Of a stretch of 53,441 bases of DNA, positions 1 through 53,441 are shown piece by piece (the stretch's first letter is position 1; the number at the start of each line of letters is the position of its first letter). The DNA is taken from positions 1-53,441 of the forward strand of contig WQVN01000004.1 in NCBI GenBank assembly GCA_009785795.1, in the 5' to 3' direction. Position numbers and translations under genes: made by a program. The stretch comes from Coriobacteriia bacterium. Lineage in GTDB: Bacteria; Actinomycetota; Coriobacteriia; WRKU01; WQUG01. Below the pieces are notes generated by a model. That model did no database searches, was not told the DNA's origin, and saw only the letters and a program-made list of their open reading frames with translations.

Positions 1-435
1 GTTGTCTTTATGGCACCTGCTGGAACATGCTTCACGCAAGAAATTGCCAATACCTATGCTGCTGACCATGATCGTCTGCTGCTGGTGTGTGGACGCTACG
101 AAGGTTTTGACCAGCGCGCTTTTGACTGGGCAGATGAATGCCTGTCTATAGGTGACTATGTGCTTGCAGGCGGAGAGCTCCCAGCAATGGTAGTCATCGA
201 GGCGGTGGCTAGACTATTGCCCAGCGTGCTTGGCAATAGCGAAAGTGTCCTTGTTGAGTCTTTTTCTGCGGACAACGATGGCTTGCTTGAACATCCTCAG
301 TACACAAGACCTGCTGATTTTCGCGGCCAAAAGGTTCCTGAAGTTTTGCTTTCTGGCAACCATGCAGAAATCGAAAAATGGCGACAGGAACAAGCACGGG
401 CAAATACGCGCCAATTGCGGCCAGACCTCTTGTAG
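1..435 (+). CDS. trmD: tRNA (guanine-N1)-methyltransferase, C-terminal part (5' truncated by window edge)
   Basis: Frame open from base 1; motifs LLLVCGRYEGFDQR, SIGDYVLAGGELPAMVVIEA, EHPQYTRP typical of TrmD. Confidence 0.95.
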   Translation, partial: VVFMAPAGTCFTQEIANTYAADHDRLLLVCGRYEGFDQRAFDWADECLSIGDYVLAGGELPAMVVIEAVARLLPSVLGNSESVLVESFSADNDGLLEHPQYTRPADFRGQKVPEVLLSGNHAEIEKWRQEQARANTRQLRPDLL

Positions 436-580
436 TGCTGTTTTAAGTCTGCTGTAGTGGTAGAACTGTCAACGTTTTGACACACATAAGCGTATGGCAG
501 TAGCACAATGATTTAGTATAATAATCCAGTGCGAATCCACGCATATAAATCTGAAAAGGAAATACAAGACAAGGAACATA

Positions 581-1501
581 ATGAGTGCAAAAGGACACAG
601 TCCTTCTAATAGAGAAAAATCGCGCAAGCGCAAATTCGTAACGCCCACGCCACGACAACAGTCGCACTGGGCTGATGATGGTCCGCCACCCGTGCCTCCA
701 CATTGGACTGATGGTGACCAACCGCTCGTGCTGCCACATTGGACTGATGCACCTGCACAGCCTCCAGCACACAGACAAGGAGCTCCTGCATTGAACCAGC
801 AAGTTATGCCATATCCACCGATACCCAGCACTCCTGTTCTGCCCCCAATTCCTGCACAAGAAAGGTTGTCAGAAGTAGCTCCACAACTATCTAAGCAACC
901 ACAAATGTCGCGAAAAGCAGATGCGCAAGAACGCAAGCTGGATACGCGTGAAGTTACGGGCAAATGGCTGGTTGAAACCGCTGCCCTCATAGTTTTAGCG
1001 TTTGTGATTGCTATGGGTGTCAGAATGTTTATAGTGGAACCATATCGCATTCCAACAGGATCTATGCTTCCAGCAATCCAGATTGATGATCAGATACTGA
1101 TTTATCGCTTAGGTGCGCATTTGGGCAGTGAGCCTGAAGCGGCTGACATCGTAGTTTTCTATGATCCAACAGGAGCATTTCCCAACCTAGTAAAGCGCGT
1201 TATCGCGACCGAAGGTCAGATTGTCTATATTGGGGAAAGTGGTGAAGTGTCAATTGATGGGCAGGTGATTTCTGAGCCGTATGTATATGGCTTGCCCACA
1301 CATCCCTTAGGACCTGATCCAACACAAGGGGCTCCTATCGAATATCCTTTTACTGTTCCTGAAGGAACGGTATGGGTCATGGGGGATAACCGAACAAACA
1401 GTGCGGACAGTAGATCTTTTGGCCCCGTTCCTGTGTCAGAAGTGAAGGGGACGGCGTTCTTCACATATTGGCCGCTGTCTAATTTCGCCCCTCTTGAGTA
1501 A
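581..1501 (+). CDS. lepB: Signal peptidase I with long Pro-rich N-terminal cytoplasmic extension
   Basis: EPYRIPTGSMLPAIQIDDQILIYRLG (catalytic Ser box), VVFYDPTG, VKRVIATEGQ, VWVMGDNRTNSADSRSFGPV; one TM segment before the catalytic domain. Confidence 0.95.
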   Translation: MSAKGHSPSNREKSRKRKFVTPTPRQQSHWADDGPPPVPPHWTDGDQPLVLPHWTDAPAQPPAHRQGAPALNQQVMPYPPIPSTPVLPPIPAQERLSEVAPQLSKQPQMSRKADAQERKLDTREVTGKWLVETAALIVLAFVIAMGVRMFIVEPYRIPTGSMLPAIQIDDQILIYRLGAHLGSEPEAADIVVFYDPTGAFPNLVKRVIATEGQIVYIGESGEVSIDGQVISEPYVYGLPTHPLGPDPTQGAPIEYPFTVPEGTVWVMGDNRTNSADSRSFGPVPVSEVKGTAFFTYWPLSNFAPLE

Positions 1502-1604
1502 TGATCTCTGCGTCGTTTGTAAAATCTGATTGCACACGTAGCTTAGTACGCTTTGCAATCAGATTTTACAAGACTCCTTGACCTTGAACATTTCATTACT
1601 CAAG
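1493..1604. other. Nested palindromic structured element, copy A
   Basis: Outer stem CTTGAGTAATGA (1493-1504)/TCATTACTCAAG (1593-1604); inner 17 bp stem TTGTAAAATCTGATTGC (1517-1533)/GCAATCAGATTTTACAA (1555-1571); apical CGTA/TACG. Conserved loop blocks shared with copy B at 18177-18302 (reverse orientation). Confidence 0.75.
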
Positions 1605-1654
1605 GAGATTATCTTGTGCTATACTTATCCACTGTTGATAATTGAATTGTGTGC

Positions 1655-1830
1655 TGCCACAGACAGTCGGTTCTCGAATGAGAATAATGAAGTGCCTTAG
1701 CTTATTGGTGCTTCGCCCACCGAGGTAGTCGTTTTATGCTGATACGTTCAACACTGCTTAATGTGCAGGTTTGGACGTGCTCTGCTGATAGATGCGACCC
1801 TCGTGACACTGTTCCGAGGGTTTTTTATTG
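1655..1830 (+). promoter_or_regulatory. Ribosomal protein L10-leader-like 5' region with downstream terminator/attenuator
   Basis: GACagtCGGT...ACCGaggtaGTC pairing element upstream of rplJ; -10-like TATACT at 1620-1625; terminator hairpin within. Confidence 0.6.
1798..1826 (+). terminator. Rho-independent terminator-like attenuator upstream of rplJ
   Basis: CCCTCG-N11-CGAGGG followed immediately by TTTTTT. Confidence 0.8.
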
Positions 1831-1906
1831 TCCGCGCACTACCTGTGCGCAAGCAGGCAATAGATCTGCGCAGCTCACTACTGAACTGCATGTGAAAGGA
1901 GGATAT

Positions 1907-2428
1907 ATGCCTGCAAAAACAAAACTTGCTGTTGTTGCAGAAATTAAGGAGCGTTTTGTTGACTGCCCTAATGTATTGCTGGTCGACTATCGTGGCCTGG
2001 ACGTGCAAGCTGTTTCACAGTTGCGTCGCGAATTGCGCGAATCTGGCGGTGATATGGTTGTTTACAAGAACACTCTGACACAGATTGCTATGCGTGAACT
2101 TGCTTTGCCATCTATGGAAGAAATGCTCGAAGGTCCAAGCGCCTTCGTTTTCGCTCAGGGCGATCCTGTGACTTCTGCAAAAGTTTTGGCAAACTTTGCA
2201 AAAGAAAACGAAGCCCTGGAACTAAAGGGTGGACTGGTGCAAAGTCAGGTCATTGATAGCGCGGGACTTAAGGCACTTGCAACCTTGCCGTCACGCGATG
2301 AGCTACTGGCAAAACTTCTGGGTACAATCAGCAATCCAGCTCGTGGTATGGCTACCGTACTATCGGGGTCAGCACGCGGTCTGGTTACCGCACTCAGTGC
2401 TTTGCAAGAACAGAAAGAAGCTGCATAG
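1907..2428 (+). CDS. rplJ: 50S ribosomal protein L10
   Basis: MPAKTKLAVVAEIKERF...VDYRGLDVQAVSQLRRELRE; RBS AAAGGAGG before ATG at 1907 (the track ORF starts upstream of this). Confidence 0.97.
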   Translation: MPAKTKLAVVAEIKERFVDCPNVLLVDYRGLDVQAVSQLRRELRESGGDMVVYKNTLTQIAMRELALPSMEEMLEGPSAFVFAQGDPVTSAKVLANFAKENEALELKGGLVQSQVIDSAGLKALATLPSRDELLAKLLGTISNPARGMATVLSGSARGLVTALSALQEQKEAA

Positions 2429-2542
2429 CATGCAGTGATGAGGTTATTTTGACCTTTGTGTAATTTTTTAAGTAGATTTGACTGAAGAGAAACGGCGTGC
2501 ACACGACGTGTGGAGCGCTACCTAATGAAAGGAACGAACAAC

Positions 2543-2926
2543 ATGGCTGTATCACGTGACGAGATTATTGAGGCGTTAAAGGAAATGCCAGCTCTGGAAC
2601 TATCCGAGCTAGTCAAGGAACTCGAAGAAGTATTTGGTGTAAGTGCTGCTGCTCCTATGGCAGTTGTTGCTGGTGGCGCTGCTGCTGGTGGAGATGCTCC
2701 TGCTGCAGACGAAAAGACTGACTTTGACGTAATCCTTGAAGGATTTGGCGATAACAAGGTTGCAGTTATCAAGGTAGTAAAGGCAATCACTGGTCTTGGT
2801 CTAAAAGAAGCAAAAGAACTTGTAGATGGCGCACCAAAGCCTATCAGCGAGGGTGTTGCAAAGGACAAGGCAGAAGAGATGAAAACTCAGCTCGAAGAAG
2901 CAGGAGCAGCAGTTACGCTAAAATAG
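2543..2926 (+). CDS. rplL: 50S ribosomal protein L7/L12
   Basis: [15 protein letters not shown]...[41 protein letters not shown]; upstream AAAGGA. Confidence 0.98.
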
Positions 2927-2952
2927 TATGTGTACATATTAATTTGCTGGGA

Positions 2953-2988
2953 GGTCGGTCGTCTGTTTTGCAGGCGACCGATTTTTAT
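2953..2988 (+). terminator. Rho-independent terminator after rplL
   Basis: GGTCGgtcgTCTGttttgCAGgCGACC then ATTTTTAT. Confidence 0.8.
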
Positions 2989-3091
2989 ATGTACGCTCAT
3001 GTGATACAAGGATACGTATTATAGAGACTTTGTCTGTGCCAAGTATCTGAGATAATGGGAAAGTATAGCTATTCTAAGGGAAGGACTTGCC

Positions 3092-3949
3092 ATGATCAAT
3101 CTGCAAGACATTATCATCGATCCCGAATTCAAGTACTTGCTGCCACTTCTTGACCCAGAATCTTTTGCGACACTCGAGACTGACATTTTAGAATATGGCT
3201 GCCGTGATGCACTTGTACTGTGGAAAGATCACAGTCGAGAAGACCAAAGCATTCTAATTGATGGGCATAATCGTTATGAGATATTGCTCAAGCACGGTCT
3301 GCCGTTCAGCATTACCTACATGGAATTTGACTCACGTGAAGAAGTCACAATCTGGATAATCACAACACAAATTGCACGTCGCAACCTTGCTGCCTTACAG
3401 CTTTCATATTACCGAGGAATGCACTATATGGCAGATAAGCAACTGGTGGGAAGACCTAGAAATGACGACGATGAAAAAAGTGCGCAAACTGAGCACATTT
3501 TAGGATCTACAGCAAATCGCCTTGCAAAGAAATACAATGTTGACTCCAGCACGATTAGACGAGATGCTCGAGTTACACAAGGAATTGCTGCTATTGGCAC
3601 ATTCTCTTCAAACGCGAAACAAAAGATTCTTGCAGGAGAGGTGCCCATTACTCGCACAAAGCTACAAGCACTCGCAACTGCAGAACCTGCACGCGTTGCT
3701 GAAGTTGCTACTGCTATTGATGACGGTACCTTTGAGCGCAGACCTGCTGTTGATAGTGGGCAGGTTGCTTCAGCAGAGCGTCCAGCTACTGTGCAAGATC
3801 TAGCCTTTGCAACAACTAGCATCAGACGTAACTTTACACGTGAGTTGCGTCAATTAGAGCGCAGTGATGACCCATCAACACTTGCAACTGCAAAACCAGT
3901 CCTGCGCGCATATATTGCGAGCCTCGAAGAACTGTATAGACAGCTGTAG
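3092..3949 (+). CDS. ParB/Srx N-terminal-domain protein, orphan (no ParA neighbour)
   Basis: LIDGHNRYEILLKHGLPFSITYMEFDSREEVTIWIITTQIARRNL resembles ParB/Spo0J motif; HTH-like STANRLAKKYNVDSSTIRRD. Confidence 0.7.
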   Translation: MINLQDIIIDPEFKYLLPLLDPESFATLETDILEYGCRDALVLWKDHSREDQSILIDGHNRYEILLKHGLPFSITYMEFDSREEVTIWIITTQIARRNLAALQLSYYRGMHYMADKQLVGRPRNDDDEKSAQTEHILGSTANRLAKKYNVDSSTIRRDARVTQGIAAIGTFSSNAKQKILAGEVPITRTKLQALATAEPARVAEVATAIDDGTFERRPAVDSGQVASAERPATVQDLAFATTSIRRNFTRELRQLERSDDPSTLATAKPVLRAYIASLEELYRQL

Positions 3950-4414
3950 CCTAAGTATTTTGCAATTGACTCAATTTGGGAGATGTGTCGTACATCACTC
4001 TGCAGGGTTATCCAGCTCAAGTAAGTCGTTAATCGACACAGTGGTCTAACGCGAGCTAGAGGTTCAGCGCAAGGAGTAAATAGACACGCAAGGAACAATA
4101 TGCTTGTTATAATACATGGCATAAACGTGCAAACAGGCAGAGAGATAGCTAGGCAGACAACAAGTGCTGGAATTGGCAACACAAGGGCAACACCAATACA
4201 GCAAGGTTGTACTCTTATCGTAAATCCAACCAGATTCCGTGCAACCATCCTAAGTAATGCACGTGCAGACCCTCGCTGTACAGGCAATTCATTGCAATTT
4301 GCTGGACGTGGTTATTTGCGCAGACATTAGCACAATAAAGGCTTATATATGCAGCCATAGAAGTATGTCAGACATGGGGAAAGTTTAACCTTGGTAGGGA
4401 GAATTTTGATGAGA

Positions 4415-4909
4415 GAGAAAAGTAATTATAGTAGCTACAGAGGTCAATTTTTCTCAAATGTTGGCTGCACCATCCTCATTCACGTTCTTATGACGGTACT
4501 TGGTGCTTTAGGAGTTATCTTAGGATCAACCTTTCAAGATTTTGCTTTTATCGCCATTTTCTTTGTACTTGCAGTAATTGGATATCCACTTTTTGGCTAT
4601 CTGGTATTGCGGGTACTACCAAAAAACAACCTGCTTTCTGTGTTCATTTTGACGCTACTGCTAGCAGTAGCGTCAATCATTCTTATTATCGTGAGTGTGC
4701 CATCAGATAGTGCTTTGGGTCTTCTTTCCTTTGCGAATTTTCCTGCATACATGATTACGACTATGCTTATTGGTTTTGATGGCATCATCGATTTTGCACA
4801 TGCTGAATATCTTGCATTCTTTGTAGCAGCATTTATTCCATCACCGCTTATGTATCTTGGACTGCGACTCAGAATGCATAGAGAAAGTAGACAGGCATCA
4901 GCTGCATAA
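4415..4909 (+). CDS. Multi-TM membrane protein of unknown function
   Basis: Several hydrophobic segments; C-terminus PSPLMYLGLRLRMHRES. Start uncertain (4391, or in-frame ATG 4409/4412 region); resembles the protein at 48222. Confidence 0.55.
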   Translation, partial: EKSNYSSYRGQFFSNVGCTILIHVLMTVLGALGVILGSTFQDFAFIAIFFVLAVIGYPLFGYLVLRVLPKNNLLSVFILTLLLAVASIILIIVSVPSDSALGLLSFANFPAYMITTMLIGFDGIIDFAHAEYLAFFVAAFIPSPLMYLGLRLRMHRESRQASAA

Positions 4910-5060
4910 ATCAGCAATCAGTGTTCTGAGTGTCAAAAAAGAAGGGAAGAGAGATTAGTGAACTTCGTAAGACGCTCAACCATTAGCGCGGCAAGGAATC
5001 TGAAGCCTCCTTTCTTCACGCGTGCTTCTGTGACAGGCTCTTGCTGCCCGGTGCATCCTG

Positions 5061-5086
5061 CTTGTCCTATAATCTTGTCCTATAAT
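5061..5086 (+). repeat. Perfect 13 bp tandem duplication carrying two TATAAT boxes
   Basis: CTTGTCCTATAAT x2 (5061-5073, 5074-5086), 8 nt before ATG at 5095. Confidence 0.9.
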
Positions 5087-5094
5087 AGATTGTC

Positions 5095-5847
5095 ATGAGT
5101 GACAACAACCCAGACAACTTAGCCCCCCATAGCACTGACCCGTTGATACGTCTTACCGACGTCAACAAGATATATGAAACAGGTGGCATACGCTTTCCTG
5201 CACTACTTGACGTAAATCTGGAAGTATATCCAGGCGAATTCATTGGACTGATTGGAAAATCAGGTAGTGGCAAAACAACGCTCATCAACATGATTACAGG
5301 CATTGACCATCTGACCTCTGGTGAAATCTGGATTGATGGCACTGCTGTACATTCCCTTAATGAAAATCGCATGGCAATTTGGCGTGGTAGAACCATTGGC
5401 GTCGTGTTCCAATTCTTCCAGTTGCTTCCCACACTAACTGCCATTGAAAATGCCATGTTGCCCATGGACTTTTGCAATATCCATGCACGTGCAGACCGCG
5501 CAGATGTTGCCCTGCACTATTTGGAGCAGGTTGAAATGGCAGATCATGCCTATAAGCTGCCAACTGAACTGTCTGGTGGACAGCAGCAGCGCGTGGCCAT
5601 TGCTCGTGCACTTGCCAATGATCCTCCCCTTATAGTTGCAGATGAACCCACAGGAAACCTGGACAGCAAGACAGCAGATTCGGTATTTAGCCTGTTTGAA
5701 AGTCTGGTTGCACGTGGCAAGACTATCGTTATGGTGACTCATGACAGGGACTTGGCAAAGCGCGTTACACGCAGCCTGCATGTAACCGATGGCAGAATAA
5801 CCAGTGACGTTACAAGTGACATTGTGAGCGATGTCCAGGTTCAGTAG
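5095..5847 (+). CDS. ABC transporter ATP-binding protein, MacB/LolD-like
   Basis: Walker [43 protein letters not shown], followed by FtsX-like permease. Confidence 0.95.
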
Positions 5848-8341
5848 ACAATTCGTACGCAACATGAATATTGCACCACGCACGGTAAAGGTGCTACGCG
5901 ATCTTAGTGCGAACAAATCGCGCACTTTCCTTGTGGTTCTTTCCATTGCTGTTGGTATTTTTGCAATTGCTTCTACCTTGGGCGCACGTCAAGTTCTTCT
6001 GCGTGAGTTTGACCATGGATTCGAGCTGAGTCAACGACACTCAATTTCTTTTACCCTTGATGACCGCTCAACGGGGGTTGATGGGGTTGTGCGTCAAATC
6101 GACGGGCGCGATGATGTGCTGGGGACTTCTGCGCGTCGCGCGAGCAGTATGAGCTTTACGATAGTGCCTGACGACATGTCAAATGAAGATGCACTCTCAA
6201 CTTTGCCAGCTCCTGGTCAAGACCGAGAGATTATTCACATTCATGCACTGGACACAGATGGGTTCTTGCAGCCACAGGTATCACGCTTCCATCCTTTAAG
6301 CACGCGTGCCTGGCCGCCAAGCACAAATGACATCATTATCGAGGCAAGTGCTCTACAGGTATACGACTTTGAAATTGGTGATCGCTTATTGCTCGAAGCA
6401 CCCTTTGGCAAAGCAGTGTTTCGAATTGCGGGTTTTTCCCATGACATTAATGCAGTACCCGCAATGTTTTTCAATCAAGTTGAAGCCTTTGTCACAATGG
6501 ACGCACTCCACCGCTTGGGCATACCCGCAGAACCTAATCGTATTCTAATAAATGTTGATCCAGAACTATCCAGAGTTCAAGTTGCGCGCATTGCTGACAG
6601 TATTGAGGAGGAACAACTTAATCCGGCACAGATAATCGTTAGTCGTAAAGAAGTTCCTGAGCCAGATTTTCATTTTTTTGGCAGTATGTTTGAAGCGGTC
6701 AGCGTACTACTGCTGGTAATGGCGTTTATGGCGCTCGCACTATCTGCTTTTCTGGTGATTACGACAACAAATGCAATCTTGATACAGCAGACACGTCAGC
6801 TGGGCATCATGAAGGCTATTGGGGGACGGCGCAGTCAAATTACTGCGCTCTATATCAAGCTTGTTCTTGCCTATGGTGTGCTGGCATTACTACTGGGGCT
6901 GCCTTTTGGCATCATATTTGGCTATGGTTTCATCGACTATGCTGCAGGTGTTTTGAACTTCTATATTTTTGAAATGACCTATCCCTTGTGGGTTATTGTG
7001 CTGCTGGCTGCGGTCAGCTTGTTGCTGCCTTTGTGTGCAGCATTTTTTCCCATTATGCGTGGAGTAAGACGTCCTATTGTAGATTCGTTAGGTTCGTATG
7101 CGAACCTCGTCAAATTTGGCGGTGGCTGGCTGGACCGAACCTTAAGCAAAATCACTTTTTTATCCAGACCAACGGCACTTGCTTTGCGCTCGACCTTTGC
7201 GCGTAAAGGCCGTTTGGCATTGACTCTGACAACGCTTGCACTTGCATCTGCAGTAGTAATGTCGGTCTTTTCTGCACACGCCTCGCTGCAGCTGACTGTC
7301 GATACTATTGGTAGCTGGTGGCGCTATGATGCACAAATCACCTTTGCGCATCCTGTTGACAATGATAGTCTTAAGCGTATTGCTCTTGAAAATGATGATG
7401 TTGTCTATGCTGAAACCTGGATAGATGGGCGCGTTACTATTAGTCGTCCTGATGGTACGACAAACGATTCGTTTTGGACACTGGGCGTGCCTGCCGATAC
7501 ACGCATCCTTGATTTTGATTTCGAGCATGGCTACTGGCCAGAACCAGGCAGTCAAGGTGTTGTTATTACGACCGAGCTCTTTACAACAGAAGAATACCTG
7601 CTGCCTCCTGCAACGGTGACCCTGATTGTAGGCGGGCAAGAAATTGAGCGTCCTGTCACGGGCATTGCTACAGGTTCGCTGCAGGGAGCGACGATGTTCA
7701 TGTGTCGTGACGACCTTGCAGATTTGCAGGGTATTGTTGGTGCGTCTACCAGAGTAGTGGTGCAGGCAGATGGCAGCCAGTTTTCGCATGCTGATCGCCA
7801 GACCATATTTGCACGCGCTGACTTGCAGCAATCAATCCTTGATGACTTAGATGAGCACTATCTGAATCATGGCTATGTTGTTGCGTCGACGCAAACGGCA
7901 GCAGGTCAACTTGAAGCATCGAGCGAGCATCTGGACATCTTGACGACCTTTCTATTAATAATGGCTTTAGCCCTTGCCGTTGTGGGCATCATTGGACTGT
8001 CTGGATCGATGACGCTTACGGTGATTGAGTCAACACGTGAAATTGGCATAATGAGGTCAGTTGGTGCCAGTCATCGTGCAATATTTGGTGTCTATATCAC
8101 GCAAGGACTGGTCGTTGGTACAATATCGTGGTTCCTGGGGGCATGGTTGTCATGGCCTATGTCATATGGCCTAATGGCAGCACTACGTGCCGCACTTGAG
8201 ATGCGCCTTTCCTACACTTTTGCTCCTGTGGGTGTTGTCGTATGGCTGGTAATGGTGTGGATAATATCAGCAGTCGCAAGTCTGCTGCCTGCCTGGCGTG
8301 CTTCACAAGTTAGTATTCGTGATGCAATCTCTCATGAATAG
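5831..8341 (+). CDS. ABC transporter permease, FtsX/MacB-like
   Basis: 836 aa; FtsX-like blocks QTRQLGIMKAIGGRRSQI and ESTREIGIMRSVGASHRAIFGVYI; overlaps ATPase gene. Confidence 0.9.
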   Translation: MSRFSRQFVRNMNIAPRTVKVLRDLSANKSRTFLVVLSIAVGIFAIASTLGARQVLLREFDHGFELSQRHSISFTLDDRSTGVDGVVRQIDGRDDVLGTSARRASSMSFTIVPDDMSNEDALSTLPAPGQDREIIHIHALDTDGFLQPQVSRFHPLSTRAWPPSTNDIIIEASALQVYDFEIGDRLLLEAPFGKAVFRIAGFSHDINAVPAMFFNQVEAFVTMDALHRLGIPAEPNRILINVDPELSRVQVARIADSIEEEQLNPAQIIVSRKEVPEPDFHFFGSMFEAVSVLLLVMAFMALALSAFLVITTTNAILIQQTRQLGIMKAIGGRRSQITALYIKLVLAYGVLALLLGLPFGIIFGYGFIDYAAGVLNFYIFEMTYPLWVIVLLAAVSLLLPLCAAFFPIMRGVRRPIVDSLGSYANLVKFGGGWLDRTLSKITFLSRPTALALRSTFARKGRLALTLTTLALASAVVMSVFSAHASLQLTVDTIGSWWRYDAQITFAHPVDNDSLKRIALENDDVVYAETWIDGRVTISRPDGTTNDSFWTLGVPADTRILDFDFEHGYWPEPGSQGVVITTELFTTEEYLLPPATVTLIVGGQEIERPVTGIATGSLQGATMFMCRDDLADLQGIVGASTRVVVQADGSQFSHADRQTIFARADLQQSILDDLDEHYLNHGYVVASTQTAAGQLEASSEHLDILTTFLLIMALALAVVGIIGLSGSMTLTVIESTREIGIMRSVGASHRAIFGVYITQGLVVGTISWFLGAWLSWPMSYGLMAALRAALEMRLSYTFAPVGVVVWLVMVWIISAVASLLPAWRASQVSIRDAISHE

Positions 8342-8371
8342 CCTTAGCGCATTCTGTTAGAATTGCATGCT

Positions 8372-10189
8372 ATGACTGATACACATGGCTTAGAATATAT
8401 TCGCAATTTTTCTATTATTGCGCACATTGACCACGGAAAATCGACGCTTGCTGACCGCATACTCGAAGCAACGGGAGCAGTTGCTCAGCGTGATATGCAA
8501 GAACAGCTGCTTGACAGCATGGATATCGAACGTGAGCGCGGTATCACCATCAAGGCACAAGCGGTGCAGGTGAGCTATGAGGCTGCAGATGGCATTACCT
8601 ATCGCCTGAACCTGATTGATACTCCAGGACATGTTGACTTTACCTATGAAGTTTCACGTGCACTTGCTGCTTGTGAGGGCGTAATACTGGTTGTTGATGC
8701 CTCGCAAGGCGTTGAAGCGCAAACGGTGGCAAATGCCATGCTTGCCATGAATGCAAATCTTGAAATTATTCCCGTCATCAATAAAATCGATCTACCAGCT
8801 GCAGAACCTGAGCGAGTACGTGCAGAAATCGAAGAATCACTTGCTATTCCTGCAGAAGACGCGGTACTGACCAGTGCAAAAACAGGGGAAGGCATTACTG
8901 ACTTGCTTGAAGCAGTAGTGCAGTGCATCCCTGCACCTACCGGCACATCCAGTTCAGACGTTCCTCTCCGTGCGCTGATTTTTGATTCATGGTTTGACGA
9001 ATATCGCGGTGTAATTGCGCTTGTTCGTATTATGGATGGCGTATTGGGCACAGGAGAAAGAATCCGCTTGATGGCAAGTGGAGCAGAGGCTGATGCAGAA
9101 GAAGTAGGCATCAGAAATCCTGAGAATCGTGTACTTCCTGCCCTTGGCGCAGGCGATGTTGGCTATTTAATTACGGGATTGAAAGATCCTGCGTTGGTAA
9201 CCGTAGGTGATACGGTAACAACTGCTGCCAATCCCGCAACAGAAGCCTTGCCAGGATATCGCGAAATAAAACCCATGGTATATGCAGGACTCTATCCCGT
9301 AGATGGCGACCAGTTCACTGACTTGCGTGAAGCACTCGATAAGCTAAGACTAAATGATCCTGCGTTGGAATACTTGCCAGAGACCAGTCATGCACTGGGC
9401 TTTGGTTTTCGCGTAGGGTTTTTGGGCCTGCTGCACATGGAAGTTATTCAAGAGCGACTTGAGCGCGAGTTTGACATCGATCTGCTTGCGACTGCTCCCA
9501 GTGTGTCCTATCACGTTTACCTGACAGATGGCAGCATGCGTGCAATCCATTCACCTCAAGATGTGCCTGTTCAGAACGAGATTGATCACATCGAAGAGCC
9601 CTATCTAAAGGCAACGATATTAGTGCCGCCAGACTATGTGGGTGCAGTGATGGAGCTTGCTCACGGACGACGTGCACACTTTTTAGATCAGCAATACTTG
9701 GGTCCAAACACCGTTGAAATGCGCTATGAGATCCCGTTGGGTGAACTGATCCTGGACTTCTTTGATCAGTTAAAGTCGCGCACTAAGGGCTATGCGTCGC
9801 TTGACTACGAATTCAGCGAATACAAGACCAGCGAGCTGCAAAAGCTCGATGTGCTGCTTGCAGGCAAAGTAGTGGACGCCCTCTCATTCATTGTCCACAA
9901 AGACAAGGCTTATCAGCGCGGACTTGAGTTGACTCGCAAATTGAAGGACATCATTCCGCGCCAGCAATTTGAAGTTCCCATTCAAGCAGCGGTTGGTGGT
10001 CGCGTACTTTCACGTACCAACGTAAAGGCGATTCGCAAGGATGTACTATCGCGCTGTTACGGTGGAGACGTTACGCGTAAAAAGAAGCTGCTCGAACAAC
10101 AGAAAAAAGGCAAGAAGCGCATGAAGAGCGTTGGATCTGTTGAAGTTCCGCAAGAAGCATTCATGGCAATACTAAAGGTAGATGATTAG
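8372..10189 (+). CDS. lepA: Elongation factor 4 (LepA GTPase)
   Basis: [63 protein letters not shown] 8372 sits 8 nt after TAGAAT. Confidence 0.97.
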
Positions 10190-10190
10190 C

Positions 10191-11105
10191 ATGAGTACTA
10201 ATATTTTTAGAGAGAAAACACAAAGTAAGACTTTTTCGACAGTGGTTAAAGCTGCTTGCATATTGCTTATACTTGCAGGTTTTCTGCCCTTTGCAACGAT
10301 ATCCTGTGCCGGAGAAACTGTGCTGTCGGTATCGGGCTATGATCTTGCCTTTGGCGCCTATGCAGAAGAAGCTGCAGAAATGTCAGGCGGGGGCAACATG
10401 GGGTTAGGTATGGGCATGGGCGAGGGACAACTTGCTGCGCTGAACCTACTTGCAGGAGTCAATATACTGCTGATAATTGCCTTTTCAGGTACGGGTCTTT
10501 TGCTGTTTGTGTCTATTGCGTTTGGGCGCAGCAGGCTTGAATTGATGCTTAGTTTGATGGTGGCAGCGTTTTCTGTGGCAGCCTATGCTCAGTGGCTGGT
10601 GATCTTTTCTGCTTTTGCGCGCATGTTTGATCGTGCCATGGGTAGTGGAGGCGGCCCACCAATGAGCGCAGGTCCAGGCATTGGACTCTATACGGTGATG
10701 GCTTTTTGTTTGCTACTGCTGCTTGCGGCCTGCTTGGAGATGCTGGGCAAGCTTCCCTGTGATTTGGGCAAGCGCAAAAAAGCACCACAACCAGCAGCAC
10801 CACAACCTATTCAAGTTCCTGGCGGTGTCTATTATCCTGTGCCAGGATCAGTATCTGGACAATCATATCCAATCCCGACAGCGGGATATGCGCCAGGACA
10901 GGCTCCTTTACCTGTCTCGCAAGAATATGCGCCAATGCAGGTGCCAGCGACAATTCCGCAGCAGGTAGATAGCCAATTCGTTCAGGTAGTTGGCGGATCG
11001 GAATTTTCTGTAGACCCCACACCGCCTGAAGCGATTGGGCAGGTGCCAATGGTAGAAGCACCGCTGACGCCAGCATCAGAACCTACTGATGCAGAACAGA
11101 AATAG
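10191..11105 (+). CDS. Membrane protein with Pro/Gln-rich C-terminal tail
   Basis: Several TM segments then PAAPQPIQVPGGVYYPVPG... low-complexity tail. Confidence 0.6.
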   Translation: MSTNIFREKTQSKTFSTVVKAACILLILAGFLPFATISCAGETVLSVSGYDLAFGAYAEEAAEMSGGGNMGLGMGMGEGQLAALNLLAGVNILLIIAFSGTGLLLFVSIAFGRSRLELMLSLMVAAFSVAAYAQWLVIFSAFARMFDRAMGSGGGPPMSAGPGIGLYTVMAFCLLLLLAACLEMLGKLPCDLGKRKKAPQPAAPQPIQVPGGVYYPVPGSVSGQSYPIPTAGYAPGQAPLPVSQEYAPMQVPATIPQQVDSQFVQVVGGSEFSVDPTPPEAIGQVPMVEAPLTPASEPTDAEQK

Positions 11106-11119
11106 TACGAACGCTATCT

Positions 11120-12124
11120 ATGCGCTATCTAAAAGCGCTTGCAGATAATCCTATATTGCTTGCTCCTATGGCAGGAGTAGCAGATGCTCCTTTTCGCGCA
11201 ATTAATAAGCGTTTTGGTGCAGGGCTGAGCTTTAGCGAGATGGTCAGTGCAAAGGGTTTGCACTATGACAAAAATCGCAATCGATCGCACCAATTGCTAC
11301 GTCTTGCCCCAGAAGAAGTTCCTGCTGTAATTCAACTTTTTGGTTCGCAGCCAGACCTTATGGCGCAGCAAGCAATTGCAGTTGCAAATTTTTTAGAGGA
11401 CAGCATTGTTGGTATTGATATCAACATGGGTTGCCCCGTGCCAAAAGTCGTCAAAAAGGGTGATGGCAGTGCGCTGATGAAGAATCCAGATATTGCATGT
11501 GCCATTGTGGCTGCAATGCGTGCTGGACTTGATGCGGTGGGCAGAGACGACCTTGCGGTAACAGCAAAAATTCGCAAAGGTTGGTCAAATGAACAGGTAA
11601 ATGCGGTTGAATTCGCAAAAGGACTTGAAGCTGCAGGTGCGACTGCAGTGACGGTACACGGGCGTACTACGGATCAGTTTTATCGAGGAGAGTCTGACCG
11701 CAACATTATTGCAGCAGTTAAGCAGGCATTGGATATTCCCGTGATTGCATCGGGCGATGCTTTTAGTGCCGAAGCATGCTTTGACATTATGCAAGAAACG
11801 AGTGCTGATGCCATCATGGTGGCACGTGGTGCTTATGGAAACCCCTGGCTGTTTGAACGCACTGCTGCTATTTTGGCAGGGAAGACTGGACTCGATTTGC
11901 CATTAGAGCCGGATCTACATGAACGTCTGACATTATTGCGAGAACATGCCCAAATGACACAGGACTGGTATGGAGAGCCATATATTACTCGGATGCGTAA
12001 ACATGCTGCATGGTATGTTGCAGGGCAACCTGCGGCTACGATATTTCGCAGCAGACTTCATTCGATTAGCACGATGGATGATCTAGATATACTGATTGCG
12101 GAGTACCTTGAGCGTCATGGCTAA
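11120..12124 (+). CDS. dus: tRNA-dihydrouridine synthase
   Basis: LAPMAGVADAPFRAINKRFGAGLSFSEMVSAKG, GIDINMGCPVPKVVKKGDGSALM, VTVHGRT. Confidence 0.95.
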   Translation: MRYLKALADNPILLAPMAGVADAPFRAINKRFGAGLSFSEMVSAKGLHYDKNRNRSHQLLRLAPEEVPAVIQLFGSQPDLMAQQAIAVANFLEDSIVGIDINMGCPVPKVVKKGDGSALMKNPDIACAIVAAMRAGLDAVGRDDLAVTAKIRKGWSNEQVNAVEFAKGLEAAGATAVTVHGRTTDQFYRGESDRNIIAAVKQALDIPVIASGDAFSAEACFDIMQETSADAIMVARGAYGNPWLFERTAAILAGKTGLDLPLEPDLHERLTLLREHAQMTQDWYGEPYITRMRKHAAWYVAGQPAATIFRSRLHSISTMDDLDILIAEYLERHG

Positions 12125-13328
12125 GGCCACACAGAGAGATTTGGCACTGTACATTCACGTACCATTTTGTCAGTCCAGGTGCAGCTACTGCGACTTTTAT
12201 TCGACCAGCGGCCATGAGTGTGCAGACCAGATGATGGATGCCTATTGCGACGTTTTATGTGCACAGATTGTGCAGTGGGGAAGTGGCGATTTTATTCGGG
12301 TTGGCGATGATGATGCCAATTGCACTTTCAGCGACATGCCTGTTAATGCTCCTGTTACCTCTATCTACATTGGTGGCGGCACACCGACATTATTGGGAGC
12401 TCGACTCTGTGCGCTACTTGATGCAATAACTCAGAACTTTACACTTGCTGATGACTGCGAGATTACGGTTGAGGCAAATCCTGAGAGCTTTGACGCGCAA
12501 TTGGCAACACAGCTTGCGACAGCAGGAATGACACGTATTTCACTGGGGATACAAAGTCTTGATGATGATATTTTATGCTTGCTGGGACGTGTTCACAGTG
12601 CAAAGGATGCTATGTGCGCACTGCGTGCAGCAGCAGGTGCAGGTCTGCGCGTATCAGCAGACTTCATATTTGGTTTACCGCGTGCTGATGGCGGCGACGA
12701 TAGCATTGAAACTGTTCTTGCGGGCATACAAGCGGTGTTGCCCTATGTTGGGCATGTTTCTGTCTATCCGCTAACTGTAGAGGACGGGACGGCTCTGAGT
12801 CAGCAAGTAGGTGCGGGTACGATATATTTGCCAGGCCAAGACATAGCGGCAGATGAACTTGTGCGTATAGAAGATTATTTGCGTGCGCAGGGTTTTACTC
12901 GCTATGAAATATCAAGCTATGCAGTTCCTGGTCAGGAAAGTCGCCAAAACATGCGCTATTGGACATGTGCAGCCATGCGTGGGGACTATCTAGGCCTTGG
13001 TCCGAGTGCCGCGTCGATGATTAACCATGAGGATGGTAGTCGCAGTCGCTTTGTTTTGCATGACAGTATTGAGAGTTATTTGCAAGGCACAGATAGAGTT
13101 TTTGTAGATGTGGAAAAGGCTGATTCGTCCGATGCGCGTCGCGAGGATATCATGCTTGCTTTACGCACCAGGAGGGGAGCAACAATTTCTGCTGCGAAAA
13201 TGGCTGGCGTACAGGAAATCTGTGAGAGCTTGTCTAGACAGAATTTGCTGCGTTGCAATGACACGCATTATCGCTGCACTTCGAAAGGCTGGCTACTGGG
13301 AAATGAGGTATTTTCCCAGATTTTATGA
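12117..13328 (+). CDS. hemW: HemW-like radical SAM protein (coproporphyrinogen III oxidase-like)
   Basis: LYIHVPFCQSRCSYCDFYS, IYIGGGTPTLL, RISLGIQSLDDDIL; ATG overlaps the dus stop. Confidence 0.9.
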   Translation: MAKATQRDLALYIHVPFCQSRCSYCDFYSTSGHECADQMMDAYCDVLCAQIVQWGSGDFIRVGDDDANCTFSDMPVNAPVTSIYIGGGTPTLLGARLCALLDAITQNFTLADDCEITVEANPESFDAQLATQLATAGMTRISLGIQSLDDDILCLLGRVHSAKDAMCALRAAAGAGLRVSADFIFGLPRADGGDDSIETVLAGIQAVLPYVGHVSVYPLTVEDGTALSQQVGAGTIYLPGQDIAADELVRIEDYLRAQGFTRYEISSYAVPGQESRQNMRYWTCAAMRGDYLGLGPSAASMINHEDGSRSRFVLHDSIESYLQGTDRVFVDVEKADSSDARREDIMLALRTRRGATISAAKMAGVQEICESLSRQNLLRCNDTHYRCTSKGWLLGNEVFSQIL

Positions 13329-13406
13329 CAGACTTTATTCGGCAACGATAGATTTTAAAGAGACGCATTTCAATGACTCCCACTGGAGAATTGTTGGCGA
13401 GCATGT

Positions 13407-13490
13407 TATACTAAATATGGCACAAATGCCATGATTGTAAACAAAACATAATACCACTGTTTGCACTTGTCTGAAACAGTGGGCTTTATA
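13407..13490 (+). promoter_or_regulatory. Promoter and structured 5' leader of the surface adhesin gene
   Basis: TATACT (13407-13412); hairpins ATGGCA-caaa-TGCCAT (13417-13432) and CCACTGTTT-N11-AAACAGTGG (13454-13482). Confidence 0.45.
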
Positions 13491-13535
13491 GTGTTACAAG
13501 CACTTTGAGAAGGTCAAGAAACCGCTGAGGTGAAT

Positions 13536-16500
13536 ATGAAAACAAAATTTTCCAAAGTAAGATCGCTTTTAGGAAGATCTGAACTAATACTTATCTTTGC
13601 GGCAGCTCTTTTGATGGGGCTACCGCTGTTTGCTGCAGCCACTTCACCACAAATACAGTCCGAATTGCAGGCTGTTGCGCGTGAATTGCAGCTATCAGAT
13701 CAGCCCTATGGCGGCTCTGAAGAAACTGATTTGGCTAATGAAGGCTCTGATGGAGCACAGGGTGAAGAAGTTTCTGCAGATAGTGATACTTCCACGACTA
13801 TAAATGATCAGCCTGCGCAGGAAACTCAAGATTCTGCGGGTGACCCTGCTGCTGACAGTGGGGATACAGGTGCTGATGAGACAAATACTGTATCATCAGA
13901 CGACACAGTTGAAGCTGGCGGATATATTGGCATAGAGCCCTTCGCGGTAGGTGCAACTGATTTTGTAGGAAATTTCACTGACTTGCAGTCCGCAATGACG
14001 ACTGGGTCTACAACTCGCGTCATTGCGATTATGAATAATATTACCCTTACATCTCCCATCACTGTTCCTGCTGGGCGTGATATTACTTTAGTCACCAACG
14101 GCACGACAAACCTTCAGACAGGTGTGCATCCTACCAATGCTCGCTTTACTCTGTTTGCTCCTCCTGGACAGGCCATTTCGTCTCCAACCCCTGCGAATAC
14201 AACGGTTGCTGCGCGGTCTGACATTAACGCTAATCGCCATATTTACATTTCAGGAAATTCCACGTTAAATCTCGTAAATATTGTTATTGATGGTGGCAAC
14301 ATTCCTGCTGCCTCTGCTACACCTTACGGGGGTGGAATCCAGGCTACGGCAAATGCTACGGTGAATATGCGAGGCCGTTCTATAATCCAGAACAATCAGC
14401 AAATATTTGGTGGTGGGCTACTCATGGCAAGTGGCACGTTTTCCATGACGCATAATGCAGAAATTGTCAACAATAGAGTGGTCAGTAACTTCAATAGCGG
14501 CACTCCTGGATTTGCACTGACTCCAGGTACGCCACCTGCAGGACAGCAAATGCCACGCTGGATCACACTGGATTCACCTGCGGGTACTGCTGGCAGAAAT
14601 ACTGTGCTTGGTGGTGGCATACTGCTGATGAGCAGTGCTGCCAGCATGGCTGATACAGCACAAATTAGAAGCAATGAGACACGTCTTACCTTTGTCAATA
14701 CACATTCGACCTTTGCATACCCCACTGATCCGGGCCCAGGCTCTGGACAAAACCCTGCTGCGCTTCCAGGAGCTCCCGTCGCCTTTACTTTGGCTGACAG
14801 CGGTAATGGTGGTGGTGTGTATATGGACGGTGGCACCTTTGACATGACAGGGAATGCTGGAATTGCGTCAAACGGAGCCCATGGCACCTTTAGTACGGAT
14901 GTCAACGGAATGGCAGCCAATTTCACGCGCAATAGTGCTGGTGGCGGAGTCTTCATACGTGGTGGTGGCTTATTTTCCACATCAGATCCTGGTCCTAATC
15001 ATGTGCACATTAATGCTAATATTACTCGCAGCACATCAACTGCAGTACCACCCTCACCACCGCTGCTGCCTGATATGTGGAATCCGGTAGATCGTGCAGA
15101 TAATATTGCACGCAGAAGAGTTTCGACTCCCATAATGGTTGGCAATGGTGCAGGTGTTCACATGACAGGGGCTGGCACCGCTTTGACCATGTCAGACGGT
15201 ACCAGACTTTCTCGAAATGTTGCACAAGTTCACGGTGGCGCAAGTCATGGTGGTGCAGGCGTATATCTTGATGCAGGGGCAGTGCTCAACATGGAGGACA
15301 CTGCTACCATTGGTGGTCCTAACCTGACGTATGCAAATCACTTCTTTGACGCTGCTGGTTCTGGAGCAGGCGTGATGGTGCAGTCAATTGCGCCGCCTGG
15401 CTCTCAGGTCAATATGTCTGATTCTGCAAACCTGTCCTTTAATCGCAATAACAACAGTGGTTCTGGCGGTGGCATCCTTGTGGCTGGTGCTTCGACGGTG
15501 GTTACGATAGAAGAAGATGCCTTTGTTTCTAACAATCGTGGCGGTAATTCTGGCGGTGGCATTCAGCAAAATGCTGGACTGGTGCTGGTACGCGATGATG
15601 CGATGATTGAGGGCAATAGAGTTAATCCTGCAGGAGCAGGCGGCGGCGGTGTGCAGGTAAGCGGTGGTACTTTTGACATGGGGGATAACAGTGTAATTCG
15701 CAACCACTATAGAAATACTGCCGATTCTAATAGCAATGGCATTCCCATACCTGTTCAAAATGGTGGTGGAATGCGCATTACTACTGGTGGTATAGCTCAT
15801 GTGCGCAATAATGCACAAATCTACAATAACGTGGCGAATACCAATGGTGGTGGAGTATTGATGGATGGTGCTGCAAGCCAGCTCCACATGCACAATGCTG
15901 CTGCAATCAGAAACAATAGAACTAATGGAGTCGGTGCAGCCAATCTAAGTGGTGGCGGCGGCGTGTATATAACGAATGGAACATTCCACTTCAATTCTGG
16001 CATGATAGGTCGCAATACGGTAGGTACGAATTCTGTGCAAAATCCAACAGTTGCTGTCCATCCCAACACGGGTGGAGGTGGCATTTTTTTGGCAAATGGC
16101 ACCGTTCACATGGGAGGGACTGCACAGGTTGTCGAAAATTCATTAGGACGAGCCATAGGAGCAGCGGCACATCCAGGAACTGTTGGTGCAGGTACAGGTG
16201 GTGGTGGCGTACGTCAATCAGGTGGAACCTTTAACATGAATGGTGGATATATCTTCAATCATGGCAGAGCGCCTTATACTGTTCTTTATGGCGGTGGTGT
16301 CTTTATGACGGGCGGTCTCTTCAATATGGGCATGAATGCTCCAGGAGGAAGTGAAATCCATACAAATTTCGCTGTTCGCGATGGTGGCGGCATGTTCATT
16401 GGCACTAGCGCAAGTGTGCCGCCTGCAACAGCGATGCGACTGCAGGCACAAAACGCAACCTTTGATAACAATCATGCTGGCAGAGATGGCGGTGCAATTT

Positions 16501-16880
16501 TTACGGCAAATTACTTGTACTTAAGCCCACTTCCGCTCGATGGTGAATATACGAATATGAACTTGAACGGCATGACTTTTACGAGGAATTCAGCAGATAC
16601 TCCAGAACATCCACCACTTAACGCACATTCGCTGACAAACATTGCGGCAACTGCATCGGTGACCATCTTTGCTCATCCGCTAAATAATTATGACATTAAC
16701 TTCATCTTTAACGAGGTGCCTTCGACAGGATTGACAGTTGGCAATACAACTGCGATTTCGGCGATTGCTATTGCAGTTCTTGCAGGAGGAGTCTTTGTAG
16801 CGATTAATTATGTGAATCGCAAAGGCAGAAATGTGAGGCGCGACATAGTGATTGCACAGCAGAATGGAGACATCAGATGA
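13536..16880 (+). CDS. Large surface protein, right-handed beta-helix/Pmp-like repeats, C-terminal sorting-like signal
   Basis: Signal peptide; repeated GGGVYMxGGTFxMxxNA / GGGGIFLANGTVHM units; C-terminus VPSTGLTVG + TM + NRKGRNVRR. Confidence 0.8.
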   Translation: MKTKFSKVRSLLGRSELILIFAAALLMGLPLFAAATSPQIQSELQAVARELQLSDQPYGGSEETDLANEGSDGAQGEEVSADSDTSTTINDQPAQETQDSAGDPAADSGDTGADETNTVSSDDTVEAGGYIGIEPFAVGATDFVGNFTDLQSAMTTGSTTRVIAIMNNITLTSPITVPAGRDITLVTNGTTNLQTGVHPTNARFTLFAPPGQAISSPTPANTTVAARSDINANRHIYISGNSTLNLVNIVIDGGNIPAASATPYGGGIQATANATVNMRGRSIIQNNQQIFGGGLLMASGTFSMTHNAEIVNNRVVSNFNSGTPGFALTPGTPPAGQQMPRWITLDSPAGTAGRNTVLGGGILLMSSAASMADTAQIRSNETRLTFVNTHSTFAYPTDPGPGSGQNPAALPGAPVAFTLADSGNGGGVYMDGGTFDMTGNAGIASNGAHGTFSTDVNGMAANFTRNSAGGGVFIRGGGLFSTSDPGPNHVHINANITRSTSTAVPPSPPLLPDMWNPVDRADNIARRRVSTPIMVGNGAGVHMTGAGTALTMSDGTRLSRNVAQVHGGASHGGAGVYLDAGAVLNMEDTATIGGPNLTYANHFFDAAGSGAGVMVQSIAPPGSQVNMSDSANLSFNRNNNSGSGGGILVAGASTVVTIEEDAFVSNNRGGNSGGGIQQNAGLVLVRDDAMIEGNRVNPAGAGGGGVQVSGGTFDMGDNSVIRNHYRNTADSNSNGIPIPVQNGGGMRITTGGIAHVRNNAQIYNNVANTNGGGVLMDGAASQLHMHNAAAIRNNRTNGVGAANLSGGGGVYITNGTFHFNSGMIGRNTVGTNSVQNPTVAVHPNTGGGGIFLANGTVHMGGTAQVVENSLGRAIGAAAHPGTVGAGTGGGGVRQSGGTFNMNGGYIFNHGRAPYTVLYGGGVFMTGGLFNMGMNAPGGSEIHTNFAVRDGGGMFIGTSASVPPATAMRLQAQNATFDNNHAGRDGGAIFTANYLYLSPLPLDGEYTNMNLNGMTFTRNSADTPEHPPLNAHSLTNIAATASVTIFAHPLNNYDINFIFNEVPSTGLTVGNTTAISAIAIAVLAGGVFVAINYVNRKGRNVRRDIVIAQQNGDIR

Positions 16881-18145
16881 CCAATAGGATAAACAGTGCA
16901 CATATCGCTCCTCGGTGGAGCACCAGTGGCAGAAGATTTGTGTTGTTGCTTATCGTGGCCTGTGTAATGGTGTTGCCAGCAATTGCAGCAGCAACTCCTA
17001 CGCCTCCTAATCCTCCTCTTGCTCCTGCGATTACCAAAGTCTTGCGAATGCCAGAGAGAACAATTACTCCTACGACAAACTTTGAATTCAGCATTGCTCC
17101 TCACAGCTTCAATGGTGGTTCAATACCACCTGCTCCCTTTGTGATGCCGCAACTTAACAATCAGCCAATACCTTTTAGTCCTGCAGATACGGGAACAACT
17201 GCTGGCGGTGTAACGACAGTCTCAAAGGCTGGTGCAAATCTGTTTACAGGAGTCACCTTCCCACAAATCGGAACGTACACATATCGGATTACAGAGCGCA
17301 ATGACACCTTTACCAATACTTTTGCTCAGATAATGGAATTCGATACGACCACTTGGCAGATAACCATACAGGTGCTAGGCCAACAAGATCCTACAGATGA
17401 TCTTTTTGTATCCTCGGTAATTGTCCAACGAGTTCTGCCTAATGGAGATCTTGACAGTGACAAGAGTGGCCCTATTACCTTTGACAATCGTTTTACGCGA
17501 AGAGTCAACGATACCAATCCTACTGACCCAGATCAGGCGGGACTATTAATCTCAAAAGCAGTACAAGGTTCGTTTGGAGACACGACACACTTCTTTGATT
17601 TTTCCGTCAGTGTGACTGCTCCCCAAATCGCAATTGATTTGACTACGGGACCAATCACTTATAGGGCATTTGTCGTAGAGAATGGTGCTGTTGTTACAAG
17701 TACAGATAACGGGGCGCCCTTGGCTGGGCCTGCGGGCGGAGATCGCTATTTCGTCTTTACGCCAGGCATTGCAAGAACTATTCACTTGCGTCATGGTCAA
17801 ACTCTTGTATTTGTTGATACTCATATAGGTGCTCGCTATAACGTGTCAGAAATAAACGTTCCAATTGCATATGCGCCATCAGCGGTGGTTACGGCAGATG
17901 GGCAGTCTGCAACTGGCTCACCTTTCACTGCTAATCTTGGTCAAGACCTTGTGATTCCACAACAGGTCTTGGGTGAGGCACGAAATTCTGCAGCATTTGT
18001 AAACGCTCACAATTTCATAGAGCCAACAGGACTTACGGTAGGTGCTCTTGGTTCAGCTGTGCTATTTGTTGGACTGATAGCCGTAACAATAGTGGCAGGC
18101 ATGATTTATTCTAAGCGCAGAAGGGCAGCACTTAAAGCCTTGTAG
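16877..18145 (+). CDS. Pilin-like surface protein with isopeptide-type beta domains and C-terminal sorting-like signal
   Basis: Signal peptide; FPQIGTYTYRITERN (pilin isopeptide-linkage-like), AGLLISKAVQGSFGDTTHFFDFSVSVTAP; C-terminus IEPTGLTVG + TM + KRRR; ATGA overlap with upstream gene. Confidence 0.75.
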   Translation: MTNRINSAHIAPRWSTSGRRFVLLLIVACVMVLPAIAAATPTPPNPPLAPAITKVLRMPERTITPTTNFEFSIAPHSFNGGSIPPAPFVMPQLNNQPIPFSPADTGTTAGGVTTVSKAGANLFTGVTFPQIGTYTYRITERNDTFTNTFAQIMEFDTTTWQITIQVLGQQDPTDDLFVSSVIVQRVLPNGDLDSDKSGPITFDNRFTRRVNDTNPTDPDQAGLLISKAVQGSFGDTTHFFDFSVSVTAPQIAIDLTTGPITYRAFVVENGAVVTSTDNGAPLAGPAGGDRYFVFTPGIARTIHLRHGQTLVFVDTHIGARYNVSEINVPIAYAPSAVVTADGQSATGSPFTANLGQDLVIPQQVLGEARNSAAFVNAHNFIEPTGLTVGALGSAVLFVGLIAVTIVAGMIYSKRRRAALKAL

Positions 18146-18176
18146 GCGCAATGCTTACGCATTGCCAATTCATTTC

Positions 18177-18302
18177 TGCCAGAGCATGTGAGACGTTCAA
18201 GGTCAAGGAGGTTTGAAAATTTCTTTGCAAAGCGTAGATAGCTACGTGTGTGAAGAAATTTGAATACCGACGCAGAGATTGAACGTCTCACATGCTCTGG
18301 TA
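18177..18302. other. Nested palindromic structured element, copy B (inverted relative to copy A)
   Basis: 22 bp perfect outer stem CCAGAGCATGTGAGACGTTCAA (18179-18200)/TTGAACGTCTCACATGCTCTGG (18279-18300); inner AAATTTCTT (18217-18225)/AAGAAATTT (18253-18261); apical CGTAG-ATAG-CTACG (18233-18246). Confidence 0.8.
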
Positions 18303-18377
18303 ACGGATTGGTGACTTTGGTGGCATCTTGGTTACAGTCGCCACAAAAGGCTTCTACCTGCATCTATTCTAGGCTGT

Positions 18378-19739
18378 ATGCAAATTTCTGTGAAAAAACA
18401 CGGTTTAACCACTCGCATTGTTGTGATCATATTCATTATGGCATTGATGAAGCCTGCCATATTGGGTGCAGTTCCAGAAAGCGAATCACCTGCTGACAGT
18501 TCCCAAGCGACTCAAATCAGTGATGCACAAGAACGTGCAACTGCTGCACGTATTCGACTTGACGAACTCGCAACAGAGCTTGGCATTGCATCAGAAAACT
18601 TCTTTGAGGCACAGGAACAGCTCGAGCAGACAGAAGCTGAAATTTCAGATACCGAGGATCAATTAGAGCAAAACAGGAAAGAATTAGATCATGCGAACGA
18701 CTTGCTATCAGAACGTGCAGTTAGCGCATATCAAAGCTCAGACCCTTCTTTTGTTGTCTTTGTTTTTGATTCGGAGACCTTTCCTGAGCTACTTGCTCGC
18801 ATTACCATGGTGCGTACTATCATGGAAAACGATGCAAGCTTAATTCGTGATGTTCGTAGCCTGCGTGCAGAAATTGAGGCTAATAAGGCTCTGCTTGAAA
18901 CACAGCAAGAAACACAGCAAGAATTTGCACAGGCGGCACAGTCAGAATATGATACGGTTCAACAAGTTTTGGACGAACAGCAAAACCTCCTCAATTCGCT
19001 TGACAGTGAGGTGCATCAGCTGATTGAGGCAGAGCGCGCTCGCATTCAGGAAGAACAGATCAGACAGGCTGAAGTAGAAGAGCGTCGTCTGGCCCGTTTG
19101 GCAGAGCGACAGCAAGAACAAGAAAATCAGCAAGCTGAAGAATCGACATCGTCTAATGACAGTGCACAGGCAGGCGACACGTCTACTGGCAATAGTAGTA
19201 GCAACAGCGGATCTGCCAATTCGAACAACAACTCTAACAGCACTGCGAATAACACTAATCGTCCAAATAATAACACCAACAATAATTCGAGTGGCAACTC
19301 TAATGCTGGTAGCGGATCAGGCACTTCTACACCGCCACCATCAACAGATATTGGGAACCTGGGACGTGCTCGACCAGGCGTAGTGACCGAGGCACGTAGA
19401 TTTGTTGGCGTAACACCCTATTTATGGGGAGGCACGACTCCTGCAGGATTTGACTGTAGTGGGCTAACCCAATGGTGTTACCGGGTCGCATATGGCATTA
19501 ACTTGCCCAGAACGTCCCGCCAGCAATTTCATGCAGGAACCTTTATCCCTCCCAATCGTCGCGACTTGATGCAGCCAGGAGACCTACTGTTCTATAGCAG
19601 CACAGGTCGTCCGCAAGACATTTACCATGTTTCAATCTTTATTGGTGGGTCACGCAAGATTCATGCCCCCCTACCAGGACGTTTTGTAGAAGAGGCTCCG
19701 GCATTTACGCGTGACTTCATAGGCGCCGTCCGCCCATAA
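18378..19739 (+). CDS. Secreted NlpC/P60 peptidoglycan hydrolase with coiled coil and Ser/Asn-rich linker
   Basis: Signal peptide, coiled coil, GxSxxNxxN linker, catalytic FVGVTPYLWGGTTPAGFDCSGLTQWCYR and YHVSIFIGG. Confidence 0.93.
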   Translation: MQISVKKHGLTTRIVVIIFIMALMKPAILGAVPESESPADSSQATQISDAQERATAARIRLDELATELGIASENFFEAQEQLEQTEAEISDTEDQLEQNRKELDHANDLLSERAVSAYQSSDPSFVVFVFDSETFPELLARITMVRTIMENDASLIRDVRSLRAEIEANKALLETQQETQQEFAQAAQSEYDTVQQVLDEQQNLLNSLDSEVHQLIEAERARIQEEQIRQAEVEERRLARLAERQQEQENQQAEESTSSNDSAQAGDTSTGNSSSNSGSANSNNNSNSTANNTNRPNNNTNNNSSGNSNAGSGSGTSTPPPSTDIGNLGRARPGVVTEARRFVGVTPYLWGGTTPAGFDCSGLTQWCYRVAYGINLPRTSRQQFHAGTFIPPNRRDLMQPGDLLFYSSTGRPQDIYHVSIFIGGSRKIHAPLPGRFVEEAPAFTRDFIGAVRP

Positions 19740-19756
19740 TCCTTACATCTTTGAAT

Positions 19757-19833
19757 CAGTAGGGACATCTTAACTCTTCATATGAATTTTGACTGAAAGT
19801 GGTTTCATTGAGAAGAAAGAGGATGTCCCACTG
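19757..19833. other. Long imperfect hairpin downstream of the NlpC/P60 gene
   Basis: CAGTaGGGACATC (19757-19769)/GATGTCCCACTG (19822-19833) with inner TCTTC/GAAGA and ATGAA/TTCAT. Confidence 0.55.
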
Positions 19834-19974
19834 CTGACAGCTTAGAGTATCTGCCACTAACTGGATATTTTTGCAAATGCATTGACGCTCTTTCTCTGCT
19901 CAAAGAAATAGGAGAGCTATACTTGAGTTCACTGCGTTTGTCGCAGAAGTATAAAGAGAGGTGAATCTCTGTGA

Positions 19975-20424
19975 TTGATTTACGTATTGGCAATTACAGC
20001 TTTGTCGATATCAATTATTGCAGCACTAGCTAGCATTGCAGGTGTCGTGTATATTTCCGCTCAGTCTAAGCAGGTGGCGCTACATAGGCAGGTATCTGCC
20101 TATGCTGAAATCTTTTCTCTTGTGATGGATACAAGTTGGAATCGCATGTACATTTATCAAAACAAAGAAGAAATCGTCAGAATTGGCTCAGAGGAAGAAT
20201 TGCAATATTTTATAAAAAGGAGGCCAGAAATTCACAATTCTATTCTTATAGTAGCAAATTGCTATCAATATGCGGGGTTTCTTGCAAGCAAAAATGTATT
20301 GGATCTTGATGATTTTTTGGATGAAGCTTCAAATGCACTTATTCGTATTGATGAAATTATTGCAGCGTACATAGATCTTTTGCAAAAACAATCGAACCCT
20401 CAAGACTATAAGCAATATTATTGA
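19975..20424 (+). CDS. Small single-TM protein of unknown function (DUF4760-like, tentative)
   Basis: N-terminal TM then charged helical region; TTG start with upstream GAGAGGTG. Confidence 0.5.
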   Translation: MIYVLAITALSISIIAALASIAGVVYISAQSKQVALHRQVSAYAEIFSLVMDTSWNRMYIYQNKEEIVRIGSEEELQYFIKRRPEIHNSILIVANCYQYAGFLASKNVLDLDDFLDEASNALIRIDEIIAAYIDLLQKQSNPQDYKQYY

Positions 20425-20555
20425 TGGATTGTGCATCAATCCAAGAGGAGAAGCAACATCGAGATCTCTGCGCAAGATGATATACTTTAAACGAGATTTG
20501 GCACTTGCCAAAGTTATTTTGCAGAGTATTGCCAACTAAGATAGGAGAGTATCAT

Positions 20556-20684
20556 ATGGGTGGAGCAGAAAGAACCGGGGGTCTAAATAGGAGCTTGGAG
20601 CGTATTGCAGATGTGATGGCAGAAAGCCTCGATAATCGTGGGCAAAATGATGCAAAACAGCAGGAAGTAGTCTTGGATGCCTGA
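20556..20684 (+). CDS. Short ORF (42 aa): MGGAERTGGLNRSLERIADVMAESLDNRGQNDAKQQEVVLDA
   Basis: ATG with RBS AGGAG at proper spacing; stop overlaps the ATG of the next ORF; below the length of the supplied ORF track. Confidence 0.55.
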   Translation: MGGAERTGGLNRSLERIADVMAESLDNRGQNDAKQQEVVLDA

Positions 20685-21330
20685 CATTGCCAGTGAGTTG
20701 CCAGCCATAGTGTCACTTAATTTTCTTTACGGTCTTTCATCAGCGATAATTTTGTCTATTCTGTACAAGGGCGTAAGGAAAATTTATTTTGGCTTCAGAA
20801 ATCGATCGCTGTTTTCAGCTTCTGGTTATTGGATTGGTGAGTATACATCCAGCATAGATGAGACTTTTACTGCTGTGGATATACTTTATTTGCGCCAGCG
20901 CGGGAATAAAGTATTAGTCAAATTTCAACAGTATCGCCAGGAACCAATTCTCGATTACACACATCACGTTTGGTATGGAGAGGGATATATTTCGGATAGA
21001 GGTAGAATGGCTATATCTTATTTCACCACAATTGAAGAAGGCTATCAAAATGGTGTCTTCCTGCTAACACAAACAGATTTTGGTTCTATTCGAAAAGCAA
21101 TGAGTGGTGTGTTTTATGAGTTTCATGACAATAGGAAGATAGAAGATTTTACTAGGGTTGCTCAAGAAGTGCCCAAGTCACAAATACTGGCTTTTCCTAC
21201 AAAGTATCGCGCATATCGACTACGCTTATCAGTGAGAGAAAAAGTACTATTTCGTCTGAATAAAGCAGTGTATGCATCGTATTCGATTTCAAAATCCATA
21301 ATGGATGAAAGGGGAGAGCTGGATTTGTGA
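20677..21330 (+). CDS. Membrane-anchored beta-rich protein of unknown function
   Basis: One N-terminal TM, then GYWIGEYTS...ILYLRQRGNKVLVKF...MAISYFTT...GVFLLTQT...MSGVFYEF alternating beta pattern; overlaps neighbours. Confidence 0.5.
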   Translation: MPDIASELPAIVSLNFLYGLSSAIILSILYKGVRKIYFGFRNRSLFSASGYWIGEYTSSIDETFTAVDILYLRQRGNKVLVKFQQYRQEPILDYTHHVWYGEGYISDRGRMAISYFTTIEEGYQNGVFLLTQTDFGSIRKAMSGVFYEFHDNRKIEDFTRVAQEVPKSQILAFPTKYRAYRLRLSVREKVLFRLNKAVYASYSISKSIMDERGELDL

Positions 21331-21758
21331 GTCTGTCTGCATGTTCAAGATGTAGCTCTTGTTGTAGAGTAACTTCACTTGACAACAGAATTGACGTGAT
21401 AATTTTCCCTGATGACTTGGAGAGACTATCTTCGTATTTGCAAGTTAAGCCAAAGGAATTCGTGCAAGCCTATTGCCGTGAGGAGTTCTTCTCCAATTGT
21501 GACAGGCTGATACTATATTATGTGCTTAAGACTGAATCGGGGCATTGTATTTTTCTCAAGAATAAAGATTGCATTGTTCATAGCTGCAAGCCCATTCAGT
21601 GTGAAATGGCTCCTGGCAATTTTTTTAATTTTCCAGGATTGTGGGAGTATATGCCTTGTGTAAAGGAAAATGGAATTCGGTATAGGGAAGATCCTACAAA
21701 GCATGAGATGGAATTAGTTAAAAGCTTGCTAGATGATGAATACAACCCTTTACTTTGA
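21327..21758 (+). CDS. YkgJ-family cysteine cluster protein
   Basis: CSRCSSCC N-terminal CxxCxxCC motif, CIVHSCKPIQCEMAPG; GTG start overlaps previous stop. Confidence 0.8.
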   Translation: MSLSACSRCSSCCRVTSLDNRIDVIIFPDDLERLSSYLQVKPKEFVQAYCREEFFSNCDRLILYYVLKTESGHCIFLKNKDCIVHSCKPIQCEMAPGNFFNFPGLWEYMPCVKENGIRYREDPTKHEMELVKSLLDDEYNPLL

Positions 21759-21785
21759 GATGTTAAACATAAGATGGAGGATGGC

Positions 21786-22604
21786 ATGACGAATCAGATA
21801 CCTGTAGTTGTTAGTGGGGCGGCAGGAAAGATGGGGCTCGAAACAGTAAAGGCTGTCCATGCAGCGCCTAATTTGAAGTTGCTTGCATGCATTGATCCTT
21901 GTTTTGCAGATGGTGTCCATACGCAGGGTGATGTAGACACATTCGCCAGTATCGATGAACTGATGGCAGCAGGTTTGGTGAGCCCACAAGAAACACGCAC
22001 TGTATTTGTGGATTTTACTCGTCCTGATGTGATTGAGGCCAACTTAAGGCAGGTACTTCCTTTGGGCTTTGACTGCGTTGTGGGAACAACTGGTCTCTCT
22101 GCAGAAACCCTTTGCGAACTTGAATCATTGGTTCCTGCAGACAGATGTCTGTTCATTGCACCCAACTTTGCCATTGGCGCTGTGCTGATGATGGAACTTG
22201 CTCAAAAGGTTGTTGCTTATATGCCTGATGTTGAAGTTATCGAACTGCATCATGACAACAAGCTTGACGCACCATCAGGAACGGCGAAGCGCACTGCAGA
22301 ATTACTGGCAGCAGCTCGCACGCAAGCGTTGCCAGATTTTCGCTCAACAGCGCCAGGCACAGAAACAGAGTTGCCAGGATGTGCAGGTGCACGTGGAGCA
22401 AATGTTGACGGAGTTCCCGTACATTCAGTGCGTTTGCCAGGATATGTTGCTCATCAAGAAGTGATATTTGGAGGGCAAGGTCAGACTCTGACAATTCGCC
22501 ATGATTCAATCCATCGCAATTCGTTCATGCCAGGTGTTGTACTTGCATGTGAGCAAGTAGGAAAACACCAGGGATTAATCATCGGATTAGAAAATTTGAT
22601 GTAG
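21786..22604 (+). CDS. dapB: 4-hydroxy-tetrahydrodipicolinate reductase
   Basis: VVSGAAGKMGLETVKAV, FVDFTRPDVIEANL, GTTGLSAE, ELHHDNKLDAPSGTA. Confidence 0.95.
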   Translation: MTNQIPVVVSGAAGKMGLETVKAVHAAPNLKLLACIDPCFADGVHTQGDVDTFASIDELMAAGLVSPQETRTVFVDFTRPDVIEANLRQVLPLGFDCVVGTTGLSAETLCELESLVPADRCLFIAPNFAIGAVLMMELAQKVVAYMPDVEVIELHHDNKLDAPSGTAKRTAELLAAARTQALPDFRSTAPGTETELPGCAGARGANVDGVPVHSVRLPGYVAHQEVIFGGQGQTLTIRHDSIHRNSFMPGVVLACEQVGKHQGLIIGLENLM

Positions 22605-22606
22605 TT

Positions 22607-23161
22607 ATGCGCAAATCAATTTACTATTTTACAATGTCGCTTGACGGCTACATTGCTGATGCCAGCGGCAGTGTTGACTGGATGGCAGGTGCGCCCAATA
22701 TTGACTACGGTTACAAAGAGTTCTATGAGCAGGTTGGCACAATACTTTTGGGTCGCAATACCTATGAGCACATGTTAAAAATGGGCGACTTTTTTCCTTA
22801 TCCCGACAGAGATGTCATTGTGTTCAGCAGTAATGACAAGCTGAAGATTGCGGCAGAGTCTGTCCAGATTACCTCAGATGATCCTGGTAAGACGCTTGCA
22901 CGTTTGCAGTTGGGCGATAACAGTGATGGACTTATCTGGATTGGTGGTGGTGGCACACTGGCAGGCAGTCTGTTCGAGGCAGGACTTATCGATGAGCTGC
23001 GAGTTTTCATTCAGCCGATTGTGCTAGGCGCAGGAACTGCGGCCTTAACCAGTGACAAGATAGCGGCTCGTGCACTTGAATTGGCGAATGTCAAAGAATG
23101 GCCAGCTGGAATTGTCGAGCTACGTTACAATGTAATTAAGCGCTGGCGCAGTGACGTATAG
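22607..23161 (+). CDS. Dihydrofolate reductase/RibD C-terminal domain-family protein
   Basis: SIYYFTMSLDGYIADASGSVDW...ILLGRNTYE...IWIGGGGTLAGSLFEAGLIDELRVFIQPIVLG. Confidence 0.85.
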   Translation: MRKSIYYFTMSLDGYIADASGSVDWMAGAPNIDYGYKEFYEQVGTILLGRNTYEHMLKMGDFFPYPDRDVIVFSSNDKLKIAAESVQITSDDPGKTLARLQLGDNSDGLIWIGGGGTLAGSLFEAGLIDELRVFIQPIVLGAGTAALTSDKIAARALELANVKEWPAGIVELRYNVIKRWRSDV

Positions 23162-23207
23162 ACTGCTATTAGCTTGAGCCAAGTCATATAGAGGAGCCAT
23201 AAACAAG

Positions 23208-23831
23208 GTGTTTAACCCCGTTATCTTTTTGTCGAGATCTATTTTGGTTGCAATTGCTGCAACCTTTGCTGTTGTGGCGATGAAAGTGCTGGTGCGTGTT
23301 CTGGGACTTGAACATCTGATTGGGGACGGGATTATTGGACTTGTTTTTGCAGCTACCCTTGCCCTTGCTGGCGTATTTTACGGTCATCAACAGCCAAAGA
23401 AGAGTACGAGTGCCATGACAGTACGTATCCGCCTATTCATTTTGCAATTCGCTATCTTTCTTTCCATCCTGTCAGCCTTGCGCCTTTCCCCACTGTATTT
23501 TGATATTTTTGGACGCGATGTTCCCGCAGGGACAATCATTGTTCCCGCGCTGGTTATAATCTGGTTGATATATTGGCTATATGTAAATGTTTTAAGCATT
23601 AATGAAGCGGCTGCTACAGCTGCGCGTACAGATAGGCGTGAGCTTGCGCTGATGTGTCTTGCTCTGCTGCTGGCACCCTATTTGTTGCTGGTACCAGGCT
23701 TTTCCCTTGCAGAGATGCTTGGCTTTGATCCAGAAATCATTTTCTCAGTCTTTCAGTATGCTCCTATAATGTCGGCATCAATGCCGATTGCTTTTTCATT
23801 AAGAAGATTAGCGCATAACAAATCTACCTAG
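23208..23831 (+). CDS. Multi-TM membrane protein of unknown function
   Basis: Several TM segments; non-ATG start. Confidence 0.55.
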   Translation: MFNPVIFLSRSILVAIAATFAVVAMKVLVRVLGLEHLIGDGIIGLVFAATLALAGVFYGHQQPKKSTSAMTVRIRLFILQFAIFLSILSALRLSPLYFDIFGRDVPAGTIIVPALVIIWLIYWLYVNVLSINEAAATAARTDRRELALMCLALLLAPYLLLVPGFSLAEMLGFDPEIIFSVFQYAPIMSASMPIAFSLRRLAHNKST

Positions 23832-23887
23832 TTCTGCTAGTATGAAAAGGGAGTAATATATTCACGCACTTACACGAAAGGGTAGTG

Positions 23888-24838
23888 ATGTCAGCGCAAC
23901 CAATTTCAGCACCAGTTCCACCACATAGCTTCGATGCCTGCTACCTTACCACGCAGGCAATCAAGATGCGTATGGACATTGTTAAAATGCTTGCTTGTGC
24001 AGGTTCTGGACATCCTGGCGGATCGCTTTCTGCAGTTGATTTGATGGCGGTGCTCTACTTTGGCGGTGTTATGCGCTATGATGTGCAAAATCCGTGTCAT
24101 CCAGGACGTGATCGCTTTATTTTGTCAAAGGGACATGCCGCACCAGTGCTTTATGCTGCCCTTGCACGTGCGGGTTATTTTAGTGCAAAAGAATTCAAGA
24201 CTTTGCGCCATCTGGGTTCAATGCTACAGGGTCATCCCGATGCGGAACTGTGTCCTGGTGTAGAGGTGTCAACAGGGTCACTGGGTCAAGGCCTGTCAAT
24301 CGCAGCGGGTCTTGCGCAGGGACTGCGCCTACAAGCTGCAGGTGCGCGGAATGATCAGGTAGATAATGCAGGTGGGATGGACGGTACTTTGCCACAAATT
24401 TACACTTTGCTCGGAGACGGGGAATTACAAGAAGGTCAAAACTGGGAAGCAGCACTCTATGCTGCGCACTATAAGCTGGGCAATGTAGTAGCGATTGTTG
24501 ACCGCAATTTCTTGCAGATTGACGGTAATACAGAAGACGTTATGGCCTTGGGAGATGTGGGTGCAAAATTCGCAGCATTTGGCTGGGAAGTTGCCACTGT
24601 AGACGGACATGATTTTGCTGCGATTTATGAGACACTAACAAAAGAACGCCCAGTGGATAAACCATATGTGATTGTTGCCAACACTACAAAAGGCAAGGGT
24701 GTTTCTTTCATGGAAGATGTGGCTGGCTGGCACGGTGTTGCTCCAAATGACGAGCAGTGCGATGCAGCATGTGCAGAACTTCAAGTGAAGCTGTCGCTGT
24801 CTGCGAATACGCAGACAGGGGGTGGTGCAGATGCTTAG
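23888..24838 (+). CDS. Transketolase, N-terminal (TPP-binding) subunit
   Basis: GHPGGSLSAVDLMAVLYF, DRFILSKGHAAPVLYAAL, GSLGQGLSIAAG, GDGELQEGQNWEA. Confidence 0.95.
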   Translation: MSAQPISAPVPPHSFDACYLTTQAIKMRMDIVKMLACAGSGHPGGSLSAVDLMAVLYFGGVMRYDVQNPCHPGRDRFILSKGHAAPVLYAALARAGYFSAKEFKTLRHLGSMLQGHPDAELCPGVEVSTGSLGQGLSIAAGLAQGLRLQAAGARNDQVDNAGGMDGTLPQIYTLLGDGELQEGQNWEAALYAAHYKLGNVVAIVDRNFLQIDGNTEDVMALGDVGAKFAAFGWEVATVDGHDFAAIYETLTKERPVDKPYVIVANTTKGKGVSFMEDVAGWHGVAPNDEQCDAACAELQVKLSLSANTQTGGGADA

Positions 24839-25784
24839 TGTGTGCAAAGCAACACGTGCTGCTCTGGGCGAAACTCTGGTTGCCATGGTCGAAGAGGGAC
24901 ATGACATTGTTGCCCTTGATGCCGATCTCGCCTGTTCGACAACAACGGGCAAATTGGGACAGGCCTACCCAGAACGCTTTTTTAATGCGGGAGTCGCAGA
25001 GGCGAACATGGTGGGAGCTGCAGCTGGCTTAGCACTGTCAGGGCAAATTGCCTTTACAGGATCTTTTGCCGTGTTTGGCACAGGGCGTGTTTATGATCAG
25101 ATTCGCAACACTGTTTGCATGAATAGCCTGAACGTTAAGATTGCGCCGACACATAGCGGCGTGACCGTGGGTCCCGACGGTGGCAGCCATCAAATGCTTG
25201 AAGATATTGCATTGATGCGTGTGTTGCCCAATATGCGTGTGCTGACACCATCTGATTACACGGCAGCAAAGGCAGCGGTACGTTATGCTGCGATGACGCC
25301 CGGACCGTTTTATATTCGTCTGGGTCGTGCGGGAGTTCCCAATTTATATGGACCAACAGGATTATTGGGTGGATCTATTACTGACATAGATGTAACAAAG
25401 GCTGTCGTGCTGCGCTCTGGTGCCGATGTGACGATTGCAGCCTGCGGCATAGAGGTTGCAGAAGCACTGCTTGCTGCAGAAATGCTAGCAGAAGAGGGCG
25501 TACAAGCAGAGGTCATTGATGTCATGTGTGTAAAGCCTCTTGATGTTGAAACTATCATGCAGAGTGTGTCCAAAACAGGACGCCTGGTTACTGCAGAAGA
25601 GCACAGTGTGTTAGGTGGTATGGGATCTGCTATTTCTGAGGTGTTGTCAGAACTGCATCCTGTTCCCACGCGCCGCATTGGAGTCGTGGATCGATTTGGC
25701 ATGAGTGGCAAGCCAGAAGAACTTATTAGACATTTCAAGCTTGATGCACCATCTATTGCCGCTGCTGCAAAAGAATTGCTGTAA
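24831..25784 (+). CDS. Transketolase, C-terminal subunit
   Basis: IVALDADLACST...FFNAGVAEANMVGAAAGLALSG, HSGVTVGPDGGSHQMLEDIALMR; overlaps upstream subunit. Confidence 0.95.
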   Translation: MLSVCKATRAALGETLVAMVEEGHDIVALDADLACSTTTGKLGQAYPERFFNAGVAEANMVGAAAGLALSGQIAFTGSFAVFGTGRVYDQIRNTVCMNSLNVKIAPTHSGVTVGPDGGSHQMLEDIALMRVLPNMRVLTPSDYTAAKAAVRYAAMTPGPFYIRLGRAGVPNLYGPTGLLGGSITDIDVTKAVVLRSGADVTIAACGIEVAEALLAAEMLAEEGVQAEVIDVMCVKPLDVETIMQSVSKTGRLVTAEEHSVLGGMGSAISEVLSELHPVPTRRIGVVDRFGMSGKPEELIRHFKLDAPSIAAAAKELL

Positions 25785-25893
25785 CACCAGTAAGGTAACG
25801 GCTGCGATGTGTGGCTGTGACTTTTGTTACACTACTAGGCGTTGCTGGTGCCTGTGCATCAGCCTGTAATGTAAGCAGATTAGGGAGGCTTGT

Positions 25894-26658
25894 GTGACCG
25901 ACCTCGAGTCAAAACTTGACCAGATTGTGCCTGAACCGCAATTTTCGCCCCGTGCGAATCGCGGTCCGCTCATGATCTCGGTGAAAAATGTATCGAAGCG
26001 TTATGTTGCCAATAAGGCAGCACTTCAAAACATCAATGTTGAGGTTGCTGCTGGTGAATTCGTTTTTATTGTTGGGCATTCTGGTAGTGGAAAATCTACG
26101 TTTATTCGTATGCTTTTGCGCGAAGTCGTACCGTCTTCTGGACAGATCATTGTTGCAGGACACGATTTAAGCCGTCTAAAGAATTCGAAAATTCCCTATT
26201 TGCGTAGAAATATTGGTTGTGTATTTCAGGACTTTAAATTACTACCTAACAAGACGGCCTTTGAAAATGTTGCCTTTGCTTTGCAGGTAATTGGTAAATC
26301 AAAACATGTTATCAATACGCAAGTACCAGAAGTTCTGCGCTTGGTTGGACTTGAAGGAAAGATACACAACTATCCGCATGAACTGTCTGGTGGCGAGCAG
26401 CAGCGTGTTTCTGTTGCACGTGCCTTTGTAAATCGCCCACCACTACTGCTGTGTGACGAGCCGACGGGTAATCTTGATCCGCAGACATCACTCGGTATCA
26501 TGAAATTATTGGAACGCATTAACCGTACAGGTACGACCACCCTTATCGCGACGCACGACCAAGAAATGGTGAATTACATGCGCCAGCGCGTAATTGCCCT
26601 TGACGAAGGTCATCTGGTTCGCGACCAGGATAGGGGGGTGTACGGCAGTGTCGATTAA
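25894..26658 (+). CDS. ftsE: Cell division ATP-binding protein FtsE
   Basis: [73 protein letters not shown]. Confidence 0.93.
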
Positions 26659-27562
26659 TATTGGATATTTCATATCTGAAGCTGCAATTAGCTTCAAGCG
26701 CAATTGGGTAATGACCTTTGGTGGCATTGCGACAATATTCTTGTCGCTGCTGTTAATGGGTAGTGCCTTGCTGATAAATAGCATGGTTGCTGACATGACG
26801 CGCGATATCGAGAGTCGTATCAACATTCAGATTTGGATTCATGATGATGCTACAGATGCAGATATTGATACCTTGCAAACTGAGCTTACCGCGCATGAAA
26901 ATGTTGCGACTGTGGAGCTGGTTTCAAAAGAGGAAGCACTCGCGCGCTTTGAGCGAATGACAGAAGGCTCGCCAGAGATTGTCGAACAGCTTGCAGGAAA
27001 TCCGCTTCCTCGATCACTTGAAATTGAATTAGTTGACACGCAAGAAATTGATGGTGTGTTAACTCTGATACGCGACAGTGAGGAATTTGAGCGCATTGGA
27101 ATTCCAGGAGAGAGTCCTGATGCAGCCCTTAGTTATGGTGGGAGTATTGTAGAGACCTTGCTTGATGCAACCAACACAGCACGGTTTGTAGGAGCTTTAT
27201 TTGTAGGAATTTTGGCGCTGGTCAGTCTGATCTTCATTAACAATACTATTCGCCTTGCGATTTATGCGCGCAGAAATGAACTTTCCATTATGCGCTTGGT
27301 GGGTGCAAGCAATGGATTTATTCGCGCACCATTCATCCTTGAGGGCATATTGCAGGCTTTTGTCGGTGCGCTGCTTGCCATCTTAGTACTGCTGGGAGTT
27401 AAAGAATTTGTATTCCCGAACCTGCAGCAGGCACTTGCTTTTATCGATTTTGACTTTAGTAATGCCCTTATGTTGCAGATATCATTAACTCTGGTTGGCA
27501 CAGGTGTTGTTATTGGTATTCTAGGAGCAGTTATTGCCATGAGAAGGTACTTGAAGATCTAG
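26648..27562 (+). CDS. ftsX: Cell division permease FtsX
   Basis: [32 protein letters not shown]-terminal [38 protein letters not shown] start overlaps ftsE. Confidence 0.93.
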
Positions 27563-27599
27563 CCAGAGCACTCTGGACAACGATCAATGACATTATTCA

Positions 27600-27628
27600 G
27601 TGCGGGCAGTAATGTCCGCATTGTTTCA
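27600..27628 (+). terminator. Terminator-like hairpin after ftsX
   Basis: TGCGGGCA-gtaa-TGTCCGCA followed by ttgtttc. Confidence 0.55.
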
Positions 27629-27643
27629 TTCGAAAGGAATGTT

Positions 27644-28867
27644 ATGAATCGCACAACTAAAATGGTTGTTTTATCTTTGAGCATTACCGTTCTGGTGCTC
27701 ACCGCATTTTTTGGTGGGTTTGCTGTATCACAGATTGTATTTATTGCAGATCATGTACGCGCAAGCCAAAACGCAGAATTGACCAGAGATGTTTCTGATC
27801 TTTTCAATTTGATGCAAAACGAAGCACTTGATCCGCCCAGTGAAACAACTGCTACCGTAGGTGCGCTTAATGGACTGCTTCGCAGCAATGGAGATAATTA
27901 CGCACGCTTTTTGCCCGAAGAAGAACTGCAGCGCTACGAAGAAAGCATGATGGGTGCCTTTGGCGGTATTGGTGTGTTGCTGGGCGAACAAAATGACACG
28001 GTCTTCATTTTGCAAGTTTACGAAGGCACACCAGCTGAAGCTGCGGGATTGCTCGAGGGCGATTATTTTTATCGAGTCGACGATGAAACGCGCACAGACT
28101 GGACGACACAAGAACTGTCTTCAAGGGTACGCGGTGAGATTGGTACAGATGTTGAATTGACCATGGTACGTCCTTTTGATGAGGATGTTATGCCAATGTC
28201 AATGGATCATCCTTTGGGCGACCCATTTGACGTTACAATTACTCGTGACACTATTCAAGCACCTATTACCGAAGCACGATTGCTTGAGGATGGTGTTGGC
28301 TATGTGCGCCTATTTGAATTCAATCGTCGCGCAACTGATGAGCTGCGTGAAGATGTTGAGGACTTAATCGAGCAGGGCGCAACCAGCCTTATCCTGGATC
28401 TGCGTGATAATCCTGGTGGCGATCTAAATGAGGCAATCGGAGTCAGTTCGCTTTTTATTGAATCAGGCACGATTGTTCAGATTGAATCTTCAACAAGACC
28501 CATGCCAGAGGTGCTGTCACGCAGAGGGCAGCCTTTGTCGGTGCAGCTACCCATGGTGTGCATTGTAAATGGCAACAGTGCATCAGCTGCCGAGATTGTG
28601 TCTGGTGCCCTGCAAGACCATGAACGGGCGATCCTCGTAGGAGTAGAGACCTTTGGTAAGGCGAGCGTGCAAACACAGATCCCCTTTAGGCGCGGTGCGG
28701 CCTTTATGACGACTGCACATTATCTGACAGCAAATGGCAGAGTTATTAATGATGTAGGTAATACTCCCGACATCATTGTTGAAACAAGCATTGCCGAGCG
28801 AGCAGAGGAAGAGACTGACCAGCAGCTACAGCGCGCAATCGTAGAGGCACAGCGCTTAAGCAGGTAG
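27644..28867 (+). CDS. Carboxy-terminal processing protease (S41, PDZ)
   Basis: GGIGVLLGEQND, PDZ-like GTPAEAAGLLEGDYFYRVDD, LILDLRDNPGGDLNEAI, NGNSASAAEIVSGAL. Confidence 0.93.
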   Translation: MNRTTKMVVLSLSITVLVLTAFFGGFAVSQIVFIADHVRASQNAELTRDVSDLFNLMQNEALDPPSETTATVGALNGLLRSNGDNYARFLPEEELQRYEESMMGAFGGIGVLLGEQNDTVFILQVYEGTPAEAAGLLEGDYFYRVDDETRTDWTTQELSSRVRGEIGTDVELTMVRPFDEDVMPMSMDHPLGDPFDVTITRDTIQAPITEARLLEDGVGYVRLFEFNRRATDELREDVEDLIEQGATSLILDLRDNPGGDLNEAIGVSSLFIESGTIVQIESSTRPMPEVLSRRGQPLSVQLPMVCIVNGNSASAAEIVSGALQDHERAILVGVETFGKASVQTQIPFRRGAAFMTTAHYLTANGRVINDVGNTPDIIVETSIAERAEEETDQQLQRAIVEAQRLSR

Positions 28868-28883
28868 ATAATTCACAACATGA

Positions 28884-28906
28884 GGGGCAGGCAGATTGTC
28901 TGCCCC
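28884..28906 (+). terminator. GC-rich hairpin between the S41 protease gene and smpB
   Basis: GGGGCAG-N9-CTGCCCC, no T tract; placement suggests terminator or processing site. Confidence 0.45.
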
Positions 28907-28943
28907 TGTGAACAACTTTGCAGATATAACAACCAGGGATAAC

Positions 28944-29396
28944 ATGAAGCGCATCGCAGGAAATAAAAAGGCCTACCACGACTATTTTATTGATGAGACC
29001 TTTGAGGCTGGCATTGTGTTGACTGGGACAGAGGTCAAGTCGATTCGCGATTATGGACTATCACTGAAAGAAAGTTATGCGCATGTGCGCGCAGGCGAAG
29101 TTTGGCTATTAGGCGTACATATAAAGCCGTATGCACAAGGCTCTTACAATAATGTAGATCCAGACCGTCCGCGCAAGCTGTTGCTGCATAAAAAGCAGAT
29201 TCGGTATTTGGATACAAAAACAAATGAGAGGGGACAGACCATTGTCCCTACTAAGATTTACTTCTCAAGCGACAATCGCCTAAAGGTAGAAATCGGTCTT
29301 GCACGAGGCAAAAAGGACTACGATAAACGTGCTACTATTGCGCAAAAAGATGCACAGCGCGACATTGAGCGGGCTCTTAAAGTTCGCAATCAGTAA
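28944..29396 (+). CDS. smpB: SsrA-binding protein SmpB
   Basis: KRIAGNKKAYHDYFIDETFEAGIVLTGTEVKSIRDYGLSLKESYAHV, KLLLHKKQI; start could instead be 28896. Confidence 0.95.
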   Translation: MKRIAGNKKAYHDYFIDETFEAGIVLTGTEVKSIRDYGLSLKESYAHVRAGEVWLLGVHIKPYAQGSYNNVDPDRPRKLLLHKKQIRYLDTKTNERGQTIVPTKIYFSSDNRLKVEIGLARGKKDYDKRATIAQKDAQRDIERALKVRNQ

Positions 29397-29611
29397 GGCA
29401 CTACCACAGGGCACACGGTGAAAAAGTTATGTGCCTGAACCCTATGTTCGCACAGGAGTAAACTGTGCTGCGTGCAAGAGCCAGACATACAACTTCCTTG
29501 CGGCACACTTTGTGACACCTTTCTGCCAATTGACGTTATTTCAGCTGCTTCATTTTGGTACTATTGCATAGGTACTATTGTGCAGTAAATTTCAGGGCGA
29601 GAGGACAGACA

Positions 29612-29989
29612 ATGGCGACTCCAACAGATCGTAAATATTCAGCTGACCATGAATGGGTTTTAGTTGATGGTGACCAAGCAACAATTGGCATTACCAAGCA
29701 TGCTTCAGAGCAGCTGGGGTCGGTTGTTTTTGTAGATTTGCCAGATATTGGTGACAGCTTTGAAACTTCAGAAGTCTTCGGTGAAGTTGAAAGTGTAAAG
29801 TCTGTATCAGAATTGATTATTCCTGTTGCTGGAGAGATTATTGCGGCAAATGAGGCTCTTGAAGATGCGCCAGAAACCGTCAACGATGATCCTTATGGCG
29901 ATGGCTGGATTGTGCGTATTCGCCTTGATGATGCTGGTGATCTTGAAAATCTAATGGATGCTGCAGCTTACGACGCAAGTCTGCCATAA
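29612..29989 (+). CDS. gcvH: Glycine cleavage system H protein
   Basis: KYSADHEWVLVDGDQATIGITKHASEQLGSVVFVDLPDIGD, EVESVKSVSEL lipoyl-lysine motif. Confidence 0.96.
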   Translation: MATPTDRKYSADHEWVLVDGDQATIGITKHASEQLGSVVFVDLPDIGDSFETSEVFGEVESVKSVSELIIPVAGEIIAANEALEDAPETVNDDPYGDGWIVRIRLDDAGDLENLMDAAAYDASLP

Positions 29990-30005
29990 GCTAAAGGCAA
30001 TATCT

Positions 30006-31385
30006 ATGAACTATATTCCGATAACTGATGCACAGCGCGAATTGATGCTTGCACGCATTGGTGTTGCGAGTGTTGATGAATTGTACGCTGATCTGCCTGA
30101 TGCAGTGCTGTTAGACAATGCTCCTGATGTGTATGGAGGCATGTCAGAGATTGACCTGCGCGCGCGCCTTGATGCACTTTCCGCTGCAAATTTTGCAGCG
30201 CATGAATATGTTTCTTTTGCGGGTGCGGGTTGCTATGATCATTACGTACCTGCCTTTATTGACTACCTGTTGCGTCGTCCCGAGTTTTTCACTGCATATA
30301 CACCGTATCAGCCAGAGGTTAGCCAAGGAACCTTACAGGCGATTTATGAATATCAGACAGGTATTTGTGAACTTACCGGTATGGATGTTGCTAATGCCAG
30401 CATGTATGATGGTGCAACTGCTTTGGTCGAAGCCGCGTTTATGACAATGCGTCTGACGCGTGGCAAACGCACTGTGATGCTGGTGTCTGAGGCACTGCAT
30501 CCCGAAAAACTCGAAACCCTAGAGACCTATGCGAGCTCAGGATTGATTGATCCTGTATATGTGCCGGTGACTGAAGAATTGGTAACCGATGCTCAAGCTT
30601 TTGCAGACCTACTTGCACAGCATGTAGGACAGATTGCTGCCGTATTGCTACCATATCCGAACTTTTATGGAATAATCGAAGATGTTTCACCACTGATTGC
30701 AGCTGCCAAAGATGCAGGTGCGTATGTGGTGCTCGACACTAATCCTATTATGCTTGGAATCTTGAAGCGCCCTGGCACTCTGGGCGCAGATATTGTTGTT
30801 GGCGAGGGTCAGCCCCTCGGTAGTGCTATGAGTTTTGGTGGACCAGGTCTGGGCTATTTTGCCTGTACGCAGAAATGCGTCCGTCAGATTCCAGGGCGTC
30901 TCGTAGGACGCACAACAGATATTGATGGCAATCAGGGCTATGTCTTGACTATGTCGACGCGCGAGCAACATATTCGTCGCGAAAAGGCGACATCTAACAT
31001 TTGCAGCAACCATGCACTGAACGCTTTGGCAGCGGGGATGTATTTAGCTGCTGTTGGTTCAGGGGGACTAAAAGATATTGCCACAGACTGCATGACAAAG
31101 GCACATTACTTGCGCGATAAACTTCTGAGCACAGGACTCTTTGCGTTGTCCGCAGCATCAAATGATAGACAGCAAGCCTTTGGCTATGAATTTGCCTTGC
31201 GCTACATAGGCGAGCATGACTTAAGCGACTGGCATGCTGAACTGCTTATGCGCGGCTATTTGGCAGGTGTCATTCTGGATGCCAGCAACGACAGTAATGA
31301 TGCCCTGGTGCTTTTTGCAGTAACGGAAAAGCGAACTCGTGCAGAAGTTGATGCATTTGTAAGCGAGGTGAAAGATCTTGGCTGA
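30006..31385 (+). CDS. gcvPA: Glycine dehydrogenase (decarboxylating) subunit 1
   Basis: FAGAGCYDHYVPAFIDYLLRRPEFFTAYTPYQPEVSQGTLQAIYEYQTGICELTGMDVANASMYDGATA. Confidence 0.96.
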   Translation: MNYIPITDAQRELMLARIGVASVDELYADLPDAVLLDNAPDVYGGMSEIDLRARLDALSAANFAAHEYVSFAGAGCYDHYVPAFIDYLLRRPEFFTAYTPYQPEVSQGTLQAIYEYQTGICELTGMDVANASMYDGATALVEAAFMTMRLTRGKRTVMLVSEALHPEKLETLETYASSGLIDPVYVPVTEELVTDAQAFADLLAQHVGQIAAVLLPYPNFYGIIEDVSPLIAAAKDAGAYVVLDTNPIMLGILKRPGTLGADIVVGEGQPLGSAMSFGGPGLGYFACTQKCVRQIPGRLVGRTTDIDGNQGYVLTMSTREQHIRREKATSNICSNHALNALAAGMYLAAVGSGGLKDIATDCMTKAHYLRDKLLSTGLFALSAASNDRQQAFGYEFALRYIGEHDLSDWHAELLMRGYLAGVILDASNDSNDALVLFAVTEKRTRAEVDAFVSEVKDLG

Positions 31386-32901
31386 TACAACTTCAAATCA
31401 TCAATCAGATTACCAGATTAACTATCGTGGTCCGCGTCAGACCATCTATGATCTGTCGGTAGAGGGTCGCAGTTGCTTGCAGGCACCGCAAAGCGAGCTG
31501 CCACAGCTGGATGCAAGTGCGATTTCTGGCCTTGCTGACTATCTTGCAGACAGTACAGAAGGTCCCTCTTTGCCACATGTTACCGAGACTGACATCATGC
31601 GTCATTATACGCATCTGGCATCAATGAATTTCAGTGTCGACCAAGGCATGTATCCCTTAGGTTCGTGCACCATGAAGTATAACCCGCGCCTGAACGAAGA
31701 TGCTGCACGTTTGCCAGGAATTGCGAACTTGCATCCGTACCAATCCACCAGCAGTGCTCAGGGAGCCCTACAGATGATGTATGAGCTGCAAAACGACCTC
31801 GCAGAAATTGCAGGTTTTGCTGCGACCTGCTTGCAGCCATCTGCTGGCGCACACGGAGAGTATGCAGCCCTGATGGCATTTCGCGCAGCACATCTTGCTC
31901 GCACAGATGGAGCAACCGCTCGCACAAAGGTGATTATTCCTGACACTGCGCATGGGACCAATCCTGCGTCTGTTGCGATGGCAGGCTACGATACAGTGAC
32001 GGTGCCCTCGAATGCAGACGGACTAGTAGACCTGGATGCTTTGCGCGAACTACTCAATGAAGACGTAGCTGCTTTTATGCTGACCAATCCCAACACAGTA
32101 GGATTGTTCGAGCCGCGCATTATTGAAATCAATGAAGCCGTGCATGCGGTAGGCGCATTTAGTTATTGTGATGGTGCAAATCTAAATGCAATTCTGGGCA
32201 TGTCGCGTCCTGGCGACAGCGGCTTTGATGCACTGCATATCAATTTGCACAAGACCTTTTCGACACCACATGGCGGGGGAGGACCAGGCGCAGGTCCTAT
32301 CTGTGTAAGCGCAGAGCTTGCCCCATTCTTGCCAGGTCCCATTGTCGATTATGATGCAGAGGATGACCAGTACACGCTGACCATGCCAGAGCGCTCAATT
32401 GGGCGTGTGCGCAGCTTTTACGGTAATGTGTCGGTGATGGCGCGTGCGTGGACCTATATTCGCGCACTGGGAGGCGATGGCTTGCGTGATGTAGGACGTC
32501 AAGCAGTGCTTTCTGCCAACTATCTGCGCGTATTACTCGAAAAACATTACCAGCTTGCATTTCCTGGAGTTTGCATGCATGAATTTGTTCTTACTGGCAA
32601 GCCATTTAAAGATGCAACTGGTGTGAGAACTCTAGATGTAGCAAAGCGTTTGCTTGATTATGGCTTTCATCCACCGACAATCTATTTCCCCTTGCTAGTG
32701 GATGAGGCCATGATGATTGAACCAACTGAAACTGAGTCTCTTGCAGACCTCGATGCTTTTGCAGACGCAATGATTGCTATTGCCACCGAGTTGGAAACAG
32801 ATTCTGAAACACTGCACGCTGCCCCTTATACTACTCCTGTAAGGCGCCTAGATGAAGAGGCTGCCGTGCGAAACCCTGATCTTAGATGGAGGAAGCAATA
32901 A
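31378..32901 (+). CDS. gcvPB: Glycine dehydrogenase (decarboxylating) subunit 2
   Basis: MYPLGSCTMKYNPRLNE, DTAHGTNPASVAMAGY, INLHKTFSTPHGGGGPGAGP; TTG start. Confidence 0.96.
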   Translation: MADTTSNHQSDYQINYRGPRQTIYDLSVEGRSCLQAPQSELPQLDASAISGLADYLADSTEGPSLPHVTETDIMRHYTHLASMNFSVDQGMYPLGSCTMKYNPRLNEDAARLPGIANLHPYQSTSSAQGALQMMYELQNDLAEIAGFAATCLQPSAGAHGEYAALMAFRAAHLARTDGATARTKVIIPDTAHGTNPASVAMAGYDTVTVPSNADGLVDLDALRELLNEDVAAFMLTNPNTVGLFEPRIIEINEAVHAVGAFSYCDGANLNAILGMSRPGDSGFDALHINLHKTFSTPHGGGGPGAGPICVSAELAPFLPGPIVDYDAEDDQYTLTMPERSIGRVRSFYGNVSVMARAWTYIRALGGDGLRDVGRQAVLSANYLRVLLEKHYQLAFPGVCMHEFVLTGKPFKDATGVRTLDVAKRLLDYGFHPPTIYFPLLVDEAMMIEPTETESLADLDAFADAMIAIATELETDSETLHAAPYTTPVRRLDEEAAVRNPDLRWRKQ

Positions 32902-33156
32902 ATGTTTGGACGTAAAAAGAATAAAGAGGGTAAAAAGACTGCAACATTCTTAAGCGTAAAAGAGTCTCGTGCAATTGAATATATTGTACGCGAAATGAAT
33001 GAATCAGGTCGTGACCTGTTTGACGTTATGGAAGATCCTTTTGTGCGCAATCGTATCGAGCCGGACAGACGCTTTGCCATTAAGCAAGACGAGGATCTGC
33101 TTGCAGCATTCCAGGCAGAAATCGATAAAGTACGCGAGCGTATGGACGAGGAATAG
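32902..33156 (+). CDS. Small charged protein (84 aa), unknown function
   Basis: Starts right after gcvPB and ends right before the FHA gene; intact reading frame. Confidence 0.6.
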   Translation: MFGRKKNKEGKKTATFLSVKESRAIEYIVREMNESGRDLFDVMEDPFVRNRIEPDRRFAIKQDEDLLAAFQAEIDKVRERMDEE

Positions 33157-33159
33157 AGC

Positions 33160-33609
33160 ATGAGTGAGTGCACAGCCTGTGGCAAGCGATTTGAGGGCGC
33201 AGACCAACATCTGTGTACCTATTGCTTGGACACTGCGGATCAGTCAACGACTTCTTTTCTACCTGTTGGTAGTCCAGAGGCTAGTGCACGCAATGAGCAT
33301 TCCTCCGATGACGATATTTACCTTAAAGTTCTCAAGGGGCCGCAGATTGGAGAACGCTTCTTTCTTGACGGTGAATACATCACTATTGGTCGCGATCCAA
33401 AGGTACAATTGTTTTTAGGTGATATTACTGTTTCGCGCGAGCATGCCATTATTCAGCGTGAGGGCGCCGAAGTTCGACTGCGTGATGCAGGTTCGTTGAA
33501 TGGCACCTATGTGAATGGATCGATAGTCGAAGAGGCGATTTTGCGTGATGGTGATGTTTTGCAGATTGGCACCTTTCAGCTTGTGTTTTATTGGGGCAAC
33601 AATTCTTAA
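33160..33609 (+). CDS. Zinc-ribbon plus FHA-domain protein, GarA/OdhI-like
   Basis: N-terminal CxxC...CxxC (CTAC, CTYC), QSTTSF, FHA core GEYITIGRDPKVQLFLGDITVSREHAII...DAGSLNGTYVNG. Confidence 0.85.
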   Translation: MSECTACGKRFEGADQHLCTYCLDTADQSTTSFLPVGSPEASARNEHSSDDDIYLKVLKGPQIGERFFLDGEYITIGRDPKVQLFLGDITVSREHAIIQREGAEVRLRDAGSLNGTYVNGSIVEEAILRDGDVLQIGTFQLVFYWGNNS

Positions 33610-34446
33610 ATGAACTTTCGTGACTACTTAACCATAGGAGAGGTAGTTCAAAAACTACAATTGAGCTTTGCTGATCTGTCCGTTTCTAAGCTACGCTTCT
33701 TAGAGGATGAAGGTCTGATTGCGCCAGAGCGTACTGACGGCGGATATCGCAAATATTCGCGTGCAGATATCGCACGAATTGAATTGATCTTGCGCTTGCA
33801 GCGCGAAAAATTTTTGCCACTTGCTATCATAAAGGTCAAACTTGACGAATTTCAGCGCGGGGTTGCTGTTGCAGAAATTACAGAATTACTTCAACAGGCA
33901 CACGAGGCGCAAAATCAACAATCTTCACCAGATGGCTTTGTGCAGTCAGGTACGAGCGCAGGACAGAGTGCGGCCACACATGATGGTGCTGTGACTGATG
34001 GACAAGGTGACGGTGCCTTTGAAGAGCTGTATGCACTTGACGCAGGTGATTGCGCAGCAGTATCTGTTGCAGACATGGTTCATGCAGAAAAGATTCCCGA
34101 GAACTTTTTTACCGACCTCAAGCGCTTTGGAATAATCGAGATTACGAGTACTGCTTCAACGATGGGAAATGCGACGGTTTCTGCTGCAGACGCAGCCTGT
34201 GTCCGTGCAGCATGGCAACTTCGCGGAGTAGGAATTGAGCCACGTCATTTGCGCATGTACGCAACTTTCGCAGACAAGGAATCTTTGATTTACGAACAAT
34301 TGCTGCGTCCAACCTATAGGCATAAAACCCCGCATTCAAAAGAGCAACTTGCACAGGTGGCGTCTGACATTATTAGGCAAAGTGAGTTATTGAAGCGCCG
34401 ATTATTGCAGCGTGAGATTAAAGACAAAATGGACGATTTGCTCTAA
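33610..34446 (+). CDS. MerR-family transcriptional regulator
   Basis: YLTIGEVVQKLQLSFADLSVSKLRFLEDEGLIAPERTDGGYRKYSRADIARIELILRLQREKFLPLAIIK. Confidence 0.9.
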   Translation: MNFRDYLTIGEVVQKLQLSFADLSVSKLRFLEDEGLIAPERTDGGYRKYSRADIARIELILRLQREKFLPLAIIKVKLDEFQRGVAVAEITELLQQAHEAQNQQSSPDGFVQSGTSAGQSAATHDGAVTDGQGDGAFEELYALDAGDCAAVSVADMVHAEKIPENFFTDLKRFGIIEITSTASTMGNATVSAADAACVRAAWQLRGVGIEPRHLRMYATFADKESLIYEQLLRPTYRHKTPHSKEQLAQVASDIIRQSELLKRRLLQREIKDKMDDLL

Positions 34447-34491
34447 ACTCTAGTATGGCTAAACAATCGCACGAACAAAGAGAGGTAGATT

Positions 34492-35013
34492 GTGGACTAT
34501 AAAAACATTATTCGCACGATTCCTGATTGGCCCAGCCCTGGTGTATCTTTCAAGGACATTACACCCGTTCTGGCAGATGCAGATGCCTTTAAGGCAGCGA
34601 TTGATGATATGTGCGCACCTTTCATGGACGCAGGCATTACCAAAGTTTTTGGTGCAGAGGCGCGTGGATTCTTTTTTGGGACTACTATGGCATACAAGCT
34701 CGGTGCTGGTTTCATTCCTGCGCGAAAAGCAGGGAAACTGCCTTATGTTACCTTGGGCGAAGAATATACTCTTGAATATGGCAAGGCAGTAATTGAAGTC
34801 CACAAGGACGATGTGACTTCTGACGACCGCATTTTGATTGTTGACGATGTATTGGCAACAGGCGGTACAGCATGTGCAAAAGCACACTTGATTGACAAGC
34901 TCGGTGCTGAATTGGTCGGCTATAGCTTTTTTATTGAATTGGACTTCCTTAACGGACGTGATCAGCTGCTCAAGCATGATGTGCCGATTCATTCGCTCGT
35001 GCGCTATCAATAG
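34492..35013 (+). CDS. apt: Adenine phosphoribosyltransferase
   Basis: IRTIPDWPSPGVSFKDITPVLAD, VFGAEARGFFFGTTMAYKLGAGFIPARKAGKLP, ILIVDDVLATGGTA; GTG start. Confidence 0.96.
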   Translation: MDYKNIIRTIPDWPSPGVSFKDITPVLADADAFKAAIDDMCAPFMDAGITKVFGAEARGFFFGTTMAYKLGAGFIPARKAGKLPYVTLGEEYTLEYGKAVIEVHKDDVTSDDRILIVDDVLATGGTACAKAHLIDKLGAELVGYSFFIELDFLNGRDQLLKHDVPIHSLVRYQ

Positions 35014-35035
35014 CTAAGTTGAGAAAAGGTAAGAT

Positions 35036-35857
35036 GTGACCGCATTAACTGAGCGTAGACGAATTGTGCTTCGTGCCGTGGTAGACCACCACGTAAAAAG
35101 CAACGCGCCTGTTGGCTCACGTATCTTGGCTCAACGCTATGTTGCAACTGTTTCGCCTGCAACTATTCGCTCTGAATTGGGTGCACTGGAAGATCGGGAC
35201 TTGCTGTATCAGCCCCATACTTCTGCAGGCAGGCTTCCTACGCAGGCAGGATATCGCAGGGTAGTTGACGACATACTGTCTTTGCCTAGCTTGAGCATTG
35301 GCGATAATGCGAGTGCTGCATATCCGCATCAGGAATTGCATCGCACCTTACGTTCGCCATGCAATTATGGAAATTCGCTGCTGTTTGCAGAATTTTTCAA
35401 AACGGTAGCGATGAACTTGAGTGCAGTGACAAATAGTTTGGCGCTGCTAAGCGTTGTGCTGTCACCGCGGACAAATTTTGGATCTGCCATGCACGATGCG
35501 CCAGATGCAGGACTTGTGATGAATCAGCCGCAACTGTACTATAACGGACTCGCAAATTTGCTATCTCAACCAGAATTTTTGGCACCTGGCAGCCAGGAAG
35601 GGTTTGCCCATCTGGTGCGTATGCTTGAAAATGAAAACGAGCTGATTGAAGTTCTTGAAACCAGTACAGATGACAGGCGTGTTACCGTATCTATTGGCAA
35701 AGAGAATGTCACATCGGGTTTGTCAAGGTTGAGCCTGGTAGCATGTCGTTATCGGATTGGGGTAATTGCCGTTGTTGGTCCAACTCGTATGAAGTATCGC
35801 GATGCAATTTCGGCAGTTTCAACTGCGGCACACGTTCTTGATGATGTCTTAGACTAG
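35036..35857 (+). CDS. hrcA: Heat-inducible transcription repressor HrcA (short form)
   Basis: RRRIVLRAVVDHHVKSNAPVGSRILAQRY-ATVSPATIRSELGALEDRDLLYQPHTSAGRLPTQAGYRRVVD; 273 aa; GTG start. Confidence 0.85.
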   Translation: MTALTERRRIVLRAVVDHHVKSNAPVGSRILAQRYVATVSPATIRSELGALEDRDLLYQPHTSAGRLPTQAGYRRVVDDILSLPSLSIGDNASAAYPHQELHRTLRSPCNYGNSLLFAEFFKTVAMNLSAVTNSLALLSVVLSPRTNFGSAMHDAPDAGLVMNQPQLYYNGLANLLSQPEFLAPGSQEGFAHLVRMLENENELIEVLETSTDDRRVTVSIGKENVTSGLSRLSLVACRYRIGVIAVVGPTRMKYRDAISAVSTAAHVLDDVLD

Positions 35858-35904
35858 ACACTTCACCACAGTGACCTATCTATAAATTTTAGGAGACTAC
35901 AAAC

Positions 35905-37071
35905 TTGTCAACAACACGTATTGATTATTATGAAATGCTTGAAGTCACGCGCGATGCAGATGGCGAGACGATCAAGCGTGCTTTTAGGCGTAAGGCGCGT
36001 CTTGTTCATCCTGATGTCAATGATGCTCCTGATGCTGAAGACCAGTTTAAGAAACTTAATGAAGCCTATGACGTTTTGTCAGATTCTAGCAAGCGTCAAC
36101 ACTACGATCGCTTTGGTGCTGTCCCTGGTGCTGCGAGTGGATCTGCCTACAACGTTGATTTTAACGATATCTTTGGCGGTGGGCAGGCAGTTGATTTGGG
36201 TGATCTATTTTCATCATTTTTTGGTGGCGTTTCAGGTGCACGTGCGGGCAGAATGCGCTCAGATGGTCGCGACATGGGTGCGACCATCAGTATCTCTCTT
36301 GAAGATGCAGCACGCGGACTGACTCGCCAGATTACCATTGATCGTTTAGCCCCCTGTGACGAATGTGATACGACAGGTAGTGTGGATAGGGCAGCACCAG
36401 TGACTTGCAGCACCTGCGATGGAGCAGGGCAGGTCATTGGTACTAAACAAACGATATTTGGCATGATGCGTACACAGCAACCTTGTCCTGATTGTGGGGG
36501 TAGTGGGCAGCGCGTTGAAAATGTCTGTACTGAATGTGAGGGCTCTGGTCGGGTAATTGATCGTCAGACAGTCGATGTGCAGATTCCCGCAGGAATTGCT
36601 GACGGGCAAAAGATTCGCTTGCCCAATATGGGCGAGGCTGGAATACGTGGTGCTGTAAGCGGAGACTTGCTGGTAACGGTGCGTGTGCTAGAGCATGAGC
36701 GATTTGTGCGCAAGGGGCATGACCTAAATGTGCGTCTACCCATTTCGATGACACAGGCAGCTTTGGGTGCGACAAAGCAAATTGAAAGCTTGCTGGGTGT
36801 GGTAGCAGTTGAAGTTCCTGCAGGTATTCAGACGGGGGATAGAGTCAAGGTCAAAGGTGCTGGAATGCCTATAGTTGGACGCGAAGAGGCCTTTGGCAGT
36901 CTTTATTGTCACCTTGAAATTATTGTGCCAAAAAAGCTTGATGCACGATCACAAGAATTGCTTGAAGAATTGGGTCGCCATTTCGGGGACAGTGAGACTT
37001 CTGATGCTGATGAGCTGTTGGTACAAGGTGTCGGTGGCAAAATGAAAGACTTTTTCAAGGGCAAGCGATAA
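35905..37071 (+). CDS. dnaJ: Chaperone protein DnaJ
   Basis: J domain with HPD, CxxCxGxG zinc repeats, PAGIADGQKIRLPNMGEAG; probable TTG start. Confidence 0.95.
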   Translation: MSTTRIDYYEMLEVTRDADGETIKRAFRRKARLVHPDVNDAPDAEDQFKKLNEAYDVLSDSSKRQHYDRFGAVPGAASGSAYNVDFNDIFGGGQAVDLGDLFSSFFGGVSGARAGRMRSDGRDMGATISISLEDAARGLTRQITIDRLAPCDECDTTGSVDRAAPVTCSTCDGAGQVIGTKQTIFGMMRTQQPCPDCGGSGQRVENVCTECEGSGRVIDRQTVDVQIPAGIADGQKIRLPNMGEAGIRGAVSGDLLVTVRVLEHERFVRKGHDLNVRLPISMTQAALGATKQIESLLGVVAVEVPAGIQTGDRVKVKGAGMPIVGREEAFGSLYCHLEIIVPKKLDARSQELLEELGRHFGDSETSDADELLVQGVGGKMKDFFKGKR

Positions 37072-37083
37072 GGTGCATCAGCT

Positions 37084-37917
37084 GTGGCACTTCCTCGATT
37101 TTTTACGAGCCTGCCAGTAGGGCACCCTGCACTTCAAGCAGGAAGTGTGCTGCAAGTACGCAGTGCGGGAGATTTTGACGCGCAGTTATACCATCACGCG
37201 GTAAATGTCTTGCGATTGCAGGCAGGAGAGCGTGTTGAATTGGTTCAGCGTGATTTGTGGCAGACGTGGTTGTGTCAAATTGGAGAAATCAATCCAGATT
37301 TACTACATTTGCAGATAGTTGAATCTGTCAAGACATCAGATATTCCATTTGAGCTGACTCTGGTTATTGGATTTTCAAAGGGCGATACGACAGAAACAGT
37401 TGTTAGGCAAGCAACAGAACTGGGAGCTACACGTATTGTCCCTGTGCTATTTGATCGATCAATTAGTAGGCCTGTAGGTGCGCGTGCCGATGCAAAAATT
37501 GTACGCCTGAATAAAGTCGCTGTTGCTGCAGCACAACAATCTCACCGCACAGACCTACCTGTACTTGATACGCTATATAGCTTTTCTACGGCCATCAAAC
37601 TTTTAGAACAGATGCAGCCTGATGCAATTTTTACCTTGTGGGAAGAAGCAGAAAGGACAGATTGTAATGATTCCAGCACGTTATCGTCTGCCATTGCTGC
37701 TGTAGACTTGCCAAGTGTAAACCTGCGCAAGCCTCACCTTGCATTGGTTATTGGACCTGAGGGGGGGATTACTGCTGCAGAGGTTGAGAAATTGACCACG
37801 ATTGGCAGTAGTAACGTTAGTCTGGGATCTACCATTTTACGTGTTGATACGGCAGCATGTGCTGCAGTAGCAGTTGCCTGCGATGCCTTGTCGTTGCGCA
37901 GTAGGTTAAAAGGTTAG
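37084..37917 (+). CDS. rsmE: 16S rRNA (uracil1498-N3)-methyltransferase
   Basis: HHAVNVLRLQAGERVELV, GFSKGDTTETVVRQATELGATRIVPV, LVIGPEGGITAAEV, LGSTILRVDTAACAA. Confidence 0.92.
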   Translation: MALPRFFTSLPVGHPALQAGSVLQVRSAGDFDAQLYHHAVNVLRLQAGERVELVQRDLWQTWLCQIGEINPDLLHLQIVESVKTSDIPFELTLVIGFSKGDTTETVVRQATELGATRIVPVLFDRSISRPVGARADAKIVRLNKVAVAAAQQSHRTDLPVLDTLYSFSTAIKLLEQMQPDAIFTLWEEAERTDCNDSSTLSSAIAAVDLPSVNLRKPHLALVIGPEGGITAAEVEKLTTIGSSNVSLGSTILRVDTAACAAVAVACDALSLRSRLKG

Positions 37918-37920
37918 CTC

Positions 37921-39183
37921 GTGGTACCGTACTTCATCAAGACTTTTGGCTGCAAGGTTAATCAAGTCGAATCGACAGATTTGTCGACAGAATTGAATGA
38001 TGCAAGATTGCAGCAGGTCTTTCGTGCAGCAAGCGCAGAGATTGTTATTGTTAACACCTGTACCGTTACTGGCGAGGCAGATAAAAAGGTGCGAAAAGAA
38101 CTACGTCGTGCCTGTCGCCAGGACAGTGTGCGTACCGTAATTGCAACAGGTTGTGGAGCAGTGTTGCTGCAGGCAGAATTGGAGTTGATTGATCCAAAAA
38201 TAACCGTAATAGCCGACAGGAATCAAATCGCAAGTCATGTTGAAGACTTGCTGAATGCAGGTACACTTGCTGTACCTGTCATTCCTGAGTGCAGTGAGGA
38301 ACGTCGAGAACAAGAATCTTTGCACAGTAACGAATCTAATGTCGCCACAAATCGGATTCGTGTGCCCGTAAAGGTGCAGGATGGCTGTGAGGATTACTGC
38401 AGTTACTGTATAGTGCCCTATGCACGCGGAAAATGTCGGTCAGTCAGCGCAAGCGAAATTACATCAAAGATTCAAATGCTTGCTCAAAATGGCACAAAGG
38501 AAGTAGTCTTGACAGGAATTAACCTGGGTAACTATTCAACCGCAGAGGCAGATTCCATACCTACTCTCTTAAATCGCATCAAAGCAGAAACCGATATTCA
38601 TCGTGTCAGACTTTCAAGTATAGAACCTCTGCACGTCACCGACGATCTGCTCGAAATACTTGCATCAGGAAAACTATTATGTGAGCATCTGCATATTCCG
38701 CTGCAGTCAGGATCAGACCATGTTCTGGGAGATATGAACAGGCGCTATACTGCCTGTGAGTACGTACAGACAGTTGAAAGTATTCGTGCAGCGATGCCGC
38801 ATACTGCCATTACAACTGATGTAATCGTAGGCTATCCTAGCGAAGATCAGGCAGATTATGAACAGACCTTAAATTTGGTCAAAGAAATTGGTTTTGCAAA
38901 GACACATGTATTTCGCTACAGTCCTCGCAATGGTGCGCCTGCGGCCTTGTTACGTCCTTTAAGTCCAGCAACAGTAACTCATCGCGCACGAACATTGCAA
39001 GAACGGGCAGACATGGATGCGCTCCGCTACCGAAACCTGCGAATTGGCACACAGATTGAGGCTATTATCGAAACAGTCAACAGTAAGACAAATACTGCAG
39101 TAGGCACTAGTAGGGAATACCTGCGCGTAGAGCTGCCTGCAGATAATCTGCGTCCTGGCGACCTAACGCAGCTACACTTATAG
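37921..39183 (+). CDS. mtaB: tRNA (N6-L-threonylcarbamoyladenosine37-C2)-methylthiotransferase MtaB
   Basis: FKTFGCKVNQVEST, VNTCTVTGEADKKVRKELRR, QDGCEDYCSYCIVPYARGKCRS, LTGINLGNY. Confidence 0.93.
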   Translation: MVPYFIKTFGCKVNQVESTDLSTELNDARLQQVFRAASAEIVIVNTCTVTGEADKKVRKELRRACRQDSVRTVIATGCGAVLLQAELELIDPKITVIADRNQIASHVEDLLNAGTLAVPVIPECSEERREQESLHSNESNVATNRIRVPVKVQDGCEDYCSYCIVPYARGKCRSVSASEITSKIQMLAQNGTKEVVLTGINLGNYSTAEADSIPTLLNRIKAETDIHRVRLSSIEPLHVTDDLLEILASGKLLCEHLHIPLQSGSDHVLGDMNRRYTACEYVQTVESIRAAMPHTAITTDVIVGYPSEDQADYEQTLNLVKEIGFAKTHVFRYSPRNGAPAALLRPLSPATVTHRARTLQERADMDALRYRNLRIGTQIEAIIETVNSKTNTAVGTSREYLRVELPADNLRPGDLTQLHL

Positions 39184-39310
39184 ATTTGCGGAAGAAATTT
39201 ACATATTGGCAGACGCTGGCATAGTTTTGGATGGCAAATAGCGCAATGCAACCTGCTATACTGGTGCTTTGACTGACAGTGCCAATGAATACTCTGACCC
39301 TAGGGAGACT

Positions 39311-40282
39311 ATGGCGATAATGAAGCCACGTGAGAGACGCGAATTACTTACCTTTCAAGATGCTATTCTTGCCCTGCAAAACTATTGGGCGAACTACGGC
39401 TGTGTGATTTTACAGCCCTACGATACCGAGGTTGGGGCGGGCACCTTTCATCCTGCGACCGTGCTGCGCAGCTTAGGACCAGACACATGGAATACTGCCT
39501 ATGTACAGCCATCGCGCAGACCAACTGACGGACGTTACGGGGAAAATCCAAATCGCTTACAACACTATTATCAATTTCAGGTAATCTTGAAGCCCAGTCC
39601 TGATGATGTAGTTGATTTGTATTTTGATTCATTGAAGGCTATTGGCATTGATCCGGCAAAGCACGATATGCGCCTGGTTGAAGATGACTGGGAGTCACCT
39701 ACCTTGGGTGCTTGGGGCTTGGGCTGGGAGGTCTGGCTGGACGGTATGGAAGTTACCCAGTTTACCTACTTTCAGCAGGTTGGCGGTTTTGAGTGTCGTC
39801 CTGTTCCTGCAGAACTGACCTACGGACTGGAACGCCTTATGATGGTCATCCAAGGTGTTGAAAATGTCTATGATTTGATTTGGACAGTTGCACCTGACGG
39901 CACGACGGTCAACTATGGTGACGTTTTCCAGTTGAACGAGCAGCAATATTCAGCCTATAACTACGAGGTTGCCAGTGTATCGATGCTGTTCGATATTTTT
40001 ACCCAATTTGAAGCAGAATGCGTGCGTGCCCTCGAGGCAGAACTGTCCATTCCCGCCTATGACTACGTACTGAAGTGCAGCCATGTATTCAACCTGCTTG
40101 ATGCGCGTGGTGCAATTAGCGCGACCGAGCGCCAAGCATACATTCTGCGCGTGCGCGAACTTGCGAAGCGATGCTGTGAAGGTTATTTGCAGAGCCTTGC
40201 CAGTGATGATGTCACTGGTGATCAGGGCGGTGATGCAGCTATCACAGATGGTGCGATTATTGCAGATAGGGGTGAGCAGTAA
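39311..40282 (+). CDS. glyQ: Glycine--tRNA ligase alpha subunit
   Basis: [79 protein letters not shown] before ATG 39311. Confidence 0.97.
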
Positions 40283-42372
40283 TGGACATAATCAAGCCTT
40301 ATGTTTCAGATCTACTGTTCGAGATTGGCGTTGAAGAGATGCCTTCGGCGCCACTCAATGCAGCGCATGCTCAGCTAGAAAAGCTTGCACAGGTGGCACT
40401 GGCAGACATACGTCTTGATTATAAAGAATTGCAAGTCTATTCAACTCCGCGCAGATTGTCATTGCTTGTTAAGGGGCTTGCAGATAGTCAGGAAGACATT
40501 CAGGTAGAATACAAAGGTCCGTCAAAGCAGATTGCTTATGATTCAGATGGCGAACCTACGCAGGCCTTGCAGGGATTTGCTCGTGGTAAAGGACTTGATT
40601 TAAGTGACATTGAGGTTCGCGAAACAGATGGTGGACAGTACGTCTATGCAGTCAAAAATGAAAAAGGGCAAGCTGCAAAAGACTTGCTGCCAGATCTGCT
40701 TGCAGGATTGATTGCGAAACTTGATTGGCCAAAAAAGCAAAGATGGGGCAGCAGCGATGTGCACTTTATTAGACCAGTACGTTGGATTTTGGCTATTTTG
40801 GGCTCACAAACCATCAATGTAAGCTTTGGTGATGTCCGCTCAAGCAATTGGACCTATGGACATCGTTTTTTGTCGACACAGCAGATTCCTATCCAAGCCA
40901 TGCGCGAATACAAGAATGTGTTGCGTGGCAACAAAGTCATTGTCGATCATGATAAACGTCGTGAAATGATTTTAAGCAGTATTGATGAACTTGCAGCGCC
41001 ACATGGTAAGGCTCTTGTGCCTGACAAGGTGCTTGATGAAGTAGTGAATCTCGTTGAATTCCCCAGCGCCTTACTATGTTCATTTGATCGCGAATTTTTG
41101 CGTGTTCCACGAGAAATTCTTGAGTATGCTATGAATTCGCATCAGCGCTATTTTGCGATTCAGACCCACGATGGCAGTCTTGATAACCACTTTGTGGTCA
41201 TTTCGAACGGAGATCCTGCCTGTGCGCAGAAAATCGCTTACGGACATGAAAGCGTCATCCGTGCACGTCTTGCTGATGCCGCATTTTTCTACGACGAGGA
41301 CTTAAAGATTGGGCTTGATGGCTGGTGCGACAGGTTGGACAGCTTATTATTTCAACAAAAGCTAGGTAGTCTTGCTGACAAGACAGCACGCATTGTCCAG
41401 ATTGTTGAATATCTGAATGAGGTACTTGATGTGCCAGACGATGTGGCGCATACTGCTCTACGCGCAGCGGAATTGGCAAAGGCTGACCTTGCAAGCAGTA
41501 CGGTTGTGGAGTTTACCGAATTGCAGGGAACAGTGGGTGCTCACTACGCAAGTTGCCAGGGTGAAAGTACTGAAATTGCGCGAGCAATTGAAGAGCATTA
41601 CAGGCCACGCTATTCAGGCGACAGTCTGCCAGCGACGCTTCCTGCACAGCTTGTGTCACTTGCTGATAAAGTTGACACGATTACAGGCATTATTGCTGCT
41701 GGAAAAAGACCAAAAGGAAGCAGCGATCCCTTTGCGCTACGCAGAAATGTCATTGGAGTCTTGCGTATTGTCATGGATGCCCTTCCTGCAGATGCAGACC
41801 TAGACATTGCTGGACTAATTGCACGGTCAATCAGTGTGCTTCCAGAAGATTTGCAGACAGATGATGCCGCTCAAAGTGTGCTGGACTTTTTTACTCCTCG
41901 CATTGACACGATTTTGCGTGATGCGGGCTATAGTACAGAAGTAGTGTCTGCGGTGCTTGCCAATTCGGCGACACGTCCCGCAGACGCATGTAAGCGCTGC
42001 ATTGCGCTACAAGACTTTCTAGAACAGGGTGATGTTTGGGAGAATCTGTCAACAGCTTACACGCGCGCAAAGAATCTGAGCGATTCAGAAGCTGGCATAA
42101 GTGTTAATGTGACACTCTTTGAGCAGCATGAGCAGGCATTTTATGATGTATTGGCAGTAATAGAGCCGCGTGTGCAAGATTATTTAACGCAGCAGGCTTA
42201 CCGTGAGTATCTTGATGAACTTGCAAGTATGCGCGAGCCTCTTGACGACTTTTTCGACAAGGTAATGATTATGGTTGATGATCCAGATTTGCGTCGCAAC
42301 AGGCTTGCACTGCTCAATATGTTTATTGCACTGGTCGAGCCATTTGCCGATTTTCGCAGATTGTCAAAGTAG
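40282..42372 (+). CDS. glyS: Glycine--tRNA ligase beta subunit
   Basis: LLFEIGVEEMPSAPLNAA, STPRRLSLLVKGLA, VEFPSALLCSFDREFLRVPREIL, MNSHQRYFAI. Confidence 0.97.
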   Translation: MDIIKPYVSDLLFEIGVEEMPSAPLNAAHAQLEKLAQVALADIRLDYKELQVYSTPRRLSLLVKGLADSQEDIQVEYKGPSKQIAYDSDGEPTQALQGFARGKGLDLSDIEVRETDGGQYVYAVKNEKGQAAKDLLPDLLAGLIAKLDWPKKQRWGSSDVHFIRPVRWILAILGSQTINVSFGDVRSSNWTYGHRFLSTQQIPIQAMREYKNVLRGNKVIVDHDKRREMILSSIDELAAPHGKALVPDKVLDEVVNLVEFPSALLCSFDREFLRVPREILEYAMNSHQRYFAIQTHDGSLDNHFVVISNGDPACAQKIAYGHESVIRARLADAAFFYDEDLKIGLDGWCDRLDSLLFQQKLGSLADKTARIVQIVEYLNEVLDVPDDVAHTALRAAELAKADLASSTVVEFTELQGTVGAHYASCQGESTEIARAIEEHYRPRYSGDSLPATLPAQLVSLADKVDTITGIIAAGKRPKGSSDPFALRRNVIGVLRIVMDALPADADLDIAGLIARSISVLPEDLQTDDAAQSVLDFFTPRIDTILRDAGYSTEVVSAVLANSATRPADACKRCIALQDFLEQGDVWENLSTAYTRAKNLSDSEAGISVNVTLFEQHEQAFYDVLAVIEPRVQDYLTQQAYREYLDELASMREPLDDFFDKVMIMVDDPDLRRNRLALLNMFIALVEPFADFRRLSK

Positions 42373-42383
42373 AATAACGGGAA

Positions 42384-43232
42384 ATGACTGACAATCGTCG
42401 TCAAATGACACTGCACATCTTAAGTGATTCTGTTGGTGAAACTGCCGACACGGTTGCTCACATTGTCGCAATTCAATTTCCGCAAATACAGTGGAAATTT
42501 GCTTTTACCACCATGATCGATAACGTACACATGTTGCGCGAAGCAATTCTTCCCCATGCAGGTGATGATAGCTATGTTTTTATCTACACCTTTACCAATC
42601 CTGATTTACGCGAAGAAATGTGTGTCTTGCGCGCTCCTGAAGAGAATCGCGACACAGTGCATTCAATTGACATACTTGCGAGCGGCCTTGATGCAATCAC
42701 GACACTTACTCGCGAGCTGCCTTCTGGCAAAGTTGGTATGTTGCATCAGGTTGACAATGCCTATTATCGACGTATTTCTGCAATGGAATTTGCAGTACGC
42801 CATGATGATGGTCAGCACCCTGAGGGATTAATTGATGCAGATATCGTCTTGATAGGAGTGTCACGCACCTCAAAGACACCGCTGTCGATGTATCTGGCTC
42901 ACAGAGGATTCAAAACAGCAAATATACCGCTGACCTTAGAGGCGACACCACCAAGGCAGCTTTTTGAAATTGAAGCAGACAAAATATTTGGCTTGATGAC
43001 AGGCATGGATACTCTGACAAAGGTGAGACAAGAACGCATGAATGAATTCGGTGCGTATGTGCCCAATTACACCGACCCAAATTATGTTGAGAAAGAATTT
43101 GAATCTGCGCGTACGTTAATGCGTCAATTAGGTTGCTTGATCATTAACACAGAGAAGCGTGCTATCGAGAGTGTTGCTCAAGAAATCATGACGTATCTGC
43201 GCATGAATTTTAAAGGTCGCTTTGATAATTAA
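42384..43232 (+). CDS. Pyruvate, phosphate dikinase regulatory protein (DUF299 kinase/phosphatase)
   Basis: LHILSDSVGETADTVAHIVAIQF, VLIGVSRTSKTPLSMYLAHRGFKTANIPL. Confidence 0.92.
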   Translation: MTDNRRQMTLHILSDSVGETADTVAHIVAIQFPQIQWKFAFTTMIDNVHMLREAILPHAGDDSYVFIYTFTNPDLREEMCVLRAPEENRDTVHSIDILASGLDAITTLTRELPSGKVGMLHQVDNAYYRRISAMEFAVRHDDGQHPEGLIDADIVLIGVSRTSKTPLSMYLAHRGFKTANIPLTLEATPPRQLFEIEADKIFGLMTGMDTLTKVRQERMNEFGAYVPNYTDPNYVEKEFESARTLMRQLGCLIINTEKRAIESVAQEIMTYLRMNFKGRFDN

Positions 43233-43260
43233 TTCTTTTTAAAACAAGTTTCAAAAAGGG

Positions 43261-43290
43261 TTGACACAAAAACGAATGTTCGGATAGTAT
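43261..43290 (+). promoter_or_regulatory. recA promoter with LexA-box-like palindrome between -35 and -10
   Basis: TTGACA (43261-43266), CGAATGTTCG (43273-43282), TAGTAT (43285-43290), 18 bp spacing. Confidence 0.6.
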
Positions 43291-43372
43291 CTATTACTAT
43301 GTACATGTGAGCTCTCACCTAATCCGTAGTCATACAGAGCAAAGAGACCCCGTGGGTCAGAAACGAGGAATA

Positions 43373-44398
43373 ATGGACACCAGTAAAGAACAAATGCTTG
43401 ATTTGACGCGTGAGCAAATCGAAAAAAAGTATGGCAAGGGTTCAATAATGAAGTATGGCGATGATGTTGCAAATCTTGCGATTGGCGTTATTCCTACAGG
43501 ATCGTTAGCCATTGATGCGGCTTTGGGTGTTGGGGGAGTACCACGTGGTCGTGTAGTAGAGATATTTGGACCAGAATCAAGCGGTAAAACTACGTTAGCA
43601 CTGTCGATTTTAGCAGAAGCGCAAGCAGCAGGCGGCGTTGCAGCCTTTATTGATGCCGAACATGCACTAGATCCTACCTATGCTGCGCGATTAGGCGTTG
43701 ACCTTGATGAGATATTAGTGTCACAGCCAGATACGGGTGAGCAGGCTTTAGAGATATGTGACATGTTGGTGCGCAGTGGAGCCATTGATGTCGTTGTTGT
43801 TGACTCAGTTGCAGCATTGGTGCCTCGTGCAGAAATTGAGGGGGAAATGGGCGATGCTACCGTAGGCGCACAGGCACGTTTGATGAGCCAAGCTTTGCGC
43901 AAATTGACTGGATCACTGTCGAAGTCAAACACGACGTGCATCTTCATCAATCAAATTCGTGAAAAAATTGGTGTTATATATGGTAGTCCAGAAACAACTA
44001 CAGGTGGTCGCGCTTTAAAGTTTTTCTCAACGGTACGCATTGACATCCGCCGTGGCGAGGCAATTAAACAAGGTACAGAGGTACTGGGTAATAGGACAAA
44101 GGCAAAAATTGTCAAAAATAAGGTTGCACCACCTTTCAGAATCGCCGAATTTGACATTATGTACGGTGAGGGCATCAGCAAGGAATCGTCAATATTGGAT
44201 CTGGGTGTTGCACAGGGAGTCTTAAAACGTTCTGGAGCCTGGTATACCTATGGAGATGTGCGTTTGGGACAGGGCAGGGAAGCAGCGAAAGAAACCCTGC
44301 GAAGCAATCCCGACATGAGCCTAGAAATTGAGACTGCAGTGCGCGAAAAGTTGGGTATGGCGAAAAGTGCCAACACTGCAGAAGCAGACGAGAACTAA
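43373..44398 (+). CDS. recA: Recombinase A
   Basis: [66 protein letters not shown]. Confidence 0.98.
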
Positions 44399-44404
44399 TG
44401 AGCG

Positions 44405-44433
44405 ATAGAAGTGGGCAGACTGCCCACTTCTAT
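44405..44433 (+). terminator. Strong hairpin between recA and recX
   Basis: Perfect 13 bp stem ATAGAAGTGGGCA-gac-TGCCCACTTCTAT; no long T tract. Confidence 0.6.
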
Positions 44434-44440
44434 TAATGAC

Positions 44441-44902
44441 ATGACTGCCGACAAGCAAATGACTGATGAAACTGCTTATGAAGAGGCAAGACTGTGCGCA
44501 CATCGCATTGTGCGCAAGCGCGAGAAAACGACACACGAATTACGCACACGTCTTATAGAGAAGGGCCATGACTCTGATGTTTCACAGCAGGTAGTTGATC
44601 GCTTCATTGATGTCGGCTTAGTGGACGATCAGCGCTATATTGAGCTCTACATCAGAGAAGCTCAGCACAATTGTAAGGGATGGCGCAGGATTAAACACGA
44701 ATTGCGTCAGCGAGGGATCGCTGATGCAGACATAGAATTGTTAGAATCACCGTCAGATGAAGAAGAGCTTGAGCGAGCCTTGACTGTCATAGAGCGTCAG
44801 ACAATCACAGATCAGAAGGATCGCGAACGGGCTTTGAGAAAGTTGCAAAATAAAGGCTACAGTTTCGACATTGCCAAACAAGCATTAGCGAAAATTTCCT
44901 GA
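44441..44902 (+). CDS. recX: Regulatory protein RecX
   Basis: LCAHRIVRKREKTTHELRTRLIEKGHD...VDDQRYIELYIREAQHNCKGWRRIKHELRQRGI; exact start uncertain. Confidence 0.88.
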   Translation: MTADKQMTDETAYEEARLCAHRIVRKREKTTHELRTRLIEKGHDSDVSQQVVDRFIDVGLVDDQRYIELYIREAQHNCKGWRRIKHELRQRGIADADIELLESPSDEEELERALTVIERQTITDQKDRERALRKLQNKGYSFDIAKQALAKIS

Positions 44903-44926
44903 AAAGAAATTGCATACTGAGACATC

Positions 44927-44974
44927 TGGTGGAGCCTACCGGGATCGAACCGGTGACCTCATGGCTGCCAGTGT
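44927..44974 (-). pseudogene. Partial tRNA-Ala(GGC): anticodon loop to CCA only (att-site remnant)
   Basis: Minus strand CTGGCAGCCATGAGGTCACCGGTTCGATCCCGGTAGGCTCCACCA; 5' half absent; T-stem differs from the intact tRNA. Confidence 0.8.
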
Positions 44975-45032
44975 TTTCAGATAGGTAATAGCAGGTAATG
45001 TTTAGCACTATCTGCGCAGGTAGATGGGTTAT

Positions 45033-45149
45033 CTAGCAACATCTAATACCATCTGAAGTGATGCACATTTGCGGCACATTTGCGGCAAACTTTACTGGCA
45101 ACAATTCCGTCTTGCATTCGACACCTTCTTGCTCCACTAGATTGCTCAT
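45033..45149 (-). pseudogene. Possible residual C-terminal tail of an integrase next to the att remnant
   Basis: Short ORF MSNLVEQEGVECKTELLPVKFAANVPQMCITSDGIRCC containing the direct repeat CCGCAAATGTG; weak. Confidence 0.25.
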
Positions 45150-45185
45150 AAAGCTGCTATGAACAATCAACGACAATCAATCCTA

Positions 45186-45392
45186 TCACATGTTCCTCTT
45201 TGCACTGACATGCTTCATGGCAGCAGCACTTAGCTCTTCAAGGGAAACATCATCAAACTTATCTCTGCGCCACTCCGTGTAGTCAAATGGCTCACGAGCC
45301 ATCAGTGCAATAAAGCGCTCAGCTTCTACCATGCCCAGATGTTTAGTGAGCAATTGCAAGCCTTCATTTTTTAGTACGGTTTCACTGGTTAT
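45186..45392 (-). CDS. Putative PIN-partner (antitoxin-like) small protein; start codon non-canonical or lost
   Basis: Frame reads ITSETVLKNEGLQLLTKHLGMVEAERFIALMAREPFDYTEWRRDKFDDVSLEELSAAAMKHVSAKRNM; only an ATA at the ATAA overlap with the PIN gene. Confidence 0.5.
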   Translation of the reverse strand: MTSETVLKNEGLQLLTKHLGMVEAERFIALMAREPFDYTEWRRDKFDDVSLEELSAAAMKHVSAKRNM

Positions 45393-45841
45393 GTTATCAC
45401 CTCAATCTCTTGAATGAATTGTACAGGGTTTACAATCTTAACGTCTGGCTCTACCGCTGAAAGTAGGCGGCGGTCAGTTGTAATAAAGTAATCACAGCCA
45501 CTCTCTGCTGCACAGGCAATGTGTAAGGCATCCATTGTCTTTATGCCAGAGCCTATTAACTTCTTAGCACGAGCAAGCACAGCAGGTGTTTCATCAACGG
45601 TTTCGCAAGAGAGCTTCTCCCACGCAGCTATTGCTCGGCTCTGCTCTTTGAAAGGGCTTTTACTGTTTTCATAGTCAAGAATATATGACCACACTAGCTG
45701 ATATTTTCCTAGCAGAATCTGCTGTTGCACAAACAACTTGACATCAGTCTCTAGTTTAATCTTGAGTTGTACCTGGTCGTAAAAAGGACGATTAGAGCAG
45801 CAGATGTCGAGATATACCTTTAAGTGCTTTCTCTTTACCAT
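45389..45841 (-). CDS. PIN-domain protein (VapC-like putative RNase toxin)
   Basis: KVYLDICCSNRPF, KTMDALHIACAAESGCDYFITTDRRLL. Confidence 0.8.
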   Translation of the reverse strand: MVKRKHLKVYLDICCSNRPFYDQVQLKIKLETDVKLFVQQQILLGKYQLVWSYILDYENSKSPFKEQSRAIAAWEKLSCETVDETPAVLARAKKLIGSGIKTMDALHIACAAESGCDYFITTDRRLLSAVEPDVKIVNPVQFIQEIEVIT

Positions 45842-45894
45842 ACCTTCAGTTGAGCAACTTCATTATAGTGTAGGCGACCTTCAAAGTGCTGCCA

Positions 45895-46881
45895 TCAGGG
45901 CAAAGGCTTATGACGTTCACGAAGTTCAGAGATCAAGTCGACAAAGAAGGCATATTGATGAAGTATATCTCGTTCAAATTCCACATTGTCGAAATCATCT
46001 GGCCAGTCAGAAGTGTGTCCTGCATAACTATCGAGGTAACTTCGCCAAGTAGGTGTAAATGCCCAGTTGAAGCTGCTTGCTGAATGCGCTTCGTAAGTCC
46101 AAATATGTGCGTAGACATCTCGCCTTATTCCCGCTAAATCGCTATCTCGCATTATGGAGTCACTTGGACAATTCTCAAAAGCCAAAAGACGAGGCACATA
46201 CCAAATAGATTCAACTCTTTCTTCTCGAGCAAGATCCCAATAAGTGATGTCTATAGCATGACCAATATGAAAATCAATTCTGACACTTTGATCTTTCACC
46301 GAGCTATGGTATCCATACCGTGGATACATTAATCGCTCAATGAGACTTTCTATCTGACTAGGTATGTTGTTGCGAAGCGGATGTTCCCCATGAGACCAAG
46401 AGTTGACGTGAAAAAACGCATATACTTCGCCATCTTCTTCCGCGGGGAGACGTCTAGTCATGTCTTCCACTCGAATAAATACTCGCTCTAGAAGTTCATC
46501 ATCCTTAAGAGCATCGAAAATAAAATATGATGTAAGATCTATTTCATATTGAAGCATCTCACTTCCCACATTCACTACACAAATGGTAGGAGAACCACTC
46601 CAGTTCGAAACAATCACAAAATAAGGCTGCCGCATACTTTCCTCAGCAGCCTGTAAGGATCTGCTAATGTTAACCGAAGCAATGGCCAACAAGATGGAAG
46701 CAAGCATTAAAAGCAGCATTAAAATTGAATTTAAAATCGTAGCAATTGGAGTCACAATCTCTAGAATGTTCTTAAAATAATCTCTTTTTGTTATCGGTTT
46801 TTGAAAAGTGTTGCTGCGATATCGCGCTATAGGTGTGCGGTACTTCTGTTGTCGCTTACGACGCTTTGGTGAAATCTCCAT
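45895..46881 (-). CDS. Membrane protein of unknown function inside the tRNA-Ala-associated island
   Basis: 328 aa; hydrophobic segments near residues 35-75; intact frame. Confidence 0.6.
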   Translation of the reverse strand: MEISPKRRKRQQKYRTPIARYRSNTFQKPITKRDYFKNILEIVTPIATILNSILMLLLMLASILLAIASVNISRSLQAAEESMRQPYFVIVSNWSGSPTICVVNVGSEMLQYEIDLTSYFIFDALKDDELLERVFIRVEDMTRRLPAEEDGEVYAFFHVNSWSHGEHPLRNNIPSQIESLIERLMYPRYGYHSSVKDQSVRIDFHIGHAIDITYWDLAREERVESIWYVPRLLAFENCPSDSIMRDSDLAGIRRDVYAHIWTYEAHSASSFNWAFTPTWRSYLDSYAGHTSDWPDDFDNVEFERDILHQYAFFVDLISELRERHKPLP

Positions 46882-46923
46882 AAGTTTAGCTCCACTACTG
46901 CGAAAAAGGCTTGAAAAGAAGAG

Positions 46924-46999
46924 TGGTGGAGCCTAGGGGGGTCGAACCCCTGACCTCATGGCTGCCAGCCATGCGCTCTCCCAGCTGAGCTAAGGCCCC
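46924..46999 (-). tRNA. tRNA-Ala (anticodon GGC), CCA encoded
   Basis: Minus strand GGGGCCTTAGCTCAGCTGGGAGAGCGCATGGCTGGCAGCCATGAGGTCAGGGGTTCGACCCCCCTAGGCTCCACCA; cloverleaf with G3:U70. Confidence 0.97.
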
Positions 47000-47079
47000 A
47001 CGCGTAAACCACTGAAAAAGTATAGCAGCTTTATTACGCCTTTGACCAGAGGGTCTATGGTCATATTAGAATGTCATCC

Positions 47080-48108
47080 ATGCTTTTCTCAGCGACAACA
47101 AAAATACTTACCAGATTACTGCGAGGTTCCGTTCGTGGCTTTGCCCTGTTCTTTGGCGTGTTTTCGGCACTCAATATTATCGTGTCTCGATTTGGCACTG
47201 CTCGCGCAGAAGACATCTGGTGGATTCAGTTCGACTATCTGCCATCACCGATAGTTGCAATGCTATCTGCACTGCTTGCAGTAACCTTGATTTGTTATGC
47301 ACTCAAGCCAGGAATGAGTCTTGTCAGAAAGATCGTAACGACTTCTGTGTGTATGGTGTATGCAGTATTCGCATTGGTCAATGTGCTTGAATACTATAGT
47401 CTGCTAAGCTCGGGTGCATTCACAACGCGGTTTCCTGTACCCTTTTCACTATTTATCGTCATAGGCTTTATTTTTATGGGCATAGTAGCATGGACTTTAA
47501 ATGAGCGTCGTTCGTCATTATTGGAATTTTCACTCATGATGATGTTTGCCGCTTTAGGGGTGCTACTTTTCCCCCTTGTGCAAATCTATACTTTTGGCTC
47601 TACTGATTATTCCAGGCCTGCTGACGTAGCTATAGTTTTTGGCGCGCGTGCATTTCCTGATGGGCGACTTTCCACGTCGCTGCGCGCACGGGTAGATCGC
47701 TCTATCGAGTTATACCACGATGGACTCGTGCCAAAACTTCTTTTTACGGGAGGCATTGATGCTGACGGAGTAAATGAGCCAGAAATGATGCGAGCTTATG
47801 CCATTGCGCACGGTGTTAATCCAGATAACATCATTATTGATCAATACGGCAATGACACTGATCTGTCAGCGCGAAATACGGTACCCATGTTGCACGAGAT
47901 GCAGGCAACACGTGTTCTTGCTGTTAGTCAAAACTATCATTTGCCACGAATCAAAATGGCATATCGGGCAGAAGGGGCTAATGTGCTGACGGTGCCTGCG
48001 TATAGTGATTATTTCATTCCAGGAACACATAGGAACCTAACAAGGGAAACATTTGCCTTCTGGGGCTATTGGTTGCGTTCAGGTGTCCGCGATTTAAGGG
48101 CGCCATAA
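47080..48108 (+). CDS. YdcF/SanA-like (DUF218) membrane protein
   Basis: DVAIVFGARAFPDGRLSTSLRARVDRSIELY, LLFTGGID, NTVPMLHEMQATRVLAVSQNYHLPRIKMAYR; start 47071 or 47080. Confidence 0.85.
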   Translation: MLFSATTKILTRLLRGSVRGFALFFGVFSALNIIVSRFGTARAEDIWWIQFDYLPSPIVAMLSALLAVTLICYALKPGMSLVRKIVTTSVCMVYAVFALVNVLEYYSLLSSGAFTTRFPVPFSLFIVIGFIFMGIVAWTLNERRSSLLEFSLMMMFAALGVLLFPLVQIYTFGSTDYSRPADVAIVFGARAFPDGRLSTSLRARVDRSIELYHDGLVPKLLFTGGIDADGVNEPEMMRAYAIAHGVNPDNIIIDQYGNDTDLSARNTVPMLHEMQATRVLAVSQNYHLPRIKMAYRAEGANVLTVPAYSDYFIPGTHRNLTRETFAFWGYWLRSGVRDLRAP

Positions 48109-48221
48109 AGTATCTTTTCTGTTGAAAATACTGTACGATGATTGCAGATTGAATGGTAGAATACATATATTGTTGAAGGATTTCATGCAGATGGAACTTT
48201 GCAGTTAGTAGAGAAGGAATT

Positions 48222-48860
48222 ATGGAAGAGACTAAGACAAACGATACATCGACTGAACCTGCAGGTCAGGAAGAAGAAAACTCAGTGATGTCAGACTCGC
48301 CAGCGGCGACTAAGCTTGCGCCACGGGCAACTGTATTTGATAACAATTTGCGCGCGCTCGCGATTCATGGTGTGGCCTTACTGATCTTTACGGTAATTAC
48401 AATTATCGAGGCAAATATACCAGGCTTCTCGCTTCCATCCCTTGCGTGGACTTTTGCATTGCTTCTAATTATGGGCATGTACGTGTTCTTGGCAAATAGA
48501 TTTCTGTTGCCAATCTCAACTGTGAAAAATGTGCTGTCTGTAATCTACTTGCCAATACTGCTTGTGGTCGTGACAACGGCACATGTCCTTCTCTATCTGG
48601 ATGGAGTTAACCTAGCACAAGGCGTATATGATTCAGTGAGCTTTCTTGCCTTTGCCTTGAATGTGCCAGCGATCTTTATAGTGGTGACCGTATCTGGCTT
48701 TTTCACGACTCCGGGTGTTTCTTTTGGACCAGTTGCATTCATTATGCTCTATATTGCAGCACTGCTTCCACCACTTCTAATGTATGCAGGTCTCTGTCTG
48801 CGAGCATGGAGAAGTAAGGGAAAGACTGCAGCTGAAGCGACTGATTCTACCGACATCTAA
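48222..48860 (+). CDS. Multi-TM membrane protein, similar in layout to that at 4.4 kb
   Basis: TM segments; C-terminal PPLLMYAGLCLRAW. Confidence 0.55.
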   Translation: MEETKTNDTSTEPAGQEEENSVMSDSPAATKLAPRATVFDNNLRALAIHGVALLIFTVITIIEANIPGFSLPSLAWTFALLLIMGMYVFLANRFLLPISTVKNVLSVIYLPILLVVVTTAHVLLYLDGVNLAQGVYDSVSFLAFALNVPAIFIVVTVSGFFTTPGVSFGPVAFIMLYIAALLPPLLMYAGLCLRAWRSKGKTAAEATDSTDI

Positions 48861-48868
48861 ACAAATTA

Positions 48869-49681
48869 ATGGTTGCAAAATTTTTTAGTGTGACTCATGG
48901 ACTCATGCGTCAGACATGGGACAATCGTGCGATAACGTGGGAATTCGCTCGTCGTACCCTGCACAAAAAGTACAAAGGAACAGCATTGGGCATGCTTTGG
49001 ATTTTAGCATTGCCCATGGCCTATGTCTTGGTGTTTTGGTTTGCAATTGAGATTGGCCTGCGTATGGATAGGGGTGACTACCCCTTTGTGCTGTGGTTAA
49101 TACCGGGCATCTTTTTGTGGCGCACCATTAGCGAGTGCCTTTCGCAGGCAGGTAATTCTGTGCGTAAGAATCGCGGGCTTGTGACAAAGGTATCCTTTCC
49201 GCTAATTGCTATTCCTCAATTTAGCGTACTCTCTTTATTTGTGGCACACATGGGTGTAATGCTGCTGGCGTTTGCCATTTTTATCGCTGCGGGGTATACG
49301 CCGACCATATACTGGCTACAGTTTTTCTACTATATCCCAGCAGCCTTTATTTTTTGCCTTATTGCGGCTACCTTTTTATCTGCACTTACCGCGTTCTCGA
49401 AAGACTTGGTGCAGTTTATTCGTGTAATGACGCAAACACTGTTCTGGTTTTCACCAATTCTGTGGCCAGCAAGCAATTTGGAAGGTACCTTAGGCGTGAT
49501 AATGCGCTTAAATCCTATTGCTTATTTGGTTGAGGGATATAGAGCCTGCATGCTTTACAATACATGGTTTTGGCAGGATCCTGGCTGGGCGCTATATTTT
49601 TGGGCTTTCATTATGATTTCTGGCGTTGTGACTATTTATGTATGGAATAGAATGTCTCGAAACTTTGCAGATGTGATGTAG
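48869..49681 (+). CDS. ABC-2 type polysaccharide/teichoic acid export permease (TagG/Wzm-like)
   Basis: LHKKYKGTALGMLWILALPMAYVLVFWFAIEIGLRM..YPFVLWLIPGIFLWRTISECL; adjacent Wzt-like ATPase. Confidence 0.9.
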   Translation: MVAKFFSVTHGLMRQTWDNRAITWEFARRTLHKKYKGTALGMLWILALPMAYVLVFWFAIEIGLRMDRGDYPFVLWLIPGIFLWRTISECLSQAGNSVRKNRGLVTKVSFPLIAIPQFSVLSLFVAHMGVMLLAFAIFIAAGYTPTIYWLQFFYYIPAAFIFCLIAATFLSALTAFSKDLVQFIRVMTQTLFWFSPILWPASNLEGTLGVIMRLNPIAYLVEGYRACMLYNTWFWQDPGWALYFWAFIMISGVVTIYVWNRMSRNFADVM

Positions 49682-50926
49682 GTGGCAGACATGAATGATG
49701 ATACGTGCAAACAGAACAATAAGGTCGCTCTTGAGTATGCTGTTGAGGTTTCACAACTCACAAAGCGATACAAGATTTATCCTAACGACATAAAACGTGC
49801 TTTAGGAACCTTGGGGTTCAAGGTTGAGCATAAGGATTTTGTCGCTCTTGACAATATAAATTACAAATTTGAAAAAGGCGAAGTTACTGCAATTCTGGGT
49901 CGAAATGGATCAGGAAAATCAACCCTGTTAAAGCTAATCACCGGTGTTACCTTTCCCAATAAAGGAACTGTAGAGACGCATGGACGAATTTCTGCCATGC
50001 TTGAATTGCGGTCAGGCTTTGATGCGGAATTGACTGGCATAGAGAACATCTATTATAAGGCTCTGACTATGGGAATCTCAGAAGCAGAGATCGAGCAAGT
50101 AAAAGATGACATCATTGAATTCGCAGATATTGGCGTGCACATTGACCAACCCTATCGAACCTATTCAAGTGGCATGAAGGCGCGTTTAGGATTTGCTGTG
50201 GCAGCAAATATCGATCCAGACATCCTTGTTGTTGACGAAGTCATGGCGGTTGGTGATGACATCTTCAAGATGAAATGCATTGCAAAAATGAATGAGTTTC
50301 GTCAGCAGGGGAAAACTATCCTGTTCGTTAGTCATAGCATGTCAACGGTAAAAGCTTTTTGCACGCGTGCTATTTGGCTCAATCAGGGCAAGCTTATGGC
50401 ACAGGGCGACATGGGTGATGTTGTTGTTCAGTACTCAGAATTTCTAAAGACTGAGCGCAAGCAAGCACGTGTAGCTGCTATTGAGCAGTCAGAAGAAGAA
50501 AATCCCATTTTGACACGCAGAGACATTGTTGCGCCGACCAAGTTTCGTTTGCTTGATGATTCTGGAGAGAGCATAAAGAAGCTTGATTTTGGGAAGCCTT
50601 GGGCCTTTGCATTTAACTATGAGGTAAAAAAGCCAATGGATAGCCTTGCGGTAGCTTTTTCAATCAGCAATGCAGAGGGTGTAGAGGTCTATTCGTCTGG
50701 CAAGCAATCCTTAAGCCTTGACAGGACTATTGGCAAACATAAAGCACGTATACAGTTTGAAGAAGCAAGCTTGATTCCTGGCAAGTACCAGATTACCGTT
50801 GAGCTATGGGACAATGTGTCTGGCCTTAAAGTACTTGCTGCGAATGCAAAGAAGTTCAACGTAGCGCAAACTGCCTACGTCGGAACAGGAATTGTGCACT
50901 TGAAGCACAGTGTGGCAAAGGACTAG
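49682..50926 (+). CDS. Polysaccharide/teichoic acid export ATPase with C-terminal Wzt-like domain (TagH/Wzt-like)
   Basis: ILGRNGSGKSTLLKLITGVTFPNKGTVETHGRISAMLELRSGFDAELTGIENIY; ~140 aa C-terminal beta-rich extension; GTG start. Confidence 0.9.
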   Translation: MADMNDDTCKQNNKVALEYAVEVSQLTKRYKIYPNDIKRALGTLGFKVEHKDFVALDNINYKFEKGEVTAILGRNGSGKSTLLKLITGVTFPNKGTVETHGRISAMLELRSGFDAELTGIENIYYKALTMGISEAEIEQVKDDIIEFADIGVHIDQPYRTYSSGMKARLGFAVAANIDPDILVVDEVMAVGDDIFKMKCIAKMNEFRQQGKTILFVSHSMSTVKAFCTRAIWLNQGKLMAQGDMGDVVVQYSEFLKTERKQARVAAIEQSEEENPILTRRDIVAPTKFRLLDDSGESIKKLDFGKPWAFAFNYEVKKPMDSLAVAFSISNAEGVEVYSSGKQSLSLDRTIGKHKARIQFEEASLIPGKYQITVELWDNVSGLKVLAANAKKFNVAQTAYVGTGIVHLKHSVAKD

Positions 50927-50980
50927 TGCGATGACAAGAAAAGATGGAATAATCGCACATTTGAATCTGAAAGGTGTGGA

Positions 50981-51709
50981 ATGCAGGTAGTCATCTTCAA
51001 TTCGGGTCTTGGTGTGCGCATGGGAGATGCGGGCAAAAAGACTCATAAAGCGATGTTTCCTCTTGAGGGACATGGCGGCGAGACTATTTTCGAGCGCCAA
51101 ATCAGACTGTTGAGTGATGCAGGACTAAAGGATTTTGTGATAACTACTGGTCCTTTCAAAGATCAGCTTGAGGCTGTTCTTGATAATCCTCAATATTCAA
51201 ATCTCAATGTTGAACTTGTCGAAAATCCTGTTTATGCGACAACAAATTACATCTACTCACTGTATTTGGCGCGCGATTTCATCACAGATGATGTCCTGTC
51301 AATTCATGGTGACCTTGTATTTAGCCCTGGGTTTTTGCAGCGCATTCTCAGTGCGGAAGATACTTCCTGTGCTGCAGTTGACAGGCAAGCAGCGTTGCCA
51401 GATAAAGATTTTAAAGCGCGCATTTCGAATGGGCTGATAAAAGAAGTTGCTGTTGACATCTTTGATAGCGACTGCGTTGCCTTTCAGCCCTTTTATCGTC
51501 TGCGTGCAGATGATATGCAGGCTTGGATGGCAGAAGTTGTACGCTTTGTCGATGATGGCAAGACGGGAGTGTATGCAGAAAATGCGCTCAATAGGCTAAC
51601 TGACCATCTTCAGATTTCTGAACTTTCATATACCGATGACTATGTTGCTGAGGTTGACACCCTTGAGGATTTGTCTGCCGTATCTAAAGAGGTAAAACTC
51701 TTTGATTAG
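50981..51709 (+). CDS. Nucleotidyltransferase, LicC/PntC-like cytidylyltransferase
   Basis: VVIFNSGLGVRMGDAGKKTHKAMFPL, FVITTGPFKDQL, NPVYATTNYIYSLYLARDFITDDVLSIHGDLVFSPGFL. Confidence 0.75.
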   Translation: MQVVIFNSGLGVRMGDAGKKTHKAMFPLEGHGGETIFERQIRLLSDAGLKDFVITTGPFKDQLEAVLDNPQYSNLNVELVENPVYATTNYIYSLYLARDFITDDVLSIHGDLVFSPGFLQRILSAEDTSCAAVDRQAALPDKDFKARISNGLIKEVAVDIFDSDCVAFQPFYRLRADDMQAWMAEVVRFVDDGKTGVYAENALNRLTDHLQISELSYTDDYVAEVDTLEDLSAVSKEVKLFD

Positions 51710-51823
51710 TGTCAGTTTTGAAATGTGCTGACTATGAGTGCTAGGGCAAGTGGACTGTACAGATAAGCGCTTTACGAGTTCAATAAGTTAATGTATGACA
51801 AGCAAAGGGTGAAACATACACAC

Positions 51824-53441
51824 ATGAGTGGACAAGTTATTTTTCGTGCATCCGCAATATCAGAGTTGCCAGCGACGGTCTTGTCGCTGCTTCCTGATGC
51901 GCACAGTAAGAAAGTTTTCCTTGTTTCTGGAGGTTCGTTTACCGACTCATTTGCCGAGGAATTGCAAAAGCAAGGTATTTCTTTAGACTCCTTTGATGAA
52001 TTTTCCTCAAATCCTACCTATGATGATATTCTTGCTGGACTTGATGCCTTTAAGGCATCGCAAGCTGATTTGTTGATTTCTGTAGGTGGTAGAAGTGCCA
52101 TAGATTTGGCAAAGTGCATTCTGCTTTTCTCATCAGTTCCAGACGAGCATTTTCAAATTGATGCTCAAGGCGACGATGAGTCCAGTGCGGAAAAGGATAA
52201 AGCTGAGCCAACGTATCTTACTGCAGAGTACAGTAGTTCCAGCATTCCCCATCTGGCCATTCCCACAACAGCGGGATCAGGTAGTGAGGCGACCACGTTT
52301 TCTATAGTTCACATGAAAAAGCCATATGTGGTTGATAGTTCACATGCGATTCCCGAGTATGTTGCACTTGTTCCAGAATTTCTGCACGGACTGCCATCCT
52401 ATCAGAGAAAGACTGCAATTTTAGACGCACTGTGTCAATCCATAGAATCGTATTGGTCTGTCAAGTCAACTGACGAAAGCAAGGCTTATGCCAAAGAAGC
52501 AATCAAGCTTATTCTGAACAATTATCAGGATTATTTAGCTTCTGATGATGGTGGTGCTGCAGAGGTAATGCTTGAAGCAGCACACTTGGCTGGAAAAGCG
52601 ATCAATATTGCAGGAGTCACCGCAGCGAGCGCAATGAGCTATCAAATGACTTCTCTATATGGTATTGCTCATGGTCACGCGCTTGCGCTCTGCATGCCAA
52701 AAGTCTGGCGCTACATGATAGGCCACTTGGAGCGTTGTTCTGATGAGCGAGGTACTGACTATTTGGGAGAGATGTTCGCAGAGCTTGATGAGCTTTTTGG
52801 CTTCAATGAGCATAACCAGACGATTGAGTGGCTTGAAGCCCTTGTAAGAGACTTTGACATGCTTCCTCCCAAGTCTAAGAGTGCTGCAGACATGGGAAAG
52901 CTGAGAAGATCTGTTACTGTAGCGCAACTTGCAAATAATCCTATTAAGCTGACTAAGAAAATGGTCACATTCCTCTACAGACAAATTATTCCTTCGCTGG
53001 CAAAACATAGGAAAAAAGTGAGTCCAGCGCGCAAAGCAATACAACGGTTAAAGAAAGTAAAAGAGGTAGCACGTCGAATATCTTCGGTACTCTATCGTCG
53101 TGCAAAGTTTGATCTGGACGACACACTGGTCTTCTTTGTTTCCAATCAAGGAAAAGATTATTCGGGTCAATATCGTACGCTCTTTGAACAGGCTCATGCT
53201 GATGAGCGCTTCAATCAACTTCATTATGTTTGGGGCTTTAAAAAGAAATCGGTTACAAATTATCGATTTTTAGAACGAAAAGGATCAACACGTGTTGCCT
53301 CAAGAAATTCTCGCCGCTTCATCAACGTGATTTCGCAAGCACGCTTCCTGTGCTTTGATCATTATTTGCCCTATGGAGTAAAACTGCGCAAAAATCAAAT
53401 ACTTATTCCACCAGATACTGACATAGATACTTTTTTTGAAA
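51824..53441 (+). CDS. Fusion: iron-dependent alcohol dehydrogenase (phosphonoacetaldehyde reductase-like) + CDP-glycerol glycerophosphotransferase-like domain (3' truncated by window edge)
   Basis: Own translation (absent from track): DLLISVGGRSAIDLAKCILL, LAIPTTAGSGSEATTFS, GIAHGHALALCMPKVWRYM; then LVFFVSNQGKDYSGQYRTLFEQAHADERFNQLHYVWGFKKK. No stop to the window end; start could be 51791. Confidence 0.8.
   Translation, partial: MSGQVIFRASAISELPATVLSLLPDAHSKKVFLVSGGSFTDSFAEELQKQGISLDSFDEFSSNPTYDDILAGLDAFKASQADLLISVGGRSAIDLAKCILLFSSVPDEHFQIDAQGDDESSAEKDKAEPTYLTAEYSSSSIPHLAIPTTAGSGSEATTFSIVHMKKPYVVDSSHAIPEYVALVPEFLHGLPSYQRKTAILDALCQSIESYWSVKSTDESKAYAKEAIKLILNNYQDYLASDDGGAAEVMLEAAHLAGKAINIAGVTAASAMSYQMTSLYGIAHGHALALCMPKVWRYMIGHLERCSDERGTDYLGEMFAELDELFGFNEHNQTIEWLEALVRDFDMLPPKSKSAADMGKLRRSVTVAQLANNPIKLTKKMVTFLYRQIIPSLAKHRKKVSPARKAIQRLKKVKEVARRISSVLYRRAKFDLDDTLVFFVSNQGKDYSGQYRTLFEQAHADERFNQLHYVWGFKKKSVTNYRFLERKGSTRVASRNSRRFINVISQARFLCFDHYLPYGVKLRKNQILIPPDTDIDTFFE

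Follow-up and report, generated by a model that had tools for sequence, protein, structure and literature searches.

A candidate phosphonate-tailoring locus at a Coriobacteriia contig end, with a cytidylyltransferase and a probably impaired iron-alcohol dehydrogenase fused to a truncated TagF-like stretch

The end of contig WQVN01000004.1 from a Coriobacteriia bacterium (assembly GCA_009785795.1) probably holds the start of a surface phosphonate tailoring locus of the 2-hydroxyethylphosphonate (2-HEP or HEP) type, in which a stand-alone cytidylyltransferase (CT) is followed by a fusion of a probably impaired alcohol dehydrogenase (ADH), more likely a scaffold than a reductase, with a truncated TagF-like stretch. 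The window analysed here is the entire contig of 53,441 nucleotides (C4, one of the 40 contigs of an 856-kb draft assembly that is 59.8% complete), and position 53441 is a true contig end. That the sequence comes from a single draft-genome contig counts against the reading as a whole. Precedents for activating a phosphonate with a nucleotide are PntC, which acts on AEP, and Fom1, an antibiotic-pathway enzyme that acts on HEP. The locus would be a HEP-type variant of the known Pnt phosphonyl tailoring. In the literature searched we found no account of an NTP_transf_3 cytidylyltransferase that has an iron reductase as its partner, whether as a separate protein or in a fusion.

The final genes of the plus strand are, in order, a TagG-like permease, a TagH/Wzt-like ATPase, CT and an ORF that is cut by the contig edge. 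The permease (48869..49681) is of the TagG/Wzm-like ABC-2 polymer export kind (ABC2_membrane E 3e-14) and has a galactan Wzm-like match (E 2e-9). It is presumed to be the first gene of the cluster, and its counterpart precedes the pepM cluster in a relative, G009. The ATPase (49682..50926, plus strand) carries a Wzt_C domain (E 2e-11) and matches the teichoic acid export ATPase model (E 4e-89). An ABC-2 permease and an ATPase with Wzt_C, the composition of a TagGH/Wzm-Wzt exporter, are thus present directly upstream of CT, and they support export of a surface polymer, in line with the transfer onto a polymer predicted by the first-pass annotation of this DNA. In G009 pepM and ppd are placed between tagH and CT; in the window they are not at that place. 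A DUF218 membrane protein gene (47071-48108) is found upstream of the exporter genes, and a tRNA-Ala (GGC) is present on the minus strand at 46924-46999, a few genes upstream of the cluster.

The CT gene is an intact plus-strand ORF (50981..51709, 242 aa) with an NTP_transf_3 domain (E 1.7e-10) and is 68% identical to the CT of the G009 pepM cluster. The motif G-x-G-x-R ... K reads GLGVR...HK, and the expected active-site residues are conserved. These include Arg13 (51017..51019), invariant in the alignment and the counterpart of Tde-PntC Arg15 (PMC6697681), Lys23 (51047..51049), which aligns with Tde-PntC Lys25, and Asp111 (51311..51313) at the metal-binding Asp position. Against solved structures the best match of the CT family profile is LicC, a phosphocholine cytidylyltransferase (PDB 1JYK, E 1.8e-14, nearly full length). 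The profile also matches IPCT (2xme) and PntC (E 5e-11; Rice et al. 2019, PMC6697681; PDB 6PD1/6PD2), which is of the same nucleotidyltransferase family. The earlier description of a LicC/PntC-like cytidylyltransferase directly upstream of the last ORF is therefore upheld. Because LicC, IPCT and PntC all stand at much the same distance from CT, the substrate assignment rests on context and on one residue. The residue is His109 (51305..51307), which maps in the profile alignment to Glu104 of Tde-PntC, one of two residues positioned for contact with the amine of AEP and the one paired with Asp105 of LicC (PMC6697681). The second amine-contact acid is kept (CT Glu200, Tde-PntC Glu196), so that CT has one of the two acids of the AEP site. 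A histidine at the amine-contact position fits the amine-free substrate 2-HEP. Structure predictions made from two-row alignments were of low confidence (mean pLDDT 57 for CT and 38 for the fusion) and were set aside.

The context of CT relatives, unlike that of LicC, is phosphonate metabolism. In a draw of 400 genomes from the same class, searched with the CT profile and pepM, CT was found in 8 and pepM in 15. All eight CT genomes belong to the pepM set and have the two genes within about 1.3 kb of each other (hypergeometric 4e-13 for co-occurrence, a value that ignores relatedness and so overstates significance). A wider draw of 399 genomes from the same phylum yielded one further CT only (G540). 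Among the source genome and 14 close relatives, pepM and ppd were over cut-off only in G004 and G009, the same two of the 14 that have near homologues of both CT and ADH. CT and ADH are flanked by pepM and Ppd in G004, G009, G040, G188, G223, G271, G349, G398 and a Chloroflexota contig, and Ppd is also found beside them in G540 and a Clostridia contig. The order in these neighbourhoods is CyT-PepM, Ppd, then CT and ADH. The last two are separate genes in G009, G040 and G540 and are fused at seven loci (G004, G188, G223, G271, G398, G349 and the Chloroflexota contig), with added LicD domains in the fusions of G349 and the Chloroflexota contig. A phosphonate reading of the CT/ADH locus, already put forward from the window alone, is strongly supported by this adjacency of pepM and ppd in relatives. 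In G540 a transposase-like ORF (IS110 type by eye, L074:1-669) adjoins the Ppd-CT-ADH genes, hinting at mobility.

CT relatives resemble PntC in having a pepM and ppd neighbourhood and in being fused to a substrate-making enzyme, but the partner is a reductase (ADH) whereas that of PntC is an aminotransferase (AEPT). In the same class, five further pepM clusters encode an AEP aminotransferase (TIGR03301 over cut-off), and the CT that they carry is more distant; at the ADH-type loci no AEP aminotransferase was found. Residue 109 is His in 11/11 intact CTs of ADH-type clusters and Glu in all six CTs of the AEPT type. Together, His109 and the ADH-type clusters devoid of the aminotransferase point to the 2-HEP type. 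We infer that CT is a CMP-2-hydroxyethylphosphonate synthetase (a CTP:2-hydroxyethylphosphonate cytidylyltransferase, or HEP-type PntC) beside a TagGH exporter, and that 2-HEP rather than 2-AEP is the likely substrate; the predicted 2-HEP substrate and CMP activation gain support from the same features. A simple sequence rule may follow, in which His or Glu at one position and a reductase or aminotransferase neighbour predict HEP or AEP surface activation.

In these clusters PepM itself has a Fom1-like cytidylyltransferase domain at its N-terminus (e.g. L035:10691-12016), and each cluster with CyT-PepM thus encodes two different cytidylyltransferases. Fom1, a cytidylyltransferase-PepM protein of fosfomycin biosynthesis, has the same kind of N-terminal domain, and its product, CMP-HEP, is the proposed product of CT. 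However, Fom1 is of the CTP_transf_like type, whereas CT of the window is a separate NTP_transf_3 protein. The PepM-linked domain could be the HEP activator or share that task. It is present in AEPT-type and ADH-type clusters alike and so offers no explanation of the difference between them.

A different substrate was considered. On this view the polymer is teichoic-acid-like and CT supplies it with an activated phosphate ester, which could be phosphocholine, glycerol-3-phosphate or a polyol phosphate, and the phosphonate genes of the relatives are neighbours by coincidence. The LicC and inositol-phosphate cytidylyltransferase profile matches are as good as that of PntC, a TagGH exporter adjoins and pepM was not found in the assembly. 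We consider this unlikely given that pepM is beside CT in 8/8 class relatives, that CT is fused to ADH at several loci and that the assembled source genome has no LicD.

Family searches of the assembled part of the source genome (about 60%) found no pepM, ppd or PhnW, which counts against the HEP-type reading and leaves a local phosphonate source presumptive. Because of this completeness and of the contig ending at the critical point, the missing pepM, ppd and phnW are not evidence of absence. The HEP could also be derived from salvage rather than from PEP, if environmental 2-AEP were imported, deaminated by PhnW and then reduced. A route to 2-HEP by phnW plus phpC has been proposed for genomes that lack pepM (PMC9381506). 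In G009 a second locus (L036:5025-11011, on contig C4 of that genome) combines genes for an AEP-type ABC transporter with PhnW (502 bits, over cut-off) and an intact ADH that stands alone, and is likely a locus for 2-AEP to 2-HEP salvage. Still, this origin of HEP is improbable for the source strain, as PhnW was not found in its assembled part and G009 itself carries pepM and ppd. That the lone G009 ADH has PhnW and an AEP-type transporter as neighbours is in keeping with an ADH acting on phosphonoacetaldehyde and speaks for the HEP-type reading.

The last ORF (51824..53441, plus strand) had been described as open to the edge, with ADH motifs including GIAHGHA, a basic linker and a TagB/TagF-like start, and both frame reading and a Pfam domain search agree with this. 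It is 3'-open, with 550 codons from the ATG at 51791 or 539 from the ATG at 51824; the frame has no stop, and the other five frames have 16-46. The start at 51824 is likelier because the window begins MSGQ... there and the G009 relative begins MSKQ.... Numbered from 51791, the domains are Fe-ADH (15-191, 5e-25), ADH_Fe_C (210-399, 1e-20) and Glyphos_transf (440-539, 1.5e-07). The basic linker is read directly at 53009..53107 around HRKKVSPARKAIQRLKKVKEVARR and is common to G009. No stop or frameshift separates the domains. The G009 relative (on contig C28) is an 821-aa ORF that aligns to window residues 10-549 with 56% identity, and because it carries the same fusion, chance read-through is excluded and the fusion is real. 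The remainder of the gene was not found elsewhere in the assembly.

The ADH part (51833..52987) is a group III iron-alcohol dehydrogenase domain with N- and C-domains over cut-off (PF00465, PF25137) and with GIAHGHA at 52661-52681. The family is of the same group III as phosphonoacetaldehyde reductases of the PhpC/FomC type (TIGR03405) and is placed by ppd and CT. Scores against TIGR03405 stay below the cut-off of 423.7, the best being that of the lone G009 ADH and that of the window copy being 104 bits. In contrast to those reductases, nearly the whole family has Gln for one metal-ligand His (Gln205 in the window), and the metal site of the family may be unusual and tolerant. The window copy has also lost a second His. 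Numbered from 51824, it has Asp201, Gln205, Ser269, His283 and GGRS in place of the Asp, Gln (His in G188), His, His and GGGS of intact relatives, and thus departs from the Asp, His, His, His ligand set and the GGGS motif. Ser269 (52628..52630) replaces a metal-ligand His conserved in 9/9 intact members and in solved Fe-ADHs. Arg90 (52091..52093) replaces a Gly of the GGGS nucleotide-binding (NAD) motif that is likewise present in all nine. The domain is probably not a working reductase, judging from these residues.

Similar damage is seen in the other fusions of this kind. The ADH domains joined to Glyphos/MptE modules (window, G009 and G349b) are damaged in 3/3 at Gly90, Asp201, His269 or His283, which are kept in the nine other family members examined (the G009 lone copy, G004, Chloroflexota, G188, G223, G271, G349a, G398 and G540; Fisher p 0.005, not corrected for relatedness and with positions chosen after looking). 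The contrast is not perfect, as the motif lysine (Lys97) is Thr in the G398 ADH. In the G009 fusion Gly replaces the metal ligand Asp201. G349b is a 1289-aa protein in which CT and ADH are both decayed and are followed by a full Glyphos_transf domain and an MptE-like domain; its ADH has lost the whole metal site and has a branch length of 6.3. The window and G009 fusions are possibly of one ancestor (tree with weak support), which gives two or three damage events. G349b lies directly beside an intact CT-ADH-LicD protein (L064:2863-10508), an apparent duplication in which one copy lost catalysis.

The TagB/TagF-like (Glyphos_transf) stretch (53108..53407) matches PF04464 with 31.1 bits (gathering score 22.1). 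The match covers about 100 residues, corresponding to profile positions 10-101 of 367, or the first quarter, and ends before the WHG motif. The likeness runs to RKNQILI and is followed by PPDTDIDTFFE (53408..53440) at the place of the catalytic TWHGTPLK of TagF-like proteins. The catalytic His444 of TagF is within the TWHGTP motif (PMC5974469) and has no counterpart in the window stretch. G009, which has VPEDINLEEF there, departs from TagF at this very point. An MptE-like domain follows, and the second catalytic His and the C-terminal half of TagF are absent; in the window both would lie past the contig edge. The MptE-like domain, also seen in G349b, bears in G009 a faint resemblance to GT42 sialyltransferases (E 0.05). 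The donor of GT42 sialyltransferases is CMP-sialic acid. The MptE-bearing genes are adjoined by Kdo genes in G009 and by nonulosonic acid genes in G349, and so the domain may transfer such a sugar. The last 140 residues of the fusion had no match among solved structures.

These losses could mean that the fusion gene is in decay, with both parts dead and the locus non-functional in the source strain. Two damaged ADH sites, the truncation of the TagF-like domain and the failure to find pepM, ppd and phnW in the incomplete assembly all suit that explanation. It is decidedly unlikely, however, because the frame is open for 539 codons, the CT active site is conserved, and G009 keeps the same domain order and the same truncation at 56% identity, which argues for selection. 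The first-pass annotation had instead proposed a working bifunctional enzyme, whose ADH reduces phosphonoacetaldehyde and whose TagB/TagF domain transfers the HEP group from CMP-HEP; despite the single frame, the retention of the fusion in G009 and the full Glyphos_transf domain behind the ADH-like domain of G349b, this is most unlikely given the ADH losses (Arg90 and Ser269 in the window, Gly for Asp201 in G009, the whole site in G349b), the lack of the WHG motif in the window and G009, and the MptE/GT42-like continuation in G009.

In the preferred reading, that of a HEP-type tailoring locus with a scaffold, the ADH part of the source strain serves more likely as a dock or scaffold for a transferase than for making HEP. 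G009 and G349 each have, besides the damaged fused copy, another copy that is intact (ADH or CT-ADH), and this raises the possibility of a pseudoenzyme scaffold. As a more specific and tentative possibility, the dead ADH might pair with an active paralogue and hold an MptE/GT42-like or TagF-like transferase near the source of CMP-HEP, allowing substrate channelling for phosphonate-decorated glycans. Reductase domains that are damaged and joined to transferases might reveal what holds assembly lines of this sort together. By gene content, PEP would be converted to phosphonoacetaldehyde in relatives by PepM and Ppd, which are encoded adjacently. The ADH family that accompanies CT would reduce phosphonoacetaldehyde to HEP, and the stand-alone CT would convert HEP and CTP to CMP-HEP and pyrophosphate. 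A transferase would then use CMP-HEP to decorate a polymer exported by TagGH, encoded directly upstream. The TagF-like stretch of the window would be what remains of a truncated domain that lacks the first catalytic histidine, and by analogy with G009 an MptE/GT42-like glycosyltransferase domain likely follows in the fusion protein.

A second TagF-like gene of the source genome (C22, 388 aa) was rejected as a candidate, being located among housekeeping genes with no hint of phosphonate. KDO-8-phosphate synthase, the marker for a downstream block like that of G009, had a weak match only (95.8 bits, cut-off 314), so the block is either missing from the assembly or absent. In G009, the only genome of its family with KdsA over cut-off, the Kdo genes of the phosphonate cluster (L035:3312-6348) comprise KdsA, KdsD-like and KdsC-like genes and a CTP_transf_3 cytidylyltransferase.
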